A stretch of 64,000 nt of DNA. Source: Thermoplasmata archaeon. Its GTDB lineage: Archaea > Thermoplasmatota > Thermoplasmata > Thermoplasmatales > Thermoplasmataceae. The notes under the pieces were generated by a model. The model saw only the letters and a list, made by a program, of their open reading frames with translations. It made no database searches and was not told the DNA's origin. Shown in pieces: positions 1 to 64,000 of the stretch (its first letter is position 1; each line of letters starts with the position of its first letter). The stretch spans positions 1 through 64,000 of the forward strand of contig JAJZXU010000026.1 of assembly GCA_021806235.1 (NCBI GenBank). The letters run 5' to 3'. The position numbers and the translations under genes are program-made.

Positions 1-17
1 ATATTGTTATTCTCCAT
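1..17 (-). CDS. 5' end of a gene running off the left edge
   Basis: Only five or six codons are visible (Met-Glu-Asn-Asn-Asn). The start is chosen because a perfect Shine-Dalgarno core sits 8 bases upstream, and the alternative ATG a few bases earlier runs into a stop after five codons. Function cannot be judged. Confidence 0.4.
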
Positions 18-25
18 ATTTCATT

Positions 26-33
26 ACCTCCTT
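26..33 (-). promoter_or_regulatory. Strong Shine-Dalgarno site for the left-edge gene
   Basis: The minus strand reads AAGGAGGT, complementary to the 3' end of 16S rRNA, 8 bases before the ATG. A second purine-rich stretch and its complement (GAGG / CCTC around a 5-base loop, positions about 42-58) lie just upstream and could form a small hairpin in the leader. Most genes in this window lack such a site, so this mRNA probably has a real 5' leader. Confidence 0.45.
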
Positions 34-35
34 GT

Positions 36-370
36 TGGTTCAGAGAGGTATTTCCTCCTGTTATTTAATAGATTATTCTATCTGTAACAGGGGGGTTTAT
101 ATTTACACAAAATTATACACACAACCCGGTATTAAAATAAAATCTCCAAAAATGAACCTGTTTGTAAACTTGAGTTAATGCATCTGGAAGATATACCCTT
201 ATATTTTCCATAATAATTGAAATAGTTAAAGGTATTAATACTTTTAATATCAAAATTTATAATACATAGCACTTCAATATTGAACTTAAAAATTTTATTT
301 AATTCTATACGTGGTTTTTTATCATTAAAATAATAAATATATAAGTGTTAATAAATTTATTTTTATAATT
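36..370. other. Intergenic region between two minus-strand genes
   Basis: No gene is visible here. A minus-strand TATA-like box (AAATATAAAC, 95-104) would place transcription start near position 70, giving the left-edge gene a leader of about 50 bases. The rest is AT-rich sequence downstream of the DUF4382-like gene; no clear repeat or terminator stem was seen apart from T-rich runs. Confidence 0.4.
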
Positions 371-934
371 TTAGCTTAATATTGTCATATTTCCGGACAT
401 CATGAATTTTGACGACGAACTTATAATGCCTCTTTCATGGATATCTATCACTATTGACGTTGTTCCATGTGCAGATACGGTTATTGTATGTACTGCAAGT
501 GCGAATGGTGCTGATAGCGTTAATGTGGTATTGCTTGTTATGCCCGGTGCAGACATATTAACCGATATGCTTTTTATGTATATTTTTATCATATTATATG
601 TTCCTGCATGAACACTTAAGTTTGATAAAAATGAGGCATTTGATGGTGTTATATTAAGTACATTCACGGTTTTATCATGCAACGAATAATTTGTCCAGCC
701 TGTTGAATTTGAGGCACCCTTGCTATGCAGTGCAATTGCTGAAAACGTAACATACAGACCTCCATGCATACCTCCATGTAATGCATCTGGAGAAGAATTT
801 GTTGTATTTGTTACCATCATATCGGCCGTGTTCACCTTTAGTTTTCCTGTTGTCTCATAGTGATACCCATAGTAACCTATTCCGGCTATTATAACTATTA
901 CCATTATAGCAGCTATTATCTTTCCTCCTTTCAT
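371..934 (-). CDS. Membrane-anchored extracellular protein, DUF4382-like
   Basis: The 187-residue protein has one N-terminal hydrophobic segment (about residues 7-22) that would act as signal anchor, followed by an extracytoplasmic Asn/Thr/Ser-rich domain. The segment YVTFSAIALHSKG...GW, a later NVLNITP and a YNMIKIYIKSI stretch resemble the beta-rich DUF4382 domain of secreted archaeal and bacterial proteins. Several N-x-S/T sites suit archaeal N-glycosylation. Biochemical role is unknown. It stands alone, divergent from the gamma-glutamyltransferase gene. The family assignment is by pattern only. Confidence 0.7.
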   Translation of the reverse strand: MKGGKIIAAIMVIVIIAGIGYYGYHYETTGKLKVNTADMMVTNTTNSSPDALHGGMHGGLYVTFSAIALHSKGASNSTGWTNYSLHDKTVNVLNITPSNASFLSNLSVHAGTYNMIKIYIKSISVNMSAPGITSNTTLTLSAPFALAVHTITVSAHGTTSIVIDIHERGIISSSSKFMMSGNMTILS

Positions 935-999
935 AAAAACTAATATAAATCATAGTATATAAATATAATCGAAATTGAATTGATATAAATACACATACC

Positions 1000-1009
1000 T
1001 TATATATAA
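1000..1009 (+). promoter_or_regulatory. TATA box of the gamma-glutamyltransferase gene
   Basis: TTATATATAA lies 27-36 bases before the ATG at 1036. This is the spacing expected for an archaeal promoter with a transcript that begins at or just before the start codon. Confidence 0.5.
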
Positions 1010-1035
1010 TATATCAATGTTATTACAGTGATTAT

Positions 1036-2481
1036 ATGAATTCTGGAGTAGCTTCAAGTCATCCATTAAGTACTTTTGCTGGAAAGGAGGTTTTAGCCAA
1101 AGGTGGTAACGCATACGATGCATTATTAGCCGTTTCATCCTGTTTAGTTGTGGTTCAGCCACATCTGAATGGTCTCGGGGGTGATTTCTTCTCAACAGTA
1201 AAGGATAATGATTATTATTCAATAAATGCAAGCGGTTATGCCTCAGAAAAGGCCACTATTAACTTTTTTTTGGACAAGGGTTATAGGGAAATACCAAAAA
1301 AAGGTCATTTTTCTTCACTCTCTGTTCCAGGTCTTGTATCTGCATGGGAGATTATATCAGAAAAAATTAATTTAAGTTTATCAGAAGATTTTAAAAGGGC
1401 AATACAGTTTGCAAAAAATGGGTTTGTCCCATCGGAAAAATTAAAAAAGGCAATGAAAGCGATGCCCGGTGATTATGATTTTGAAAATATTTATAAAAAT
1501 TCAGATAAGATACTGTATCAAAAGGACATGGCAAATACATTTAACGAATTAATAAAAACAAATTTTCACTCATTTTATCATGGAAAAATTGCAAAGGCAA
1601 TAGATAAGGATATGGTAAGCAAGGGTGGTTTAATGAGATTTGATGATTTAGACAAATATAAGGCAGAAATCAAAAAACCATTGAAAACAAAATATAGAAA
1701 TTATGATGTATACACTAATCCTCCAGTAAGCCAGGGATTAACAGCCTTAGCATGGTTTAACATTTTAAATAATTACGATTTAAAGGGCATGAATAAAAAT
1801 AATTATTATGACACATTAATAAAAACAATGTATGATGCATATAATATCAGGAAAAATTACGTTTATGATGGGTCTGTAATAGATGATGTAACAAACTTAA
1901 AGCCGGACAGTTCAACAAATACTTACAGAAAGGATAACAATTCTGATACTACTGCATACTCAATATATGATGGAAATATAGAAATAAGCGCCATACAGAG
2001 TAATTATATGGGCTTCGGATCCGGGCATACAATACATGGCACCGGCATAAACATGAATAACCGTGGATCCTACTTTTCCCTTGATAAGGACAATAAAAAC
2101 AGTTTAAAGCCATTTAAAAAAACGTTTCATACACTGATGGGTACCCTGGTTTCCGGTGAAAGGGATATAATATTCGGATCAATGGGTGGCGATATACAGC
2201 CCGAGGTTAATGTTCAGGTACTTTCCAGGATAATAGATTTAGATTATGATATAGAAAATGCAATATCATACCCAAGATTCGCATACCCTGCATCAATATA
2301 CAGTGATTCAGATATATACTATGAGAAATCATTAGGCCTTGGAAAATATAAACCCGTTGATGACCTGAATGATATGATGGGACATGCCCAGGGCATAATA
2401 GTAGGCAATGATGTTAGTGAGGGCTTTGACCCGCGTGGAGACGGTCTCCTTGAGTATAATTTAAAGGAATATTTTAAATAA
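1036..2481 (+). CDS. ggt: Gamma-glutamyltransferase (gamma-glutamyltranspeptidase)
   Basis: This Ntn-hydrolase family enzyme cleaves or transfers gamma-glutamyl groups of glutathione-like compounds or glutamine. The N-terminal GVASSHPLSTFAG...GGNAYDALLA block and the GLGGDFF motif are family hallmarks. Autocleavage is expected before Thr305 in the sequence SDTTAYS, giving a large and a small subunit; the usual TTH triplet is TTA here. The later MGFGSG and GSMGGDIQPE segments match the substrate-binding and oxyanion regions. At 481 residues it is shorter than bacterial enzymes, and there is no signal peptide, so a cytosolic location is inferred. SurE follows 85 bases downstream on the same strand. 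Confidence 0.92.
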   Translation: MNSGVASSHPLSTFAGKEVLAKGGNAYDALLAVSSCLVVVQPHLNGLGGDFFSTVKDNDYYSINASGYASEKATINFFLDKGYREIPKKGHFSSLSVPGLVSAWEIISEKINLSLSEDFKRAIQFAKNGFVPSEKLKKAMKAMPGDYDFENIYKNSDKILYQKDMANTFNELIKTNFHSFYHGKIAKAIDKDMVSKGGLMRFDDLDKYKAEIKKPLKTKYRNYDVYTNPPVSQGLTALAWFNILNNYDLKGMNKNNYYDTLIKTMYDAYNIRKNYVYDGSVIDDVTNLKPDSSTNTYRKDNNSDTTAYSIYDGNIEISAIQSNYMGFGSGHTIHGTGINMNNRGSYFSLDKDNKNSLKPFKKTFHTLMGTLVSGERDIIFGSMGGDIQPEVNVQVLSRIIDLDYDIENAISYPRFAYPASIYSDSDIYYEKSLGLGKYKPVDDLNDMMGHAQGIIVGNDVSEGFDPRGDGLLEYNLKEYFK

Positions 2482-2566
2482 AATTCCTAATTTATATATA
2501 AATATATATAGAATAACAGAAAATATTGAGATAAAATTATATAACATCATCCAATGTTAAAATATT

Positions 2567-3376
2567 ATGATTTTAGTAACAAATGATGATGGATTTAATG
2601 CAATAGGTATCAGAAGGTTATATGAGGGTGCTTCGGAACTGGATGATACACTCATGGTGGCACCCGATAATATGAGGAGTGCATCAGGCATGAGTATGTC
2701 ATTCACAGTTCCATTAAGAATGAATTCACTTGAAAACTACGGAATTAAAGGTTATTCAGTTTCAGGTTATCCAGCAGACTGTATATCCATTGCAAAGCAT
2801 GTAATATTAAAGAATAAAAAAATAGATTTGGTGACAAGCGGGATAAACTACGGTTCAAACATATCATTGAGGGCATTATATACAAGTGGAACGATTTCAG
2901 CGGCAATGGCGGCTGCATTAATTGGCATAAAAAGTATGGCGTTTTCAATAGTTACAGAATATGCTAACACCAAAAAAGGTGCAGATTTTGATAGGGCATA
3001 CGTAGTTTCTAAATACATAATAAGTGAATTTCTTAAAAACGGTTTTCCTGAAAATGTTGATATTTTAAATATAAACTTCCCGGAAAAAATGGATGAAAAT
3101 ACAAAAATAAAGGTTGTACCAATGCTTAAAAATGCATTCAGCGACTTTGTAAATCAGAGAAAAGACCCGACTGGTAAGGATTATTACTGGTTTGGCAATA
3201 CCTTCGGTGAATTCGATGAAAGCAATTCAGATTACTATGTTCTGATGAAGGAGAAAAATATATCCGTTACGCCTCTAAGTGTTCATGGCCACAACATAAA
3301 TGATTTTAGTTCAACAATACAGTTCTTTGAAAATGTTTCCCAGGCACTGTATGAGGACGATATATACAATATGTAA
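2567..3376 (+). CDS. surE: 5'/3'-nucleotidase SurE
   Basis: SurE is a metal-dependent acid phosphatase acting on nucleoside monophosphates and, in some species, short polyphosphate. The N-terminus ILVTNDDGFNAIG carries the metal-binding Asp7-Asp8 pair. VAPDNMRSASGMSMS and the LVTSGINYGSN segment are the other conserved active-site loops, and the LYTSGTISAAMAAAL helix follows. The 269-residue length is normal. An AT-rich spacer with TATA-like sequence (around 2496-2510) precedes it, so it may have its own promoter rather than depend on the gene upstream. Confidence 0.95.
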   Translation: MILVTNDDGFNAIGIRRLYEGASELDDTLMVAPDNMRSASGMSMSFTVPLRMNSLENYGIKGYSVSGYPADCISIAKHVILKNKKIDLVTSGINYGSNISLRALYTSGTISAAMAAALIGIKSMAFSIVTEYANTKKGADFDRAYVVSKYIISEFLKNGFPENVDILNINFPEKMDENTKIKVVPMLKNAFSDFVNQRKDPTGKDYYWFGNTFGEFDESNSDYYVLMKEKNISVTPLSVHGHNINDFSSTIQFFENVSQALYEDDIYNM

Positions 3377-3468
3377 CGGGTTATAATTTCTGTTAGAAAC
3401 GTTAACAGATACCTTTATAAAGTTTATAAATAGTAATATTTATTATATTTTGCAATAATAACCAATGA

Positions 3469-4308
3469 ATGATTACCATTTCAGGTTTAAATAAAATTTA
3501 TAATAAAAATAAAATTGCACTTAATATTGAAAACCAGGATATAGATAATGGTATTGTTTCAATAATAGGCCAGAACGGGGCCGGGAAAACCACATTATTA
3601 AGAATATTATCAACCCAGTTAAAGGCCACGTCTGGCGATGCATTTATAGATAATATAAGTGTAATGAAGGAATATAATAAAATAAGAAAAAAAACTGTAA
3701 GTATACCGCAGGAAGCAGCACCTATAGGCATATTAACATCGTATGAACAGGTTTATATGTATCTCACTGCAAGGGGATTTTCATTTCATTCTGCAAGGGA
3801 AGAAGCAAATAGGGCTCTGAAGGAAGTTGGTTTATATAATGTGAGGAACAGGCCCACGGATGAATTATCCGGTGGTATGAAAAGAAAAATGTTTGTTGCC
3901 ATGGCACTGGCATCTAATGCTGACACAATATTCCTGGATGAACCCACTACAGGGTTAGATCCATTATCAAGGATGGAGGTCTGGTCTGCCATTAAGGAAT
4001 TAACAGGCAATACAATATTAACAACACATTATATGGAGGAGGCAGAGGAATTATCCAGGAAAATATACATGATGGATTCCGGTAATTTTATAGGTTCTGG
4101 AACCATAGATGAACTATTACTGCCATTGAAGGGTAGGATAAGGATTGAGTCCAGGGAAAAAATGGATAATTCATACCATATTGGCAATCTATACATGAAA
4201 TATGTAGATTCAAAGGATTTACCAGATTATGAGAATAAATATTACAGCATCAAAAAGGTAACAATAGAGGATCTATTTATAATAAGGGGTGTTAATCTTG
4301 AATCTTAA
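3469..4308 (+). CDS. ABC transporter ATP-binding protein (ABC-2 exporter type)
   Basis: The protein has Walker A GQNGAGKT (about residues 38-45), the signature LSGGMKRK, Walker B TIFLDEPTTGLDP and the switch histidine in ILTTHYMEEAEEL. These are typical of DrrA/NatA-like ATPases of ABC-2 exporters. The C-terminal 60 residues form the small accessory domain of that family. The downstream permease gene overlaps its 3' end by 20 bases, so the two are translationally coupled and form one half-size transporter system. Substrate is unknown; multidrug, lipid or ion export are the usual roles. Confidence 0.9.
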   Translation: MITISGLNKIYNKNKIALNIENQDIDNGIVSIIGQNGAGKTTLLRILSTQLKATSGDAFIDNISVMKEYNKIRKKTVSIPQEAAPIGILTSYEQVYMYLTARGFSFHSAREEANRALKEVGLYNVRNRPTDELSGGMKRKMFVAMALASNADTIFLDEPTTGLDPLSRMEVWSAIKELTGNTILTTHYMEEAEELSRKIYMMDSGNFIGSGTIDELLLPLKGRIRIESREKMDNSYHIGNLYMKYVDSKDLPDYENKYYSIKKVTIEDLFIIRGVNLES

Positions 4309-5020
4309 ATTTATATTAACAATGGCATGGTATTATGGCATAAAAACTATAGTAAGGGGGCCATCCTATATAATAGCTTCATTATCCACGCCACTGACAT
4401 TGCTATTTTTAGTATTTGTTTTAAGCCACGGGGCGCTTGTTAAATTTGCAGTTGTGGGTGGATTAATAGCATTTGTCGGTTCAGTTGGCCTATCCGGTGC
4501 CGGTGATTCCGCATTTTTCAGATTACAATTGCGGATCCAGGATTTATATGTTTCAAGTAATATAAAACCATTTGATTATATGATAGCCTTTACATTAAGC
4601 TACCTTGTATTTGCCATACCAGGAATAGTCTTATATGTTTATCTGGGAGAGCTCTACCATCTGTTTAACCTGTATGATTCACTCGTAATGATTCTTTTAA
4701 TGGTTTCATTGATAATGACAACAACATCAATTTCATTTATGATATCGGGTTCAATACGCCACTTAAGAAATATATGGGGTATAACAGGTATAATCACAAT
4801 ACTTACAAGTATTTTACCTCCCACATTTTATCCCTATTATTATGTACCAAGAAATTTCCTCTACATAATTGCATTATCACCCACAACGCCGGCTGCAGTG
4901 ATAGCACAGGGAGTTTTTGGTTTATCTCCAATGATGAACAGTATGGTATATATAATGATATTTGAAACTGCTATATATTTAATATTAGCAAGATTCCTGG
5001 TAAGATGGAGGGAAAATTGA
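4289..5020 (+). CDS. ABC-2 type transporter permease
   Basis: This hydrophobic protein of 243 residues has about six membrane segments and an ABC-2 permease layout (GALVKFAVVGGLIAFVGSVGLSGAGDS loop, then paired helices). The start is a GTG inside the ATPase gene; an internal ATG at codon 12 is an alternative. It would pair with the ATPase immediately upstream to form an exporter in the cytoplasmic membrane. The cargo cannot be deduced from sequence. Confidence 0.82.
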   Translation: MLILNLKFILTMAWYYGIKTIVRGPSYIIASLSTPLTLLFLVFVLSHGALVKFAVVGGLIAFVGSVGLSGAGDSAFFRLQLRIQDLYVSSNIKPFDYMIAFTLSYLVFAIPGIVLYVYLGELYHLFNLYDSLVMILLMVSLIMTTTSISFMISGSIRHLRNIWGITGIITILTSILPPTFYPYYYVPRNFLYIIALSPTTPAAVIAQGVFGLSPMMNSMVYIMIFETAIYLILARFLVRWREN

Positions 5021-5069
5021 TAAGGCATTTAATGGAAAATATTATTAATGTTATTCATTTACATTAACA

Positions 5070-6482
5070 ATGGAATCCCCAAATAGTTCAATAATAAATG
5101 AAATAATAAAAGTTACGGGAAAAAATAATGTTATAACAGATTTTGAGGGTGAAATACCCTATGAAAATGACGCATCATATATAATGGGAGAAAAACCACT
5201 TTTAATTGCATTGCCGGAAAATAGGTATGAAATCTCGAAAGTATTAAAAATATGCAATGAAAATAAAATAAATGTGACTGTAAGGAGTGGCGGTACCTCA
5301 TTAACCGGTTCTTCCGTAATGACGGAACCAGGAATTCTTATAAACACAATGAACCTTGATAAAATAATAGAATTAAATTTATCATCAAGATACGTTGTCT
5401 GTGAACCTGGATTAAGATTAGACGATTTAAATAACTATTTAAAAAAATATAACTTTTTTTATCCACCAGACCCTGCAAGTTCAAGGGCATCAACGGTTGG
5501 TGGTACATTATCAACAAATGCCGGTGGTTTACGTGCAGTAAAATATGGTGCAACAAAGGAATGGGTTTTAGGTCTTGAATTTGTTTTGCCTAATGGTGAA
5601 ATAATAAGTACAGGCGAATATACATTAAAGAGAAGCGCAGGTTATGATTTAACTGCATTAATTGTTGGAAGCGAGGGTACATTAGGAATAATAACAAAAG
5701 CTATATTAAAAATAGAGCCACTGCCAGAAAAAACAGGAAAAATAATTGGATTCTTTAAAAATATTTATGATGTTGGCAATGCAATGAGCTCTGTAAAAAA
5801 TGCAGGCATAACACCGATAATGGCGGAGTTCCTGGATTTTTATACGTTAAATTCAATAAGGGATAAACTAAAATTGAAAATACCAGAGTATACAAAATAT
5901 ATGCTTATGCTGGATATAGATTCAACAGAGGAATCACTGGAGAAGAAATTACTGGATGTAAAGAAAATACTATCAAAATTTTCCGGGGATATTATAATAA
6001 TAAGAGATGAAAAAACAATGGATGAAATATATATGGCAAGAAAGGGTGCATATTCATCATTGTTAAAGGAAAGGGAAAATAAAAATCAGATAATAGTGAT
6101 AGGGGATGTTATAGTACCTGCCGATCAATTGCCGGATGCAATGAAGGAAATAGAGAAAAAGGTAAGGGAAAATAAATTAAAGGTGACACTGTTCGGTCAT
6201 ATAGGCGATGGAAATATACATGCAAATATTTTTGCAGACAGCAATGAAACCGGTTTAAAAAAGGTGGCTAAATTCCAGATGGATATAGCCAAAATTGCAA
6301 TAAAACACAGGGGTTCAGTTTCAGCTGAACACGGCATAGGCACAGAAAAGAATGAACTATTATATGAGGAATATAGAGATAAGGATTCTCTATATACTTT
6401 AGAGTTAATGAAGGAGATAAAAAAGGTTTTTGACCCCCGTAATATTATGAACAGAGGTAAGATTTTCTATGAACACAATTGA
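5070..6482 (+). CDS. FAD-linked oxidase, glycolate / D-lactate dehydrogenase GlcD-like subunit
   Basis: The 470-residue flavoprotein oxidises a 2-hydroxy acid such as D-lactate or glycolate to the 2-oxo acid. The VAO-type FAD-binding domain is clear: VTVRSGGTSLTGSS, DPASSRASTVGGTLSTNAGG and LGLEFVLPNGE in the first half. The C-terminal half has HIGDGNIHANI and AEHGIGTEKN, the substrate-side motifs of the GlcD / D-lactate dehydrogenase family. Its 3' end overlaps the Fe-S subunit gene by 14 bases, so electrons probably pass from FAD to that partner and then to the respiratory chain. Lactate versus glycolate cannot be separated by eye. Confidence 0.9.
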   Translation: MESPNSSIINEIIKVTGKNNVITDFEGEIPYENDASYIMGEKPLLIALPENRYEISKVLKICNENKINVTVRSGGTSLTGSSVMTEPGILINTMNLDKIIELNLSSRYVVCEPGLRLDDLNNYLKKYNFFYPPDPASSRASTVGGTLSTNAGGLRAVKYGATKEWVLGLEFVLPNGEIISTGEYTLKRSAGYDLTALIVGSEGTLGIITKAILKIEPLPEKTGKIIGFFKNIYDVGNAMSSVKNAGITPIMAEFLDFYTLNSIRDKLKLKIPEYTKYMLMLDIDSTEESLEKKLLDVKKILSKFSGDIIIIRDEKTMDEIYMARKGAYSSLLKERENKNQIIVIGDVIVPADQLPDAMKEIEKKVRENKLKVTLFGHIGDGNIHANIFADSNETGLKKVAKFQMDIAKIAIKHRGSVSAEHGIGTEKNELLYEEYRDKDSLYTLELMKEIKKVFDPRNIMNRGKIFYEHN

Positions 6483-7674
6483 TAAAATAGAAGAAATAAC
6501 GGATAAATGTATAAAATGTGGATTCTGTGAAAGTGTTTGCCCCACATTGCCCGCATTTAAATATAATTCTATATATGGTGCAAGGGGCAGGGTAATACTG
6601 GCCGGGTATGCAGTAAACCACATGGATGAACCATTAAAATTAGACGATTCCTTTTATTCATGTCTGGATTGTTTTGCCTGTGAAAATGCATGCCCTGTTG
6701 GAATCAATGCCGGTGTTGTAAGTGAATTATTAAAGGAATCAATAACAGAACAAAAATTCAATAAAAAAAATCCAGTTGCGGAAATGATGAAGGATGCAAT
6801 ATTAAAATATGAAAACCCACTGGGGTTAAAGGATCAATGCTCGCAGTGGTCACACGGTATAAAATTTGATAAATCTGATACGATAATTTTAACCGGTGAT
6901 ATGTATCAATTAATGCCATATACAAGGTTTATAAACAAAGTAAGAAAACACATTGATAGTGCTATAGTAAACTCATTTTCAAAAATTATCTCAAAAAATA
7001 TCAATTTAATTACATTATCAAGGCATTTCTATGATAAAAATTTAAGGATAAAAATGGATTATGAACTTAAAAACATTGTTTATTTATTAAAAAAATCAGG
7101 ACTAAAATTTGATTATTTAGGTTGGGAAGAACCATATCCCGGAATGTTTCTATATGATCTGGGTTACATTAATGAATTTAAAAAATACTCAAAAAATATA
7201 TACAAATTTTTAAAATCAAAAAATGTAAAAACTATAATAGCTATAGACCCACATACGTATGATTTATTGAAGAATAAATATCCATTATTTATCAGGGATT
7301 TTGACATTAATATTGTATATTATACAGATTTAATAAATTTAAACCTGAAGAAATCAGATGAAAAAATAACTGTTCAGGAGCCATGCCATATGGTATTGCA
7401 TAATAATAACTACAGGGCAATGGACATATTAAACAATATATCTGATGTGAAATTACCGGACCGTAATGGAAAGACTACAATGTGCTGTGGTGGACCCGAT
7501 GAATTATTATATCCAGAAATATCATACAGTGTATCCAGAAAAAGATATGATGACTTAAAGAAAACAGCGGATAAAATAGTTACAGTATGTCCATTATGTT
7601 ACAACAATTTATCATACGATGATAATGTTATTGACTTCTCAGAATTTGTCAGGAATTTAATTATTAATGATTGA
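6469..7674 (+). CDS. Fe-S oxidoreductase, GlcF/heterodisulfide-reductase-like subunit
   Basis: Two [4Fe-4S] motifs open the protein: CIKCGFCESVCP near residue 12 and CLDCFACENACP near residue 65. The C-terminal half contains one complete CCG domain (EPCHMVLHN...MCCGGPDE...VCPLCYNN). The first CCG repeat usual in GlcF and HdrD is not recognisable, so only one cysteine-rich domain may bind a cofactor. The overlap with the FAD oxidase gene marks them as one complex. It would sit at the inner face of the membrane and hand electrons to quinone. Confidence 0.88.
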   Translation: MNTIDKIEEITDKCIKCGFCESVCPTLPAFKYNSIYGARGRVILAGYAVNHMDEPLKLDDSFYSCLDCFACENACPVGINAGVVSELLKESITEQKFNKKNPVAEMMKDAILKYENPLGLKDQCSQWSHGIKFDKSDTIILTGDMYQLMPYTRFINKVRKHIDSAIVNSFSKIISKNINLITLSRHFYDKNLRIKMDYELKNIVYLLKKSGLKFDYLGWEEPYPGMFLYDLGYINEFKKYSKNIYKFLKSKNVKTIIAIDPHTYDLLKNKYPLFIRDFDINIVYYTDLINLNLKKSDEKITVQEPCHMVLHNNNYRAMDILNNISDVKLPDRNGKTTMCCGGPDELLYPEISYSVSRKRYDDLKKTADKIVTVCPLCYNNLSYDDNVIDFSEFVRNLIIND

Positions 7675-7796
7675 TAGTAATATTACCAATTTTTTTCAAT
7701 GAATAATTTTAATAAATAATTACTAAAAGTAATTACAATATACATTCGTTACGTAAATATTTTATATTGATATACAATAAGTGAGAAAGTGATAAT

Positions 7797-8849
7797 ATGC
7801 ACGTTGTAAAAATAGGTGGTTCAATATTGAAGGATAAAAACGATCTTTCAATGATAAAAAACAAACTTAGAGACTGCCATAACTGTATTGTTGTTACATC
7901 AGCGTTGAAAAATGTAACAAATATGCTGATCGAGGCAACAGAGACAAAAAATACAGGAATCATAAATATTATTTATAATATGCATATGAACATTGCAGGG
8001 GATTATTTAGATAATAATTCAATAGTCTTATTAAAAAAATTCAGGGATGAATTATATAACCTTGTTTCAGCGGATAATAATATATTGTTGCGTGATAAAA
8101 TACTGTCGTATGGAGAAAGAATGAGCACAGTAATATTATATAATTTTTTTAGGGAAAATGGTTTTAATGTTTCATATATACTGGAACCGTTTATAGTAAC
8201 AGATAATAATTTTGGTGATGCAAATTTTATATATAATTATACAGAAAAAAATATAAAAGCACTAAAATTCAGTGATTTTACCATAGTACCGGGCTTTACT
8301 GGCAAAACAGTAAATAATGAAATCACAACTCTTGGGAGGGGAGGTAGCGATTATACTGCAATGGTAATAGGGAATATATTAAATTCAAACGTCAGGATCA
8401 TAACGGATGTTCCCGGGATAATGACATCGGACCCAAAAATCTTTAAAAATTCTAAAACCCTAAGTGAAATATCAATAAAAGAAGTTTTAAAAATGTCATA
8501 TTTCGGCGTAAAAAATTTTAATTCCAAAACATTTGCCCCAGTTACGGATAAAAACATAGATATAACTATAGAATCATTATACAGCGGGGATAAGACAACC
8601 ATAACAAAAAACGAAATCAGCACTTTAAAATGCGTGGCCCTGACAGGTTATAACAGCACACCATCTAAAAACCTGCTTGTGTTTATAGGTCACGGTATAA
8701 TGGAGCCATATATAAGCAATAATATAATAAATTACATAGGCAAAAATCATTTATATTACAAGGATGACCTATCGTTATCTGTTGTTCTGGATGATGACAT
8801 GATAAACAATAAGAAATGTTTCGAGGTTGCTTCATCATGGATAGAATAA
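7797..8849 (+). CDS. lysC: Aspartokinase
   Basis: Aspartokinase phosphorylates L-aspartate to aspartyl-4-phosphate, the first step toward threonine, methionine and lysine. The N-terminal VVKIGGSIL is the amino-acid-kinase signature. LGRGGSDYTAMVIGNIL and ITDVPGIMTSDPK mark the aspartate/ATP site. At 350 residues there is space for one degenerate ACT domain (about 75 residues) instead of two, so feedback control may be weak or different. The aspartate-semialdehyde dehydrogenase gene starts inside its last codons, so the two consecutive pathway steps are co-translated. Confidence 0.92.
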   Translation: MHVVKIGGSILKDKNDLSMIKNKLRDCHNCIVVTSALKNVTNMLIEATETKNTGIINIIYNMHMNIAGDYLDNNSIVLLKKFRDELYNLVSADNNILLRDKILSYGERMSTVILYNFFRENGFNVSYILEPFIVTDNNFGDANFIYNYTEKNIKALKFSDFTIVPGFTGKTVNNEITTLGRGGSDYTAMVIGNILNSNVRIITDVPGIMTSDPKIFKNSKTLSEISIKEVLKMSYFGVKNFNSKTFAPVTDKNIDITIESLYSGDKTTITKNEISTLKCVALTGYNSTPSKNLLVFIGHGIMEPYISNNIINYIGKNHLYYKDDLSLSVVLDDDMINNKKCFEVASSWIE

Positions 8850-9859
8850 AAGTTTCTCTGCTTGGGTCCACTGGTGTGGTGGGCCAGAAAATGATCAAAT
8901 TGCTGGAGCACCATCCGGATATAGAATTGGTTAAGGTAAGTGCCTCACCATTAAACACAGGTAAAAAATATAGGGATGCTGTTAAATGGGTAGAGCCCGG
9001 AAATATACCTGAAAAATTCGGAGACTTAAAAATTGTGTCATCAGAACCGGAGGAGCACAGGGACGTTGACTATGTTTTATCTGCATTGCCCTCGGAAATT
9101 GCGGAATCAATAGAGTTAAAATTGATAAAAAATAAAATCAATGTCATATCAAATGCCTCGCCATATAGAATGAATCATGAAATACCCTTAATAAATCCAG
9201 AATTAAATTATAATCATTTAAATTTAATTGAAAATATGGATACTAAATTTGTTAAAAACCCAAACTGTACTTCAACAATAATGTCAATGCCACTGGCAGA
9301 AATATTAAATCTGGATTACAGAAGCATAAATCTGGTGACATTACAGGCAATAAGCGGCGCAGGTTTTGCGGGATTGCCATATATGTCCATAGATGACAAT
9401 ATTATACCATATATAAACGGTGAGGAGGAAAAAATACCCCGCGAAATATCAAAAATGTTCGGTTATATAGATAGTAATAAAATCGTTAATAAAACATTAA
9501 AAATGCATATAACTTCCCTGAGAGTACCTGTTAAAATTGGGCATATGGGAATAATGAATATAGAACTGAACGAAAAAATAGATGTAAATAATTTAAAAAA
9601 CAGGCTAAAGAATTTCAGGCCATTAAGAAAATTCAATAATTTATATAATGCACCGGAAAATCCTATAGTTATACATGAGGAAAACAACAGGCCACAGAAC
9701 ATAATGGATACATACAGTGGCATGGAAGTACATATAGGAAGGATTGAATATACGGATAATAATCTAAGATTGATAATTTTAGGCAATAATTTAGTAAGAG
9801 GTGCAGCCGGAATAACCGTATTAACCCTGGAAACAATGAAGGAAATGAAATTAATATGA
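8837..9859 (+). CDS. asd: Aspartate-semialdehyde dehydrogenase
   Basis: The enzyme reduces aspartyl-4-phosphate to aspartate semialdehyde with NADPH. The start chosen gives MDRIKVSLLGSTGVVGQ, where the NADP-binding GSTGVVG motif is at its usual place; a longer reading from 8816 adds seven unlikely residues. Cys144 in NPNCTST is the catalytic nucleophile, and the later HITSLRVPVKIGH supplies the catalytic histidine region. The sequence is of the archaeal/fungal Asd type. It overlaps the aspartokinase gene by 13 bases and converges on the HAD phosphatase gene with a 9-base overlap at the 3' ends. Confidence 0.93.
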   Translation: MDRIKVSLLGSTGVVGQKMIKLLEHHPDIELVKVSASPLNTGKKYRDAVKWVEPGNIPEKFGDLKIVSSEPEEHRDVDYVLSALPSEIAESIELKLIKNKINVISNASPYRMNHEIPLINPELNYNHLNLIENMDTKFVKNPNCTSTIMSMPLAEILNLDYRSINLVTLQAISGAGFAGLPYMSIDDNIIPYINGEEEKIPREISKMFGYIDSNKIVNKTLKMHITSLRVPVKIGHMGIMNIELNEKIDVNNLKNRLKNFRPLRKFNNLYNAPENPIVIHEENNRPQNIMDTYSGMEVHIGRIEYTDNNLRLIILGNNLVRGAAGITVLTLETMKEMKLI

Positions 9860-10492
9860 ATTTAAAAAATCTATTATTTTAGTAATATCATTGTTTATAC
9901 TATAATCTGAAATCTTTTTTATAAAATCATCATCAGAATTAAATGCAATAAAGTATTCTGATGCAATATACATTGAGTAATCAGTTTTTGAATCACCGAT
10001 AGACAGAACACTGCTACTATCAACGTTATACTCTTTTATAATATTTTTAATGACAATATTTTTTTTATCGGGTACAACATTGATTCTGCCATATGGCAGT
10101 ATATTATTACTTTCATCAGTAAAAATTTCATTTGCATATGCCCTGTCAAAATGATATCGGGCCATTATTATATCGGATAACCATGAAATACCTCCAGAAA
10201 CTATTACAGATTTTATATTATTTCTATGTAAGTATTCTATTACATCTTTTAATCCATCCCTTATTTTAATTTCCCTTAATATATCAACAATAACATCCTT
10301 TTTTAATTTATCAAATTTATTTAACCAGAGTTTTAAATCCAGTTTAAAAAATTCATCATATGTTATTTCGTTATCTGCATATTTTCTAAAATTTTCAGAA
10401 TTATCTAAACCCAGTCTCTGATGTACATAATGCCAGCTGCTTTTTTCTTCCGTAAGTACACCATCCATATCAAACACTATTAATTTTATCAT
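9851..10492 (-). CDS. HAD-superfamily phosphatase, phosphoserine-phosphatase-like
   Basis: The N-terminus MIKLIVFDMDGVLTE holds HAD motif I (DMDGV). SVIVSGGISWLSD is motif II, and LSIGDSKTDYSMYIAS gives motif IV with the acidic pair. The helical cap between motifs I and II fits the SerB-like subclass. The start was moved 18 codons downstream of the longest frame so that motif I lies at the N-terminus. Its ATG shares a base with the proS stop codon (TAATG), so translation is coupled to proS. A role as phosphoserine phosphatase is plausible but other phosphate esters are possible. Confidence 0.85.
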   Translation of the reverse strand: MIKLIVFDMDGVLTEEKSSWHYVHQRLGLDNSENFRKYADNEITYDEFFKLDLKLWLNKFDKLKKDVIVDILREIKIRDGLKDVIEYLHRNNIKSVIVSGGISWLSDIIMARYHFDRAYANEIFTDESNNILPYGRINVVPDKKNIVIKNIIKEYNVDSSSVLSIGDSKTDYSMYIASEYFIAFNSDDDFIKKISDYSINNDITKIIDFLNSY

Positions 10493-11883
10493 TAATATGT
10501 CCTTGAAAACACAGCTAATTTTCCTTCCCTGCCGCAGACCATGCATTTACCGCTGGAATTATCACCGTATACATTTCCGAGAACTGCTTTCTCAGATATG
10601 CTTTCTATTCTGTCGGAACATTCCCTTGAACCACACCAGTATAATTTTACCATTTTATCCTCATTTATTTTATCCAGCGAATCAATAAATATGAGATTGT
10701 CATCAAAAAATTTTTTTGAACTGTTTCTTATATCATTATTAACAGCATTTAAGTAGTCATATACATCATTCAAATTCTCATATTTTATTTTTATTTTCTT
10801 TTTCTGTGTCCTTAATGCCAGTGTAATGCTTTTATCCGATAGTTCCTTATTTCCTATTTCAAATCTTAAGGGAACGCCTTTCATTTCCCAGTCATTGAAT
10901 TTATATCCCGGTGTAAAATCCCTTTTATCAATATCGCAGCGTATATTCATTTCCGATAATTTATTGATTATATCACTGGAATAATTAACAATTTTATCAT
11001 AATTTTCCCCGGGTATAGGAACTATTATTACCTGTACTGGTGCGATTTTATATGGCAGTATTAATCCCCTATCATCTCCATGTATCCCTATTACTGCAGC
11101 CAGTAGCCTCTCACTCAGGCCAAATGTTGTCTGGTTCACGTAATTTAGATTACCATTTTCATCCAGATATCTTATATCATAATTTTTTGCAAAATTTTTC
11201 CCATATTCATGTATTGTACCCACCTGCAGTGATCTGTAACCTGGCATAGGTGTATCGAATGCCACAGAATATATGGCACCTGGAAATTTATCCCAGTCTG
11301 GCCTCGTATTTAATGAATAATCAATACACAAATCATCTGATAATTTTTCCCATATTTTTAGATGTTCCCTCATCTGGTTTTCTGCGTCCTCATAGTTTAT
11401 ATGTGCCGTATGTGCCTCATAAAAATGTATCTCCCTTACCCTTATAAATGACCTGGTATGTTTTGTTTCATATCTATAAACATTAACTATCTGGTATATT
11501 TTAAATGGCAAATCACTATGTGATCTTATCCACAAAGGAAACATTGTATACATTGCGGATTCGCTGGTGGGCCTCAATGCCAGGTCAATATCTAATTTAT
11601 CCCTGCCACCCTTGGTTACCCAGTAGATCTCATTCTCAAAACCCTTTACATGTTCAAACTCAACCTCTAATTGCTCTCTTGATATCAGTACCGGAAAACT
11701 TACCTCGTTAAAGTTTTTTTCATCGGAATATTTTCTTGTTAAATCATCTATCAAATGTATTATTTTTAGTCCATATGGCAGCCATATGTTCATTCCCTTT
11801 ATTGCATACCTTTTATCACTTAATTTAGCCAGATCAATAATTTCGTTGTACCATTCGCTGAAATCATCCTTTTTGTTTTCCAT
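10492..11883 (-). CDS. proS: Prolyl-tRNA synthetase, archaeal/eukaryotic type
   Basis: ProS charges tRNA-Pro with proline. The class II core is visible: FPVLISREQLEVE near motif 1, LRPTSESAMYTMFPLWIRS, and motif 2 in QIVNVYRYETKHTRSFIRVREI. The anticodon-binding domain follows, then the archaeal C-terminal zinc-binding module with paired cysteines (YWCGSRECS...GKCMVCGREG), ending in the terminal tyrosine typical of this type. The 463-residue length is normal. A TATA-like stretch precedes the start by about 25 bases on the minus strand (TTATATATAA near 11892-11901). Confidence 0.96.
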   Translation of the reverse strand: MENKKDDFSEWYNEIIDLAKLSDKRYAIKGMNIWLPYGLKIIHLIDDLTRKYSDEKNFNEVSFPVLISREQLEVEFEHVKGFENEIYWVTKGGRDKLDIDLALRPTSESAMYTMFPLWIRSHSDLPFKIYQIVNVYRYETKHTRSFIRVREIHFYEAHTAHINYEDAENQMREHLKIWEKLSDDLCIDYSLNTRPDWDKFPGAIYSVAFDTPMPGYRSLQVGTIHEYGKNFAKNYDIRYLDENGNLNYVNQTTFGLSERLLAAVIGIHGDDRGLILPYKIAPVQVIIVPIPGENYDKIVNYSSDIINKLSEMNIRCDIDKRDFTPGYKFNDWEMKGVPLRFEIGNKELSDKSITLALRTQKKKIKIKYENLNDVYDYLNAVNNDIRNSSKKFFDDNLIFIDSLDKINEDKMVKLYWCGSRECSDRIESISEKAVLGNVYGDNSSGKCMVCGREGKLAVFSRTY

Positions 11884-11918
11884 TTTATCTTTTATATATA
11901 AGTGTTATATATTGTTTT

Positions 11919-13010
11919 TTAATTTTTACTTTTCACATAATTTTTTATAATTTCCATTGCATCATATTTTTTTTCATTATTTATTATTATATCAAACAGT
12001 TCATAGGACCTTAATGATAAATCTTTCAGATTATTTCTATCATTTTTTAATCTCATTATACTGTCATAGAAATTATTTATATCAGAAGCAATAATATAGT
12101 TTTCCGGTTTATAATCAGAATATCCGCTTAATCCAGTAAATGTGGAAATCAATGGTAAACCGTGTGATAGATAATCCATAATTTTAAAACTTCTGCCACT
12201 GCCCTCAGTTACAGGATTTAATGCCAGTAAGGCATTTTCAAGGATGTAATCCTTTTTCCTTTCATCAATTAAACCTAAAAACTTTAAATTCTCTGCCTTA
12301 TTTTTCAGGTGCATGGAATTTATATTTCCTATAACAACAAAGTTTATGTCCTTCATATTGAGGGCAATTTTGTTTATAAAATTTACGGCATTTATATTTG
12401 CACTGTACATAGAACCTATGAAAACCACATAATTGCTATTTATGCCGTTCCAGTTATACTTTGTTCTGTTTATATACGGCACATAAAACATTTTTCTGTC
12501 ATCGGTACCGTAAATGGCCTTAAAATTTTTCATATCATTCATTGAAATTGAAAAAATTAAATCGGAATCATTTAAAATTTTTTTTTCTATATCCCTTGTA
12601 TATTTATTGTAAATATTTTCTTCTCTCAGTAAATATTCTATATTGTGTGCATCGTAAATAATTATTTTACCCTTTAAATATTTTTCAAATAAATTATACT
12701 GCCACGGCCCCTCAAATATTATAACATCGCTTTCTGATATCTTTTTTACTGTAAATTTATAATACCTTTTTCTTAAATGTTTATTCATTGAAATAAAGAT
12801 CTCCATTGACCTGTTTCCCTTTAAAATAGAAAAAAGCATCAGTAAATAATTTCTAAACTGCTGCGAATTTTTATATTTTTTATCCCTGTAAACTAAACCA
12901 CCAATGGATATCAGTTCGGAATTATCATTTAATAATGTATGGCATCTCAGGGAATATGCACTGTTATATTCTGGAATAATTTTGCCATGGCATATCTGGA
13001 TAATTTTCAT
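11919..13010 (-). CDS. Glycosyltransferase, GT4-like
   Basis: This 363-residue protein has the two-Rossmann-domain layout of GT-B glycosyltransferases. The first half contains VIIFEGPWQYNLFEKYLKGKIIIYDAHNIEY, where an acceptor site is expected. The second half has YVVFIGSMYSANINAVNFI and the donor-binding loop LNPVTEGSGRSFKIMDYLSHGLPLISTFTGLSGY. This matches GT4 enzymes that transfer a sugar from a nucleotide or lipid donor, probably for cell-surface glycoconjugates or glycolipids. No other glycan genes are adjacent, so the substrate is open. Confidence 0.82.
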   Translation of the reverse strand: MKIIQICHGKIIPEYNSAYSLRCHTLLNDNSELISIGGLVYRDKKYKNSQQFRNYLLMLFSILKGNRSMEIFISMNKHLRKRYYKFTVKKISESDVIIFEGPWQYNLFEKYLKGKIIIYDAHNIEYLLREENIYNKYTRDIEKKILNDSDLIFSISMNDMKNFKAIYGTDDRKMFYVPYINRTKYNWNGINSNYVVFIGSMYSANINAVNFINKIALNMKDINFVVIGNINSMHLKNKAENLKFLGLIDERKKDYILENALLALNPVTEGSGRSFKIMDYLSHGLPLISTFTGLSGYSDYKPENYIIASDINNFYDSIMRLKNDRNNLKDLSLRSYELFDIIINNEKKYDAMEIIKNYVKSKN

Positions 13011-13040
13011 TGCCTGTAATCTTTAATACAAATAAAAAGA

Positions 13041-13493
13041 TTATTTTTTATGTTTTAAAATTTTATGTGTATTTATCCATGTATATGTATAAAATACAGG
13101 CAATGCTACTGTAAATACCATTACCACATAAACAAATGCATATATTTCTGTTAAATCATATAACATATAATATGCAAACGTCGCAATGCCTACTGGAAAT
13201 ACATATGCCCATATTGCCATTGCAAAATATAAAACGCCCGGGAATGCTGTAAAGCTTAATGATGTAATATTATCAAAATCACTTTTTATTAATTTTGTGT
13301 TTTTTATATAACGGTAAATCCATGAAGATAGCACAAATAGATAAAATATTATAACAATGTAAAATATGATTTTACCCATTAAAAATAAAATATAATAATT
13401 AAAGACCAGATACAGAACATAAACTGCAAGGAATAATCCCAGTGTACCGAGAACAACAGGAAACCATTCAGGACCCAGGCCATTAAAACGCAT
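13041..13493 (-). CDS. Short TDT/SLAC1-like membrane protein
   Basis: The 150-residue protein has about four to five membrane helices. The N-terminal GPEWFPVVLGTLG resembles the first helix of the tellurite-resistance/dicarboxylate transporter (TDT, SLAC1-like) family. The later WAYVFPVGIATFAYY resembles the penultimate helix of the same family. Usual members have ten helices and about 330 residues, so this one looks like a first helix joined to the C-terminal helices with the middle missing. It may be a half-size carrier working as a dimer, or a remnant. The frame is intact throughout. Confidence 0.55.
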   Translation of the reverse strand: MRFNGLGPEWFPVVLGTLGLFLAVYVLYLVFNYYILFLMGKIIFYIVIIFYLFVLSSWIYRYIKNTKLIKSDFDNITSLSFTAFPGVLYFAMAIWAYVFPVGIATFAYYMLYDLTEIYAFVYVVMVFTVALPVFYTYTWINTHKILKHKK

Positions 13494-13577
13494 TGTATAT
13501 CATTATACGATAATATTTAATTGTTTTACCTTAAAAATTCTTATAAAGCTTTTATATCTCAATGTATTATAAAATAC

Positions 13578-14930
13578 ATGGATAATGAGGTAACATCATT
13601 TGTTTATAGAAATGACAATACCAGTGGGATATTAATGGTATTTATAGCCTCTGCAAGTATATTTCTGGATGTCTGGGATTTAACGGCTTTTTCATTTGTT
13701 TTAACCTTTTTTAAGGGTGAATTTTTACCATCCGGGCTGATCTTAGGAATTTCTGTCAGTGCTGCAAATATTGGTGCAATAGCCGGTGCCATTCTTGGCG
13801 GTTACTTAACAGATAAACTTGGAAGGAAAAAATTACTGATATATAATATGTTAATATTTACAGTATTTTCAATTTTAATTGCAGTATCTACAAACCTGTA
13901 TGAATTTATAATATTCAGATTAATTATGGGTTTTTCAATAGGAAGTGATGTTGCTACAGGATTCTCATATATATATGAATATATAAGCAAAAAACAGAGA
14001 AATCATTATTATTCATTATGGGCTTATTCATTTTCACTCGTTGCGTTGGTAGCAATTTTTTCCGTGTTTTTATTAAAATTATATATAAATAATAATTCCA
14101 TATGGAGATATATCTTTGTTATCGGTGGAATTTTTGCTGCAATAATATTATTATTAAGAACAAGGTTAACAGAAACTCCCATATGGTTATATAATAATGG
14201 CAATTATCACGAAACGGAAAATGTAATAAAGAAAGTTTATGGAGAATCCCTAAAAATAAATAAAAACAACAGTAAATTCAGGATTAATATAAAAAATATA
14301 ATAAAAATATTCAAAATAAAAATGAATAAGGAAATATTGTTTTCCTTTTCGTTGAATGGAATAGTTGGATTTATTGGCTGGGGTTTTTCATTTTATATAA
14401 CGTATATGTTAGTTGTCCTGAAATTTTTTACATTCTATCAGGATTTAGAAGCTGACGCAATCATATATTCATTTGGTTTTATAGGCGCGGTAATATCACC
14501 GGTAATCTCAAGAAAATTCGGCATTTATAGATCAAGTATTGTCACATCAATAATAGCTACACTGTCTCTACTGGCACTCTTCTTTGTTTTTTCAAAATTT
14601 ATACCGGATTATTTTATTGTACCGCTATCGGCATTAATAATATTAATGAATTATTCTGGTCCGATGGCATACAATGCAATATTAAATGACTTCATACCAA
14701 CGGAGCTGAGAGGAATAGCAAATGGATGGAATTATATGTTCAATAAAATAGTGGAGGCAGTAAGTGGGTTATCATCTGGAGTAATACTGGTAATTGTGGG
14801 AATAAAATACAATACACTTATATTGTTTTTAATAGTTGCAATGTTTACCGGTATAGCTCTGGTAACTGGCAGGTCAAAATATTTTAGAAAAGATCATGTT
14901 TCCGATTTCCAGACCTCTGAATCTGAATAA
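13578..14930 (+). CDS. MFS transporter, sugar-porter-like
   Basis: Twelve membrane segments with the MFS loop motif GGYLTDKLGRKKLL between helices 2 and 3, and a RLIMGFSIGSDVATG segment as in sugar/metabolite:H+ symporters. The longer frame from 13521 is rejected because the ATG at 13578 follows a short AT-rich promoter and gives a normal cytosolic N-terminus (MDNEVTSF). Protons would drive uptake in this acidophile. Substrate is unknown. Its last 37 bases overlap the convergent moaE gene. Confidence 0.85.
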   Translation: MDNEVTSFVYRNDNTSGILMVFIASASIFLDVWDLTAFSFVLTFFKGEFLPSGLILGISVSAANIGAIAGAILGGYLTDKLGRKKLLIYNMLIFTVFSILIAVSTNLYEFIIFRLIMGFSIGSDVATGFSYIYEYISKKQRNHYYSLWAYSFSLVALVAIFSVFLLKLYINNNSIWRYIFVIGGIFAAIILLLRTRLTETPIWLYNNGNYHETENVIKKVYGESLKINKNNSKFRINIKNIIKIFKIKMNKEILFSFSLNGIVGFIGWGFSFYITYMLVVLKFFTFYQDLEADAIIYSFGFIGAVISPVISRKFGIYRSSIVTSIIATLSLLALFFVFSKFIPDYFIVPLSALIILMNYSGPMAYNAILNDFIPTELRGIANGWNYMFNKIVEAVSGLSSGVILVIVGIKYNTLILFLIVAMFTGIALVTGRSKYFRKDHVSDFQTSESE

Positions 14931-15307
14931 ACCTCTTTTTTCCATATTGGTGGTATTACCTTTATTTTATCTATTATATATTCGCAGGCTTTAAATGCTT
15001 CTTTTCTGTGCACCGATGATACCGCTATGCCTATTGTATCCCCCTTAAGTTTTATTAATCCCACTCTCTGAATAACACACACATCCATTATATTATACAT
15101 TTTTTTAGTTTCATTTATTATTTCTTCAATTTTTTTTACTGCCATATCATTATAGGCATCATATCTCAATGCCTCTATTTCCCTGTCAGAGGATTCGTCA
15201 TGCTTTCTTACAGTCCCGAGAAATGTAACAATAGCCCCTGATTCTACATTCCTTACATTCTTTATTAACTCATTTACATTTATAGAACTTTCCTGTATCT
15301 TTATCAT
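14894..15307 (-). CDS. moaE: Molybdopterin synthase catalytic subunit MoaE
   Basis: MoaE, with MoaD, inserts two sulfurs into precursor Z to form molybdopterin. GAIVTFLGTVRKHDE is the N-terminal family motif, and IAVSSVHRKEAFKACEYIIDKIKVIPPIWKKE carries the conserved active-site histidine-arginine and the paired lysines. The 137-residue length fits. No other moa/moe gene is adjacent. The gene overlaps the end of the MFS gene tail to tail. The nearest likely molybdoenzyme in the window is the large subunit at 35.3-37.4 kb. Confidence 0.93.
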   Translation of the reverse strand: MIKIQESSINVNELIKNVRNVESGAIVTFLGTVRKHDESSDREIEALRYDAYNDMAVKKIEEIINETKKMYNIMDVCVIQRVGLIKLKGDTIGIAVSSVHRKEAFKACEYIIDKIKVIPPIWKKEVYSDSEVWKSET

Positions 15308-15840
15308 TATATTTATTATATATTTTAAGTATTAAAATATTGTTTATGCCATATTTTATGGTGATTTAAACCATAAATTTTTATGTTATTATCCACAAAG
15401 CAGTTTTGATCTTTATTTCATAATTTCTTAATAAGTTATTAGTATTTGTATAGCTCCATCAGACATTTACTTAAAGCCCATAAAACAACCATTTTCCGAA
15501 TGTTGTTACTGCATCTGATGAACGGTTAAATAACATTTTTATAAATATGAAAACAGTGCCCGTTAATACATTTCATATTAGTGAATTACCGGGTTCGCAG
15601 TTATTTATACCTGAATTCACATTGAAAATTATTGGGAATGAAAGAAATTCAATATGTCTTCTCCAATCATGTCCAGTACTGGTTTTCATAAATATATTAA
15701 CAAAGCTATACAAGTACAGTTATTATTATCTTTATCTCTGTGTTTTCCGACTTAATCATAGTTGGTTCTAAGAAGGTAAAGCTGATGTATAACCCGGAAA
15801 TAAGATAAAGCTGGATATGTGATGTAATAGATATATATCA
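15308..15840. other. Long gene-poor intergenic region
   Basis: Apart from the decayed fragment at its right side, this region holds no credible gene. GC is locally higher than in ordinary spacers (for example 15470-15520 and 15580-15690), as expected for degraded coding DNA. No terminal repeats were found. Confidence 0.4.
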
Positions 15841-16031
15841 CTATCTATTCATGATAAATCCCAGAATCCTGTTCACACCATAGAAAAACACATCCAGTGT
15901 ATGGGCTGCATTACTTCACTGGATTTAACCCCACTGGCATGCCCTTTTGGAAGTGGTATTATAACGTAGTTAATGGAAGTCATTACATCAATACCAGAAC
16001 TTTTATTAGAAGCATTTAAACTTATTTTCAA
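15841..16031 (-). pseudogene. Decayed gene fragment
   Basis: The minus strand reads NASNKSSGIDVMTSINYVII, then PLPKGHASGVKSSE, in one frame. A change of frame near 15908-15920 continues it as AAHTLDVFFYGVNRILGFIMNR followed by a stop. Both parts look coded and neither is complete. The family was not recognised. It lies in an 880-base stretch (15308-16189) where nothing else convincing was found; a 74-codon frame on the plus strand at 15547-15771 has no support. Confidence 0.35.
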
Positions 16032-16189
16032 ATTTTTAATATAATATTTGTAGAATTTAAATAGGATTATAATGATGTGTAATATTATCGCAAGTTTTTA
16101 AAATCTTTACTATATTATTTAATAACTTTTTTCAAATTTATTAACGCAAATTTTTTATACTATTTAATTATATTACATATGGTGTAATA

Positions 16190-17629
16190 ATGGTTGTTGA
16201 AAAAACCGGATTAGAAAAGAACTCTGTAGGACTTTTACAGGGCACATTTCAATCCCTAGGGCAGGTGGCACCTGCGGCAGATATAGCCATATTGCTTGTA
16301 GCCTCATTTTCAATATCAGGGGCACAAACAGTAATGTCAGTAATTTTTGGATGGATAATATATGCATTATGGATGGTAACGCCATATGAATTATCAAAAC
16401 TGAAATCAAATGCCGGTAGTTACTATGCTTACGCTGCAGGTGCAACGGAAAAAGGAGGTTTTGGGCCAATAACAGCAATGAGTTTCATGTACTATGATAT
16501 TACCGGAGCGGCTTTCGGTATACTTGGTTTATCAGCATTTTTATTCCTGATGGCACCTGCGATAACATCAATACCATATTTATGGATACTGTTTTCCGGT
16601 ATTTTTACTGCTTTTATAATAACAGTTACATATTTGGGTATAAGACCATCATTAAAATATACTGCAATAACAGGTTTAATGGAGATTTTATTCCTGTTGA
16701 TTGGTTCTATTATTATAATAATAAAGGTAGGTTCACATAATTCCATAGTACCATTTGAGGTAACAGGGCCATACAGTATAGGTTTCTCATCAATAATGTT
16801 TGCATCTGTATTCTCTATATTGGATTTCACAGGATCTGGAGTTGTAACAACGATATCTGAAGAAATACACAGGCCAAAGAAAAATATCGGCAGGTCAATA
16901 ATATTTGCGATGATTTTAACGGCGGTTGCATTAATACCCTCAGCATATGCATTAACAGTTGGCTGGGGAATAGGCAATATATCATCATTTGCATCCCATC
17001 CTGATGCAGGTTTAACTGTATTTTCAAGATATTTAGGACCTACAGGCCTTATATTGCTAATAATATTTACAATAAACAGCTACTTCTCAAATGGGGTTTC
17101 AAAGGCAACTGCGGTGAGTAGATGGTGGTACTCTGCAGCAAGGGATAATGTTATATTCCCAGAATCCATTGGAAAAATCAACCCAAAGCATAAATCACCG
17201 GCAAATGCTGTAATAATATGGGCTCTGCTATCATTTGCACTGGATGTTATTATGGGACTTATTTACGGACCACTGGTTGCAGCCTTTATTCTGGAGGCGG
17301 GAACAGGTATATCTATAATTATAGTGCATATGTTTGCAAATACTTCATTGACTATATATACAAAAAGAATAAACAAATTCAATCTGTTAAAACACGGGAT
17401 AGCACCATCAGTTGCAACTATAGTAGGTCTAATTATTATATACTTTGCAATAATTAATATTGTTACAAAATGGTTAACGACGCCTAATCCAGTAAACGAT
17501 GCATATTTCGCATCCTTCATATTCACAATGCTTTGGATTCTCGGTGGTGGTGTTATAATAACAATGTATTACTTTAAGAGAAAACCGGAGATACTCAGGG
17601 ATGCAGGAGAGTTTAATATGAAATCATAA
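16190..17629 (+). CDS. APC-family amino-acid permease
   Basis: The 479-residue protein has about twelve to fourteen hydrophobic helices. The N-terminal GLLQGTFQSLGQVAPAADIAI corresponds to helix 1 of the APC superfamily, with unwound-helix glycines. SNAGSYYAYAAGATEKGGFGP matches the consensus after helix 2. A conserved mid segment, DFTGSGVVTTISEEIHRPKKNIGRSI, is the family's loop between helices 6 and 7. It should import amino acids with protons. The spacer before it is long and carries no coupled partner gene. Specific substrate is unknown. Confidence 0.9.
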   Translation: MVVEKTGLEKNSVGLLQGTFQSLGQVAPAADIAILLVASFSISGAQTVMSVIFGWIIYALWMVTPYELSKLKSNAGSYYAYAAGATEKGGFGPITAMSFMYYDITGAAFGILGLSAFLFLMAPAITSIPYLWILFSGIFTAFIITVTYLGIRPSLKYTAITGLMEILFLLIGSIIIIIKVGSHNSIVPFEVTGPYSIGFSSIMFASVFSILDFTGSGVVTTISEEIHRPKKNIGRSIIFAMILTAVALIPSAYALTVGWGIGNISSFASHPDAGLTVFSRYLGPTGLILLIIFTINSYFSNGVSKATAVSRWWYSAARDNVIFPESIGKINPKHKSPANAVIIWALLSFALDVIMGLIYGPLVAAFILEAGTGISIIIVHMFANTSLTIYTKRINKFNLLKHGIAPSVATIVGLIIIYFAIINIVTKWLTTPNPVNDAYFASFIFTMLWILGGGVIITMYYFKRKPEILRDAGEFNMKS

Positions 17630-17725
17630 AATTTTTAATATTTTTTTAATATATTAGATTTTGGGACATAATTATTTTATCCGTATTTTCAATTACGGTA
17701 TGCAGAGCCTTTATTTTACCATAAA

Positions 17726-17733
17726 TTTATATA
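17726..17733 (+). promoter_or_regulatory. TATA box upstream of a structured RNA or leader
   Basis: TTTATATA is placed about 27-30 bases before a likely transcription start near 17757-17760. The next ATG that opens a gene is at 17973, so the transcript would start more than 200 bases before it. Confidence 0.45.
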
Positions 17734-17756
17734 GTGTTCTTATATTTTTCCCGTAT

Positions 17757-17930
17757 ATGACTGCCTATAAAACTGTTACACAGAAACATATACCATCACA
17801 AACCATAAACGATCCCAGCTATAGCTAAAAGGTGAGCCAGGTGAAGCAATGGTACTGGAACGTTCTGCCCCAAGCGGGTGAACTAATCCAGAAAGTCGAT
17901 GGATAGAAGGGAATTTGTGTCCCACAGCCA
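17757..17930 (+). ncRNA. Candidate structured RNA: stand-alone ncRNA or long 5' leader
   Basis: This stretch is richer in G and C than the neighbouring spacers, has no open frame of note, and can form at least four consecutive hairpins: CCAG/CTGG (17837-17840 with 17855-17858), an eight-pair helix GTTC..GCCC with GGGT..GAAC (17862-17883, loop CAAGC), ATCCA/TGGAT (17886-17904) and GGGA/TCCC (17909-17923). A 10-base palindrome AGCTATAGCT is at 17817-17826. I do not recognise it as SRP RNA, RNase P RNA, 5S rRNA or a known riboswitch. It lies directly upstream of the adenosine-specific-kinase family gene and could regulate it. Confidence 0.45.
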
Positions 17931-17972
17931 ATATATTAATTAAGTTAATATTGCTTTAATTTATTATCATTT

Positions 17973-18455
17973 ATGAATGTTGATGAAATAGATATTGAAA
18001 TTCCAGAAAATTGCAATGCAATTTTGGGTTATTCACATTTTATAAAAACAGTTGAGGATTTAAACGAAATAATAAAAACAACCATACCACAGTGTAATTA
18101 TTCTATTGTGTTTTCTGAGGCGTCCGGAGAAAGACTAATAAGATTCGAGGGCAATGACAGTGCATTAATAGCCTCTGGAATAAAAAGTATAAAAAAACTA
18201 TCTGCAGGGCATACATTCATAATATTATTAAAAGACGCATATCCTATAAACATTTTAAATGGAATTAAAATGTGCCAGGAAGTGGGTAATATATTTGCTG
18301 CCACTGCAAATCCCCTGAAGGTAATAGTTGCAAAAACAGAAAATGGCAATGCCATTCTTGGTGTATCCGACGGTTTTTCACCCTTGGGAATAGAAAATGA
18401 AGAGGATAAGGAAAGGCGCAGAAAATTATTGAGAGATATTGGATATAAGTCTTAG
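17973..18455 (+). CDS. Adenosine-specific kinase family protein (DUF355)
   Basis: The 160-residue protein matches the small archaeal family PF04008: ILGYSHFIKTVEDL, SEASGERLIRFEGND, IILLKDAYPINILNGIK, FAATANPLKVIVA and GVSDGFSPLGIE all appear in the expected order. Members have been reported to bind or phosphorylate adenosine, although the fold is unusual for a kinase. The last base of its TAG stop is also the first base of the tRNA-Arg gene, so the mRNA and tRNA are likely on one transcript or the tRNA promoter is inside this coding region. A structured RNA segment precedes it. Confidence 0.88.
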   Translation: MNVDEIDIEIPENCNAILGYSHFIKTVEDLNEIIKTTIPQCNYSIVFSEASGERLIRFEGNDSALIASGIKSIKKLSAGHTFIILLKDAYPINILNGIKMCQEVGNIFAATANPLKVIVAKTENGNAILGVSDGFSPLGIENEEDKERRRKLLRDIGYKS

Positions 18456-18527
18456 GGCCCGTGGTGTAACGGATTATCATATAAGCCTCCGGAGCTTATA
18501 ATCCGGGTTCGAATCCCGGCGGGCTCA
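18455..18527 (+). tRNA. tRNA-Arg (anticodon CCG)
   Basis: The cloverleaf is complete. Acceptor GGGCCCG pairs with CGGGCTC (one G-T pair), the T arm is CCGGG-TTCGAAT-CCCGG, and the anticodon stem TAAGC/GCTTA closes the loop CTCCGGA, so the anticodon is CCG, reading CGG arginine codons. The discriminator is A, no CCA is encoded and there is no intron. The gene overlaps the stop codon of the preceding gene by one base. The DNA after it is rich in repeats and gene relics. Confidence 0.95.
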
Positions 18528-18794
18528 ATTACAATAGAGTTCAGGTTATTTTTTTATCTCTTTTTTCAGAAGTTTTTTATATACTCAGGGAGTGGCTTTT
18601 TTATAATATAAAAATAATGCAATATAATTAATGAATTATATTAAGGATAATATATAACACATTAAGACACTGTGATAGATAAAGTATGAAAGTAGATTAT
18701 ATAAATTTTTCAGTATGGGGTATTTCACATTTAACCTGGTATTTTAAAAATATAGGATACACTGATAGATTTAGATATTTTGTATCGCGGCCAT
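18528..18794. other. Spacer between tRNA-Arg and the first 190-bp repeat
   Basis: AT-rich DNA. It contains a T-run after the tRNA (18549-18565) that could end its transcription, and the start of a 38-codon frame at 18686 described separately. No copy of the tRNA 3' end, which would mark an attachment site, was found in or after it. Confidence 0.35.
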
Positions 18795-18802
18795 ATATTT
18801 AA
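18686..18802 (+). pseudogene. 38-codon open frame cut off by the repeat
   Basis: The frame starts MKVDYINFSVWGISHLTWYF and ends two to three codons inside the 190-bp repeat, whose left end is at 18795. The amino-acid composition looks coded, and the stop lies in repeat sequence, so this may be the N-terminal piece of a gene interrupted by the repeat. No family was recognised, and chance cannot be excluded at this length. Confidence 0.25.
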
Positions 18803-18984
18803 CATCCGGGTTAACATTAATCCAAGAATTAGTAATATACGGGTTCATAGGACTAAATAATAATAGTAATCACAAAAGTAATCTTTTACTATGCCCTATT
18901 TTACGGGATTCCTACATTCTAATTATCTGCAGCTGCAAATTGTAGCTCCATGTTTTTCAATCGGGCAGATCCCGTTGATATATT
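18795..18984. repeat. 190-bp direct repeat, copy A
   Basis: All 190 bases are identical to 20037-20226, 1242 bases downstream in the same orientation. On the minus strand the repeat reads TGSARLKNMELQFAAADN and then a stop, which looks like the C-terminus of a protein, followed by about 130 non-coding bases. This is what the 3' end of an insertion sequence would show. Perfect identity means a recent copy or gene conversion. Confidence 0.85.
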
Positions 18985-19004
18985 TACACATAAAATTCAC
19001 GGCA

Positions 19005-19165
19005 ATAAAATGCGTTTTGCAGGTCAAATTTGAAGGTAAAAAGCATAGAAGGGTATAAATAATACACTCAAGGTCTATTGCCTTCTAAAATTACCTTATA
19101 CAGACGCTTTTACTGGTTAAAATTATTGACTACAGCATTATTTTTTATTGACCTGGAATATAGAA
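19005..19165. repeat. Diverged repeat pair, copy A
   Basis: This segment aligns with 20523-20677. Shared blocks include AAATGCGTTT-GCAGGTCAAATT, AGACGCTTTTA and GTTAAAATTATTGA, separated by diverged and length-variable parts. It directly follows the 190-bp repeat here, but in the other copy it is about 300 bases away. It probably represents older relics of mobile DNA. Confidence 0.6.
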
Positions 19166-19286
19166 ATTAGAGATTTTTCTGATCCTAACCTGGTACCTTA
19201 GATATCCATTGGGAATATCCCTATTGACTTAAAAACAGTTCTTCAAAAAATACAAACATTTATATTTACAATAATGATACATTTTT

Positions 19287-19574
19287 ATGGCACTTTCAAT
19301 AATAAATAAAGCCTTTAGTTCAGATTATGAGATCGCAAGGGGGATAATAAAAATAAGGCATTTAAACGAAAACGACCCTAATATCACCGAAGAGGTAAGT
19401 GAATTGGAAATAGATAACAGTGTGATAAATGCTTTATATCAATTACTTGCAGAATCTATAATAAAAGAGAATCATTTAAATAAAAATGATCCCAATATTA
19501 CAAAAGAATTAAGCCAATTGAAAATAGATGATAATGTAAAAAAAGCAGTATACAAAATACTTGGAATTGCATGA
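19287..19574 (+). CDS. Small protein with two tandem 38-residue repeats
   Basis: The 95-residue product is two copies of one unit: residues about 18-55 (GIIKIRHLNENDPNITEEVS...) and 56-93 (SIIKENHLNKNDPNITKELS...). Each has a HLNxNDPNIT core between two predicted helices. No family was recognised. A TATA-like stretch (TTTATATTTA, about 19259-19268) precedes the ATG at leaderless spacing. The next gene starts within its stop codon (ATGA overlap), so the soluble repeat protein and the membrane protein are made together. Confidence 0.6.
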   Translation: MALSIINKAFSSDYEIARGIIKIRHLNENDPNITEEVSELEIDNSVINALYQLLAESIIKENHLNKNDPNITKELSQLKIDDNVKKAVYKILGIA

Positions 19575-19867
19575 TTGATTATGCAGCACTGGCAGAGTCT
19601 GCATCGGTTATATTAACAATTTATTTTATTGCAGTCGGAGCGTTTATGCAGCTCATTCAGAGAACTGGAATGCTACCCTATATAGTTTATGTCTATAGAG
19701 GATGGGCGGTTGCTGTTTTTGTTCCATTTACTATTGCTATTATCATGGCTTTAATGAACATATTTTATTCAATTCTATTCTTTATTGCATCAATGATCGT
19801 GTTGGGTATTGCTCTGGAGAAGCTTTTTTCCTTTATTATTAAAGTGATAAAAATATCCGTAAAATAA
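19571..19867 (+). CDS. Small membrane protein coupled to the repeat protein
   Basis: The 98-residue protein has about three hydrophobic helices (residues 10-28, 44-68, 70-92) with a short polar loop (QRTGMLPYIVYVYRG). Its ATG overlaps the stop of the preceding gene by four bases. No homologous family was recognised. The pair may form a membrane complex with the repeat protein on the cytoplasmic side; a toxin-antitoxin-like or plasmid-maintenance role is speculation based only on location in a mobile-DNA region. Confidence 0.6.
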   Translation: MIDYAALAESASVILTIYFIAVGAFMQLIQRTGMLPYIVYVYRGWAVAVFVPFTIAIIMALMNIFYSILFFIASMIVLGIALEKLFSFIIKVIKISVK

Positions 19868-20036
19868 TGTGCCAATCCTGTTTTATTTCATTCCTGAACT
19901 TCTTTAACGATTCAGGGTCCTTTAATATTTCTTCCGGGGCACTCTCTATTAACTGGGATTTAAATGCTTCAGGAGCCTTCTCAATTAATGCCCTGATGTT
20001 CCCTGGCAATAGATGATTAATTTTTTATTTTTTAGA
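19839..20036 (-). pseudogene. Gene fragment without a 5' end
   Basis: On the minus strand one open frame reads NIRALIEKAPEAFKSQLIES, then APEEILKDPESLKKFRNEIK and QDW, clearly protein-like, with no start codon before it meets the 190-bp repeat at 20037. The upstream part of the gene seems to have been replaced by the repeat. Its end overlaps the end of the small membrane protein gene. Family unknown. Confidence 0.4.
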
Positions 20037-20226
20037 ATATTTAACATCCGGGTTAACATTAATCCAAGAATTAGTAATATACGGGTTCATAGGACTAAAT
20101 AATAATAGTAATCACAAAAGTAATCTTTTACTATGCCCTATTTTACGGGATTCCTACATTCTAATTATCTGCAGCTGCAAATTGTAGCTCCATGTTTTTC
20201 AATCGGGCAGATCCCGTTGATATATT
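20037..20226. repeat. 190-bp direct repeat, copy B
   Basis: Identical to copy A at 18795-18984 across its full length, with different flanks on both sides. Here it borders a fragment of an unknown gene on its left and a transposase relic on its right. Confidence 0.85.
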
Positions 20227-20305
20227 CCCAAATTCCCGCATCATTAGGCATTAGTTGTTAATTTTATCTGTATTTTTATGGGTATGAGGATTTGTATATT
20301 ACTGC

Positions 20306-20406
20306 TCTTTGTGTTGATTGTTGCCCATTACGATTTGTGAAATGATCTGCTTTTTCTGGCTTCCGTCGTCATCAACAATGGGAAATTAATAAGGTAAAGA
20401 AGAGTA
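20306..20406. repeat. 101-bp dispersed repeat, copy 1
   Basis: All 101 bases equal 29259-29359, in the same orientation about 9 kb away. The minus strand codes a peptide with DDDGSQKKQIISQIVMGN, probably the N-terminal part of a transposase. Confidence 0.85.
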
Positions 20407-20522
20407 GTGTGGAATTACACATTATGGTATTCATACGGTACAAAGGAATTATTCAAGAAAATAGAAATCATAGTGCCTAATATTATGAGAATTTAGGATA
20501 TTTAGATATGTAAAATCATGCA

Positions 20523-20677
20523 CATAAATGCGTTTCGCAGGTCAAATTTGAAGGTAAAGGCATGGGGAGTACAATTCCCCCCGGGTAAGGTATGTTACAA
20601 TACAACGTAAGATAGACGCTTTTATCTGTTAAAATTATTGATCGTAGCTTTATTTTTTTGTTGACCCGGAAGGCAAA
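20523..20677. repeat. Diverged repeat pair, copy B
   Basis: Counterpart of 19005-19165 with several short insertions and substitutions. A 62-codon minus-strand frame across it has no coding character. Confidence 0.55.
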
Positions 20678-20744
20678 AAAAATAATCATGGCATTATTGT
20701 GCATAGGTTATAACCCCTATGCAGAAAGTGTGGTGTTGGGCGAT

Positions 20745-21417
20745 TTAACTCTTCCGGTATAACTCGTTTGCAATCTCTTCTACTTTTTTAGTTAATCCGA
20801 ACTTGTGCATAGTATAAAAGAAGCTATCCGCAATTATACCACGATCGGCTTCCTGTAAGTTTGGTTTTTTGTGCAAATCTTTCATGTATCCATCAATCAC
20901 GAGAAGTAGAACATTTAAAAAAGGATACAAATATTATCATCTATTTCCTCGTTTTTCCTGATGCTGGATTCATGCAGCCAATACATAATGTAATGAACTC
21001 TTAGGAATGGGGGCGTTTTCATAAACTCATGGGCTGCGTTATAATAGGTAATGTGATAGTGAACGGCAATGCCATGGGACATCCAGATAAAAAATCCGCA
21101 TCTGTTAACTGTCTTCCCTTTCCATCCAGGACTATCCTGCGTATTGTATTCTTTTGCAGTACCTTTTTGTCTATATTTATAATGATATATTTTTCCATAT
21201 CAACAAAGACACCTTCACCGTATACATCGGTTATGAGTGTTAGCATAGTTATATAAAACTGATTGTTGTTCCCTGAATAATTCAATTCATAGACAGGCTC
21301 ACTGAATTTACTTGATGATATAGCAAGAATATTAAAATCATCCAGGTAATTTATCGCTCTTTTTATGGATCTGGTTCTACCATCTGTCAGAACATCTGAA
21401 AGTGCATTTTTTAAAAA
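20745..21417 (-). pseudogene. Gene of unknown function broken by two frameshifts
   Basis: Three minus-strand frames join into one protein-like sequence. Part one runs from just after the stop of the GNAT gene: NALSDVLTDGRTRSIKRAIN, then YLDDFNILAISSSKF and on to GCPMALPFTIT. Near 21040-21055 it shifts to YYNAAHEFMKTPPFLRVHYI and MYWLHESSIRKNEE. Near 20935-20945 it shifts again to YPFLNVLLLVIDGYMKDLHK and ends ANELYRKS-stop. There is no start codon, so the 5' end is lost as well. Family not recognised. A decayed accessory gene is the simplest reading. Confidence 0.55.
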
Positions 21418-21921
21418 TTAGAATATGTTATTTCTACGTTCAAGCAATAATGTATCATGCCACATATTATTTATTTTACCTATTTTTTCTCTTGTTCCCA
21501 CTATTCTAAATCCATATTTCTTATGTAACGTTAAACTTGCCTGATTCTCTGGGAAAATCGTGGACTGTAGTGTCCATATGTTATATTGCCCACTTTCATT
21601 AATAAGTGCACCCATCAAGGCACTTCCAATGCCTTTTCCCAGATAACTACTATCCACATATATACTTATTTCGGCAACACCTGAATATGCGGGTCTTGTG
21701 GAAATCTGGCTTAAAGCACACCATCCTGATAAAACATCACCATAAATAGCAACAAACCTGCATTTTTTAATATGATTTTTATCCCAGTTTATCCAATCAG
21801 GAACGGTGGTTTCAAACGTTGCATTCCCGGTTTTAATACCATTATCATATATCCTGCTAACCCTATCCCAGTCATTTAAAATCATATGGCGAATTTCTAT
21901 TTTTTTATCAGCAATATTCAT
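21418..21921 (-). CDS. GNAT N-acetyltransferase, phosphinothricin-acetyltransferase-like
   Basis: The 167-residue protein has the GNAT fold elements: IEIRHMILNDWDRVSRIYDNGI at the N-terminus, AEISIYVDSSYLGKGIGSALM as the acetyl-CoA loop (GKGIGSA), and TIFPENQASLTLHKKYGFRIVGTREKIG at the C-terminus. This combination is typical of the Pat/Bar/YwnH group, which acetylates amino groups of amino-acid analogues. Substrate is unproven. Its stop codon sits directly against a truncated pseudogene in the same frame, suggesting a rearrangement right after the gene. It is divergent from parA. Confidence 0.9.
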   Translation of the reverse strand: MNIADKKIEIRHMILNDWDRVSRIYDNGIKTGNATFETTVPDWINWDKNHIKKCRFVAIYGDVLSGWCALSQISTRPAYSGVAEISIYVDSSYLGKGIGSALMGALINESGQYNIWTLQSTIFPENQASLTLHKKYGFRIVGTREKIGKINNMWHDTLLLERRNNIF

Positions 21922-22036
21922 AACATTCTCCTTATATTCTTAAGTTCTTATACTAATTTAATCCTATTTTAACCATGTATTAAAGATTTATTATCATTAT
22001 ACCGTACATAAATTATTGTGGAATTAATTAAAATAA

Positions 22037-22048
22037 TTTATATATAAA
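22037..22048 (+). promoter_or_regulatory. TATA box of the ParA operon
   Basis: TTTATATATAAA is 18-29 bases before the ATG at 22066, implying a leaderless transcript. Confidence 0.5.
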
Positions 22049-22065
22049 TTTGCATTCTATTTAGA

Positions 22066-22923
22066 ATGGTACATGTAATAAGTACAATAAACCTAAAGGG
22101 TGGTGTGGGAAAAACCCAGACAACAATAGCATTATCGGAATTACTTGCAAATAATTATAATAAAAAGGTTTTGATTATTGATCTTGACCCACAGACGAAT
22201 GCAACAGTATCCTTGATGGATGAAAATAACTGGCTTGAGATGGATAAAAGGGGAAATACCATATTTCAACTTTTCAGTGATAAGGTATTTAATACCGAAT
22301 TATTTGATATAAATAATTCTATAGTAAAAAACGTTTCAAATGTAAATTCAGGAATAAAAAACCTGGATTTATTGCCGTCAAGTTTAAGATTAATAGATAT
22401 ACAGGATAAACTACCACTTGTATCAAATTCCGGTTATTTTATAAAAACACCTATAACAATATTAAAAGAATCACTGGGTAAAATCATTAACACCTATGAT
22501 TATGTACTTATAGATTGCCCACCAAATCTGGGGTTAATAACATTATCAGGAATTTACATCTCAGATTATTATTTGATACCAACAGTTCCGGATATATTAT
22601 CAACGTATGGAATACCGCAGATATTGAGCAGAATAGAAAATTTTAAAATGGATGCAAATATAAATATAAAACCGCTGGGCATAATCATTTCAATGTTCAG
22701 GTCAAACAATAGATTGCATAATTCAATTATAGACTCATTAAAATACAGGGAAAGAAAGGGGGATTATCCAAGAATTTTTAACACATACATACCACTGAGC
22801 GTTAAAATATCTGAAGCGGCAGAATTTAATTCAAAGGCTAATACCCTTGGCCAGAAATATGGTTATGATTTATACAATAAATACAATGAACTTACCAGGG
22901 AGATAATGTCATATGTCGAATAA
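22066..22923 (+). CDS. ParA/Soj-family partition ATPase
   Basis: The deviant Walker A motif KGGVGKTQTT (Lys11 and Lys16) near the N-terminus and the LIIDLDPQTNATVS and VLIDCPPNLGLIT segments identify a ParA/MinD ATPase. Such proteins move or segregate plasmids, chromosomes or protein clusters by ATP-driven binding to DNA or membranes. The 285-residue length without an N-terminal HTH fits the chromosomal/type Ib group. It overlaps a small helical protein gene by 11 bases, in the place where a ParB or adaptor partner normally is. Confidence 0.9.
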   Translation: MVHVISTINLKGGVGKTQTTIALSELLANNYNKKVLIIDLDPQTNATVSLMDENNWLEMDKRGNTIFQLFSDKVFNTELFDINNSIVKNVSNVNSGIKNLDLLPSSLRLIDIQDKLPLVSNSGYFIKTPITILKESLGKIINTYDYVLIDCPPNLGLITLSGIYISDYYLIPTVPDILSTYGIPQILSRIENFKMDANINIKPLGIIISMFRSNNRLHNSIIDSLKYRERKGDYPRIFNTYIPLSVKISEAAEFNSKANTLGQKYGYDLYNKYNELTREIMSYVE

Positions 22924-23272
22924 GGAAAAGGCTTATGAATTATCGAAATTATTGAAGTACATTGCAAATAAAATAGAGAAAAATCCGGATCTAATAGATA
23001 ATTTAAAAATAGAGATAAGGGTAAAGGATGTTCCAGAGACACCTAAGGAAAAAATTAAACTATATGACCTCAATGACAATGAATTATTAAAAAAATTAAA
23101 AAAAGAAGATATACAAACATTAAAATCTATAATAAAAGAAAATAATCTGGATAGGTCAAAAGTTACATCAAAAATTATGAATAAAAACGAATTAATAAAT
23201 TTTATTACTAAAAGGCTACATGATCGTTATCATAAAGGAGAATCATTTAATGTAAAAAACAGTAATTCGTAA
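22913..23272 (+). CDS. ParA-associated small charged protein
   Basis: The 119-residue protein is Lys/Glu/Asn-rich and mostly helical by composition. The middle part (LYDLNDNELLKKLKKEDIQT) and the end (IMNKNELINFITKRLHDR) look like a short helix-turn-helix or SAP-like module, but no family is certain. The 11-base overlap with parA implies translational coupling and a partner role, such as a ParB-like DNA-binding protein or stimulator of ATP hydrolysis. That is inference from position. Confidence 0.75.
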   Translation: MSNKEKAYELSKLLKYIANKIEKNPDLIDNLKIEIRVKDVPETPKEKIKLYDLNDNELLKKLKKEDIQTLKSIIKENNLDRSKVTSKIMNKNELINFITKRLHDRYHKGESFNVKNSNS

Positions 23273-23319
23273 TAATACAAAATAGAAAATATTTATAAAT
23301 AACGAATTCATACAACTTT

Positions 23320-23646
23320 ATGGTTGAAATCGAAGACGGGTTAAAACCTTATATTTCATTTTTATATGATAAACAGAATTCAAAAACGTTTGTTTTAAGT
23401 GGATTTTATGACATATACATAGATAAAGAAATATATTATTCAATAAATATGATTGATATAGTAGATAATAATTTAGAATTATATCATTTTAATAAAATAG
23501 TTTTTAAAAGCAAACTTGATGAGATAAATGATTTTAGTGTTTATTATCATTATCACACACTGAAGTTTAGGTTAATAAAATATCTGTCTTACATATTTAT
23601 TTATTTTATTGTTGTTTACAGGGTCATATTAACTTTTATGCATTAA
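23320..23646 (+). CDS. Unknown protein with C-terminal membrane helix
   Basis: The 108-residue protein has a polar first part and one hydrophobic stretch near the end (YIFIYFIVVYRVILTFM). A TATA box (TTTATAAAT, about 23292-23300) precedes the ATG at leaderless distance, which supports a real gene. It lies 47 bases after the ParA partner gene but seems to have its own promoter. Function unknown. Confidence 0.5.
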   Translation: MVEIEDGLKPYISFLYDKQNSKTFVLSGFYDIYIDKEIYYSINMIDIVDNNLELYHFNKIVFKSKLDEINDFSVYYHYHTLKFRLIKYLSYIFIYFIVVYRVILTFMH

Positions 23647-23723
23647 TTTTTATAATAATTAAAAAGTATAATAATGGTAATCCATAAATTCAATAACTAA
23701 TGGTTGCAATACCATTTTAGCAT

Positions 23724-24335
23724 TTACCCAATTTTTATTTTATCATTGAACAATGGTTTTACATTTTTATCTATTTTGAAAACACCAGATTTTACGTTAA
23801 AGGGGTCCGGCGGGCATGGATAATTTGTTTTTGCCTCTTTATTATACATGGAGCACTGTTCTTTGTCATAATCTATTGAAAATTCTTTTATGTCCTTAAA
23901 ACTAGCTATTATTGTTTCTATACCTCCCGGTTCAACGCCTGTCCATCCTCCCTCAAGCATAGAATATTTTTCCATTGGGTTCAAAGTATATATAAACGCT
24001 ACAAGAAGTGTGCCGTCTTTATCCTCTATAACTGCCAGAGGTGTAGAGTTGCTCTTAATTGATACGCTCTTCAATGCTACAGGTTCGGTGGCAAATTCTA
24101 CCTTAAAATTATAATAATAAAGTGGATAAAAGGCATTTCCAAAGGCATATATATTAGACACGGTACCATTTTGATTTATGCCCCTTATTAATATAAATGA
24201 TAATTTCTTATTATTGGGATTTTCAAAATTCCATGATACTAATCCCTTTGCCTTATCATACCACGTATAATTAACCATTACTGGCTTTTCCTTTATGTCT
24301 TCGGATATCAACCCTGCAATTTTCATACTATCCAT
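23724..24335 (-). CDS. Unknown protein
   Basis: The 203-residue protein has no signal peptide or membrane helix. It is rich in predicted beta strands (YTWYDKAKGLVSWNF, LSFILIRGINQNGTVSNIYA, GGIETIIASFKDIKEFSIDY). Two cysteines in KEQCSMYN...YPCPPD lie near the C-terminus. I recognise no family. It is convergent with the ParA operon and has a free-standing promoter region rich in A/T upstream. Confidence 0.65.
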   Translation of the reverse strand: MDSMKIAGLISEDIKEKPVMVNYTWYDKAKGLVSWNFENPNNKKLSFILIRGINQNGTVSNIYAFGNAFYPLYYYNFKVEFATEPVALKSVSIKSNSTPLAVIEDKDGTLLVAFIYTLNPMEKYSMLEGGWTGVEPGGIETIIASFKDIKEFSIDYDKEQCSMYNKEAKTNYPCPPDPFNVKSGVFKIDKNVKPLFNDKIKIG

Positions 24336-24491
24336 ATTGTGATATAACTAAATATAATATAAAATACTTTTCATTTTTATATATTAATTTTTTTTATTTC
24401 ATAGATATGACTATTTTTAACTGAAATATATTTTTTCTATCACATTTACGGAAAAATATTTAAAGTATTATCTAATTATAAAAAGATAAAA

Positions 24492-24854
24492 ATGGCAAAT
24501 GCAGTAAAAATAGCAAAAATGGATGAAGAAAAGAGAAAGGAAGAAATGTCAAAATTGATCGGGAAACTTCTTAAAGATAAAGAAGAAAAGCAATTAAAAA
24601 CACTGGTAGAAATGATAACGGATATGAAGGAAGCAACAGATGAGGAATATATAAATCTGTGTTTAACCAATATGGGCATAGCTTCAACATTGAACGATAC
24701 TCAGTTAAAGGGATTTATGGCATTAAGAATGAAAGCAAATTCGGAATTGCCCGGTGATATAAAATCCAGGGATATGAAAATGATAAACGATGCCATGGGC
24801 AAGGTGCCGGAGAATACGAGAAATAAATTATCAGCAGCCATGCCAAAAAATTAA
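24492..24854 (+). CDS. Unknown small helical protein
   Basis: The 120-residue protein is rich in Lys, Met and Glu and predicted to be all-helical; the first 50 residues (MDEEKRKEEMSKLIGKLLKD) could form a coiled coil or helical hairpin. One cysteine is present (LCLTN). A TATA-like stretch at 24472-24484 precedes the start. Convergent with the HEPN-like gene, with 14 bases between stop codons. No family recognised. Confidence 0.65.
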   Translation: MANAVKIAKMDEEKRKEEMSKLIGKLLKDKEEKQLKTLVEMITDMKEATDEEYINLCLTNMGIASTLNDTQLKGFMALRMKANSELPGDIKSRDMKMINDAMGKVPENTRNKLSAAMPKN

Positions 24855-24868
24855 ATTTAAAGTTAATA

Positions 24869-25438
24869 TTAATATATCTTTTTATTATAAAATTTTTCAT
24901 TTGCATCTGTTGCCGTGCACCTATCCATAAGCTTTCCAACAGTAAACGATGCACTATCAACACTGTGTTTTACAGGGAACAGCTCCCATTCATTTTCCCC
25001 ATGTACCAGCAAATTTCTGACATTCAATGCCAGTCTAAATAAAAGGCCTGAATTTTTATCAAGGAATTTCCCTGCCCAGTGTAACAATGAGTTTTCTGAA
25101 TTTGGGAATGATTCATTATTAACCTTTATATCATAATAACCTATTTTATTTAATCTTATATATAATTTTAATCTTCTGTAATCATAATTATGTAATATTA
25201 TATCTTTTTCACCGTATTTCGATATTACAATTTTTTCTCCAAGCCATTTTGAATATGCACATCTTAATCCCATTTCCAATAATAAATACATTTCCAGAGT
25301 TGCTATTTCATTAAACCGATTTAAATCTATTAATTCATATGTATCATTCTGTAATTTTGTTAATTTTAATGTTAAATTATTTCTTTCTGTTCTATTTCCT
25401 ACTATAAACAACGGTAAATTTGCCAGAAAAAATCCCAA
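24869..25438 (-). CDS. HEPN-domain-like protein (5' end probably disrupted)
   Basis: The distinctive segment is FRLALNVRNLLVHGENEW, with an R-x4-H arrangement (RNLLVH) as in HEPN ribonuclease-like domains. The open frame from a TTG codon gives 189 residues, but coding sequence continues in the same frame about 40 codons upstream without a start, up to an in-frame TAA at 25565-25567. RNase activity is a family-based guess; HEPN proteins often serve in toxin-antitoxin and antiviral systems. No nucleotidyltransferase partner is adjacent. Confidence 0.5.
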   Translation of the reverse strand: MGFFLANLPLFIVGNRTERNNLTLKLTKLQNDTYELIDLNRFNEIATLEMYLLLEMGLRCAYSKWLGEKIVISKYGEKDIILHNYDYRRLKLYIRLNKIGYYDIKVNNESFPNSENSLLHWAGKFLDKNSGLLFRLALNVRNLLVHGENEWELFPVKHSVDSASFTVGKLMDRCTATDANEKFYNKKIY

Positions 25439-25618
25439 AATCTTTTTTTCCTTATCATTAACATCAACAGTGAATCTATTTCTATTAAATATTATTTCAT
25501 TACCGCTATATTCTATAGAATCTATAATCTTACCCAGTGTAAATCTATCTGTTTTCTCAGGGTATTAAAAAAAATCGAATATGGACTCGAGTAAATAATC
25601 CTTATATCTTTTATCCAT
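25439..25618 (-). other. In-frame upstream part of the HEPN-like gene, interrupted by a stop
   Basis: An ATG at 25616-25618 opens MDKRYKDYLLESIFDFF, followed by TAA inside a run of eight T, and then in the same frame PEKTDRFTLGKIIDSIEYSG leading into the HEPN-like protein. Either the gene has a nonsense mutation at codon 18, or the start is elsewhere and the match of frames is chance. Confidence 0.4.
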
Positions 25619-25665
25619 TATTCAAAATTAATAAATTATATTAAAAAATTTTTAATTAATATCAA

Positions 25666-26214
25666 TTAATAATATTCATCTATTATGTAGCAAATCATAT
25701 GGATAGCCGTTATATGCGTTTCCTGTATAATTGACGTTTTATCTGAATCTGCAAGAAACAAATCATCACATATACCTTTCAGCTTTCCACCATTTCCCCC
25801 CGACATACCAAGAACATAAGACCCTATTTTTTTTCCCTCAACCATTCCATTAATAACATTTTTAGAATTACCCGATGTGCTTATTCCAATGGTATAATCA
25901 TTTTTATTACACAGTGCCTGAATTTGTCTTGAAAATATATCATCGTATGAATAATCATTGCCTATTGCTGTTAACGATGATGTATTTGTTGTTAATGCAA
26001 TTGCAGGCAATGATTTTCTTTCCTTTATAAAATGGCCCGTAAGTTCTGCAACAAAATGCTGTGAATCCGCCGCGGACCCACCATTACCAAAAACTATTAA
26101 TTTACCATTATTTTTAAATGTATTTATTATACCCAGCGCAATTTTATTTATTTTTGTTATGTCAATATTTTTTCTTGCATTTACACCCTCATTTATATAC
26201 TCTTCATAATCCAT
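25666..26214 (-). CDS. gmhA: Phosphoheptose isomerase-like SIS-domain protein
   Basis: GmhA converts sedoheptulose 7-phosphate to D-glycero-heptose 7-phosphate for surface glycans. The SIS fold is clear: GKLIVFGNGGSAADSQHFVAELTGHF, then ISTSGNSKNVINGM, and a C-terminal IQETHITAIHMICYIID with the catalytic Glu-His pair. The 182-residue length is normal. No other heptose gene is adjacent. A related sugar-phosphate isomerase role is possible. Confidence 0.9.
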   Translation of the reverse strand: MDYEEYINEGVNARKNIDITKINKIALGIINTFKNNGKLIVFGNGGSAADSQHFVAELTGHFIKERKSLPAIALTTNTSSLTAIGNDYSYDDIFSRQIQALCNKNDYTIGISTSGNSKNVINGMVEGKKIGSYVLGMSGGNGGKLKGICDDLFLADSDKTSIIQETHITAIHMICYIIDEYY

Positions 26215-26278
26215 GCACTATTATACATAATTAAATAATAAATTTATTCATACGTTGAAAAGGAAAAAATTTAATTGT

Positions 26279-26860
26279 ATGAATGAATCTACCACAATGT
26301 CATATCTACTTTTCCCAAAAAATATTCGTTTACCATATAATAAAAACATAAGTATTTCAAAGGAAAAAGCGAGAGATGAAGAAGCATTTTCATTACTTAT
26401 ACCGGAAAATAAAACAGATGCAATAGTAAATTATTTAAAAAATCATGCAGGTTTTAAGAATGCAATACCAAGTTTTGATAAGGGAGAAGAATATGGCATA
26501 TCAAGGATAATTAAGGCTCCATGGGAGCTTCATTTAAGAATTTATAGTTCATCATATTTTCCAGATTTTTCAAAAATATATGCACACATAGAAATAGCAA
26601 GAAAATATGTGGAGCATTTAAACTTTAGATATGTTCAGCCGGTTGTATATGAACCATTTAAGTTTTATAAAAATATATTTTCAGAACTTATTGTAGCATA
26701 CGAGTCAAAATATATTGTGGAACACGTAAATGAAAATTACTGGTTCAAAATTTTAAATCCAGATAAGCTTACTCCAGTATCACCTGCATCAATTATAGGA
26801 TTTACTGCCACATCAATATCATCAAAAATTAAAAATTATTTCAGTAATCCAAAGCATTAA
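26279..26860 (+). CDS. Unknown conserved-looking protein
   Basis: Starting from the ATG at 26279 the product has 193 residues (a TTG eight codons upstream would lengthen it). It is soluble by composition, with a well-mixed sequence such as KAPWELHLRIYSSSYFPDF and YAHIEIARKYVEHLNFRYVQ. No family or catalytic motif was recognised. It is divergent from gmhA with a 40-base shared upstream region. Confidence 0.65.
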   Translation: MNESTTMSYLLFPKNIRLPYNKNISISKEKARDEEAFSLLIPENKTDAIVNYLKNHAGFKNAIPSFDKGEEYGISRIIKAPWELHLRIYSSSYFPDFSKIYAHIEIARKYVEHLNFRYVQPVVYEPFKFYKNIFSELIVAYESKYIVEHVNENYWFKILNPDKLTPVSPASIIGFTATSISSKIKNYFSNPKH

Positions 26861-26980
26861 TTATAGATCCAGGTTATAAATAATATCTGTAGCTATCATA
26901 TTTAATACTTTCTTATGGTGCATTTTTTGCACGTTTAGTAATAATATTATTATACTATATAATTGGCAGATAGTGATAAT

Positions 26981-27322
26981 ATGGATGCAAAACAAAAATT
27001 AAGTGAAGTAAACAGAATAATGAATGAAGTTAGCAATGACGATTCAAAATTTCAATCATCATTTATGGCATTTATGGGAAGTACACTGTCAGATGGATCC
27101 CTTAATACAAAAACGAAGGAATTGATAGCGCTGTCACTGGGAATAGCTGCAAGATGTGAGTGGTGCATATCATATCATGTTAATGCTGCATTTAAATCAG
27201 GTGCAACCAGGGAAGAATTAATGGAGGTAGGTTATGTAACCGTTTTAATGTATGGTTCACAGGCATTAATGGAATTAAATAGTTTAATGGATGCAATAAA
27301 TCAGTTTGAACCAAAAAAGTAA
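26981..27322 (+). CDS. Carboxymuconolactone decarboxylase / AhpD-like protein
   Basis: The segment TKELIALSLGIAARCEWCISYHVNAAFKSGATREELMEV matches the AhpD-like fold, with the redox CxxC (CEWC) and the histidine four residues on. Such proteins reduce peroxides with a disulfide-forming pair or have related oxidoreductase roles. The start is placed at the ATG six codons into the longest frame; the TTG at 26963 is too close to the TATA-like stretch (26949-26960). It stands alone. Confidence 0.88.
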   Translation: MDAKQKLSEVNRIMNEVSNDDSKFQSSFMAFMGSTLSDGSLNTKTKELIALSLGIAARCEWCISYHVNAAFKSGATREELMEVGYVTVLMYGSQALMELNSLMDAINQFEPKK

Positions 27323-27433
27323 ATTAACAATAGCAGTAAACTAATTTTTATCCCAAGCGAAAAGTTTATAACCTTTTTTCATTATATTCATACACTGTAT
27401 GACATATTAACTGTTATATAATGGGGTGATAAA

Positions 27434-27748
27434 ATAAAAACTAAAAAAATAAATGTTATAGAAAAATTTAAAATTTGCCTATATACCGGGGTTTTTCTTT
27501 TCCTATTTTCGGCTTTATTATTTTTATACTCGCTATTTTTTACAATGCTTTTACCCATGATTGGTGCGGCTTTCTCCATACTTATTGCAGGTATAATATT
27601 AATTATAATGGCTGCATATTATTCAAAAAACTTTGATACCTATTCATTAAACAAGGTAAAGGAAGATATATTAAAAAATAGAATAATAATGGCTATACTA
27701 TCCATTATGGCTACATTATTTATTGTCCCCTTTATCTTTATAATTTAA
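27434..27748 (+). CDS. Small membrane protein, possible ATA start
   Basis: The coding frame shows about three hydrophobic helices (GVFLFLFSALLFLYSLFF, IGAAFSILIAGIILIIMAA, MAILSIMATLFIVPFIFII) and a basic N-terminus. The only ATG in frame, at 27545, would cut through the end of the first helix. Upstream the frame is open to a stop at 27419 and has no ATG, GTG or TTG. A Shine-Dalgarno-like GGGGTG ends 5 bases before ATA at 27434, which would give MKTKKINVIEKFK, a good positive N-terminus. Function unknown. Confidence 0.5.
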   Translation: MKTKKINVIEKFKICLYTGVFLFLFSALLFLYSLFFTMLLPMIGAAFSILIAGIILIIMAAYYSKNFDTYSLNKVKEDILKNRIIMAILSIMATLFIVPFIFII

Positions 27749-27827
27749 ACCTTTTTTATTTATTACTGGCTTTATTTTCCTTTTTTGAGTTTTAATATAA
27801 AATCTACTATTAACATAATAATTACAG

Positions 27828-27846
27828 TTATAACTTGACTTCGCCA
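27828..27846 (+). repeat. Left terminal inverted repeat
   Basis: Nineteen bases perfectly complementary to 28322-28340. Confidence 0.8.
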
Positions 27847-27892
27847 AATGAACCTGCCATACTGCTATTTGCCAAATGAGTTTTTTACATTA

Positions 27893-28213
27893 TTACCACC
27901 TCAATTTCAGTGTTTTATCCTCAGAGCTCCTGATGAAATCACCAGATAGATCGGTTATCTGAGGTGTAATGTTACTTATTATGTGAAATTTGAAACCAGA
28001 CCTCTGGTATACAACCGTTTTTGCACATAGAATAAGGCACTTTCTGAACTGTTTTATGTTTACTATGCCCTTTTTCCAGTTTCCCTCAAAATTTGTGTCA
28101 AATTTATCATCATTTTTCTGGGGAATATATTTTTTTTGATCCTCTTTTTTCTCTGATTTCCGTGCATTATCCCTGTGATTATCTGACCTGAAATATTGTG
28201 TCAAATTTATCAT
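27893..28213 (-). pseudogene. Remnant transposase-like frame inside the element
   Basis: A 106-codon frame ends 44 bases inside the left terminal repeat. Its C-terminal part (CLILCAKTVVYQRSGFKF...) looks coded. Upstream another frame starts MTPEWKFYKGNFPHRFHDKF and stops after about 26 codons; a related phrase (DKFDTNFEGNWKKG) recurs in the main frame, so the N-terminal half is scrambled. Position within inverted repeats suggests a transposase remnant. Confidence 0.45.
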
Positions 28214-28321
28214 GAAACCTGTGAGGAAAATTCCCTTTATAAAATTTCCATTCCGGTGTCATAACGATCTCAGTTCAAAACATTCCTTCAGGTATTTCAA
28301 TCAATATATTTACTACGAAAG

Positions 28322-28340
28322 TGGCGAAGTCAAGTTATAA
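28322..28340 (-). repeat. Right terminal inverted repeat
   Basis: Nineteen bases perfectly complementary to 27828-27846. Confidence 0.8.
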
Positions 28341-28382
28341 ACACCAAAATGCCAGCACCAGATACCTAATAATTATATTTCC

Positions 28383-29033
28383 CTATGCATAAGCGTTGGT
28401 ATCCTTAGCATATTTTGAATATCCAAGCTCTCTAACTGCATATGATGCAATTATTGCAATAATGGCTATTATCAAATCAAATAACGCATTAATGTCCGTT
28501 AATTTAACAATTATAATAGCTGATATTGCGATTAAAAATATAGAATTTGAAATAATCGCATATCCTTTTTTTATGGATCTTGCAGTTTTGTTTTTTATTT
28601 TAAGTGCATCTTTGTTTGTAACATGCTTATCTATATATGGTACGAGTATAACCATATATACTAAAAATGGGATTTCATTATCCTCATTGTTAAAGGAAAT
28701 TTCTATGCCCTTCGGGACGAATGTTATTTTTCCTACCTGCATATCCTGTTCAGATATATAAATAATAAAATTATTATCCTCTACGACCGGCTTCGATGAT
28801 CTGTACATTTTTCCATGATAATTCATGGATAGCTTATTTGAAACAAATCCCACATACTTATTATCTCCTTCAATTCCATATCCGGTAAAGGATTTTGTTA
28901 GTTCTATTTTTGGTACGTTACCTGGTAATAATATTTTTATAAACCTGGAGCCAGAATACTGTGAACTAAAACTAACATTGTACAAAACAGCATTGTGATA
29001 ATATATGTTACCATTTCTGTATAAATATTCCAT
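28383..29033 (-). CDS. Unknown protein with two C-terminal membrane helices
   Basis: The 216-residue protein has a beta-rich soluble domain of about 150 residues and then two hydrophobic helices (AIISNSIFLIAISAIIIV and LFDLIIAIIAIIASYAV). There is no N-terminal signal, so the large domain is likely cytoplasmic and anchored by a C-terminal hairpin. No family recognised. Its 3' end is 42 bases from the inverted-repeat element. Confidence 0.6.
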   Translation of the reverse strand: MEYLYRNGNIYYHNAVLYNVSFSSQYSGSRFIKILLPGNVPKIELTKSFTGYGIEGDNKYVGFVSNKLSMNYHGKMYRSSKPVVEDNNFIIYISEQDMQVGKITFVPKGIEISFNNEDNEIPFLVYMVILVPYIDKHVTNKDALKIKNKTARSIKKGYAIISNSIFLIAISAIIIVKLTDINALFDLIIAIIAIIASYAVRELGYSKYAKDTNAYA

Positions 29034-29669
29034 AATATGTTATCAGAATATTTTATATATATTTTATTATGAATTTTAAAATACAGAGTTTATACATAAA
29101 CATAATATAGGTCGGTCATTGACTGTTATTGTCCGGGAACAACCTTAAATATGCATAAACTGGTAGGCAATAATTTATCAATGAAATATATTACATTTTT
29201 ATTATTTTTTGCAGTAAAGAATGCATATTGGTACACATCGTCAAAATCCTTTCACCGTTCTTTGTGTTGATTGTTGCCCATTACGATTTGTGAAATGATC
29301 TGCTTTTTCTGGCTTCCGTCGTCATCAACAATGGGAAATTAATAAGGTAAAGAAGAGTAAGATCTCTGTCATGCTCGCAATAACAGAATTTCGTGGAAAC
29401 CTTGATTCAGGTTATTTTTGTGGATGTGAAAGAGTAATGCATATAATGATATCATAGTGAAATGTTCCACTATGCAATTATGATACGTACCACAGAAATA
29501 TGTCAACGAAGAACAGAGAGAATTACACTTTCCAGAGAAACTGTGTCATCAAAAATAGTTGAAATCTAAAAGAATTTTGACGCCATATATACGGATTCAT
29601 TAAGTTTATAATAAACATTTATGTTATGAAAAGATAATATTATTGAACTGAATATATTAATAACAACAT
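29034..29669. other. Gene-poor region with transposon debris
   Basis: The region contains copy 2 of the 101-bp repeat. To its right are GC-richer bases (29360-29530) without an open frame, consistent with a degraded transposon. No terminal repeats could be set. Confidence 0.45.
29259..29359. repeat. 101-bp dispersed repeat, copy 2
   Basis: Identical to 20306-20406. Flanks differ on both sides, so the matching unit is exactly this block. The minus strand again codes the putative transposase N-terminal peptide. Confidence 0.85.
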
Positions 29670-30125
29670 TTAAATTATATGTGCTAAACCCGGCAAAACA
29701 ATAAAAAATGCTGCAATAATGATTGCAATCATGATAATCGTTGTAGTCAGTATATTGATAATATATGTAGTTTGATATATCATATTTCTATTATATATTT
29801 CAAATTTAAAAACGTGGGCAAATTCGATTTGGGTAAAAATAGAAAATATGAAACGTTTTGTCATCAGTAGCAACAATATCAAAAAAGCAATCCATACAAG
29901 AAATATAGAAAATTTTAAACTTAGAATTCCAGAATATACGCTAACTATATACAAAAAAGTAGTTTCAGCAAATAAATGCCTTAAATATGACAGCGTAACT
30001 GGGATGTGTTTTTTAAAAATATACGCTCTTTTGTAATTAAGATAAAAAAATACCGGTGTTGAAAATAAAAATAGCCATATTAAATTATTATTCGAGATTT
30101 CAGAAATAATATTATATGCATTCAT
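29670..30125 (-). CDS. Unknown membrane protein
   Basis: The 151-residue protein has about four to five hydrophobic segments, including IWLFLFSTPVFFYL, LYIVSVYSGILSLKFSIFLVWIAFLILLLL and IINILTTTIIMIAIIIAAFFIVL. A central polar loop (YNRNMIYQTT) separates the halves. No family was recognised and no neighbour is coupled to it. The region after its start to 30560 has no gene. Confidence 0.55.
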   Translation of the reverse strand: MNAYNIISEISNNNLIWLFLFSTPVFFYLNYKRAYIFKKHIPVTLSYLRHLFAETTFLYIVSVYSGILSLKFSIFLVWIAFLILLLLMTKRFIFSIFTQIEFAHVFKFEIYNRNMIYQTTYIINILTTTIIMIAIIIAAFFIVLPGLAHII

Positions 30126-30560
30126 AACAATTCATAATGATATTGATATTTGTATATATATTTTTGGTTAATAAAGTGGTAAATAGTTTGGTCGTTTATA
30201 TTATTATTGCATCAGGGCCATCATTGAAGAAGTTAATTTATAGCGTTTATGATATATCATGATTATATAGATATAGGTATAAACCATATCCAGGAAACCT
30301 GATTTATGGGTCATAAGAATATAACAAAGGAAATATTTGCTTTATAAAATTGTTGATGTACCTTACCATTAGCACAGCAATATAAAAATATCGTTATATC
30401 ATGGTATATCTGTGCTATTAGGCGATCAGGCAACTATATGCATGAACTTAACAGTGTTCTTATTGAAAGCATAGTGAAATTTAATAGTACATCTCTAAAA
30501 TTTATAATTTTTAACCTTATTTATTGAATATTTTTTTATAGCATGATAAAATAATGCATT
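30126..30560. other. Intergenic region without a visible gene
   Basis: Nothing convincing was found here. An imperfect AT-rich symmetry occurs around 30383-30420 (ATATCGTTATATCATGGTATAT). The right end holds the promoter of the UPF0173 gene (ATATTTTTTTATAGCATG near 30528-30545). Confidence 0.4.
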
Positions 30561-31229
30561 ATGGTCAACGTAATATGGCACGGGCATGCCTGTTTTTCAA
30601 TAGAGGGAAGTATAAATGTACTGATAGACCCATTTATAGGAAAAAACCCGGTTGCAAAGATTAAGCCAGAATCATTAAATCCGGATATAATACTTATAAC
30701 ACACGGGCATTTTGATCATACAGGTGATGCGATTGCCATATCAAAAAATTCAAAGGCTCCCGTACTTGCATCATTTGAATTATCAGAGATATTAAAAAAT
30801 GAAGTAGAAACAATGGACATAAACCCCGGAGGAACAATAGATTTCAAGGGGATAAAAATAACTGCGGTCAATGCAGTGCATTCATCAAGTTATAATGGTT
30901 TATATGCCGGGGCTTCAATGGGGTATATAATCGATATGGACGGCATAAAAATATATCATGCCGGTGATACAGCATATTTCAAGGATATGGAATTAATAGG
31001 AAATATAAGCAAACCGGACACATCGTTATTGCCCATAGGAGGGCATTATACAATGGATATTGACGGATCTATAAAAGCATTAAAAATGTTGAAATCAAAA
31101 ACGGTTATACCCATGCATTACAACACATTTCCGGCTATAGGTGCAAATCCAGAGGAATTTAAAAATAAGGTGGAAAAAGCAGGATTTAAGCCACTTATAC
31201 CCGAGGTCGAAGAAGTCATAAACCTATAA
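30561..31229 (+). CDS. UPF0173 metal-dependent hydrolase (metallo-beta-lactamase fold)
   Basis: The 222-residue protein has [12 protein letters not shown] at the N-terminus, the metal motif [34 protein letters not shown] and a final [13 protein letters not shown]. This order is the UPF0173 family (YtkL-like), which has an L-ascorbate-6-phosphate-lactonase-like fold but no assigned substrate. All metal-binding histidines and aspartates are present, so it should be active. It precedes the hemerythrin-like gene by about 75 bases. Confidence 0.92.
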
Positions 31230-31303
31230 TTTTTAATAAATACAATCCACTTTAGATTTTATCTGATAAAAAATTTATTATAATGCAAATACAATACATT
31301 ATA

Positions 31304-31789
31304 ATGGATGTGGTAGAGCTGCTTATGGTTGAGCATTCGGGCATAAGAATAATAGCGGATAATAATATACTGGAAAAAAACAGTGCAGAATTAATAGATT
31401 TTAATCAATTCCTTTTGAATATACACGTTAATATTGAAGAAAATATAGTATTCCCGGCATTAAAGGAAAATAATGAAAACGCTGTAAAACTGGTGGATAG
31501 ACTTATCGCCGACCATAAACTGTTAGAAACACTATTCAATAACTTATATAAATGGAAAGTAAGTGAAAATCCGTTATTTGAAGTAAGATTACCATTATTT
31601 TATAAAACGCTTACGGACCATAATTCTCTGGAGGAAAGTGATGTATTTCCATTATGGAAAAATATAGACAGTGAAGAAAAAAAAATCTCTATGAAAAATG
31701 CACATGAAATAATACTATCAAACAATATTGAAAATTATATTAAAGAAACCGGCATATCAGAAAAAATGATGAAATATATATTTATTTAA
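31304..31789 (+). CDS. Hemerythrin-like (HHE) domain protein
   Basis: A four-helix bundle with spaced ligands is seen: LLMVEHSGIR, LLNIHVNIEENIVFPAL, LIADHKLLETLF and LTDHNSLEESDVFPLW. His and Glu residues in these positions bind a di-iron centre in hemerythrin-like proteins that sense or bind O2, NO or iron. The start is the ATG seven codons inside the longest frame (MDVVELLMVEH). Its stop codon overlaps the stop of the convergent tricorn gene by 4 bases. Confidence 0.85.
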   Translation: MDVVELLMVEHSGIRIIADNNILEKNSAELIDFNQFLLNIHVNIEENIVFPALKENNENAVKLVDRLIADHKLLETLFNNLYKWKVSENPLFEVRLPLFYKTLTDHNSLEESDVFPLWKNIDSEEKKISMKNAHEIILSNNIENYIKETGISEKMMKYIFI

Positions 31790-34700
31790 CTCAATTCCAG
31801 CTTTTTGTAATTTTTTATTTCTTCCAGAATATTATTTATTGCAGTATCCAGCTGGGTATCCTTAAATTTAAGAAAATCCTGTGGCATATTTTCAATATAT
31901 ATATCCGGATCTGTTCCATAGTTTTCCAGTCCGTATTTAACATCTTTGAACCATGTTGCAAACTGCGGTTGTGTTACTGTTGTATTATCGAGCAATTTTA
32001 TTTTTGGGTTTATGCCAACAACTCCACCCCACGTCCTTGTGCCTATAACTTTTCCAAGTCCCATCAATTTAAATACATGCGTTCCTATATCACCGTCTGA
32101 CCCGGCATACTCATTTGTTAGTGCTATCATGGGTCCATTAACAGAATCAACAGGATATGGTGTTATTATGCCCCTTCTTGGCATATCATAACCTATTCTT
32201 TTCCTCGCTAATTTTTCAAGTAGCAACTGTGATACAAAACCTCCACCGTTGAATCTTAAATCTACTATCAGTCCATCTCTGTTTGATTCATTGTCATAAA
32301 TCCTGAAAAATTCATTAAAACCATTCATTCCCATATCCGGTATATGTATATATCCGATTTTATCATGGGTTTTATCATGTACATATTTTCTATTTCTCTC
32401 AACAAAATTCCTGTATCTTAAATATTTTTCATCATTCATTGTTTTAATATAGTACTTTTTAATTTCGTTACCCCTTTTTATCTCTACTGTTACTATTTCA
32501 TTTGCATGGTTCAGTAACAGTTTGTCAGGATTGTTTTCATCGTTAAGGTCTATGCCATTTATGGATTTTATAACATCATTCTCCCTTATACCGGTATAGA
32601 GCAATGGTGACTTTTCGTTTTCATCAGATAAATCACCACTATAAATTTTTGTTATTATATAATTATCATTTTTAAATTCATAATCTATACCGAGTTTACC
32701 AACACTTATAGAGTCAATGTATGACAGATCACCACCTATTTCATATGAATGCGATGTACTGTATTCTCCCTGCATTTCCCTGAGCAGATCAGACAGTTCA
32801 AATCTTGTGCTTATTTTATTCAGTAATTTTTTATATTTTAAATATGGCTCATCACCAAGTTTTTCAAGTTTCTGCTTGCTCCAGTAATTTTCTTTTATTA
32901 AATTAAATGCATCATATAACATGTTTTTCCATTCATTCATGGGTTCTACTGTTACATTTAATCTGTTCATATCTATATCTTCATCTTTCTTTGTTTCAAT
33001 TTCCTTTCTTATAAATTTATTACCTGTTTTTCTTATCAGTAAATATTTTTTATTGCCGGATATTAAATAACTAACAATATCATTTTCATATAATTCACTC
33101 TTCTTCTTATTAAAATCAAATAATTCTATCGTTCCGGTTTTTTCACCATTATTAAATAAATAATATTTCATAGTTCCTTCTACGGGGTAATGGAATAATA
33201 AAACCCCATTATTTACAGGGACAATATCTATATAATCCTCTGCGGCAACAGGAAACACCTCGCTTAATTTTATTATATCATCCAGTTTATAATCTCCGGG
33301 ATTATTTTTATTAAACTCTTCAGGGATATCAGAGAATAATGGCATAACGTTTTCCCTTATTGGTATTGCATATGGTTTTGTTATTGCCGGATAGCCCAGA
33401 TTAAAAACCAATTGATCCATAACGGGATCTAAAGATCTTTTGGATAAATAGTACAGATAATTATCATCATTGCTGAAAACTGGCTCAAAATCAACGGATC
33501 CGGAGGTTGTTGCATCATACCTTTTATTATTTTTCACATCATATATTTTTATTGATAAGCTACCATTATAACCGTAATATTCTGATTCAGGATATGAATA
33601 TGCCAGTAATTTTGAATCGCTGGACCATGAGAAATCATCTATTGTACCTGATTTGCTCTCATCTATTTTATCAATATTATTATTCTCTAAATTTAAAATA
33701 AATAATTCAAATCTATTATTTCCAATTGCAATATATTTATTATCTGGTGAAGCCTTCATGGAAAAAATTATGCCATTCCCAAAATCAATTTTTTTCTTCA
33801 ATACTCTGTCAACACTGTACAATAATATGCTATTCCCCTCCTCACCGTAATTATATATTATAACATCATTGCTGTTCATAAATTCTATTATCTGATTTTT
33901 TAATTTATTTATATTCATTACCGGTCCATTTTTTATTCCTGTAAATATCGTCTGTCCCCGGCTTATTAAACCTATTAGATTGCCAGAAAAATTTATTTTA
34001 TAATCTGTTAAGTAGTCAGTTGCCTTTACTGTTCTGCTGTTTATATTCACCGAAGGTACACTTATATCTATGTTTAATTCATCGATATTATCGTTCTGAA
34101 GTATAAATAATGAACCTGCCTTCTGAAAAACTATTTTATTGCCGTCCGAATTTGCATTTCTAACGTAATAATCCTTAAAATTGGTATGCCTTTTAAGGTT
34201 ATTGCCATTTAAATCTGTTGAATAAATATTTGCACTCCCCTCATGGTCTGAAATAAAATATAAATTATTATTATAAATCATGGGTGAATTAACGTTGGAG
34301 TCTAAATCAACTATTATTTTAAAATCATTATTTTTACCGGATAATATTTTGCCTCTTGTACCGCCCCTATACCTCTTCCAGTGTGGCATATCTATTGTAT
34401 TCCGTCCAAGAACTGTGTAATCATTGTAATGTATAATATTCAGGGATGGCCCTAAATTCAGAGCTTCCAAATTTTTATTTACTATTTTATAAAGCATAGG
34501 CGTTCCAAATGGATAATATGCATCGGTAGAAATTATTAAATTATTATCCAGATCAAATCCCGCTATTGATGTATACATTCTTCTACTTGTGCTTTTGCCA
34601 CAAAGATATGTAACCCTATTTAAATTACCGTTATTAAGGTCTATGGAGTATATATCTGATGATTCTCCAGATTTTCCGGTCATCAGCCTGAAATACACAC

Positions 34701-34860
34701 ATTTTTTATCAGGGCTTATTTGTGGATTTGTAACCATTCCAAGATTATTTGTTAACCTCTCAACATTTTTAGTATTAATGTTATATTTCCACAAATCATT
34801 GTCATTAACAAAAACAATCAGATCTCCTCTTATATCAGGATACATAAAATATTTTTCCAT
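31786..34860 (-). CDS. tri: Tricorn protease
   Basis: Tricorn is a giant cytosolic serine protease that cuts peptides released by the proteasome into di- to tetrapeptides, acting with aminopeptidases. The 1024-residue length and order match the family: a beta-propeller (YVRNANSDGNKIVFQKAG type repeats), a second propeller, an oligomerisation domain, a PDZ domain (GIRENDVIKSINGIDL) and the C-terminal catalytic domain. TSHSYEIGG holds the catalytic Ser-His, TNEYAGSDGD the nucleophilic serine (about residue 920), and GLENYGTDPD the glutamate. It fits Thermoplasma and Picrophilus. Confidence 0.97.
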   Translation of the reverse strand: MEKYFMYPDIRGDLIVFVNDNDLWKYNINTKNVERLTNNLGMVTNPQISPDKKCVYFRLMTGKSGESSDIYSIDLNNGNLNRVTYLCGKSTSRRMYTSIAGFDLDNNLIISTDAYYPFGTPMLYKIVNKNLEALNLGPSLNIIHYNDYTVLGRNTIDMPHWKRYRGGTRGKILSGKNNDFKIIVDLDSNVNSPMIYNNNLYFISDHEGSANIYSTDLNGNNLKRHTNFKDYYVRNANSDGNKIVFQKAGSLFILQNDNIDELNIDISVPSVNINSRTVKATDYLTDYKINFSGNLIGLISRGQTIFTGIKNGPVMNINKLKNQIIEFMNSNDVIIYNYGEEGNSILLYSVDRVLKKKIDFGNGIIFSMKASPDNKYIAIGNNRFELFILNLENNNIDKIDESKSGTIDDFSWSSDSKLLAYSYPESEYYGYNGSLSIKIYDVKNNKRYDATTSGSVDFEPVFSNDDNYLYYLSKRSLDPVMDQLVFNLGYPAITKPYAIPIRENVMPLFSDIPEEFNKNNPGDYKLDDIIKLSEVFPVAAEDYIDIVPVNNGVLLFHYPVEGTMKYYLFNNGEKTGTIELFDFNKKKSELYENDIVSYLISGNKKYLLIRKTGNKFIRKEIETKKDEDIDMNRLNVTVEPMNEWKNMLYDAFNLIKENYWSKQKLEKLGDEPYLKYKKLLNKISTRFELSDLLREMQGEYSTSHSYEIGGDLSYIDSISVGKLGIDYEFKNDNYIITKIYSGDLSDENEKSPLLYTGIRENDVIKSINGIDLNDENNPDKLLLNHANEIVTVEIKRGNEIKKYYIKTMNDEKYLRYRNFVERNRKYVHDKTHDKIGYIHIPDMGMNGFNEFFRIYDNESNRDGLIVDLRFNGGGFVSQLLLEKLARKRIGYDMPRRGIITPYPVDSVNGPMIALTNEYAGSDGDIGTHVFKLMGLGKVIGTRTWGGVVGINPKIKLLDNTTVTQPQFATWFKDVKYGLENYGTDPDIYIENMPQDFLKFKDTQLDTAINNILEEIKNYKKLELS

Positions 34861-35063
34861 ATAAGTTTATAAGTAATGTTTATTTATATATTTTGTTTAT
34901 GAATTATTTATACCGGTGTTTCCCAGTACTCCACATTATGGGAAACATGTGAACCCAGCTCCAGTTCAGAATATCAAAAACGGGTTTTTAGAAAAACTTC
35001 TACTGTTAAAAGCCATTAGCATGTAATATAAATGGTTAAATATTAATAATAAATGTTATAATC

Positions 35064-35231
35064 ATGAGATGCCCGGTATGTAATGCAGAAATACAGGAAA
35101 CGCCATTTAAAGAGTGGTTATTTAATGATTATTCTGTTTCAAGGTATAAATGCCAGGAATGTGGATATTCCTTCAATGTTTATTCAAAGGAAGGCAGGGA
35201 GTCATATACAATTCCAAAAAGAAAATTTTAA
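35064..35231 (+). CDS. 55-residue zinc-ribbon protein
   Basis: The sequence MRCPVCNAEIQETPFKEW contains the first CPVC knuckle, and YKCQECGYSFNVY the second, about 25 residues later. This is a classic two-knuckle zinc ribbon, perhaps a transcription or ribosome-associated factor. A TATA-like box (TAATATAAAT, about 35025-35034) lies 30 bases before the ATG. The gene is shorter than usual size cut-offs and easily missed. Confidence 0.75.
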   Translation: MRCPVCNAEIQETPFKEWLFNDYSVSRYKCQECGYSFNVYSKEGRESYTIPKRKF

Positions 35232-35347
35232 ATTTATTATACAATTTTAATAATATTTTTTAAATATATTTATCAGTATCTTTATTATTTGTGTATTAAA
35301 TTTAACTATTATAGCAGGAATCCTGGTATGGCAATGAACTATCCTAC

Positions 35348-37417
35348 CTACTGCAGCATTCTTCCAGCCCATATGCTTAAATCATCAGGTTTAATAGGAG
35401 TTTCCCTTATTCTTTTACCTGTATTGAGCTCTATTGACCTTGCAAGGGCTACAGGTGTCCCTATTGTTGGCGCCTCTCCAAGGCCTTTGGCCCCATTTAA
35501 TGTTTCTGATGGATTTTCTATCCATTTTATATGGTACTCAGGTACATAGTCAGATGTTAACAGGCCTGCATCAGCTATGCTCCGTGTTGATAGCTGTCCC
35601 TCGGAATATTTCAGTGCTTCTGAAAATGTCTGTCCAATACCCTCCATTGCACCACCTATTATCTGTGCCTTTACATTCATTTCACTCAATACATTACCAA
35701 GGTCATAGTATGAATACCAGTTATCCACATTTATTTTTCCAGTTTTATCTACTGATGATGTTACCATATTAAAGTTAATTGAATTCACATCATAATTTAT
35801 TTCAGTGAATTTGTATTTATCAAAGCTTCCGGATAATAGTTTTCCTGGACTGTACTCACCGTATTTTTTTCTAATCTCATTTTTTATTTCCCTTGCAACG
35901 TATAGTAATGCAGAACCGCCGGCAAGTGCAGATCTGGATCCCCATGCTCCTATTCCCTTTTCCATCATTGATGTATCTCCATTTTCAAGTGTTATTATTT
36001 CCCTGTTTATTTTTAATTCTTTTTCAAGTATGTTTTTAACAAATATTTCGTGTCCCTGGCCATGTACATTGCCACCCAGATATACCTTTACCCTACCATT
36101 ATTTGCAATTATCCTTGCACTTTCGCCTGGCCTTGATGCCGGAATTAAAACAAAGAATGCTATGCCGGTTTTTTCTTTCTTTGATATATTTCTGTAGTTT
36201 AACTCATTTAAAGCGTTTTCCAGAAATGGTCTTGTAGCTTCCTTTATTTCCAGGCCAAGAGGTGATTTAAATGGTTTATCTGATGCATTGACTAATCTTA
36301 CATCGGCTATATCCATTTTTAATTTATCAGCTAACAGATCCATCATTCTTTCCATGAAAAATGCCGCTTCAGGTCTTCCTGCACCACGATATGGCCCCAT
36401 GGGAGCCTTGTTTGTAATTAAAGATGCTGCCTTAACATATGCATTTTCTATACTGTACGGCCCTGTTAACTGGTATGCTATAAATACTGGGGCAAATGAT
36501 CCGGTACCGGCATCGTATGCACCCGCATCAACGTATACATCCCCCTTTAATCCCGCGATTTTACCGTTGTTTTTTGCATAAATTTTTATTTTAGCTTTAG
36601 CTCCCCTGCCGGGATAGGCAGCCATTAAATGTTCCATTCTTGTTTCTATCCATTTTACAGGTTTTTTATATTTCATCGATGCATACGCTGCCATTACATA
36701 TTCAGGATAAAATGAACCTTTAACACCAAATGCTCCTCCTGTATCCGCCTGAATTACTATTACATCATTCTCATTAAGTTTCAATGATTCAACCAGGCCT
36801 GATTTTACAGACTGAACAGATTGTGTGGAAACGTAGAAATATAATTTACTGTCCCTATAATATGCAATGCATCCCCTTGTTTCTATTGGATTTGGTACAA
36901 TTCTCTCATTGAAAAATTCATCTTCCAGCATGATATCATAATCAATATCATTTTCATTAAAGTCCTTACCGAGATCCTGTGACGCCAGTATATTATTTTC
37001 TGTACCATTATGTAGCGGTTCGCCATGCAGCGATTCATCTATGCTGGAAATAGCTTTTAATGGTTCGTAATCCACTTTAACCGTATTCAATAAATCCTCA
37101 CTTTCGTATCTGGTTTTACCAAAAACTGCCGCTATAGGCTGCCCTTCGTAATTTACATAATCTGTAGCAAAAACATGTTCATGGTATACATTTTTATTTT
37201 CACTAGCACCCAGGGATGCCATTTCTCCAACCGCTGATTTATAATATGCATTGAAATCATTTGCATTCAGTCCGCCGGTTACATTACCTATCTTTGCCCT
37301 GCCATACTGGCTTCTATATACGGACATGTATAGCATATTATCAAATATTATATCATCAATATATTTTCCTTTGCCATCAACATAACGGTTTCTGTAGTCC
37401 ATAGGAGGTATAAACAT
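35348..37417 (-). CDS. Molybdenum hydroxylase large subunit (xanthine/aldehyde/CO dehydrogenase-like)
   Basis: The protein carries the molybdopterin cytosine dinucleotide domains of the xanthine-oxidase family. Visible motifs are VDGKGKYIDD at the N-terminus, GAFGVKGSFYPEYVMAAYAS, the MGPYRGAGRPEAAFFMERMMD segment, GGNVHGQGHEIFV and near the end GLGEAPTIGTPVALARS with the catalytic glutamate. It would hydroxylate an aldehyde or heterocycle. The usual FAD and 2Fe-2S subunits are not adjacent. The start is set at an ATG 13 codons inside the longest TTG-initiated frame. A function with other subunits encoded elsewhere is likely. Confidence 0.9.
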   Translation of the reverse strand: MFIPPMDYRNRYVDGKGKYIDDIIFDNMLYMSVYRSQYGRAKIGNVTGGLNANDFNAYYKSAVGEMASLGASENKNVYHEHVFATDYVNYEGQPIAAVFGKTRYESEDLLNTVKVDYEPLKAISSIDESLHGEPLHNGTENNILASQDLGKDFNENDIDYDIMLEDEFFNERIVPNPIETRGCIAYYRDSKLYFYVSTQSVQSVKSGLVESLKLNENDVIVIQADTGGAFGVKGSFYPEYVMAAYASMKYKKPVKWIETRMEHLMAAYPGRGAKAKIKIYAKNNGKIAGLKGDVYVDAGAYDAGTGSFAPVFIAYQLTGPYSIENAYVKAASLITNKAPMGPYRGAGRPEAAFFMERMMDLLADKLKMDIADVRLVNASDKPFKSPLGLEIKEATRPFLENALNELNYRNISKKEKTGIAFFVLIPASRPGESARIIANNGRVKVYLGGNVHGQGHEIFVKNILEKELKINREIITLENGDTSMMEKGIGAWGSRSALAGGSALLYVAREIKNEIRKKYGEYSPGKLLSGSFDKYKFTEINYDVNSINFNMVTSSVDKTGKINVDNWYSYYDLGNVLSEMNVKAQIIGGAMEGIGQTFSEALKYSEGQLSTRSIADAGLLTSDYVPEYHIKWIENPSETLNGAKGLGEAPTIGTPVALARSIELNTGKRIRETPIKPDDLSIWAGRMLQ

Positions 37418-37471
37418 AATTATAATATTAATATTACTGTAAAAACTTTGTAACAAATTATTTTTATTATA

Positions 37472-37669
37472 TTATTCTTCATTATCAGAACTCTGCATAA
37501 ATTTTATTAATTTAAGGTTATGTACTATTTCCCTTTTTATTATATCAGCTATTCCAATTCCCTCCTCCACTGATCTATTACATAATTCAACCGTTCTTTT
37601 ATGGTCTACAGTTATAAAATGTCCATCTCTGTCATAAATAATCATGTATCCCATATCACCGCAATCCAT
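37472..37669 (-). CDS. Unknown small protein upstream of the molybdenum hydroxylase
   Basis: The 65-residue protein MDCGDMGYMIIYDRDGHFIT continues into an acidic-basic helical part (CNRSVEEGIGIADIIKREIV). A minus-strand TATA box (TTTATAAATA, about 37692-37701) is in place for a short leader. It ends 54 bases before the hydroxylase start, so the two may share a transcript. No family was recognised. Confidence 0.55.
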   Translation of the reverse strand: MDCGDMGYMIIYDRDGHFITVDHKRTVELCNRSVEEGIGIADIIKREIVHNLKLIKFMQSSDNEE

Positions 37670-37755
37670 ATCTATACATGTTAAAATATTATTTATAAAT
37701 TTATGCAGTATTTTCCATATAAAAATAGTTATTTACGATATAATTATTACTGTCT

Positions 37756-38685
37756 ATGCTGGTAAAAAAGCTTGAAGTACCTATTGAGATCAGGGCATTA
37801 AAAACTGCAAATGTTTATTTTATAGATAATAATAATGATAAATTTATTTTTGATACAGGCATGTCAAAGAATTCATATGAATATATAAAATCAGATATAA
37901 ACATAAGTGACCTTGATTATATCATAATATCACATTTACACATAGATCATCTTGGCGGTGCCATGTATTTTAATGAAATAAATGATATACCCGTTTATAT
38001 AAGCAAAAACGATTATAATTATATAAAAAATTTTATTGTTAATAACGGCTCCTATTTTGATTCGTACAGGGATTTATTAAGAATAAATGGCGTTCCGGAA
38101 TTACTAACAAATATAATGTTCGAGGCACATCCACTTATAAAATTTATTGACTATTATAATGAATTAAATATGAAGATTCTTGATTTTACTCCAGATAATC
38201 TTGAGGTAATAGATGTGCCAGGGCACTCTCCCGGGTCAATAGTGCTTTATTCCGAATCAGAAAAGTCCTTGTTTTCAGGGGACCATATACTGAACAAAAT
38301 AACACCAAATATAAGTGTATATTCAAGGGATGAAGATTATTTGGGTTTATATATAGATAGCCTTGAAAAAATAAAAAATCTGGATGTAAAAACAGTTTAT
38401 CCCGGCCATGGAGATATTTTCCATAATTATAAGGAAAGAATTAATGCAATATTAGAGCACCATAATAACAGGGTTAACAGTATGTTAAAAATATTAAACT
38501 CATGGAAAAGTGCATATGAGGTTGCATCCGAAATAGAGTGGAGTAAAGGAAGAAAAATGGAAACAATGAATTATATGGAAAAAAATTTTGCAATTATGGA
38601 AACAATAACGCATCTAATATATATGCGCAATAAGAATTTAATAAGGATGGCTGATGATAATAATATAATTAAATATATGATATAA
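37756..38685 (+). CDS. Metallo-beta-lactamase fold hydrolase
   Basis: The metal motif ISHLHIDHLGGAMYF (HxHxDH), then VIDVPGHSPGSIVLYSES and LFSGDHIL, and a later YPGHGDIF show an MBL hydrolase of the glyoxalase II-like group. The C-terminal 80 residues are a helical extension (AYEVASEIEWSKGRKMETMN) seen in hydrolases of the LACTB2 type, so nucleic acid, thioester or lactone substrates are possible. The enzyme stands alone. Confidence 0.88.
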   Translation: MLVKKLEVPIEIRALKTANVYFIDNNNDKFIFDTGMSKNSYEYIKSDINISDLDYIIISHLHIDHLGGAMYFNEINDIPVYISKNDYNYIKNFIVNNGSYFDSYRDLLRINGVPELLTNIMFEAHPLIKFIDYYNELNMKILDFTPDNLEVIDVPGHSPGSIVLYSESEKSLFSGDHILNKITPNISVYSRDEDYLGLYIDSLEKIKNLDVKTVYPGHGDIFHNYKERINAILEHHNNRVNSMLKILNSWKSAYEVASEIEWSKGRKMETMNYMEKNFAIMETITHLIYMRNKNLIRMADDNNIIKYMI

Positions 38686-38743
38686 TAATAATTTTAGATT
38701 TTTTAAACAAATTTAATATAACATAATTTCGTTAAAGGCAAAA

Positions 38744-39466
38744 GTGAAGGCATTTAGAATATTATCAGTAATCGCCATAATTGTAATACTGTTAGGGGTT
38801 ACATATACCGGTATTGCCGCATATGATACCATGGAAACAGCGAAAAGCATATCAGTTTCGGATTATAAATCTGGCTTATCCGGTAGTGGCATTAATGCAT
38901 CGGCCCTAATTTCCGGTAATAATGCAGGCTTTTTCACATCAAAAATAATAGTAAATAATAATACATTAAATTTCAGGCCGGGAATAGAAGAGCATAAAAG
39001 AATCTATTTCAATGAAAGTTTCAGCACACTAATGAATAATGGATGGCCATTGAATAATGTATCAGTTTACAAAAATGTATCTATAACTACACCATCATAT
39101 CTATTCAATGCAAGCTCTAATATAGAAAAATACTATAATTTAGGCGCTCCATTCTATAATTTTAAAGTAATAAATTCCTCACTAATTGGTTCAAATAAAA
39201 CCTATAAAATGTACAACATAACCACATCATTCCACGATTATTTAAATTATAATCTAGGTAAAATTAACGGGTATAACCCCCTAATTCAGATACTTTACAA
39301 TAACTCAACCGCAGGGATAATAAAAAATATAACATTATCATACAATAAAATTTATCAGTACAACGGTACACTGAAATTACCCTCCGGTGTAAAATATGCA
39401 AATCTTACTTTCACATTGCCCGGTACAGATATAAAATGGGAGGAGAAAAATGTCAAAGTTAATTAA
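38744..39466 (+). CDS. Secreted or anchored protein of unknown function
   Basis: The 240-residue protein begins at GTG with a hydrophobic N-terminal segment (ILSVIAIIVILLGVTYTGIAAYD) and then an extracellular Asn-rich domain with many N-x-S/T glycosylation sites. No family recognised. Its 3' end overlaps the following membrane-protein gene by 17 bases, so the pair are likely partners at the cell surface. Confidence 0.6.
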   Translation: MKAFRILSVIAIIVILLGVTYTGIAAYDTMETAKSISVSDYKSGLSGSGINASALISGNNAGFFTSKIIVNNNTLNFRPGIEEHKRIYFNESFSTLMNNGWPLNNVSVYKNVSITTPSYLFNASSNIEKYYNLGAPFYNFKVINSSLIGSNKTYKMYNITTSFHDYLNYNLGKINGYNPLIQILYNNSTAGIIKNITLSYNKIYQYNGTLKLPSGVKYANLTFTLPGTDIKWEEKNVKVN

Positions 39467-39905
39467 TGGAATAATAAAATCAATGTTTTCTTTAGTATTT
39501 TTATTGCTATTTTTCTACGATTTATTACCATATGTTCATTCCTACCTGATTTCATATGGATTGAATCTAATGGACTTTGTTAATTCAATATACTATATAC
39601 CGGTTACAGTAATACTTATAATAACTGTGATGCTAAGGGAAATGCTATATTATAAATGGTACAGATATTTCTTTACAGCATTTTATGTAGCCGTTGAAGT
39701 CCTGTTACTGTATATATTATTAGATTCAGGAATATTATTAATAAACAAGGGTAGTTTTGGCCTGCCCGCATCCCTGATTATAAACTTCAGATATCTGTTA
39801 TATCTAATAATATTCTCAGAAATTTTGATTATAATATCAAAAATACTCAGGTCATTTTACATAAAAAATAAAATTAAAAATAAAACTGATGTATCTCAGA
39901 TTTAA
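39450..39905 (+). CDS. Membrane protein coupled to the anchored protein
   Basis: The 151-residue protein has about four hydrophobic helices (MFSLVFLLLFFYDLLPYVHS, YYIPVTVILIITVMLREML, FTAFYVAVEVLLLYILLD, LIINFRYLLYLIIFSEILIIIS) and a basic C-terminal tail. The start overlaps the gene upstream, which is the main reason to accept it. Function unknown. Confidence 0.6.
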   Translation: MSKLINGIIKSMFSLVFLLLFFYDLLPYVHSYLISYGLNLMDFVNSIYYIPVTVILIITVMLREMLYYKWYRYFFTAFYVAVEVLLLYILLDSGILLINKGSFGLPASLIINFRYLLYLIIFSEILIIISKILRSFYIKNKIKNKTDVSQI

Positions 39906-40050
39906 TAAAATGCAGTGATAAAAATGGCAATTTTATATTTTATAATTTTTGCCGGATATGTTAGCTGGAATTATAGTGATTGAAAATATAACTTTTAAAC
40001 CCCACCAGTGCCCTATATGTCCTGAATGCGGTAAGCTATACTGTTATTAT

Positions 40051-41736
40051 TCAATATTTTTTCATGAAATATTCATATTCGCCTTCCGCATTATTTTCCT
40101 TTCTATCCCTTTCTATGCCCCTCAATTCATTTCTCCGAATTTTCCCACTTATTGTCTTTGGCAATTCATTGGTGAATTCTATAATCTCTGGCAATTTATA
40201 GGGTGGCAGTAATTTTTTTACACTGTTAAATATCAACTTTGCCGTTTCTTCATTTTTATTGAATTCTGGTTTTAAAACAATAAATGCCTTGACCTTCTGA
40301 TATTTCAACCTATCCGGGCTGCCTATAACAGCGGACTCCAGAACACACTCACTCGTTATTATTGCACTTTCAACCTCAAATGGACCTATCCTGTAATCAG
40401 AATATTTTATGACATCATCTGATCTGCTGACAAAAAAGAAATGGTTATTATCATCTTTAAAGGCTTTATCTCCGGTTAGATAATAATTATTTATAAATAC
40501 ACTCTTATTTTTTTCCTTATCAGAATAGCTCAAAAACAAACCATAATTATTCTCATAATTTTTTACTGCTATTAATCCAGGTTCATAACTTTTATTAATT
40601 TCATTCATCTCATCATCCAGTAATACAATGTTATACAGTGGTGAAATTTTCCCCATGGATCCCGGTATAACTTTAGAACCTGGCATATTTCCTATGATTC
40701 CGGTACTTTCTGTTTGCCCGTAATAATCTCTTATCGTTGTACCAAATTTATTTTTCCATTTGTTTATTATTTCTGCATTCAGCGGCTCACCGGCACTTAC
40801 AGTTTCCTTTAATGAGTTTAATTTTATGCCATCCAGGTTTAGGGATAAAAATTGCCTCCATGCCGTTGGTGGTGCACAGAATGAATTAACATTATACTTT
40901 TCTAAAATTTCCAGATACCTTTTTGTATTTAATTTCCCTGAATAATCTACTGTTAATACCGTGGCACCAACACTTAATGGTGCAAAAAATGAACTCCATG
41001 CAAATTTTGCCCAGCCCGGGGAACTCAGATTATTATGTATATAGTTATTCCTTATTCCTGTTAACATTACATTCGATAGCTGGCCTAATGGATATAATAC
41101 TGAGCTATGATTTACCGTTTTCGGCATTCCCGTTGTACCTGATGTGAAATATTTTATAAAAATATCATTTATATTTAATTTTTCAGGTTCTGCATTAGAA
41201 TTCTCCTTATAAATTTCATCAAAATCTACACAGTCTTTAAAACTGTTTATAGCTATCTTCAACGGATTATTACTTAAGGAATTTATAATTTTCTTCATGT
41301 TATTTTCATCAGCTATAACAGCATCAGGCTCTACATTGGAAAATCTGTATTTTAACTCATATTCTGTTAAATTCGGCGCCAGTGGTATTAAAGTAAAGCC
41401 CGCTTTCAGTGATGCCATTATTATATACCACTGTTCTATTATTGCCGGGGTCATAACATATATTATTGAACCCTTCTTCATCCGGTTTTTTCTTAGAAAA
41501 TTTATTAATTTGTTATAATTAATATAGAATTCCTTATATTTAACTCTTTTTTCGGTGTCGTTGTCCATATTATAATATATTATGATATCCTTATCCTGAT
41601 TTATATATAATTTCTCAAACATATCTGAAACCCAGTTAAAGTTTGTATATGTTTTAGAATTTTTTAACTCTGTCAGCATACTCTCCCTTTCGTCAAATTT
41701 TTCATCAAAGTTTTTATAAAAATTCTGCAGTTCCAT
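40051..41736 (-). CDS. AMP-forming acyl-CoA synthetase
   Basis: The enzyme activates a carboxylic acid through an acyl-adenylate and links it to CoA. YFTSGTTGMPKTVNHS is the phosphate-binding loop, DYYGQTESTGIIGNMPG and YYLTGDKAFKD are the adenylate motifs, and LPKTISGKIRRNELRGIE carries the catalytic lysine of the C-terminal domain. At 561 residues it matches medium-chain or propionate/butyrate-CoA ligases. This would feed beta-oxidation, whose 3-hydroxyacyl-CoA dehydrogenase lies at 50.2 kb and the ETF system at 58-61 kb. Confidence 0.93.
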   Translation of the reverse strand: MELQNFYKNFDEKFDERESMLTELKNSKTYTNFNWVSDMFEKLYINQDKDIIIYYNMDNDTEKRVKYKEFYINYNKLINFLRKNRMKKGSIIYVMTPAIIEQWYIIMASLKAGFTLIPLAPNLTEYELKYRFSNVEPDAVIADENNMKKIINSLSNNPLKIAINSFKDCVDFDEIYKENSNAEPEKLNINDIFIKYFTSGTTGMPKTVNHSSVLYPLGQLSNVMLTGIRNNYIHNNLSSPGWAKFAWSSFFAPLSVGATVLTVDYSGKLNTKRYLEILEKYNVNSFCAPPTAWRQFLSLNLDGIKLNSLKETVSAGEPLNAEIINKWKNKFGTTIRDYYGQTESTGIIGNMPGSKVIPGSMGKISPLYNIVLLDDEMNEINKSYEPGLIAVKNYENNYGLFLSYSDKEKNKSVFINNYYLTGDKAFKDDNNHFFFVSRSDDVIKYSDYRIGPFEVESAIITSECVLESAVIGSPDRLKYQKVKAFIVLKPEFNKNEETAKLIFNSVKKLLPPYKLPEIIEFTNELPKTISGKIRRNELRGIERDRKENNAEGEYEYFMKKY

Positions 41737-41868
41737 AAAAAAGTATAGTGTAAAACATATAAAAACTTTATTTAAGTCTTCCAGTCAATCACTGCAATTA
41801 ATAGTAATTACCATTAACTATGTTATTCAGCTATTATTTTCTGGTATAATTTTATTTTATAATTAACT

Positions 41869-42688
41869 TTAAATATAATTGCCAGTCAGTGTATCAATAT
41901 CTATTTTTATCCTTTTTACTTCTTTTCTGCCCTTCTCTACTATAAATATGTCATTATCCTTAAAAATACTGTAGTTTTCATACTCAGTTACTATTCTCTT
42001 TGCAATTGCATTCTCTATAAGGCGATTCCTATCTATTAGATTTCCGAGATTTGTAAAACCATTGTCTACTGTATAAAATACCATACTATTATCATTTATA
42101 TCATTTATTTTAAATATTATACCTGATTTTTCAAAATATTCTATATACAAATCTATATCTTTTATATTAAACGACTTCTTAACACTGTTAATTGATATAC
42201 CTGGATTTTTAACCATATACAGCGATAAATCAAATAATTCATTAAAATTCTTTATATTATATTTTATGCACATTCTCTGTATCGAATTATATAGTATACT
42301 GTATAATACATTTTTATCCCCTGTTTCTATGTATTCTGTAAAGCCACCGGTATATAAATAATTATTTACATCCCATATTTATTTATGTATTCATTATATA
42401 AAATTGGTATTTTTTCTATATCCACATGTCTTTCATTCAATTTAAATTGAAATTTTTTACCCATAACTGTATAACTTGATCCGGTGTACAGCATACCACG
42501 ATTTTTTGATGTTTTTAATTTTGTTTCCCATGAATTGATTTTATTTAAAGTTCCAGGTAAAAATAACTGAAATTTCCGTACTCTTCAATGTATATATCAT
42601 CTTTCTGTATTTTATTTACCTCTTCCTGTATAAACTTATTATTAAAAGAATATTTAGTATTAATAAATTTTTCAAAGATGTTTTTCAT
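41869..42688 (-). pseudogene. Frame-broken DUF4143-type AAA ATPase
   Basis: Three minus-strand frames assemble one protein. The first begins MKNIFEKFINTKYSFNNKF and stops near 42560. The second has NSWETKLKTSKNRGMLYTGS, the sensor-like GSS motif of this ATPase family, and stops near 42370. The third starts DVNNYLYTGGFTEYIETG and continues through MCIKYNIKNFNELFDLSLYM and KNPGISINSVKKSF, the DUF4143 winged-helix part, to the end. No Walker A sequence survives. Such ATPases act as DNA-binding regulators or mobile-element-associated proteins. The gene is dead or needs two frameshifts. Confidence 0.65.
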
Positions 42689-42877
42689 CGCATCGATGTA
42701 TATTATAATTTATATTTAAAATTTTTATTTTCTACGAAGTTTTAAATATTAATAGATAAAGGCCTGTAATGACGATTTTAACATGATTTTTATACAGGCA
42801 ATACACCGTGTTATAGGGAAAATAATAATTATAAAAAGCTATAAAAAACTTTTTTAGTGATATACGATTATACTTTT

Positions 42878-43576
42878 ATGAACTGCGTAACCGTTAATAA
42901 TTTATCAAAAAACTATGATAAAAGGAGAGTGTTAAACAATATATCATTTTCATTAGAATGCAATAAAAGTTATTCATTAATAGGCCAGAATGGTGCAGGA
43001 AAAAGTACAATATTAAAAATACTGGCTGGTTTAATTGATTATACCGGTGATGTAACAATAAAGGAAGATAAACCCGGATCTGATAAATCTAAAAAATTGA
43101 TTGGATATCTGGCAGAGGATGCATCTCCATATATAAATCTAACCGTTAAGGAAAATTTACAGTATATAGCATCTTTAAGGGGCGTTCAGAATATGAATGA
43201 AAGATTATCATTTCTGGTTGATTTACTGGCCCTTAATCGTTATTTAAATATAATGACCTCAAGTTTATCAAGGGGAACAATGCAGAGGTTATCATTAGCA
43301 TTATCTATAGTACATAATCCGGAGATAGTACTGCTGGATGAACCGTTAAATTATATAGATATACCCACACAGGAAAAAATCATTCAATTTTTTAAAACAA
43401 TGAATTCAACATTTTTAATATCCACACATGTTATGTCAATAGCAGAGAGATTTGCAGAAAATATAATAATTATAAATGATGGTAATATAATATTCAATGG
43501 TAAATTATCAGAAATAGAATCCATGAGAAAAAATAACGAAACAATAGAAAGTGTAATATCAGGTATCATGTTATGA
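42878..43576 (+). CDS. ABC transporter ATP-binding protein
   Basis: Walker A GQNGAGKST, a degenerate signature SSLSRGTMQRLSLALS, Walker B IVLLDEPLNYIDIP and the switch-histidine region LISTHVMSIAERF are all present. The signature begins LSRG rather than LSGG. The start is the ATG giving MNCVTVNNLSKNY, preferred over a GTG seven codons upstream. It overlaps the permease gene by 4 bases, so both form one exporter of the ABC-2 type. Confidence 0.88.
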   Translation: MNCVTVNNLSKNYDKRRVLNNISFSLECNKSYSLIGQNGAGKSTILKILAGLIDYTGDVTIKEDKPGSDKSKKLIGYLAEDASPYINLTVKENLQYIASLRGVQNMNERLSFLVDLLALNRYLNIMTSSLSRGTMQRLSLALSIVHNPEIVLLDEPLNYIDIPTQEKIIQFFKTMNSTFLISTHVMSIAERFAENIIIINDGNIIFNGKLSEIESMRKNNETIESVISGIML

Positions 43577-45009
43577 AATACTCACTAACAAAATTGCTGT
43601 TAAAAACGAGAATACCGGATATTTTCTGGATATTTTTTATACTATTAATACCGGCATATTTCTTTATTTCCCTTATGATTTATTCTGTAAATATTCCAGG
43701 TCATCATTTAAACACTGGATTAATCCATGTTATAATACTGGCTGTATCAATTATTTCACTGTTTATTTTTATGCTTTCACATATAAACATAACAAAATCG
43801 GATAATGATCTTATTTTGGGAATACCTTTAAAGAAAATTGATATATTCAGGTCTTTTTATATATTGAATATTATTTTAATGCTCCCTGTTGCTGTTTTTT
43901 TAATAATATTTTCTGAATTTTTATTTTATGGTTATGATTTTTTAATTTCAATTGTTGATGCCCTAGTATTATTTTTATTATCAATCAATTTAAGTTTCAT
44001 TGATAGATATTTGATAAAAGATAAAATGAAAATGGTTATACCATCCCTATTCACAATTTTTTTAATTTTACCAATTTTTATAAATTTTGGTTACAGTATA
44101 ACATCAATATTTTCCGGATATATATTGAATGGAACAGTGATAGCAATATTATTATTTATTATAAGTTTTATTTACATGATAAAAAATACTAATAATTTAA
44201 ACGTAATTTATAATGATAAAAATCTAATAAAAGAAATAAAATCTGAAAATATAGGTGGCTCACCCCTAAAGGCAATGTACTTAAAAAATACATACCTTAT
44301 AAACGCGGTATATGCCTTCAACAACCTTGGAAAAACAAAGGTGTATAATAAGAGATTAAACATAAAAAAAATTTTATATATTTTTTCGGTAATTGCAGTA
44401 ATATATATTATTATAAATATACAATATTACAATACATTTATAGTCCTTTATTTCGATATATATATGGTAATTTTACTTCCACTGTATTACCAGATAGTTA
44501 CAAATCCTCTGGTAATATCCCTAGAACGGCCGTGGTTATCATTAACCTCTATGGATAACGGTAAATATATAAGAAATCTTGTTTTACTAAATGCCTTATC
44601 ATCATTTATTGCATTTATACCTGTGGTTTTAGCCACATTTATAATAATGATACTTCATTTTAATAATACAACCATTATTACATTTATTTATTTTTTGATA
44701 GTTCCGTATATTTTATCGGTTTTTTACCTGTATATTTCGGCACTGGTATCGCCATATCAGATAAGGGACGTAAAAGAATTTCAGCAATTTTCAATGCATA
44801 CAGGTGAAAGTCTGGTAAGGGCTATATTTCTCCTGATTTTATTCTTTATAACGGTAATACTGAATGGAATCACAGTATTTTTTCCCAAATTTATTATAAG
44901 CCTTGCGGTTTATTACATGATATTAATTGTATTAACAACAATAATGATTAATTCAAAAAAATTATCCAATCATGTATGCAAAAGATTAATAGATTCTCAT
45001 TTTGTATAG
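43573..45009 (+). CDS. Large ABC exporter permease
   Basis: The 478-residue protein has about twelve hydrophobic helices, twice the normal number for a half-size ABC-2 permease, with a hydrophilic middle loop (YNDKNLIKEIKSENIGGSPL). This suggests a one-chain permease of two similar halves. It is coupled to the ATPase by an ATGA overlap. Its 3' end overlaps the convergent MFS gene by 13 bases. The transported substrate is unknown. Confidence 0.8.
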   Translation: MKYSLTKLLLKTRIPDIFWIFFILLIPAYFFISLMIYSVNIPGHHLNTGLIHVIILAVSIISLFIFMLSHINITKSDNDLILGIPLKKIDIFRSFYILNIILMLPVAVFLIIFSEFLFYGYDFLISIVDALVLFLLSINLSFIDRYLIKDKMKMVIPSLFTIFLILPIFINFGYSITSIFSGYILNGTVIAILLFIISFIYMIKNTNNLNVIYNDKNLIKEIKSENIGGSPLKAMYLKNTYLINAVYAFNNLGKTKVYNKRLNIKKILYIFSVIAVIYIIINIQYYNTFIVLYFDIYMVILLPLYYQIVTNPLVISLERPWLSLTSMDNGKYIRNLVLLNALSSFIAFIPVVLATFIIMILHFNNTTIITFIYFLIVPYILSVFYLYISALVSPYQIRDVKEFQQFSMHTGESLVRAIFLLILFFITVILNGITVFFPKFIISLAVYYMILIVLTTIMINSKKLSNHVCKRLIDSHFV

Positions 45010-46157
45010 ATTACTAACCTTATTATTGCCGGTATTATTGCTATAAGTGCTATTATCCCTATAAGCAAAAAGGCATATGAAAAATTATTGTAAATAGAGA
45101 ACATGAATCCTATTATAAAAGGAGATATGGCACCGCCTATCTGGGAACTGAAATTTAAAATGCTACTTGATGAAGAAATTTTATTATCACCGCTGAAATC
45201 GGATGCCATTCCCATTGAGGGGCCAGCATACAGACCGTATAATATTCCAGTTATAAATGATAAATAAAATACATAATACGGTTTTGAAAATCCCAGATAA
45301 ATTATTATTAATCCCAGGATTAAAACGGACAGTATTGATACAACAGGCTTTCCCTTTTTTAGTTTTGTTGATATATACCCACCAATAGGTGAGGTTAAAA
45401 TTCCACCTACCGCAGGAATAAATGCATATAAATAAACGTTTGAATAATTTGCTATATTATCAAATATAATAAATGTAGTAAATAATGATAAAAACCCTAT
45501 ATATAAAAAACCTGCTGAAAATCTTATTAATGCAACGTATATAATATCCGTTGAAATCTTTTTATTATATTCTTTATATACTTTTTCAGGGTTTTTTATA
45601 AACATTACATTCATTATTGCAGTTAATAAAAGCAGTATAAAAATTACAAGGTAGGGCAGATAGAATGAAACACTTAACGCCTCTAATATTATAAATTCAC
45701 CCAGAGATGCCCCTAAAAAAAATCCGGTTTGATATATTCCAACATATGTAGATCTTTTCCTTGTGGGTACCCATTTTTGAACTAATGACGCATCTGATAT
45801 ATAAACCATGGATGAGAATAATCCCAGAAAAAACTGTATAATGAATATGATATAATATGACGATTTAAAAAAATAAAGCAATGTAAATATTAATGTTAAT
45901 GCTATAAATGAAATCTTATTTGTTTTTGCTATTCCATATTTATCTGATATTATTCCGGAAGGCATTTGAAACAGTGTATAACCTATCCAGTAAGATGTAA
46001 TTAATAATGAACCGGCATAAACACTTATATTTAATGATATTATTAAAAATGGTAGTAATACAGGTATAAAAAACCTAACAGAAGAGTTGAGAAAGAATGA
46101 TATAAGGCTCGAAATTAATATTTTATTATAAGGTTTACTGTAATGCATTTTTCCCAT
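44997..46157 (-). CDS. MFS transporter
   Basis: The 386-residue protein has twelve membrane segments. The MFS loop motif is GIISDKYGIAKTNK between helices 2 and 3, and SLVQKWVPTRKRSTYVGIYQTGFFLGASLGE marks helices 4-5. The layout suits multidrug or nitrate/cyanate-like carriers. Substrate unknown. It shares its 3' end with the ABC permease gene and faces away from the secreted-protein cluster. Confidence 0.85.
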   Translation of the reverse strand: MGKMHYSKPYNKILISSLISFFLNSSVRFFIPVLLPFLIISLNISVYAGSLLITSYWIGYTLFQMPSGIISDKYGIAKTNKISFIALTLIFTLLYFFKSSYYIIFIIQFFLGLFSSMVYISDASLVQKWVPTRKRSTYVGIYQTGFFLGASLGEFIILEALSVSFYLPYLVIFILLLLTAIMNVMFIKNPEKVYKEYNKKISTDIIYVALIRFSAGFLYIGFLSLFTTFIIFDNIANYSNVYLYAFIPAVGGILTSPIGGYISTKLKKGKPVVSILSVLILGLIIIYLGFSKPYYVFYLSFITGILYGLYAGPSMGMASDFSGDNKISSSSSILNFSSQIGGAISPFIIGFMFSIYNNFSYAFLLIGIIALIAIIPAIIRLVIYTK

Positions 46158-46568
46158 TTAAAGTTAATAATTTAATCGTAAATAAATATTATACTCTATT
46201 TTGGCACTAAAATTTATTGAATACATAGGACAAATATATTTTTTAATAATGTTATTGCCATAGAATTGCTGGATAATTTTCTGGTACACCAATATTTTCA
46301 CTGTTTTCTATAGAAAATATGAAGCACTCGCATTTGTTGGTACAGTTTTAATTATCTCAAATTTATCGTAGAATTATGCTGGTATAGGTGCAGAATGGTA
46401 TTAAATTTTAATAACAATATGTTGTAAATGGGATGGTTATGGAGCAATAATGTAAAAGTATTTATGTTGTTAATTTTAAAAGCTTAAATATAACAACTAA
46501 CTATATATAATTATTTTAGTTTAATTTACTACAATATATATATATATATAACAGTACGTTAATTATTT
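46158..46568 (+). promoter_or_regulatory. Long upstream region with promoter of the secreted-protein operon
   Basis: No gene is visible in these 411 bases. A run of alternating TA (46537-46550) lies 20-35 bases before the ATG of the secreted protein and is a strong TATA element; another TA-rich run is at 46502-46512. The stretch 46440-46470 contains an imperfect purine-rich segment. The unusual length for this genome leaves room for regulators. Confidence 0.45.
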
Positions 46569-47345
46569 ATGAAAAATAAACTTATAACGTTTGTAATAGT
46601 ATTAACAATGCTATTTTTTTCATTAAGCCCATTGATAAGCACAGTACATTATAATGCAAATCCAGACAGCCAACAAAATAAGATAGTTAGACCGGACAAC
46701 GTTCCCAGCACGGGTAATATAGTTCTATGGAATACAGAAGGTTTTACAGGAAATTGGGGCAGCAACGATCAGGTTTTCTGGGGGACTGCGTACTACTATT
46801 ATGTAGGTTACCCGGGTGGAGAATCCAATCCAAATTATAATTGGTACGTAATTGCAACACAATTTTTTAAGGGATCTGGTAAGGATGCTGTGGATATTGG
46901 AGGTACACATACAACAATGTGTTTGTGGTCATCAAATCACGTTTGGAACGTAAATGCAAACCCAATTTCAAAAAGCCCCACAAGCACGGGAAAAGGTGAG
47001 GTGGGATTAAGCACGGGATATGTATCTGTAAATGTTGGGTATAATGGATATGATACAGGTACTATTTCTGGAGGTAATCCTGCAGCCTATGGTGAATTTA
47101 ACTGGCTACATAAATTCACAATAGCTGATCAGAATACATGGGGTTCCATGAGTGGAGCTTACAGTGGCAAAGTATCGGCTACTAATGCCCATGCATGGGC
47201 TGAAGGAACTGTTAGCATTCAATATTATATGTGGTGGACGGGAGGTTGGAATCCTTTTGCAGGTGTTTCTAATTGGGCTTACGCTACCTATGATAGTGGG
47301 GCATCAGGATATGCAACATATCCCAATAGTGTTGCTTCTTCTTAA
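46569..47345 (+). CDS. Secreted Trp/Gly/Tyr-rich protein, possible antimicrobial protein
   Basis: The 258-residue protein has a classical signal peptide (KNKLITFVIVLTMLFFSLSP) and a mature part rich in Trp, Tyr, Gly, Ser and Asn: WNTEGFTGNWGSNDQVFWGT, YYYYVGYPGGESNPNYNWYV and MWWTGGWNPFAGVSNWAY. Only one cysteine remains in the mature region (TTMCLWSS). No enzyme motif was seen. It heads an operon with a membrane-anchored protein and an ABC exporter, an arrangement typical of proteinaceous toxins such as sulfolobicins, halocins or bacteriocins and their immunity functions. The toxin role is inference. Confidence 0.6.
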   Translation: MKNKLITFVIVLTMLFFSLSPLISTVHYNANPDSQQNKIVRPDNVPSTGNIVLWNTEGFTGNWGSNDQVFWGTAYYYYVGYPGGESNPNYNWYVIATQFFKGSGKDAVDIGGTHTTMCLWSSNHVWNVNANPISKSPTSTGKGEVGLSTGYVSVNVGYNGYDTGTISGGNPAAYGEFNWLHKFTIADQNTWGSMSGAYSGKVSATNAHAWAEGTVSIQYYMWWTGGWNPFAGVSNWAYATYDSGASGYATYPNSVASS

Positions 47346-47364
47346 TGTAAATCAGTGAATATTT

Positions 47365-48168
47365 ATGTCCATAGAAAAAATAATAACTATAATGGTAATA
47401 ATATTATTTATGGCAACACCAGTTAGCGCTATAAATGTTAACCACAGCACACAATCTATAGACAAGATTACATGTGCAAGCAGTTACATAGATACTATAA
47501 ACCCATTAAAAGTTCACGCATCTGCTGTAAACAGTTCATGGAAATCTTATTTTCACGCTGGAACGTACTTCTTAAATTTGGCTTCTGATAGACCATTTAA
47601 AACCTATTTTAATCTGTCTGTTATCGGGGCAGGTTTTAATGAAACGTTTTTTACAAACAATTATGTATTTCACGGTATAATTTTTAATCAGTCTGGCATT
47701 TATAATATAACATCCACAGGGCAGGGAAAATGGTTATTTTCTTTATGTGCCCAAGATCCAAATCATATGTATAGATCTAATATATCCGCCCCCACCTCCT
47801 TCGTTATAGTACCGGATTTGGGAAATTCATCCCACATTGAAATAAATTTCCAGAATAACTATTTAATTTCAGTAACGGTTTTCAATGAGTTATTAAATTC
47901 AATTCATTCAACAGGTATAAGCGAAAACACAACAATTTTCCTTAATCTAACCGGTGATTATGACGGTATATTATTTTTATCTGTCTCTCCAGAAAATAAT
48001 AATACATTTTTGAATATTGCCTGGGCACCCATAAAGGATAAACATAATACACATACAGCAAATCCCATTATAAATTATGCCGGAATCGTAGTCATTGTTT
48101 CAATAGTTATTGCTTTAGGCCTTTTTCTATATAAAGGCAACTCTAATAGAAAAAAGAGGAGAAGATAA
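47365..48168 (+). CDS. Extracellular protein with C-terminal membrane anchor
   Basis: The 267-residue protein has a signal peptide (IEKIITIMVIILFMATPVSA), an Asn-rich outer domain with several N-x-S/T sites, and one C-terminal helix (INYAGIVVIVSIVIALGLFLY) followed by the basic tail KGNSNRKKRRR, which keeps the C-terminus inside. It lies 19 bases after the secreted-protein gene and 2 bases before the ABC ATPase gene. It could be the immunity protein or the surface receptor of the transporter. No family recognised. Confidence 0.6.
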   Translation: MSIEKIITIMVIILFMATPVSAINVNHSTQSIDKITCASSYIDTINPLKVHASAVNSSWKSYFHAGTYFLNLASDRPFKTYFNLSVIGAGFNETFFTNNYVFHGIIFNQSGIYNITSTGQGKWLFSLCAQDPNHMYRSNISAPTSFVIVPDLGNSSHIEINFQNNYLISVTVFNELLNSIHSTGISENTTIFLNLTGDYDGILFLSVSPENNNTFLNIAWAPIKDKHNTHTANPIINYAGIVVIVSIVIALGLFLYKGNSNRKKRRR

Positions 48169-48170
48169 TT

Positions 48171-49034
48171 ATGCAAAGCACTCTTAATGTAGAAAACCTG
48201 ACAGTAAAATACAGGAATTTTTCTATAAACAATATAACATTTACATTAAACGAAGGCGATATTTTGGGAATTGCCGGGTCTAACGGTTCTGGAAAAACAA
48301 CACTAGTGGAAACGATTATGGGCATCCGGAATCTTTTTTCTGGAAATATATATTATAAAAATATTAACGTTATAGATAATTTCAGCATTATTAAGGAAAA
48401 TGCTATGATTATCTCTTCTGATATACCATTTTTCCCGAATATGAGTGTTATCGAAAATCTTGAATTGATATGTAGCTTTTGCAATTATAAAGGAGAGACA
48501 ATAGAAAAATTAAAGAGAGTTAATTTACTAAATCATAAAGACGTTCTTTATAAAAATCTTTCAAAGGGCATGAAGCACAGACTCGCCTTCGCTGAATATC
48601 TTATCAGAAAACCCGAATTGATCATAATGGATGAACCAACGGAGGGTTTGGATCCGGCCTTTAAGGCAGATGTCATCGAAATCCTGAATTCAATAAAGGA
48701 ACATAACGGTATATCCACATCCGCCATTCTGGTAACACATGATATAGATCTACTTTCAAAGATATGCACAAACATTATTTTATTATCAGATGGTAAAATT
48801 ATGGATAGTGGAAAATTTGAAGAAATTATATATAAATTTCAGGAATCATATATTATCCTTGATAGCGATATACAAACTTTAAGAGGTTTGGTCAATAATT
48901 TTGATAGTTATGCAATTCCGGTAGGCCTAAATTCGTTTATGCTACCGTTAAAGTTTTATGATGCATTAAAAGATAAAGTCAATATCAGAAAACCCGAATC
49001 ACAGGATATATTCAGGAGAGATAATTATGTTTAA
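48171..49034 (+). CDS. ABC transporter ATP-binding protein of the secreted-protein operon
   Basis: The ATPase has Walker A AGSNGSGKTTL, a signature with NLSKGMKHRLAFAEYLI, Walker B LIIMDEPTEGLDP and ILVTHDIDLLSK. The signature LSKG replaces LSGG. A C-terminal 70-residue tail is present as in NatA/DrrA-type ATPases. Its end overlaps the permease gene by 8 bases. With the permease it would export the secreted or anchored protein's target or protect the producer. Confidence 0.88.
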   Translation: MQSTLNVENLTVKYRNFSINNITFTLNEGDILGIAGSNGSGKTTLVETIMGIRNLFSGNIYYKNINVIDNFSIIKENAMIISSDIPFFPNMSVIENLELICSFCNYKGETIEKLKRVNLLNHKDVLYKNLSKGMKHRLAFAEYLIRKPELIIMDEPTEGLDPAFKADVIEILNSIKEHNGISTSAILVTHDIDLLSKICTNIILLSDGKIMDSGKFEEIIYKFQESYIILDSDIQTLRGLVNNFDSYAIPVGLNSFMLPLKFYDALKDKVNIRKPESQDIFRRDNYV

Positions 49035-49908
49035 ATCACCGTTTTTTAAATTACTGTTAAAATCTGGAAATGGAAATTATAATTTAGTATATATAATTTT
49101 AATTATCTCAGTTATATTCTCTATTATAACGGCATATTCTGCAAAGGGGCATAGCGAATTAACGCCCCTAACCTCAAGTGGTTATCTATCCACATATTAT
49201 ATCTTATTATCACCATTTATAGTAATAATATTGTTCTATGATATTGTATCTACGAAAGTTTCAGATAATACATTAAAAAAAATTTTATCGGAGCCAATTA
49301 AAGAAAACCCCCTCGGCATTTATGCATTGTATATTATAGTTTTAATTTCACTTATATATTCCATCGCTCTGATAATGCCTGGAGCTATTCTCTCTTATTT
49401 TATATCGAATACGGGAAATATTAATTCCTTCACAAGGTATGTACTGGCTTTCATTCCAACATTCATTTATATACTATTTTTTGCTTCTATAACATTTTTG
49501 GTTTCATCATTATCATCAAAAACATCATCCTCGCTATTGATAAGCTTTTTAATTTTTGCATTTTCCATGTTTTTATGGATTCCTATAATGCATGTGTTTA
49601 ATATAGGAATTATTGATCCGTTGCTTGGCATATCCCCCACTTCATCGCAGGGATTTTTTATGAGCAACAGAGAAAGTTATTTTATACCGAGCCAAGACTA
49701 TGGTAACTCAATTATACCTTTAGGAGATCCACTGGCAGTTGGATTTAACCTTACGAATCTGGTTATATTTTCATTTAACGGCATGAAAAGTTCAGTGATG
49801 CATTCCATAGAACTATCTATTGTTATTATGCTGCCAACTATCTTATACACTATTATAATATTATTTCTGATCCGGTACAGAATAAATAATTTAAAAAAAT
49901 TTTACTGA
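49027..49908 (+). CDS. ABC-2-like permease of the secreted-protein operon
   Basis: The 293-residue protein has six hydrophobic segments and the ABC-2 arrangement: YLSTYYILLSPFIVIILFYD after helix 1, then KVSDNTLKKILSEPIKENPL as the conserved amphipathic coupling loop. A longer extracellular loop (TSSQGFFMSNRESYFIPSQD) precedes the last helices. The start lies inside the ATPase gene. The last gene of the operon; 56 bases separate it from the zinc-ribbon gene, which has its own TATA box. Confidence 0.82.
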   Translation: MFKSPFFKLLLKSGNGNYNLVYIILIISVIFSIITAYSAKGHSELTPLTSSGYLSTYYILLSPFIVIILFYDIVSTKVSDNTLKKILSEPIKENPLGIYALYIIVLISLIYSIALIMPGAILSYFISNTGNINSFTRYVLAFIPTFIYILFFASITFLVSSLSSKTSSSLLISFLIFAFSMFLWIPIMHVFNIGIIDPLLGISPTSSQGFFMSNRESYFIPSQDYGNSIIPLGDPLAVGFNLTNLVIFSFNGMKSSVMHSIELSIVIMLPTILYTIIILFLIRYRINNLKKFY

Positions 49909-49964
49909 ATTAAATTTAGTAAAATTATAAAAAAACATTAAATAGGAATATAATATAATAAACT

Positions 49965-50150
49965 ATGATAAATAACATCGAAGTATGTCCGCACTGCAAT
50001 ACAAAAATGGAATTAAAAACAGCGCCATATAATGATAACGGTAAAACTCTGGGCAATTTTGAAGCCTATGTATGCCCCTCATGCAGTAGAGTTTTCTATA
50101 CAGATAACGGCTATAAAGAATTAACAAAATATATAATGAAAAAGAAATAA
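49965..50150 (+). CDS. 61-residue zinc-ribbon protein
   Basis: Two knuckles CPHCNTK and CPSCSRV, about 28 residues apart, make a zinc ribbon. The C-terminus is basic. A TATA-like stretch (AATATAATATAATA near 49947-49960) lies directly upstream. Related in layout to the small zinc-ribbon gene at 35.06 kb. The role may be in transcription or translation. Confidence 0.75.
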   Translation: MINNIEVCPHCNTKMELKTAPYNDNGKTLGNFEAYVCPSCSRVFYTDNGYKELTKYIMKKK

Positions 50151-50209
50151 TATTATGTTTTTTAAATAAGTTTTATATTCTTTTTATAATACTTTAACAG
50201 GTGTTTTAA

Positions 50210-51157
50210 TTGGAAAAGATAGGTATAATTGGTGCAGGTGCAATGGGTTCTTCCATTGCAGAGGTGTTCGCATATAACGGTTATGATGTTTATTTAAAGG
50301 ATCAGAATATGGATCTGGTAAACAGGGGTATCAGTAATATAAAAAGAATATTGACAGATTTTCAATCTTATGCGAATACATTGCCGGATAAGGAAATAAA
50401 AAGAATAGAAAAACTCGGAATAAAATTAAGCGATGACCAGGTTAATGCAATAAATACAAATCTCAGAGAGGATATTAAAATAGAGGAAATAATAAGCCAC
50501 ATAAAACCGGTTGATGATTATAATAAATTAAATGATGCAGACCTTGTAATAGAGGCAGTATTCGAAAAGCAGGAAATAAAGAATGACCTGTTTAAGGAAT
50601 TATCAAAATATTTAAATGAAAATACAATTTTAGCATCGAATACATCATCTTTAAGCATAACAGAAATGGCATCGTATTATAAAAAACCTGAAAATGCACT
50701 GATAATACATTTTTTTAACCCGCCATATACGTTGCCTCTGGTTGAGATAGTTCCAGCTATACAGTCATCAGGCAGTACTGTAGATAAGGCATATAATATA
50801 ATCTCAAAAATGAAAAATCACAGGGACCACATGGTTCCGGTTAAGGCAAAAGAAAGGGCAGGTTTCATAGTTAATAGAATCTTAATACAGATTATAAACG
50901 AGGCTATAAAAATCTCTGAGGAAAACATAGCAGATGAGAAAAGTATAGATATAGCAATGAAAAAGGGTGCCGGTTTTCCAATGGGTCCATTTGAATTAGG
51001 GGATTATGTGGGTTTAGATATAGTATACGATGTGTTAAAAACCTTTAATAAGGTCTATGGGGATAAATTTTTGATTCCTGAAAGATTAAAAAACATGGTA
51101 ATAGCCGGATATCTGGGTAGAAAAACTGGCAGGGGCTTTTATGAATATAAAAAGTAA
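50210..51157 (+). CDS. 3-hydroxyacyl-CoA dehydrogenase
   Basis: The NAD-binding motif GIIGAGAMGSSIAEVFA opens the protein. NTSSLSITEMA, HFFNPPYTLPLVEIVPA with the catalytic histidine, and AGFIVNRIL then KGAGFPMGPFELGDYVGLD in the C-terminal domain complete the family pattern. The enzyme oxidises L-3-hydroxyacyl-CoA in fatty-acid beta-oxidation or in butanoate metabolism. Translation starts at TTG, preceded by a GGTG site 8 bases upstream. Its stop codon directly touches the stop of the convergent cbiD, with no spacer. The 315-residue length is that of a free-standing enzyme without a hydratase domain. Confidence 0.92.
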   Translation: MEKIGIIGAGAMGSSIAEVFAYNGYDVYLKDQNMDLVNRGISNIKRILTDFQSYANTLPDKEIKRIEKLGIKLSDDQVNAINTNLREDIKIEEIISHIKPVDDYNKLNDADLVIEAVFEKQEIKNDLFKELSKYLNENTILASNTSSLSITEMASYYKKPENALIIHFFNPPYTLPLVEIVPAIQSSGSTVDKAYNIISKMKNHRDHMVPVKAKERAGFIVNRILIQIINEAIKISEENIADEKSIDIAMKKGAGFPMGPFELGDYVGLDIVYDVLKTFNKVYGDKFLIPERLKNMVIAGYLGRKTGRGFYEYKK

Positions 51158-52225
51158 TCAGTAATCGTTTTTTATAATATTTATTTTTATATTTAACCTG
51201 TTTTCTGTATACTTATTCAGATTATCTATTATCATTCCATTTAATTTATTTAAAAATTTATCGTCATAATTTATTAGATCCATTATATTTAATACGGTAT
51301 TTGATCCTTTTATTTTTAATATTAAATCATCATCATAATGTAATTCACTGGCTATATTTGCAAGAAAATTAAAATCTACTTTACTTTTAGAGGAATGTAA
51401 ATCCAAATAACCATATGCAAGTTTTGATAATTTTCCAGGCATCCCTGCTATTATAACATTATCTATATTATTATCAATGCATCTTTTTAATGAAAACCCT
51501 ATAAAATCACCTATTTCTATAAACTGTTCCTCCCTAAAATTATTGTATATTTTTTTTACGGCATTATCGCTTCTGCCACCGGTGCTTAAAACCAGGGTAT
51601 TGATATTAGCCTTTTTTGCAACCCTTATTGCCAGAACTATCGATGCTTTCCATGATGAATCCGAAAATGGTATAACTATACCTCTTGTGCCCAGTATTGA
51701 TATTCCATCCATAATGCCTAATCTGGGATTGCATGTTTTTTTAGCTACCTCCTCACCACCGGGAACAAATATTGTTACTGTCACACCCCTGTTAATATTA
51801 TATCTATTTAAAACCTCTTTTACTGCATTATTAATCATTTTCAACGGCACCGGATTTATTGCAGGGTTTCCGGGTTTTATTGGCAGGCCCTCCCTTGTTA
51901 CTGTGCCAACGCCTGTGCCCCCATTTACCATTATTTTATTACAGTCATTAAAACAGACCCTTGAATATATCAGCAACCCTGTTGTAACATCAGGGTCATC
52001 GCCACCATCCTTTAATGTTGCTGCAATTGCATAATCATTATGAATTATTAATCTTTTTATTTCAAAATTAACAATTTTTTTAACAGGCAATTCTATTTCT
52101 ATATTTTTTAATTCATCTTTTGTTATCAATGAAGTTAAGGCCGCTTTTGTGGATGCAGTAGCACATGAACCTGTTGTATATCCGAATCTTAAATTCCTTT
52201 TATCTGGCACATTTTCAGTATACAT
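51158..52225 (-). CDS. cbiD: Cobalt-precorrin-5B (C1)-methyltransferase
   Basis: CbiD methylates C1 of cobalt-precorrin-5B in the anaerobic cobalamin route. The N-terminal RFGYTTGSCATASTKAALTSL is the diagnostic motif, and GGTGVGTVTREGLPIKPGNPAINPVP and GMPGKLSKLAYGYLDLHSSK follow as expected. The 355-residue length is normal. The gene starts inside the end of cbiC (11-base overlap) and is the last of a three-gene operon. Confidence 0.95.
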   Translation of the reverse strand: MYTENVPDKRNLRFGYTTGSCATASTKAALTSLITKDELKNIEIELPVKKIVNFEIKRLIIHNDYAIAATLKDGGDDPDVTTGLLIYSRVCFNDCNKIMVNGGTGVGTVTREGLPIKPGNPAINPVPLKMINNAVKEVLNRYNINRGVTVTIFVPGGEEVAKKTCNPRLGIMDGISILGTRGIVIPFSDSSWKASIVLAIRVAKKANINTLVLSTGGRSDNAVKKIYNNFREEQFIEIGDFIGFSLKRCIDNNIDNVIIAGMPGKLSKLAYGYLDLHSSKSKVDFNFLANIASELHYDDDLILKIKGSNTVLNIMDLINYDDKFLNKLNGMIIDNLNKYTENRLNIKINIIKNDY

Positions 52226-52808
52226 TTTTTATCAGCTCGTTTATTATTGCAACTGCTGTCGGTGTTCCACCTTTTCTTGTCATATTGGTAATAAACGGGT
52301 AATTAATTTTTAATAATTTATATTTGCTCTCAATAGCGTTTACAAAACCCACAGGAACGCCTATGACCAGTGATGGCCTGCAGTTATTATTTTCTATTTC
52401 CTCAATCAATGATAATAAAGCTGTGGGTGCATCCCCTATTACAAATATGGCATCATTATATAATTTTACTGCCTTTTTTATTGCAAGATATGACCGTGAT
52501 ATTTTACTACTTTTTGATTTTTCAATTACATCCCTATCATTTATAAAGCATTTTACATTTTTATATCCTGTTATTCCAGATTTAACCATATTTATATCTG
52601 TAATTATTGCTATATTATTTTTTAAATTACTGACAGCCCTGTCCGGATTATTACCAAACATTAATGACCTTCCAATATCATAATCGGCAGTTGCATGGAT
52701 AACCCTTACAGTTATATCTGATTTCAATGAATTATCTAAATTTAACTGGCTCCTTATTATATCAAAGCTTTTTTTATATATTTCTTCAGGATTTAATATT
52801 TTTATCAC
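52215..52808 (-). CDS. cbiC: Cobalt-precorrin-8 methylmutase
   Basis: CbiC moves a methyl group from C11 to C12 of cobalt-precorrin-8, giving cobyrinate. RVIHATADYDIGRSLMF includes the catalytic histidine, followed by VKCFINDRDVIE, FVIGDAPTALLSL and VIGVPVGFVNAIESK, then RKGGTPTAVAIINEL. The protein has 197 residues, as in other CbiC. It overlaps cbiJ by 23 bases and cbiD by 11, so all three are coupled. Confidence 0.95.
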   Translation of the reverse strand: MIKILNPEEIYKKSFDIIRSQLNLDNSLKSDITVRVIHATADYDIGRSLMFGNNPDRAVSNLKNNIAIITDINMVKSGITGYKNVKCFINDRDVIEKSKSSKISRSYLAIKKAVKLYNDAIFVIGDAPTALLSLIEEIENNNCRPSLVIGVPVGFVNAIESKYKLLKINYPFITNMTRKGGTPTAVAIINELIKNVY

Positions 52809-53547
52809 CTTTTAAAATATTAATTACTTCATTATAATTATATGCTATATTTTTATAATTGTATTTTTTCCTTTTTATTATAATTGCTTTAATATTATTT
52901 TCTATTGCTGCCCTTATTTTTGTGTCCGCATCAAAACCACTATCCTTTGTTATCAATGCACCTATTTTATAATTTTTATATATAGCCCTATTCAATTCAA
53001 TGTTAAATGGTCCCTCCATTGCTATTATATTTTTCATTTTCACACCCATGGCAGATAACAATTTAATGCTATCAGACTCTGGCAGGATTCTGAAATAAAC
53101 ATTTTTTATTTTAATTATGTCCCTGAAATATTCTACATTTTTAATGCCCGTTGTTACCAGTATATTATCCGAATTTATTTTTGATACCTCTTTTACCGCC
53201 CCATCATAATTATCTACGTATATTATGTTGCCATTTTCATAAACTATTTCGGGTCTTTCATATCTTATATGTAATATTTTTAACTTCTCTGCAACTCTTA
53301 ATGAGTTTTCATGTATTGAATTTGCATACGGATGTGTTGCATCTATTACTGTATCTACCTGTAATTCTTTACACCTTTCCAGTAAATCATCATATAACAG
53401 TTTTTTATTTATTGTTTTTATGTTATTATTTATCAGTTTATCCGCACCCTCATCTGTAGTTGCTGTCGCTACCAGATCATAACCATTATTTTTCAGGAAT
53501 ATGGTAAGGTTTCTTGAATCAGAAGTGCCATCAAGCAATAAAATCAT
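52786..53547 (-). CDS. cbiJ: Cobalt-precorrin-6A reductase
   Basis: CbiJ reduces cobalt-precorrin-6A with NADPH. ILLLDGTSDSRNLTIFL at the N-terminus, VIDATHPYANSIHENSLRVA and LVTTGIKNVEYF are family motifs, as are IAMEGPFNIELNRA and ITKDSGFDADTKIRAAIE. It is the first gene of cbiJ-cbiC-cbiD. Other cobalamin genes, such as the remaining methyltransferases, are not in this window, so the pathway must be split between loci. Confidence 0.92.
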   Translation of the reverse strand: MILLLDGTSDSRNLTIFLKNNGYDLVATATTDEGADKLINNNIKTINKKLLYDDLLERCKELQVDTVIDATHPYANSIHENSLRVAEKLKILHIRYERPEIVYENGNIIYVDNYDGAVKEVSKINSDNILVTTGIKNVEYFRDIIKIKNVYFRILPESDSIKLLSAMGVKMKNIIAMEGPFNIELNRAIYKNYKIGALITKDSGFDADTKIRAAIENNIKAIIIKRKKYNYKNIAYNYNEVINILKGDKNIKS

Positions 53548-53687
53548 ATAAATATATTAATATTAACCTATTAATTTTTATTAATTTATGTTTCAATAAC
53601 AATTATACTGTTGCTGTACAGGCAATAATATATTAATTTTTATAAAAAAATTTATTATAATATAATATAAAAATGTATAAAATTATT

Positions 53688-54971
53688 TTACCTGGAATGC
53701 TTTACAAATAGAACAAGTATTCCAGCAAACAGAGCAAATATAGCCATTGCATAAACGCCATCTACAAATGAGTGTGTATAGCTTTCCAGTCCACCAACCA
53801 GTAGTGGCCCTACTATGCCCCCAAGATTCCCGATGCCGTTTATCATTCCTATTGACGCTGCAGAACTTTCCCTGGTTAATGATTCCTGTGGAATATTCCA
53901 GAATATGGGTAAAAATGAAAATATTCCTATTGCTGAAATTGTGAAGAATATAAATGAAACCACAGCATTGGATATCAAAAATGCGCTCATGGTAAGTCCA
54001 GCAAAGGCCACAAAGAATATTATTGCAGTTAATACTTTTCTGTTTCCCTTTTTATCAGAATATCTTAATATAAATATCAGTGCTATGGAGGCAGCAATAT
54101 ATGGAATATCGCTTAAAAAACTTGATGCAGCAGCGTGTAAATGTGTAAATGAACCTATAATAGATGGCAGCCATATAGCATAACCATATAAGCCGGTAAT
54201 GCCTAAAAAGTAAACAGCTGTCAGCAGCAAAACATCCGGTTCCGTTAATGCCTTTTTCCAGCTCATTTTCAATGGTTTTTCTTTTTCTTCTTTATCAAGT
54301 GCACCCTGTAAAGAATCTCTCTCCTCCTTTGTTAACCATTTTGCATCCTCAGGAAAATCTGTTAAAACCACCCATAATATTACAACGGATATTAAAGCCA
54401 ATATCCCCTCATATATGAATAGATATCTCCATCCTGGATTATTTCCATAAATGGTAAACAGCCCACCTGCTATTAAACCGCCGAATATACCTGCAACAGG
54501 TATTGCTGCGTTGAAAAATGAGTTTGCAACCCCTCTTTCAGATTTTACAAACCATATGCCCATAAAGAACATTGTGCCTGCATAAAATGGTGCTTCAGCA
54601 AACCCTAATATAAATCTCAATGCATATATTTCAGGAACATTCTGAACAAAACCGGTAACTATTGTTATTACTCCCCAGGATCCAAACGCAAGTGCAAATA
54701 TTTTTCTTATACCAACATTATTTATTCTTAACGTTGTAAATACCTGTGGTATGGCATACGCAACAAAAAATAATGCTGAGGCTATTCCAGCTATAAGGTC
54801 AGCACTGGACGCAGGTGCTCCTATATCCGTAAACATACCTGCAGCTATACCGTATGATAGATTAACCCTATCAAGGAAGTTTACAACATATAGAAAAAAC
54901 AGTATAGGTGCAAGTCTAATATATCTCTTCTTTAAGGATAACTTAACATTGCTATTTATATTTTCCATCAT
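53688..54971 (-). CDS. MFS transporter, anion:cation symporter type
   Basis: The 427-residue protein has twelve membrane segments. PILFFLYVVNFLDRVNLSYGIA is the typical first helix of the ACS family (hexuronate, phthalate and related organic anions), followed by RFILGFAEAPFYAGTMFFMGIWF and a LTKEERDSLQGALDKEEKEK loop in the middle. It probably imports an organic acid with protons. No catabolic partner gene is adjacent. Confidence 0.88.
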   Translation of the reverse strand: MMENINSNVKLSLKKRYIRLAPILFFLYVVNFLDRVNLSYGIAAGMFTDIGAPASSADLIAGIASALFFVAYAIPQVFTTLRINNVGIRKIFALAFGSWGVITIVTGFVQNVPEIYALRFILGFAEAPFYAGTMFFMGIWFVKSERGVANSFFNAAIPVAGIFGGLIAGGLFTIYGNNPGWRYLFIYEGILALISVVILWVVLTDFPEDAKWLTKEERDSLQGALDKEEKEKPLKMSWKKALTEPDVLLLTAVYFLGITGLYGYAIWLPSIIGSFTHLHAAASSFLSDIPYIAASIALIFILRYSDKKGNRKVLTAIIFFVAFAGLTMSAFLISNAVVSFIFFTISAIGIFSFLPIFWNIPQESLTRESSAASIGMINGIGNLGGIVGPLLVGGLESYTHSFVDGVYAMAIFALFAGILVLFVKHSR

Positions 54972-55488
54972 AAGTTAACACATAGATATATATAAATATT
55001 ATACATTGCTATATATTTAAATTATATAAATAGGTTTAATTCTACTATTATCTTTATTATAAAATATAGTTAAATTTTATAATATAATGGAATAATCTGA
55101 GGAGGTACTGATACTTTCACGACTATTAAGGTAGAAAGCATACAGCTTAGGTCATGGGATGAATGCGAAATAGGGGTATGCTATACACACAGTAGAAGAA
55201 AATGCGATCTTCCACGTACAAAATACAACACAAAGTTTTTTACAGTTTAAATCGCAAATAAATCCTCGCCAGAAGAGATGAGTTAATGATACAGGATTTA
55301 ATAGACACTATAGTTATGCTTATTTTCTCAGCAACTCAAAAATACTTAATAACACGGAACACATTTTAGCGTCACGGGATGGGCAGGAAGTGGCATTCCG
55401 CATCTGGTATTATTCAAAAGCGGTTCAGCCATCTATTTCCCAATAGCATGAATAAATAACTTTATATTGTTTAGAATGTTAATCAATT
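54972..55488. other. Gene-poor region with possible short coding relic
   Basis: A plus-strand frame from about 55101 without ATG reads TIKVESIQLRSWDECEIGVC and on for another 20 residues to a stop at about 55249; it looks coded but isolated. The rest, including GC-richer bases 55370-55440, holds no gene. The right end has a TATA box (CTTTATATT near 55460-55468) for the ATPase gene. Confidence 0.35.
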
Positions 55489-56667
55489 ATGAAATTCATG
55501 TCAATCAAATCAATTAAAGCCTGGAATTATAAAAGCTTTAATAACCTAAATGTGAATCTTTCGGATTTTAATATTATTATAGGTCCAAATTCGGCAGGTA
55601 AATCAAATTTCATATCAATCCTACAATTTTTAAGGGACATTATTAATTCGGGTGTTGAAAACGCAATCTCTCTTCAGGGCGGAACTGAACACATATTAAA
55701 TGCAAATGCGAAAAACGATACTGCTGGGATAGAGATATTATTTGATGCCAAGATATCCTCAAATTTTGGAAGCAACAATTCCAATCTGAATATAACGGGC
55801 ATTCTATACAGAATTAATATTGAACTATCAGGCAAGGTTAAAAAATTAAAAAAATACAGGTATACGGAAACGGTCGAATTCCATCTTGAGGATGGATCTA
55901 CACTTTCAATGTCTAATATAAATGGAAAGATAAAAATGGATGATGAATTAACAAACAAACTCGGTTCATTTATTAAATTCATATTGGCACGTGAAACATC
56001 GGATAAAAGTATTCTTACATTAATTCCAATTATTCCCTTCTTTGAAAGATCTAATATACCGCAGATTTATGATATTGATCCCAAACTTTCCAAGCATTCA
56101 ATACCACTTTCTGGGCTGGCTGAATTAGAACAGGATGGTAAAAATATTGCCCTGGTTTTGAAAAATTTGACAAAAAATAACGAGTCGATGAAAAAATTAA
56201 TTGGCCTTGTTGATATGTGCCTTCCATTCATAAATAAAATTGCTATAGAATCTTTATCTGATAAAACAATAATATTGAATGTCCGGGAAAATTTTAACAA
56301 TAGTTTGGAATTGCCAGCCACGTTTATATCTGATGGTACTATAGAGATTATAACATTAATTGATATATTATATTTTGAAAGAAGAAATGTAGTGGCAATA
56401 GAAGAACCAGAAAAAAATATCCATCCTGCCTTATTACAGAAACTCGTTGAATTAATGAAAGAAGCATCAAAAACTAAGCAGTTAATTATTACCACACACA
56501 GTCCTGAAATAATAAATTATATAGATAAAGATAATATTTTTGTTATAAAACGTGACCTGGATGGTTTTTCTATTATAAAGAAACCGGAACAGGATAAAGA
56601 ATTGAAATATTTTCTGGATGAGGAAATTAGCATATCACAACTGTTTTCTGATGGGTTTTTAAATTGA
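55489..56667 (+). CDS. OLD-like AAA ATPase, probable defence sensor/motor
   Basis: The 392-residue protein has Walker A IIIGPNSAGKSNF (Lys38), a long insertion with coiled regions, FISDGTIEIITLIDIL as the signature region, Walker B VVAIEEPEKNIHP and the switch histidine in LIITTHSPEIINYI. This is the SMC/RecF-like ATPase type found in OLD nucleases, Gabija GajA, PARIS AriA and similar phage-defence operons. It has no nuclease domain of its own; the next gene starts in its stop codon and supplies a TOPRIM-like domain. Confidence 0.85.
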   Translation: MKFMSIKSIKAWNYKSFNNLNVNLSDFNIIIGPNSAGKSNFISILQFLRDIINSGVENAISLQGGTEHILNANAKNDTAGIEILFDAKISSNFGSNNSNLNITGILYRINIELSGKVKKLKKYRYTETVEFHLEDGSTLSMSNINGKIKMDDELTNKLGSFIKFILARETSDKSILTLIPIIPFFERSNIPQIYDIDPKLSKHSIPLSGLAELEQDGKNIALVLKNLTKNNESMKKLIGLVDMCLPFINKIAIESLSDKTIILNVRENFNNSLELPATFISDGTIEIITLIDILYFERRNVVAIEEPEKNIHPALLQKLVELMKEASKTKQLIITTHSPEIINYIDKDNIFVIKRDLDGFSIIKKPEQDKELKYFLDEEISISQLFSDGFLN

Positions 56668-57131
56668 ACACTACAGTTTTGATTCTTTTCGTGGAAGGAT
56701 TAAGTGACGACCTTTTTGTTAATAACGCCGTTAAAAAAATGAAACCTAATACCTGTATAAAGGTATATGAATATGCGGAGAAGAGAAAAAAATATACAAC
56801 AAATTACATCAAGGCACTTAATAAAATGTATAATAATAATACCGGTATACATTATTTATTTCTGGCAGATAATGACTCCTGTATATACCCAAATCAGAAA
56901 ATAGGCATCATAGCAAATAGTTACCCAGATATTTTGATGGAAAATATAGTAATTGTCGAAAATGAAATTGAAAGCTGGTATATGGCTGGTCTTGACAGAA
57001 AAGCGTGTAAAAAACTCAAAATAAAATGGGAAGAAGATCCGGATAATGTTACGAAAGAAATTTTCAAAAAATCACTTGGTAGAAGAAATAGATTGGAAAT
57101 TTGTCCGAAATTTTTTCCTATTACTCGATAG
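56664..57131 (+). CDS. TOPRIM/DUF4276-like effector protein (C-terminus frameshifted)
   Basis: The protein begins at TTG, overlapping the ATPase stop by 4 bases. FVEGLSDDLFV has the TOPRIM glutamate (Glu11), YLFLADNDSCIYP the DxD pair (Asp69, Asp71) and VENEIESWYMAG the E-x-W segment of DUF4276/RloB-like proteins. The frame ends FFPITR, but the sequence continues in another frame as YYSIELGRTRSRSLKYFLEK and LEQFK to a stop at 57196. One T missing from the run at 57111-57116 explains it. Nuclease function is a family-based inference. Confidence 0.7.
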   Translation: MNTTVLILFVEGLSDDLFVNNAVKKMKPNTCIKVYEYAEKRKKYTTNYIKALNKMYNNNTGIHYLFLADNDSCIYPNQKIGIIANSYPDILMENIVIVENEIESWYMAGLDRKACKKLKIKWEEDPDNVTKEIFKKSLGRRNRLEICPKFFPITR

Positions 57132-57294
57132 AACTCGGAAGAACCAGATCCAGATCTCTTAAATACTTTTTAGAAAAACTTGAGCAATTTAAATAAGAAT
57201 ACTGATAATTATTTACCATTCTGTACCATATAAACCCGGGCACTTTCAATACTCTGATATAATGGAAATACCGGATGAAAATATTCTCCGTATA

Positions 57295-58098
57295 TTAATA
57301 GTATTTATCTATATTAAGTTTATTAATTAATGGTTTTTCCACAGCACCATAAACCTCACATAAAACATTTTTATCATCATGATTAAAAATCATTAAAATT
57401 TTCTCCTTAATAACCTTATTTAATAATTTTTTCTTCATTTTCAGTGAATTCAGGGGATAAGAATCCAGCGCAGTTAAATAATACGGTTTTATATGAAATG
57501 CTGAGGGAAATAAATCTCCGCCGTATAGATATTTTTTAGAATTAATTTCAAACAGAATAACCTCATGGCCTTCGGTATGGCCAGAAGTAAATATTACATT
57601 TATATTACTGTTAATCCTCCCAGAACCATTCAGTAAAATCATTTTTTTATTTATCTTATCTTTAACGTAACTGCCCCTAGTAAAATCATTTGGTTTTCTA
57701 AATGCGCTTAATTCCTTTTTCTGTAATATTATCTCTGTTTTTTTAAAAATATTATTTTTTGAAAATGTATGGCCGCTGTGGTCAAAATGCATATGTGACT
57801 GTATTATCAAATCAATGTTTTTCACACCATAATCCCTTAACTGGTTTTCTATATCGTGATTTTTTTCAGGCCTAAAATTTTTAATAAATCTTTCAGAAAA
57901 ATTATTGCCCATCCCGGAATCTATCAGAATATTTTTATTATTAATTTTTAAAAACGGGATATTTGTTGTATTCCTTATTTTGTTATCGCTATCGTTAAAA
58001 TATTTTGACCATAAAACCTTTGGGACTATGCCACAATAAGCACCGGAATCGATATCATAGGAACCATCATTTAAAAAATATAATTCATCCATAAACAT
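57295..58098 (-). CDS. Metallo-beta-lactamase fold hydrolase, lactonase-like
   Basis: The 267-residue protein has YFLNDGSYDIDSGAYCGIVPK at the start, the metal motif IQSHMHFDHSGHTF, IFTSGHTEGHEVILFE, YLYGGDLFPS and the late FNHDDKN. The order and spacing resemble N-acyl-homoserine lactonase and related quorum-quenching hydrolases. The true substrate is uncertain. It follows the ferredoxin gene with 37 bases and may be the last gene of the ETF operon. Confidence 0.87.
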   Translation of the reverse strand: MFMDELYFLNDGSYDIDSGAYCGIVPKVLWSKYFNDSDNKIRNTTNIPFLKINNKNILIDSGMGNNFSERFIKNFRPEKNHDIENQLRDYGVKNIDLIIQSHMHFDHSGHTFSKNNIFKKTEIILQKKELSAFRKPNDFTRGSYVKDKINKKMILLNGSGRINSNINVIFTSGHTEGHEVILFEINSKKYLYGGDLFPSAFHIKPYYLTALDSYPLNSLKMKKKLLNKVIKEKILMIFNHDDKNVLCEVYGAVEKPLINKLNIDKYY

Positions 58099-58135
58099 AA
58101 AATAAGAAATAAAATATTAATATTTCGGGTAGAAC

Positions 58136-58423
58136 TTATCCGTATCTCAGTGCTATGCCCTTTCCATATCTTGGATATTTCCATAAAATATTCTCATAGG
58201 GGCATGCTATTTTGCACGCACCGCATTCCACACAGTTTTCATAACCTATTACTATTTTATTATTCTGCCATGAATAAACATTAGCCGGGCATATTGAAGC
58301 ACATGGTTGTGGGTCTCCATACTTCTTTTCACATTCAATACATTTATCTCCGTCCTCTATGGCAAGATGTGTTTCATTATCCTTCTTATATCTTAATGTA
58401 TATAATTTCTCCTCTGTTCTCAT
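58136..58423 (-). CDS. fixX: Ferredoxin-like protein FixX
   Basis: The 95-residue protein has two cysteine clusters: CIECEKKYGDPQPCASICP (incomplete first ferredoxin cluster) and CVECGACKIACPYENI (complete 4Fe-4S site). FixX-type ferredoxins work with FixC and the ETF. The gene starts 4 bases after the FixC-like stop and fits the order EtfBA-FixC-FixX on one transcript. Confidence 0.9.
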   Translation of the reverse strand: MRTEEKLYTLRYKKDNETHLAIEDGDKCIECEKKYGDPQPCASICPANVYSWQNNKIVIGYENCVECGACKIACPYENILWKYPRYGKGIALRYG

Positions 58424-58427
58424 TTCT

Positions 58428-59621
58428 TCACCTCATTTTAAGTACGAATCCCATTAAATCCGGTATCACATTTCTATAATTACTGACCATTGTATTACGC
58501 ATTCCAAACATATTGCCTGAAGCCCAGTTATTTAGCATTGATGAAACCATTTCTATGTACTCCCTGACCCTGTCTCCTGACATAAATTCTGATTCAAGCT
58601 TTCTCTCCTTTGCAATTTTTGATATTTCCGGGTTTTTCATCAATTCATATCTGTATGTTGCTGAATCGAGGTTGTAAACTGCTGCACTTCCCGCTATTGT
58701 TCCAGAAGCTATTGCAGGGCTTATTCCATCAAACGTCAGTGGATCAACCAATCCCAGTGCATCACCGCAGAGGTAAACGTTGCTTTTTGATACGTTTATA
58801 TCCGGGAAACCACCTTCCGGTATAACCTTTGCAGAATATTCCCTCAGCGAATAGCCCTTAACCATATCTGACAATCCGGTTTTATCCATAAAATCATCTA
58901 AAAGTTTTTCTGGCCTTATTTTTCTCTCAACCAGCTGATTTATCGGTGAACCTATACCTATTGATACACTATCCTTATACGTATATAAAAACCCTGCAAC
59001 CAGTGGATCCGTCATTATATATCTCCACGCTACTCCAGAGCTTTCATTTTTCGTATTAAACATTGAATTTATATCCTCTTTTTTTACCGAATAAACTACC
59101 TTTACTGTCTCTACCGCATTTTCGGGCGTTAAATCCGATCTTATCTTTGACTCCATTGATACCAGTGAGTTAACGCCTTCAGCTAAAACAAAGGATTTTG
59201 CAAATACCTCTCCCCTGTCCGTTGTTATCGATTTTGCAACATTATTCTCCCAGTTTAATTTTAATGCAGTTGTTTTAGGTATTACCATGGCACCGGCATT
59301 TTCAGAAACCGATGATAACCACTTATCAAACTTTAACCTTCCGGTGGTAACAAGGTTATCCGGGCTGAATTCTATACTTACTGGTTTATCTTTATCATAT
59401 AATGATAACTTTATTTTATTGACATTCCTTTCAAACGGTACTCCTTCACCAAATACCGATGTTACATAATCCTTTCTTATCATCGCACCGGATACATTCT
59501 TTGATCCCGGTTCAGGACCCCTCTCTAGAACCAGAACCTTTTTACCGGATGAGGCCGCTTTTAATGCAGCAGCCGAACCTGATGGACCTGCACCTACTAT
59601 AACAATATCATATTCAAGCAT
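58428..59621 (-). CDS. fixC: FixC-like electron-transfer-flavoprotein:quinone oxidoreductase
   Basis: The FAD motif IVIVGAGPSGSAAALKAASSG lies at the N-terminus. GSKNVSGAMIRKDY, VLAEGVNSLVSME and the FAD C-site NVYLCGDALGLVDPLTFDGISPAIASG are typical of the FixC/ETF-QO family. The enzyme passes electrons from the ETF to quinone. It is smaller (397 residues) than mitochondrial ETF-QO because the Fe-S domain is encoded separately by the next gene. Its start overlaps the ETF gene by 8 bases. Confidence 0.92.
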   Translation of the reverse strand: MLEYDIVIVGAGPSGSAAALKAASSGKKVLVLERGPEPGSKNVSGAMIRKDYVTSVFGEGVPFERNVNKIKLSLYDKDKPVSIEFSPDNLVTTGRLKFDKWLSSVSENAGAMVIPKTTALKLNWENNVAKSITTDRGEVFAKSFVLAEGVNSLVSMESKIRSDLTPENAVETVKVVYSVKKEDINSMFNTKNESSGVAWRYIMTDPLVAGFLYTYKDSVSIGIGSPINQLVERKIRPEKLLDDFMDKTGLSDMVKGYSLREYSAKVIPEGGFPDINVSKSNVYLCGDALGLVDPLTFDGISPAIASGTIAGSAAVYNLDSATYRYELMKNPEISKIAKERKLESEFMSGDRVREYIEMVSSMLNNWASGNMFGMRNTMVSNYRNVIPDLMGFVLKMR

Positions 59622-61440
59622 TTATATCACCTATTTTTTTAATTAGTTCAGGAACTATTTCAAATATATCGCCAATGACACCAAAATCGCAGTTGTCAAA
59701 TATTGCAGCATCCGGATCGTTATTTATGGCAATTATTCTTTTTGATCCCTGTATACCAACTAAATGCTGTATTGCACCTGATATACCCAGAGCCATATAC
59801 AGATCAGGCCTTATTGTTGTCCCTGTCTGGCCTACCTGGTGGTCTTTCGGGTACCATCCAGCATCTGCCAGTGGTTTACTTACACCTATAATGCCATTTA
59901 TTTTCTTTGCAAGTTTTTCTGCGATTTCCATGTTATCCTTATTTACTATACCCCTGCCAACACCAACAACAACCTTGGCCGCTGCAAGTGCATTTGTTTT
60001 TTCTATGTTTTCATAATCTGTAATTTTGAATCTTGTTTTATCATCGTCCAGTTTTTCCTTTATAAGTTCTCCCTTAAAATCTCTTTCAGGCAATGCGGGG
60101 AAAACACCCGCCCTTGTTGTAACCATTATTGGTCTGTTATTAGGGCAGATAATTGTTGATGTTTCCTTACCACCAAAATCCGGCCTTGTTGATAATAACT
60201 GCCCCTTCTGGTCAACATCAAATATTATACAATCGGCTATTAAACCGGTATTAACCTCTATTGCTGTCGTTGATGCCAGTTCCCTTGCGGTTGATGTTCC
60301 GGGGAAGAATAATGAATTTGGTTTATATTTTTTTATCATCATGGATAAAGCCCTTGTGTATATATCATTATCATAGGTTTTTCCATGTTTTGTATCACAG
60401 TAATATACCTTATCGGCACCGTATTTAAAAGCAACATCTATGAGGTGCTCATCATCTTCACCTATTATAACTGCACCCAGTTTTGTATCCATCATGTCAG
60501 CAACATTCCTTGCTGCTCCCAGAATTTCCAGTGATGTTTTATTTAATTCTCCATCCATATGGTCTATATACACCCAGACATCCTCATCTATCTTTGTAAC
60601 TGGCTCGGGTTTTTTATACAGGTTTTCCATAGATTTCATACCCTTTACTGATTCCTTTATTTTTGATATTAAAAAGTCTACCGTTTTATTTAAATCCTCA
60701 TTCTTGATTATTTCAGGATTTCTCATTTTTGGTGGTGGCCTTACCCTGATAACCTTTGTTGGCGATGAGGCCAGACCTATTTTCTTTGGGTCAGCATTTA
60801 TATCGGTTTTTGATAACCTTTTAACATCAAATGTTTTAGCCTTTATCATTCCTTCCAGTGTTGCCTCCCGGGGTTCATTTGAATCTTCTAACATTGTGAC
60901 AACCAGAGGCATTTTAACCTCTATCGTTTCCTTATCAAACTCAGTTCTTTTTATAAGTTTTACTGTCTTGGTTTCTGTGTTTATATCTACAATTTTATCG
61001 GTATATGCAACGGCCGGGATACCAAGCCACATTGCTATCTGTGGTCCAACCTGCTGTGTTTCACCATCAACTGCCCTTCTTCCGGCTATTATTATATCAG
61101 CCCCTCCAATTTTTTTAATTCCCTGTGATACAGTATATGAAGTTGCCCATGTATCGGATCCTGCCATTGCAGCATCGGTTACCAGGTATACATCATCTGC
61201 ACCCATTGAAACTGCTTCTCTTAATGATACATCCCCTCTTGGTGGCCCCATGGATACTATAGTAACGGTGCCGCCATATTTTTCTTTTAATCTTAATGCC
61301 TCCTCTATGGAGTGCAAATCCGGAGGATTAATTATTGCAGGTACTCCTTCTCTTACCAGATTATTCGTTACCGGATCTATCCTCAAATCGTCAGCATCCG
61401 GAACCTGTTTTACTGAAACCACAATTTTAATGCCTTTCAT
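59614..61440 (-). CDS. Electron transfer flavoprotein, fused beta and alpha subunits
   Basis: The first 260 residues are EtfB/FixA: IVVSVKQVPDADDLRID, IIAGRRAVDGETQQVGPQIA and the AMP/ADP loop. From about residue 285 the chain continues as EtfA/FixB with VWVYIDHMDGELNKTSLEIL, LFFPGTSTARELAST and the FAD-binding DHQVGQTGTTIRPDLYMALG then IAINNDPDAAIFD. The total is 608 residues. Single-chain ETF of this sort occurs in several archaea. It accepts electrons from acyl-CoA dehydrogenases and passes them to the FixC-like partner encoded just downstream. Confidence 0.95.
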   Translation of the reverse strand: MKGIKIVVSVKQVPDADDLRIDPVTNNLVREGVPAIINPPDLHSIEEALRLKEKYGGTVTIVSMGPPRGDVSLREAVSMGADDVYLVTDAAMAGSDTWATSYTVSQGIKKIGGADIIIAGRRAVDGETQQVGPQIAMWLGIPAVAYTDKIVDINTETKTVKLIKRTEFDKETIEVKMPLVVTMLEDSNEPREATLEGMIKAKTFDVKRLSKTDINADPKKIGLASSPTKVIRVRPPPKMRNPEIIKNEDLNKTVDFLISKIKESVKGMKSMENLYKKPEPVTKIDEDVWVYIDHMDGELNKTSLEILGAARNVADMMDTKLGAVIIGEDDEHLIDVAFKYGADKVYYCDTKHGKTYDNDIYTRALSMMIKKYKPNSLFFPGTSTARELASTTAIEVNTGLIADCIIFDVDQKGQLLSTRPDFGGKETSTIICPNNRPIMVTTRAGVFPALPERDFKGELIKEKLDDDKTRFKITDYENIEKTNALAAAKVVVGVGRGIVNKDNMEIAEKLAKKINGIIGVSKPLADAGWYPKDHQVGQTGTTIRPDLYMALGISGAIQHLVGIQGSKRIIAINNDPDAAIFDNCDFGVIGDIFEIVPELIKKIGDINA

Positions 61441-61598
61441 AGTCCCGTATCGTTTGTGCTATTAAAAAACTTTTTGAAAGGAAATAATAAAATAATTCAT
61501 ATTTTTCATTTTATATATAAATTGATTCTCAAAAAATCAATAATTACCATAAATTTAAAATAGCAATTTATTAGATAGATAAAAGATATTACTTATTA

Positions 61599-62366
61599 TT
61601 AATACGATTCATGGGCAATAAATTTTGTTCTGTATCTCCTTATGAAATAAATAAATACCAGAAATAATGCAGTCAGTGAGGTCAGACTCAAAAATATCTC
61701 ATTAAAGGTGCTCCCATATAGATAATTTAGGTAAAACGAACTTAAAAATGGGCTTGCACCTATTACAAGGCCAAAAAACGTTCCCGTAGCACATGCAGGG
61801 CATACACCAACAGCGCCTATTAATGATGCTGTAGACTTACTTTTTGACTGTAAATTCATAAACGATATTGAAACTATGGAGCCGCCTATTATTGATGCGG
61901 TTATAAGGGATAATACCTGGAAAGGGTAAATGTATATACCTATAACATTTGCATAATAAACCATCAGATTAGGAGTAAACATGGGCTGTCCAAATGAAAA
62001 TATAACTACGTGTGGATAAGAATATGCCCTGGACGGCATTATGTGTATTAATCCACCAACTATCGCCAGAATTATTGCATATACGAAAGTTATAGGATAA
62101 AAATGCCTTAATTTTGGGATATTAAATTTATTTTTTATGGTTCTGTATATTAAAAATCCTATCATCACTGAACCTGTAATTAATAAAATGTCCACTATTG
62201 ATGTATATATTTCTGCATGGTATAATGTTACATTATAATCTGTTGATGTCGGATAAAAATAAATTCCATATCTGGCATAAAATTCATATGCATTAATTAT
62301 AAGTAAAACCCCGGTAAAGAAAATTATAATATCTTTATTCTTCATAATAGTGTATTTTTTTATCAA
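61599..62366 (-). CDS. Membrane protein with CPxC motif
   Basis: The 255-residue protein has about six membrane helices. Between helices 4 and 5 is GAVGVCPACATGTFFGL, a CPxC motif inside or close to the membrane, which could bind metal or take part in redox work. An extracytoplasmic Tyr-rich loop (YARYGIYFYPTSTDYN) follows the first helix. It stands alone, 158 bases from the ETF gene on the same strand. No family was identified with certainty. Confidence 0.65.
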   Translation of the reverse strand: MIKKYTIMKNKDIIIFFTGVLLIINAYEFYARYGIYFYPTSTDYNVTLYHAEIYTSIVDILLITGSVMIGFLIYRTIKNKFNIPKLRHFYPITFVYAIILAIVGGLIHIMPSRAYSYPHVVIFSFGQPMFTPNLMVYYANVIGIYIYPFQVLSLITASIIGGSIVSISFMNLQSKSKSTASLIGAVGVCPACATGTFFGLVIGASPFLSSFYLNYLYGSTFNEIFLSLTSLTALFLVFIYFIRRYRTKFIAHESY

Positions 62367-62619
62367 ATAAATATATAAATATAGAATAACATCTATAATA
62401 GAGAATTTTTATAAATTTTTATAATTTGACGTGGTTAATTATTTATAGTTAATTACTGACATTTTTGCTGTATTGAATTCCTGTTGAACACCCATTAGAC
62501 CATTTTATGTGAACATGTTAAGGGTATAAGTTACCCGGCAATCAATCATAAATCGGGGTTTATAAGAATACTTTTTTACCTTACATAATATTTAAATTTC
62601 ATTTAATAATATTATAATT

Positions 62620-63042
62620 ATGAGTCTTGAAATAAAAAATATTATGCATAAGCCTCCGCTTTATATATCCGAAACTTCGACTATATACGAAGGTGCTAAG
62701 AAAATGTTAGATGAAAATAAGGGTTCGTTACTCATAGGAAATGATAATGAATTAAAGGGCATAGTAACGGAACGCGATATAATAAGGGCAATTGCTGTAG
62801 GAAAGGACCTAAACACAAAAATTATTGAAATTGCAACAAAGGAAAATCTTATAACAATAACTGAAGATGATAACATTACAAAGGCCGCAGTTTTGATGAG
62901 CAAACACAATATAAGGCATTTGATAGTGAAAACTGGAAATAAAGTTTCAGGAATACTATCAACACGTGATTTAATGCGTGAGCGCAACACATTGAAGGAA
63001 TTGTCCAAAGTTAAGAATTCAGAATGGTATGGAAGTGATTAA
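62620..63042 (+). CDS. CBS-domain pair protein
   Basis: Two CBS motifs fill the 140-residue protein: residues about 8-60 (YEGAKKMLDENKGSLLIGND...GIVTERDIIRAIAVG) and 70-125 (ITKAAVLMSKHNIRHLIVKT...GILSTRDLMRER). Such pairs bind AMP, ATP or SAM and regulate partner enzymes. The citrate synthase gene begins one base after its stop codon, so regulation of citrate synthase, or joint expression, is a reasonable guess. Confidence 0.9.
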   Translation: MSLEIKNIMHKPPLYISETSTIYEGAKKMLDENKGSLLIGNDNELKGIVTERDIIRAIAVGKDLNTKIIEIATKENLITITEDDNITKAAVLMSKHNIRHLIVKTGNKVSGILSTRDLMRERNTLKELSKVKNSEWYGSD

Positions 63043-63043
63043 A

Positions 63044-64000
63044 ATGGCAGTAAGTCTTGGATTAGAAGATGTTTTTATAAAATATACAGGATTGACATAT
63101 ATAGATGGCAATGCGGGAATATTAAGGTATCGTGGTTATGACGTGAATGACCTCGTGAAAAATTGTTCCTTTGAGGAAGTGGCATATTTAATGACATATG
63201 GTGAATTACCCAATAAAGAACAGTTATCAAAATTTGAGGATGAATTGAAAAGCAGTTATAAATTGCCCGATCATGTGTTATCATTGATATCTGAACTACC
63301 TGAGGAATCCGACACCTTAACAATGATGGAAACTGCATTTGCATCATTATCGTCAGGGGATTATAAATGGGATAAGGATAATGATAAAAAACAGGTAGCG
63401 AAAATACTGGGTGAAGACCTGGGAATAATATCAAACATATACAGGCATAAAACAGGTAAAAAATTACAGAATCCAGATCCGAAATATGGCTATGCTGAGG
63501 CATTTTTAAGGAATTGCCTTGGTGATAATGTGAATGAAAAAAAGATAGGTGCAATGAATTCAGCATTGATAATATATGTGGACCATGAAGTACCTGCCTC
63601 AACAACAGCCGCTCTGGTTGCATCATCAACATTATCTGATATGTATTCATGCATAACAGCTGCAATAGCCGCATTAAAAGGTCCTCTACACGGTGGAGCC
63701 GCAGAAGCAGCATATAAGCAGTTGTTGCAAATAAAAACTACCGATAACGTTGAACCATGGTTCAATAAAAATATTCTTGAGGACAAAAAGAGATTGATGG
63801 GCTTCGGTCACAGGGTTTACAGGACATATGATCCCAGAATGAAGATATTTAAGGGCATAGCCAAGGATATGATAACGGATAATGAGCAGAAAAAACTGCT
63901 TGACATTGCAGAGAAACTTGAAGATCTTGGTGTTAAAACCTTTGGATCAAAGGGAATATACCCGAATACGGATTATTACTCTGGAATAGTTTTCAATGAA
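63044..64000 (+). CDS. gltA: Citrate synthase (truncated by the window edge)
   Basis: The enzyme condenses oxaloacetate and acetyl-CoA. The visible 319 codons start MAVSLGLEDVFIKYTGLTYI and include LRYRGYDVNDL, GPLHGGAAEAAYK with the first catalytic histidine, and MGFGHRVYRTYDPRMK with the second. The catalytic aspartate lies beyond the edge. The length matches archaeal citrate synthases of about 380 residues. It starts 1 base after the CBS-protein gene and probably shares its mRNA. Confidence 0.96.
   Translation, partial: MAVSLGLEDVFIKYTGLTYIDGNAGILRYRGYDVNDLVKNCSFEEVAYLMTYGELPNKEQLSKFEDELKSSYKLPDHVLSLISELPEESDTLTMMETAFASLSSGDYKWDKDNDKKQVAKILGEDLGIISNIYRHKTGKKLQNPDPKYGYAEAFLRNCLGDNVNEKKIGAMNSALIIYVDHEVPASTTAALVASSTLSDMYSCITAAIAALKGPLHGGAAEAAYKQLLQIKTTDNVEPWFNKNILEDKKRLMGFGHRVYRTYDPRMKIFKGIAKDMITDNEQKKLLDIAEKLEDLGVKTFGSKGIYPNTDYYSGIVFNE

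Follow-up and report, generated by a model that had tools for sequence, protein, structure and literature searches.

Does a compact block of four genes in a member of the Thermoplasmatales, coding for two exported proteins of no recognised family and for the two halves of an ABC transporter, constitute a toxin together with its self-protection, or does it serve the cell in some other way? The stretch of DNA analysed (the window) is 64,000 nucleotides long and derives from contig JAJZXU010000026.1 of a Thermoplasmata archaeon (Thermoplasmataceae), the genome of which (G000) comprises 1.93 Mb in 37 contigs and is 99% complete.

Gene content and encoded proteins

The four genes, designated here P1 to P4, are all read on the forward strand, and the tight packing described in an earlier note on this DNA was found as stated, with intergenic gaps of +19, +2 and -8 bases. 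The 411-base upstream region mentioned there was measured at positions 46158-46568 of the same strand; of the strong TA-rich promoter claimed for it, no more than an AT-rich stretch and a TATA-like sequence, a putative promoter, can be read directly. The whole cassette spans positions 46194-49928 (forward strand), this being the block that is missing from the sister species G064, and it takes in the upstream region only from 46194 onward. Upstream of the cassette, at 42857-45009, lie the genes of another ABC ATPase and of a permease-like protein of 478 aa that has no Pfam match. This pair and the MFS gene at 44997-46157 were ruled out as parts of the cassette, since they are present in the sister carrying the empty site.

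P1 (46569-47345, forward strand, 258 aa) is the candidate antagonistic, archaeocin-like protein. It is indeed rich in Trp, Gly and Tyr, as had been claimed (W 5.8%, G 13.9% and Y 8.1% in residues 36-258), and a single hydrophobic segment was found by hydropathy at its N-terminus. Since a clear A-x-A cleavage site is not visible, this segment could be a signal peptide or a signal anchor, and the secretion assumed earlier stands beside membrane anchoring as one of two alternatives. The fold is probably all-beta. Neither P1 nor P2, searched singly or with their homologues, gave a credible match in Pfam, NCBIfam, PHROGs, PADLOC or the PDB sequences, which agrees with the former statement that both lie outside the recognised families. 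Kinship of P1 with a known enzyme or S-layer protein, which according to the earlier note would speak against its proposal, was looked for separately: there was no such match in Pfam, NCBIfam or PHROGs, and the PDB profile search returned chance matches only. As judged by its sequence, P1 resembles no known toxin, a point against a toxin role. The structure prediction and fold search suggested for the two secreted proteins were carried out, and AlphaFold, given alignments of four rows, produced models of too low a quality to be of use (mean pLDDT 40 for P1 and 48 for P2). The Foldseek lists for both proteins were therefore set aside as evidence. Leukocidin-type beta-barrel pore-forming toxins were at the top of the list for the P1 model (E 2.6e-3, prob 0.84, TM 0.27, rmsd 23); this likeness finds no counterpart in Pfam or in the PDB sequences and serves only as a lead.

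P2 (47365-48168, forward strand, 267 aa), the proposed surface immunity protein, has hydrophobic segments at residues 6-24 and 235-253 according to hydropathy and ends in RKKRRR, in accordance with the signal peptide, C-terminal anchor and basic tail previously assigned to it. The simplest interpretation of the tail is that it forms the cytoplasmic, stop-transfer end of the anchor. The ectodomain is beta-rich and contains N-glycosylation sequons. P3 (48171-49034, forward strand, 287 aa), the proposed motor of a self-protection exporter, matches PF00005 (2.2e-26, 93.5 bits) and bears the LSKGM signature. Its partner, the permease P4 (49027-49908, forward strand, 293 aa), matches PF12679 (ABC2_membrane_2) with 31.3 bits against a cutoff of 27.2 and has about six or seven hydrophobic segments. 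With the ATPase and the ABC-2 membrane domain both present, P3-P4 is an ordinary ABC-2 exporter pair, as had been recognised from the LSKG motif and the permease-like partner. The best NCBIfam scores of P3 include DrrA, the phenol-soluble-modulin exporter PmtA and lantibiotic-protection ATPases; since all of them are far below the respective cutoffs, P3 can be assigned to no named subfamily. Its assignment as a lantibiotic-protection ATPase was rejected on the same ground (TIGR03740, 103.7 bits against a cutoff of 309.75).

Distribution, mobility and selection

Profile searches for P1, P2 and P4 were carried out in an order-level sample of 117 genomes. Only four genomes (G000, G105, G042 and G043), a small number, contain all three genes undamaged and in one order, and degraded copies were found in two more (G094 and G096). 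The full-length P1 homologues of G105, G042 and G043 are 69%, 50% and 50% identical to that of the window, the corresponding values being 50, 24 and 25% for P2, 55, 36 and 35% for P3 and 55, 27 and 26% for P4. In each of these three genomes P1 is followed by P2, P3 and P4 in unchanged order, with spacings of 51/-1/-8, 6/2/-20 and 6/2/-11, respectively. The co-occurrence search proposed in the earlier note thus revealed the four genes together in 4 of the 117 genomes; homologues of P1 standing always apart from the anchored protein and the ABC genes, which according to that note would have told against its proposal, were not what was found, as all four intact P1 genes are accompanied by the other three. 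Convincing members of the P2 and P4 families were detected in the sample only where P1 or its remnants occur. The one exception concerned the P4 profile, which gave a weak, generic ABC-2 match in G087; this was rejected as a family member, being part of a separate ABC-2 operon with a MarR-like regulator (named by eye). Since the gene order and the tight spacing are repeated in three further genomes and purifying selection acts on the coding regions, the arrangement goes beyond chance and the four genes are one evolutionary unit.

Searches for P1 homologues in the phylum-wide sample and among viral contigs, plasmids and phages gave none. The weak phylum-wide profile matches outside the family seem to be due to signal sequences or low complexity and were discarded, and a match with internal stops in G107, overlapping a transporter ORF, was taken as chance. 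The wider genome collection was scanned for P1 by a close-relative search, and more distant homologues may exist elsewhere.

The cassette is horizontally mobile and accessory. The flanks found in the sister species G064 show 96.8% identity over 2.2 and 2.6 kb, and 25 bases stand for positions 46194-49928 of the window, with an MFS transporter gene on one side and a zinc-ribbon gene on the other. The mobile block consists of just the upstream region and the four genes, and a single block of 3.7 kb is what sets the putative producer apart from the empty-site sister at this locus. In the next relative, G063, the block is also missing beside the shared downstream zinc-ribbon gene, and P1 was not found in any of the nine other genomes of the genus; gain in the lineage of the window is thus the simpler reading. 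Neither flanking inverted repeats nor a target duplication was seen at the window copy. G042 and G043 share a block of 3.59 kb, 95% identical, which occupies unrelated sites; on either side of it stands a repeat of about 105-130 bases, the two copies being inverted relative to each other (L011:2092-2220 and 5709-5814; L012:7709-7813 and 11379-11505). The same repeat is also scattered as single copies in G043, in the manner of a MITE. Near the cassette of G105 there are ORFs for a tyrosine recombinase and for a serine-resolvase-like protein (both named by eye).

Comparison of G042 with G043 gave dN/dS values of 0.06 for P1, 0.19 for P2, 0.21 for P3 and 0.30 for P4, i.e. purifying selection is strongest on P1. 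Between the window and G105, P1 is 69% identical and ribosomal protein L13 (named by eye) 54%; this excess points to transfer, strong constraint or both. Since P1 is the most constrained gene and exceeds L13 in similarity, it can be regarded as the functional centre of the unit. P1 is conserved and not diversified, unlike many toxins engaged in an arms race, and this counts against a toxin.

The degraded copies bear on the role of P2. The P2 homologue of G094, 251 codons long, has retained its signal, ectodomain and C-terminal anchor (37% identity to G043 over 197 aa), while P1 upstream is a broken remnant of the C-terminal part and P3 and P4 are not recognisable downstream. A P2 that outlasts its partner has the look to be expected of an immunity gene, in this single case. 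In G096 the copy is a deleted remnant, in which pieces of P1 and P4 are fused.

Loci sharing the P1 leader

The P1 leaders of G042 and G043 conform to the consensus KKxIIAIxIITxMIMAGFTGLxYYxP, and a profile of this leader matches several loci in the window's genome and in close relatives with E-values of 1e-15 to 1e-21, some of these being loci left out of the building of the profile. The leader of the window's own P1 has diverged from the consensus, and therefore the link runs through the P1 homologues. The leader-bearing proteins fall into separate groups of about 280 aa (the C-terminal core of which is hydrophobic and Gly-rich), about 311 aa and about 485 aa; none of them has a Pfam match and their mature parts are without similarity to P1. 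Each is followed by a membrane protein, which is small and mostly multi-helix in the 280-aa group and a single-anchor protein of about 230 aa in the other two.

The 280-aa precursors are found at L111:2847-4149 (G000:C8) and L114:2849-4160 (G064:C31), with relatives at L116, L117, L118, L119, L077 and L078, each having a small membrane protein after it. Between the window's genome and G064 the leader and pro-region are 96% identical, the core only 62%, and the flanking genes 89-94%, while in the adjacent membrane protein identity is 63% over the first half, a divergence matching that of the core, against 85% over the second. At two further places the precursor gene is broken and the adjacent membrane-protein ORFs are intact (L112:3733-5377, G000:C2; L120:4230-4850, G043:C23), a state that resembles orphan immunity genes. 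The pattern of the 280-aa family is bacteriocin/immunity-like and arguably stronger in this respect than that of the P1 cassette itself. The 311-aa and 485-aa proteins, each beside its single-anchor protein, lie at L113:3758-5376 and L113:11360-13528 (G000:C34). Taken together, the leader-sharing loci look like a repertoire of bacteriocin and immunity genes, and this likeness is the strongest indirect support for P1 as a toxin.

AT-rich simple repeats, e.g. (ATT)n, were also seen directly before the start codons of several leader genes (L118 and L119, from G061 and G060; L078, L114 and L112). Two single-contig genomes differ in the apparent length of the repeat before the leader genes, and expression switching is possible.

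Tentatively, and with rather less than even confidence, these loci may be understood as an arsenal in which several unrelated secreted proteins share one leader and each stands beside its own membrane immunity protein, the cassette being a mobile member to which an ABC exporter has been added. If this is true, it would be a bacteriocin-like arsenal that has no description in the literature searched.

Proposed function and known systems

The explanation that we favour, giving it about an even chance, is that the cassette is an archaeal toxin and self-protection unit. Gene content, homology, co-occurrence, mobility, selection and the orphan P2 are observations; we infer the toxicity of P1, the immunity function of P2 and P3-P4 and the division of labour among them. 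P1, equipped with an N-terminal signal of its own, would leave by the Sec route and act extracellularly on related archaea. P2 would be fixed to the outer face of the membrane by its C-terminal anchor and would bind P1 or shield against it locally, and the P3-P4 exporter would rid the producer's membrane of P1 or of a product of P1's attack. The strict linkage of the genes, the strong constraint on P1, the leader-sharing loci and the known immunity layouts described below also speak for this explanation, the leader argument being an indirect one. Of the toxin/immunity/export operon suggested earlier, the toxin and immunity parts are favoured by the patchy distribution, the clean empty site and the orphan P2, while the export part is weakened: since P1 bears its own N-terminal signal, self-protection is a better interpretation of P3-P4 than export of P1.

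An unlikely, though still serious, alternative is a surface or nutrient module, in which P1 is a secreted beta protein binding carbohydrate, mineral or surface (adhesin, matrix protein or hydrolase), P2 is its docking partner and P3-P4 exports a linked lipid, glycan or small product. The aromatic- and glycine-rich, predicted mostly beta P1 is similar in this to many binding proteins, and its strong conservation and the anchored, sequon-rich P2 would suit such a role as well. However, P1 matches no binding, enzyme or S-layer family, the distribution is patchy and mobile, and an orphan P2 that has neither P1 nor transporter is hard to explain in this way. Dedicated export, in which P3-P4 with P2 as accessory would secrete P1 or assemble it on the surface, fits the shared operon and the strict co-occurrence of the genes, but we regard it as improbable, since P1 carries a signal of its own, the usual substrates of such ABC-2 exporters are lipids, glycans, drugs or small peptides, and P2 has outlived P1 in G094. 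There is similarly little chance that the cassette is a resistance module and no weapon, P1 and P2 sequestering a foreign membrane-active compound at the surface and P3-P4 pumping it out: mobile, accessory nature and P3 scores resembling the DrrA and lantibiotic-protection types, though far below the cutoffs, would agree with it, but P1 is the first and by far the most constrained gene, and the shared leader ties its relatives to precursor-like secreted proteins.

A toxin and self-protection unit of the proposed kind would act like the LanI/LanFEG or the lactococcin 972 loci and would be a member of neither group. In nisin immunity the surface-anchored NisI and the ABC transporter NisFEG act together in the producer, and the cassette also pairs a surface-anchored protein with an ABC transporter (PMC4828448). 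P2 differs from LanI in being anchored by a transmembrane segment, an N-terminal lipobox being absent from it by eye, and P1 is a protein of 258 aa beside which modification enzymes are absent. LanFEG carries two permease genes, whereas the cassette has one.

In the lactococcin 972-like loci, e.g. scbABC, the gene of a Sec-secreted beta-sandwich bacteriocin precedes genes with predicted roles in immunity and transport (PMC11796350), an order comparable to that of the cassette, where the proposed immunity and transporter genes stand downstream of the secreted-protein gene. P1 is, however, much longer than the 62-position family model, and the membrane genes differ. Membership was rejected, since no P1 member matches in Pfam even at E<=10, the search of the genome with PF09683 was empty and the NCBIfam counterpart of this family gave no match.

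In the literature consulted, just two groups are named as described archaeocins, the halocins and the sulfolobicins (PMC10105419; PMC4609331). The sulfolobicins (SulA/SulB of Sulfolobus) are membrane-associated proteinaceous antagonists of thermoacidophiles of about 20-22 kDa (PMC5733018), and the mature part of P1 is similar in size. They differ in that an anchored partner together with an ABC exporter is not among the features given in the description consulted. Halocins are also secreted archaeal antagonists, but they belong to another lineage, and P1 has no sequence match in the libraries. To our knowledge, no ABC-linked cassette of the P1-P4 kind is known for halocins. The hypervariable Ig-domain module of Thermococcales, likewise an archaeal conflict module predicted by comparative genomics (PMC8416519), consists of other proteins, and P1 is conserved, not hypervariable.

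A search of the E-plasma genome, also of the Thermoplasmatales, with the existing bacteriocin databases gave no bacteriocin loci (PMC10354927), and no bacteriocin system of this order is described in the literature searched. The kind of system represented by the cassette is known from elsewhere; what appears new is its proteins, its lineage and the mobile arrangement of the four genes; if P1 is truly a toxin, the cassette would be the first killing system reported from the extreme acidophiles of the Thermoplasmatales, built from protein families that are absent from the databases.
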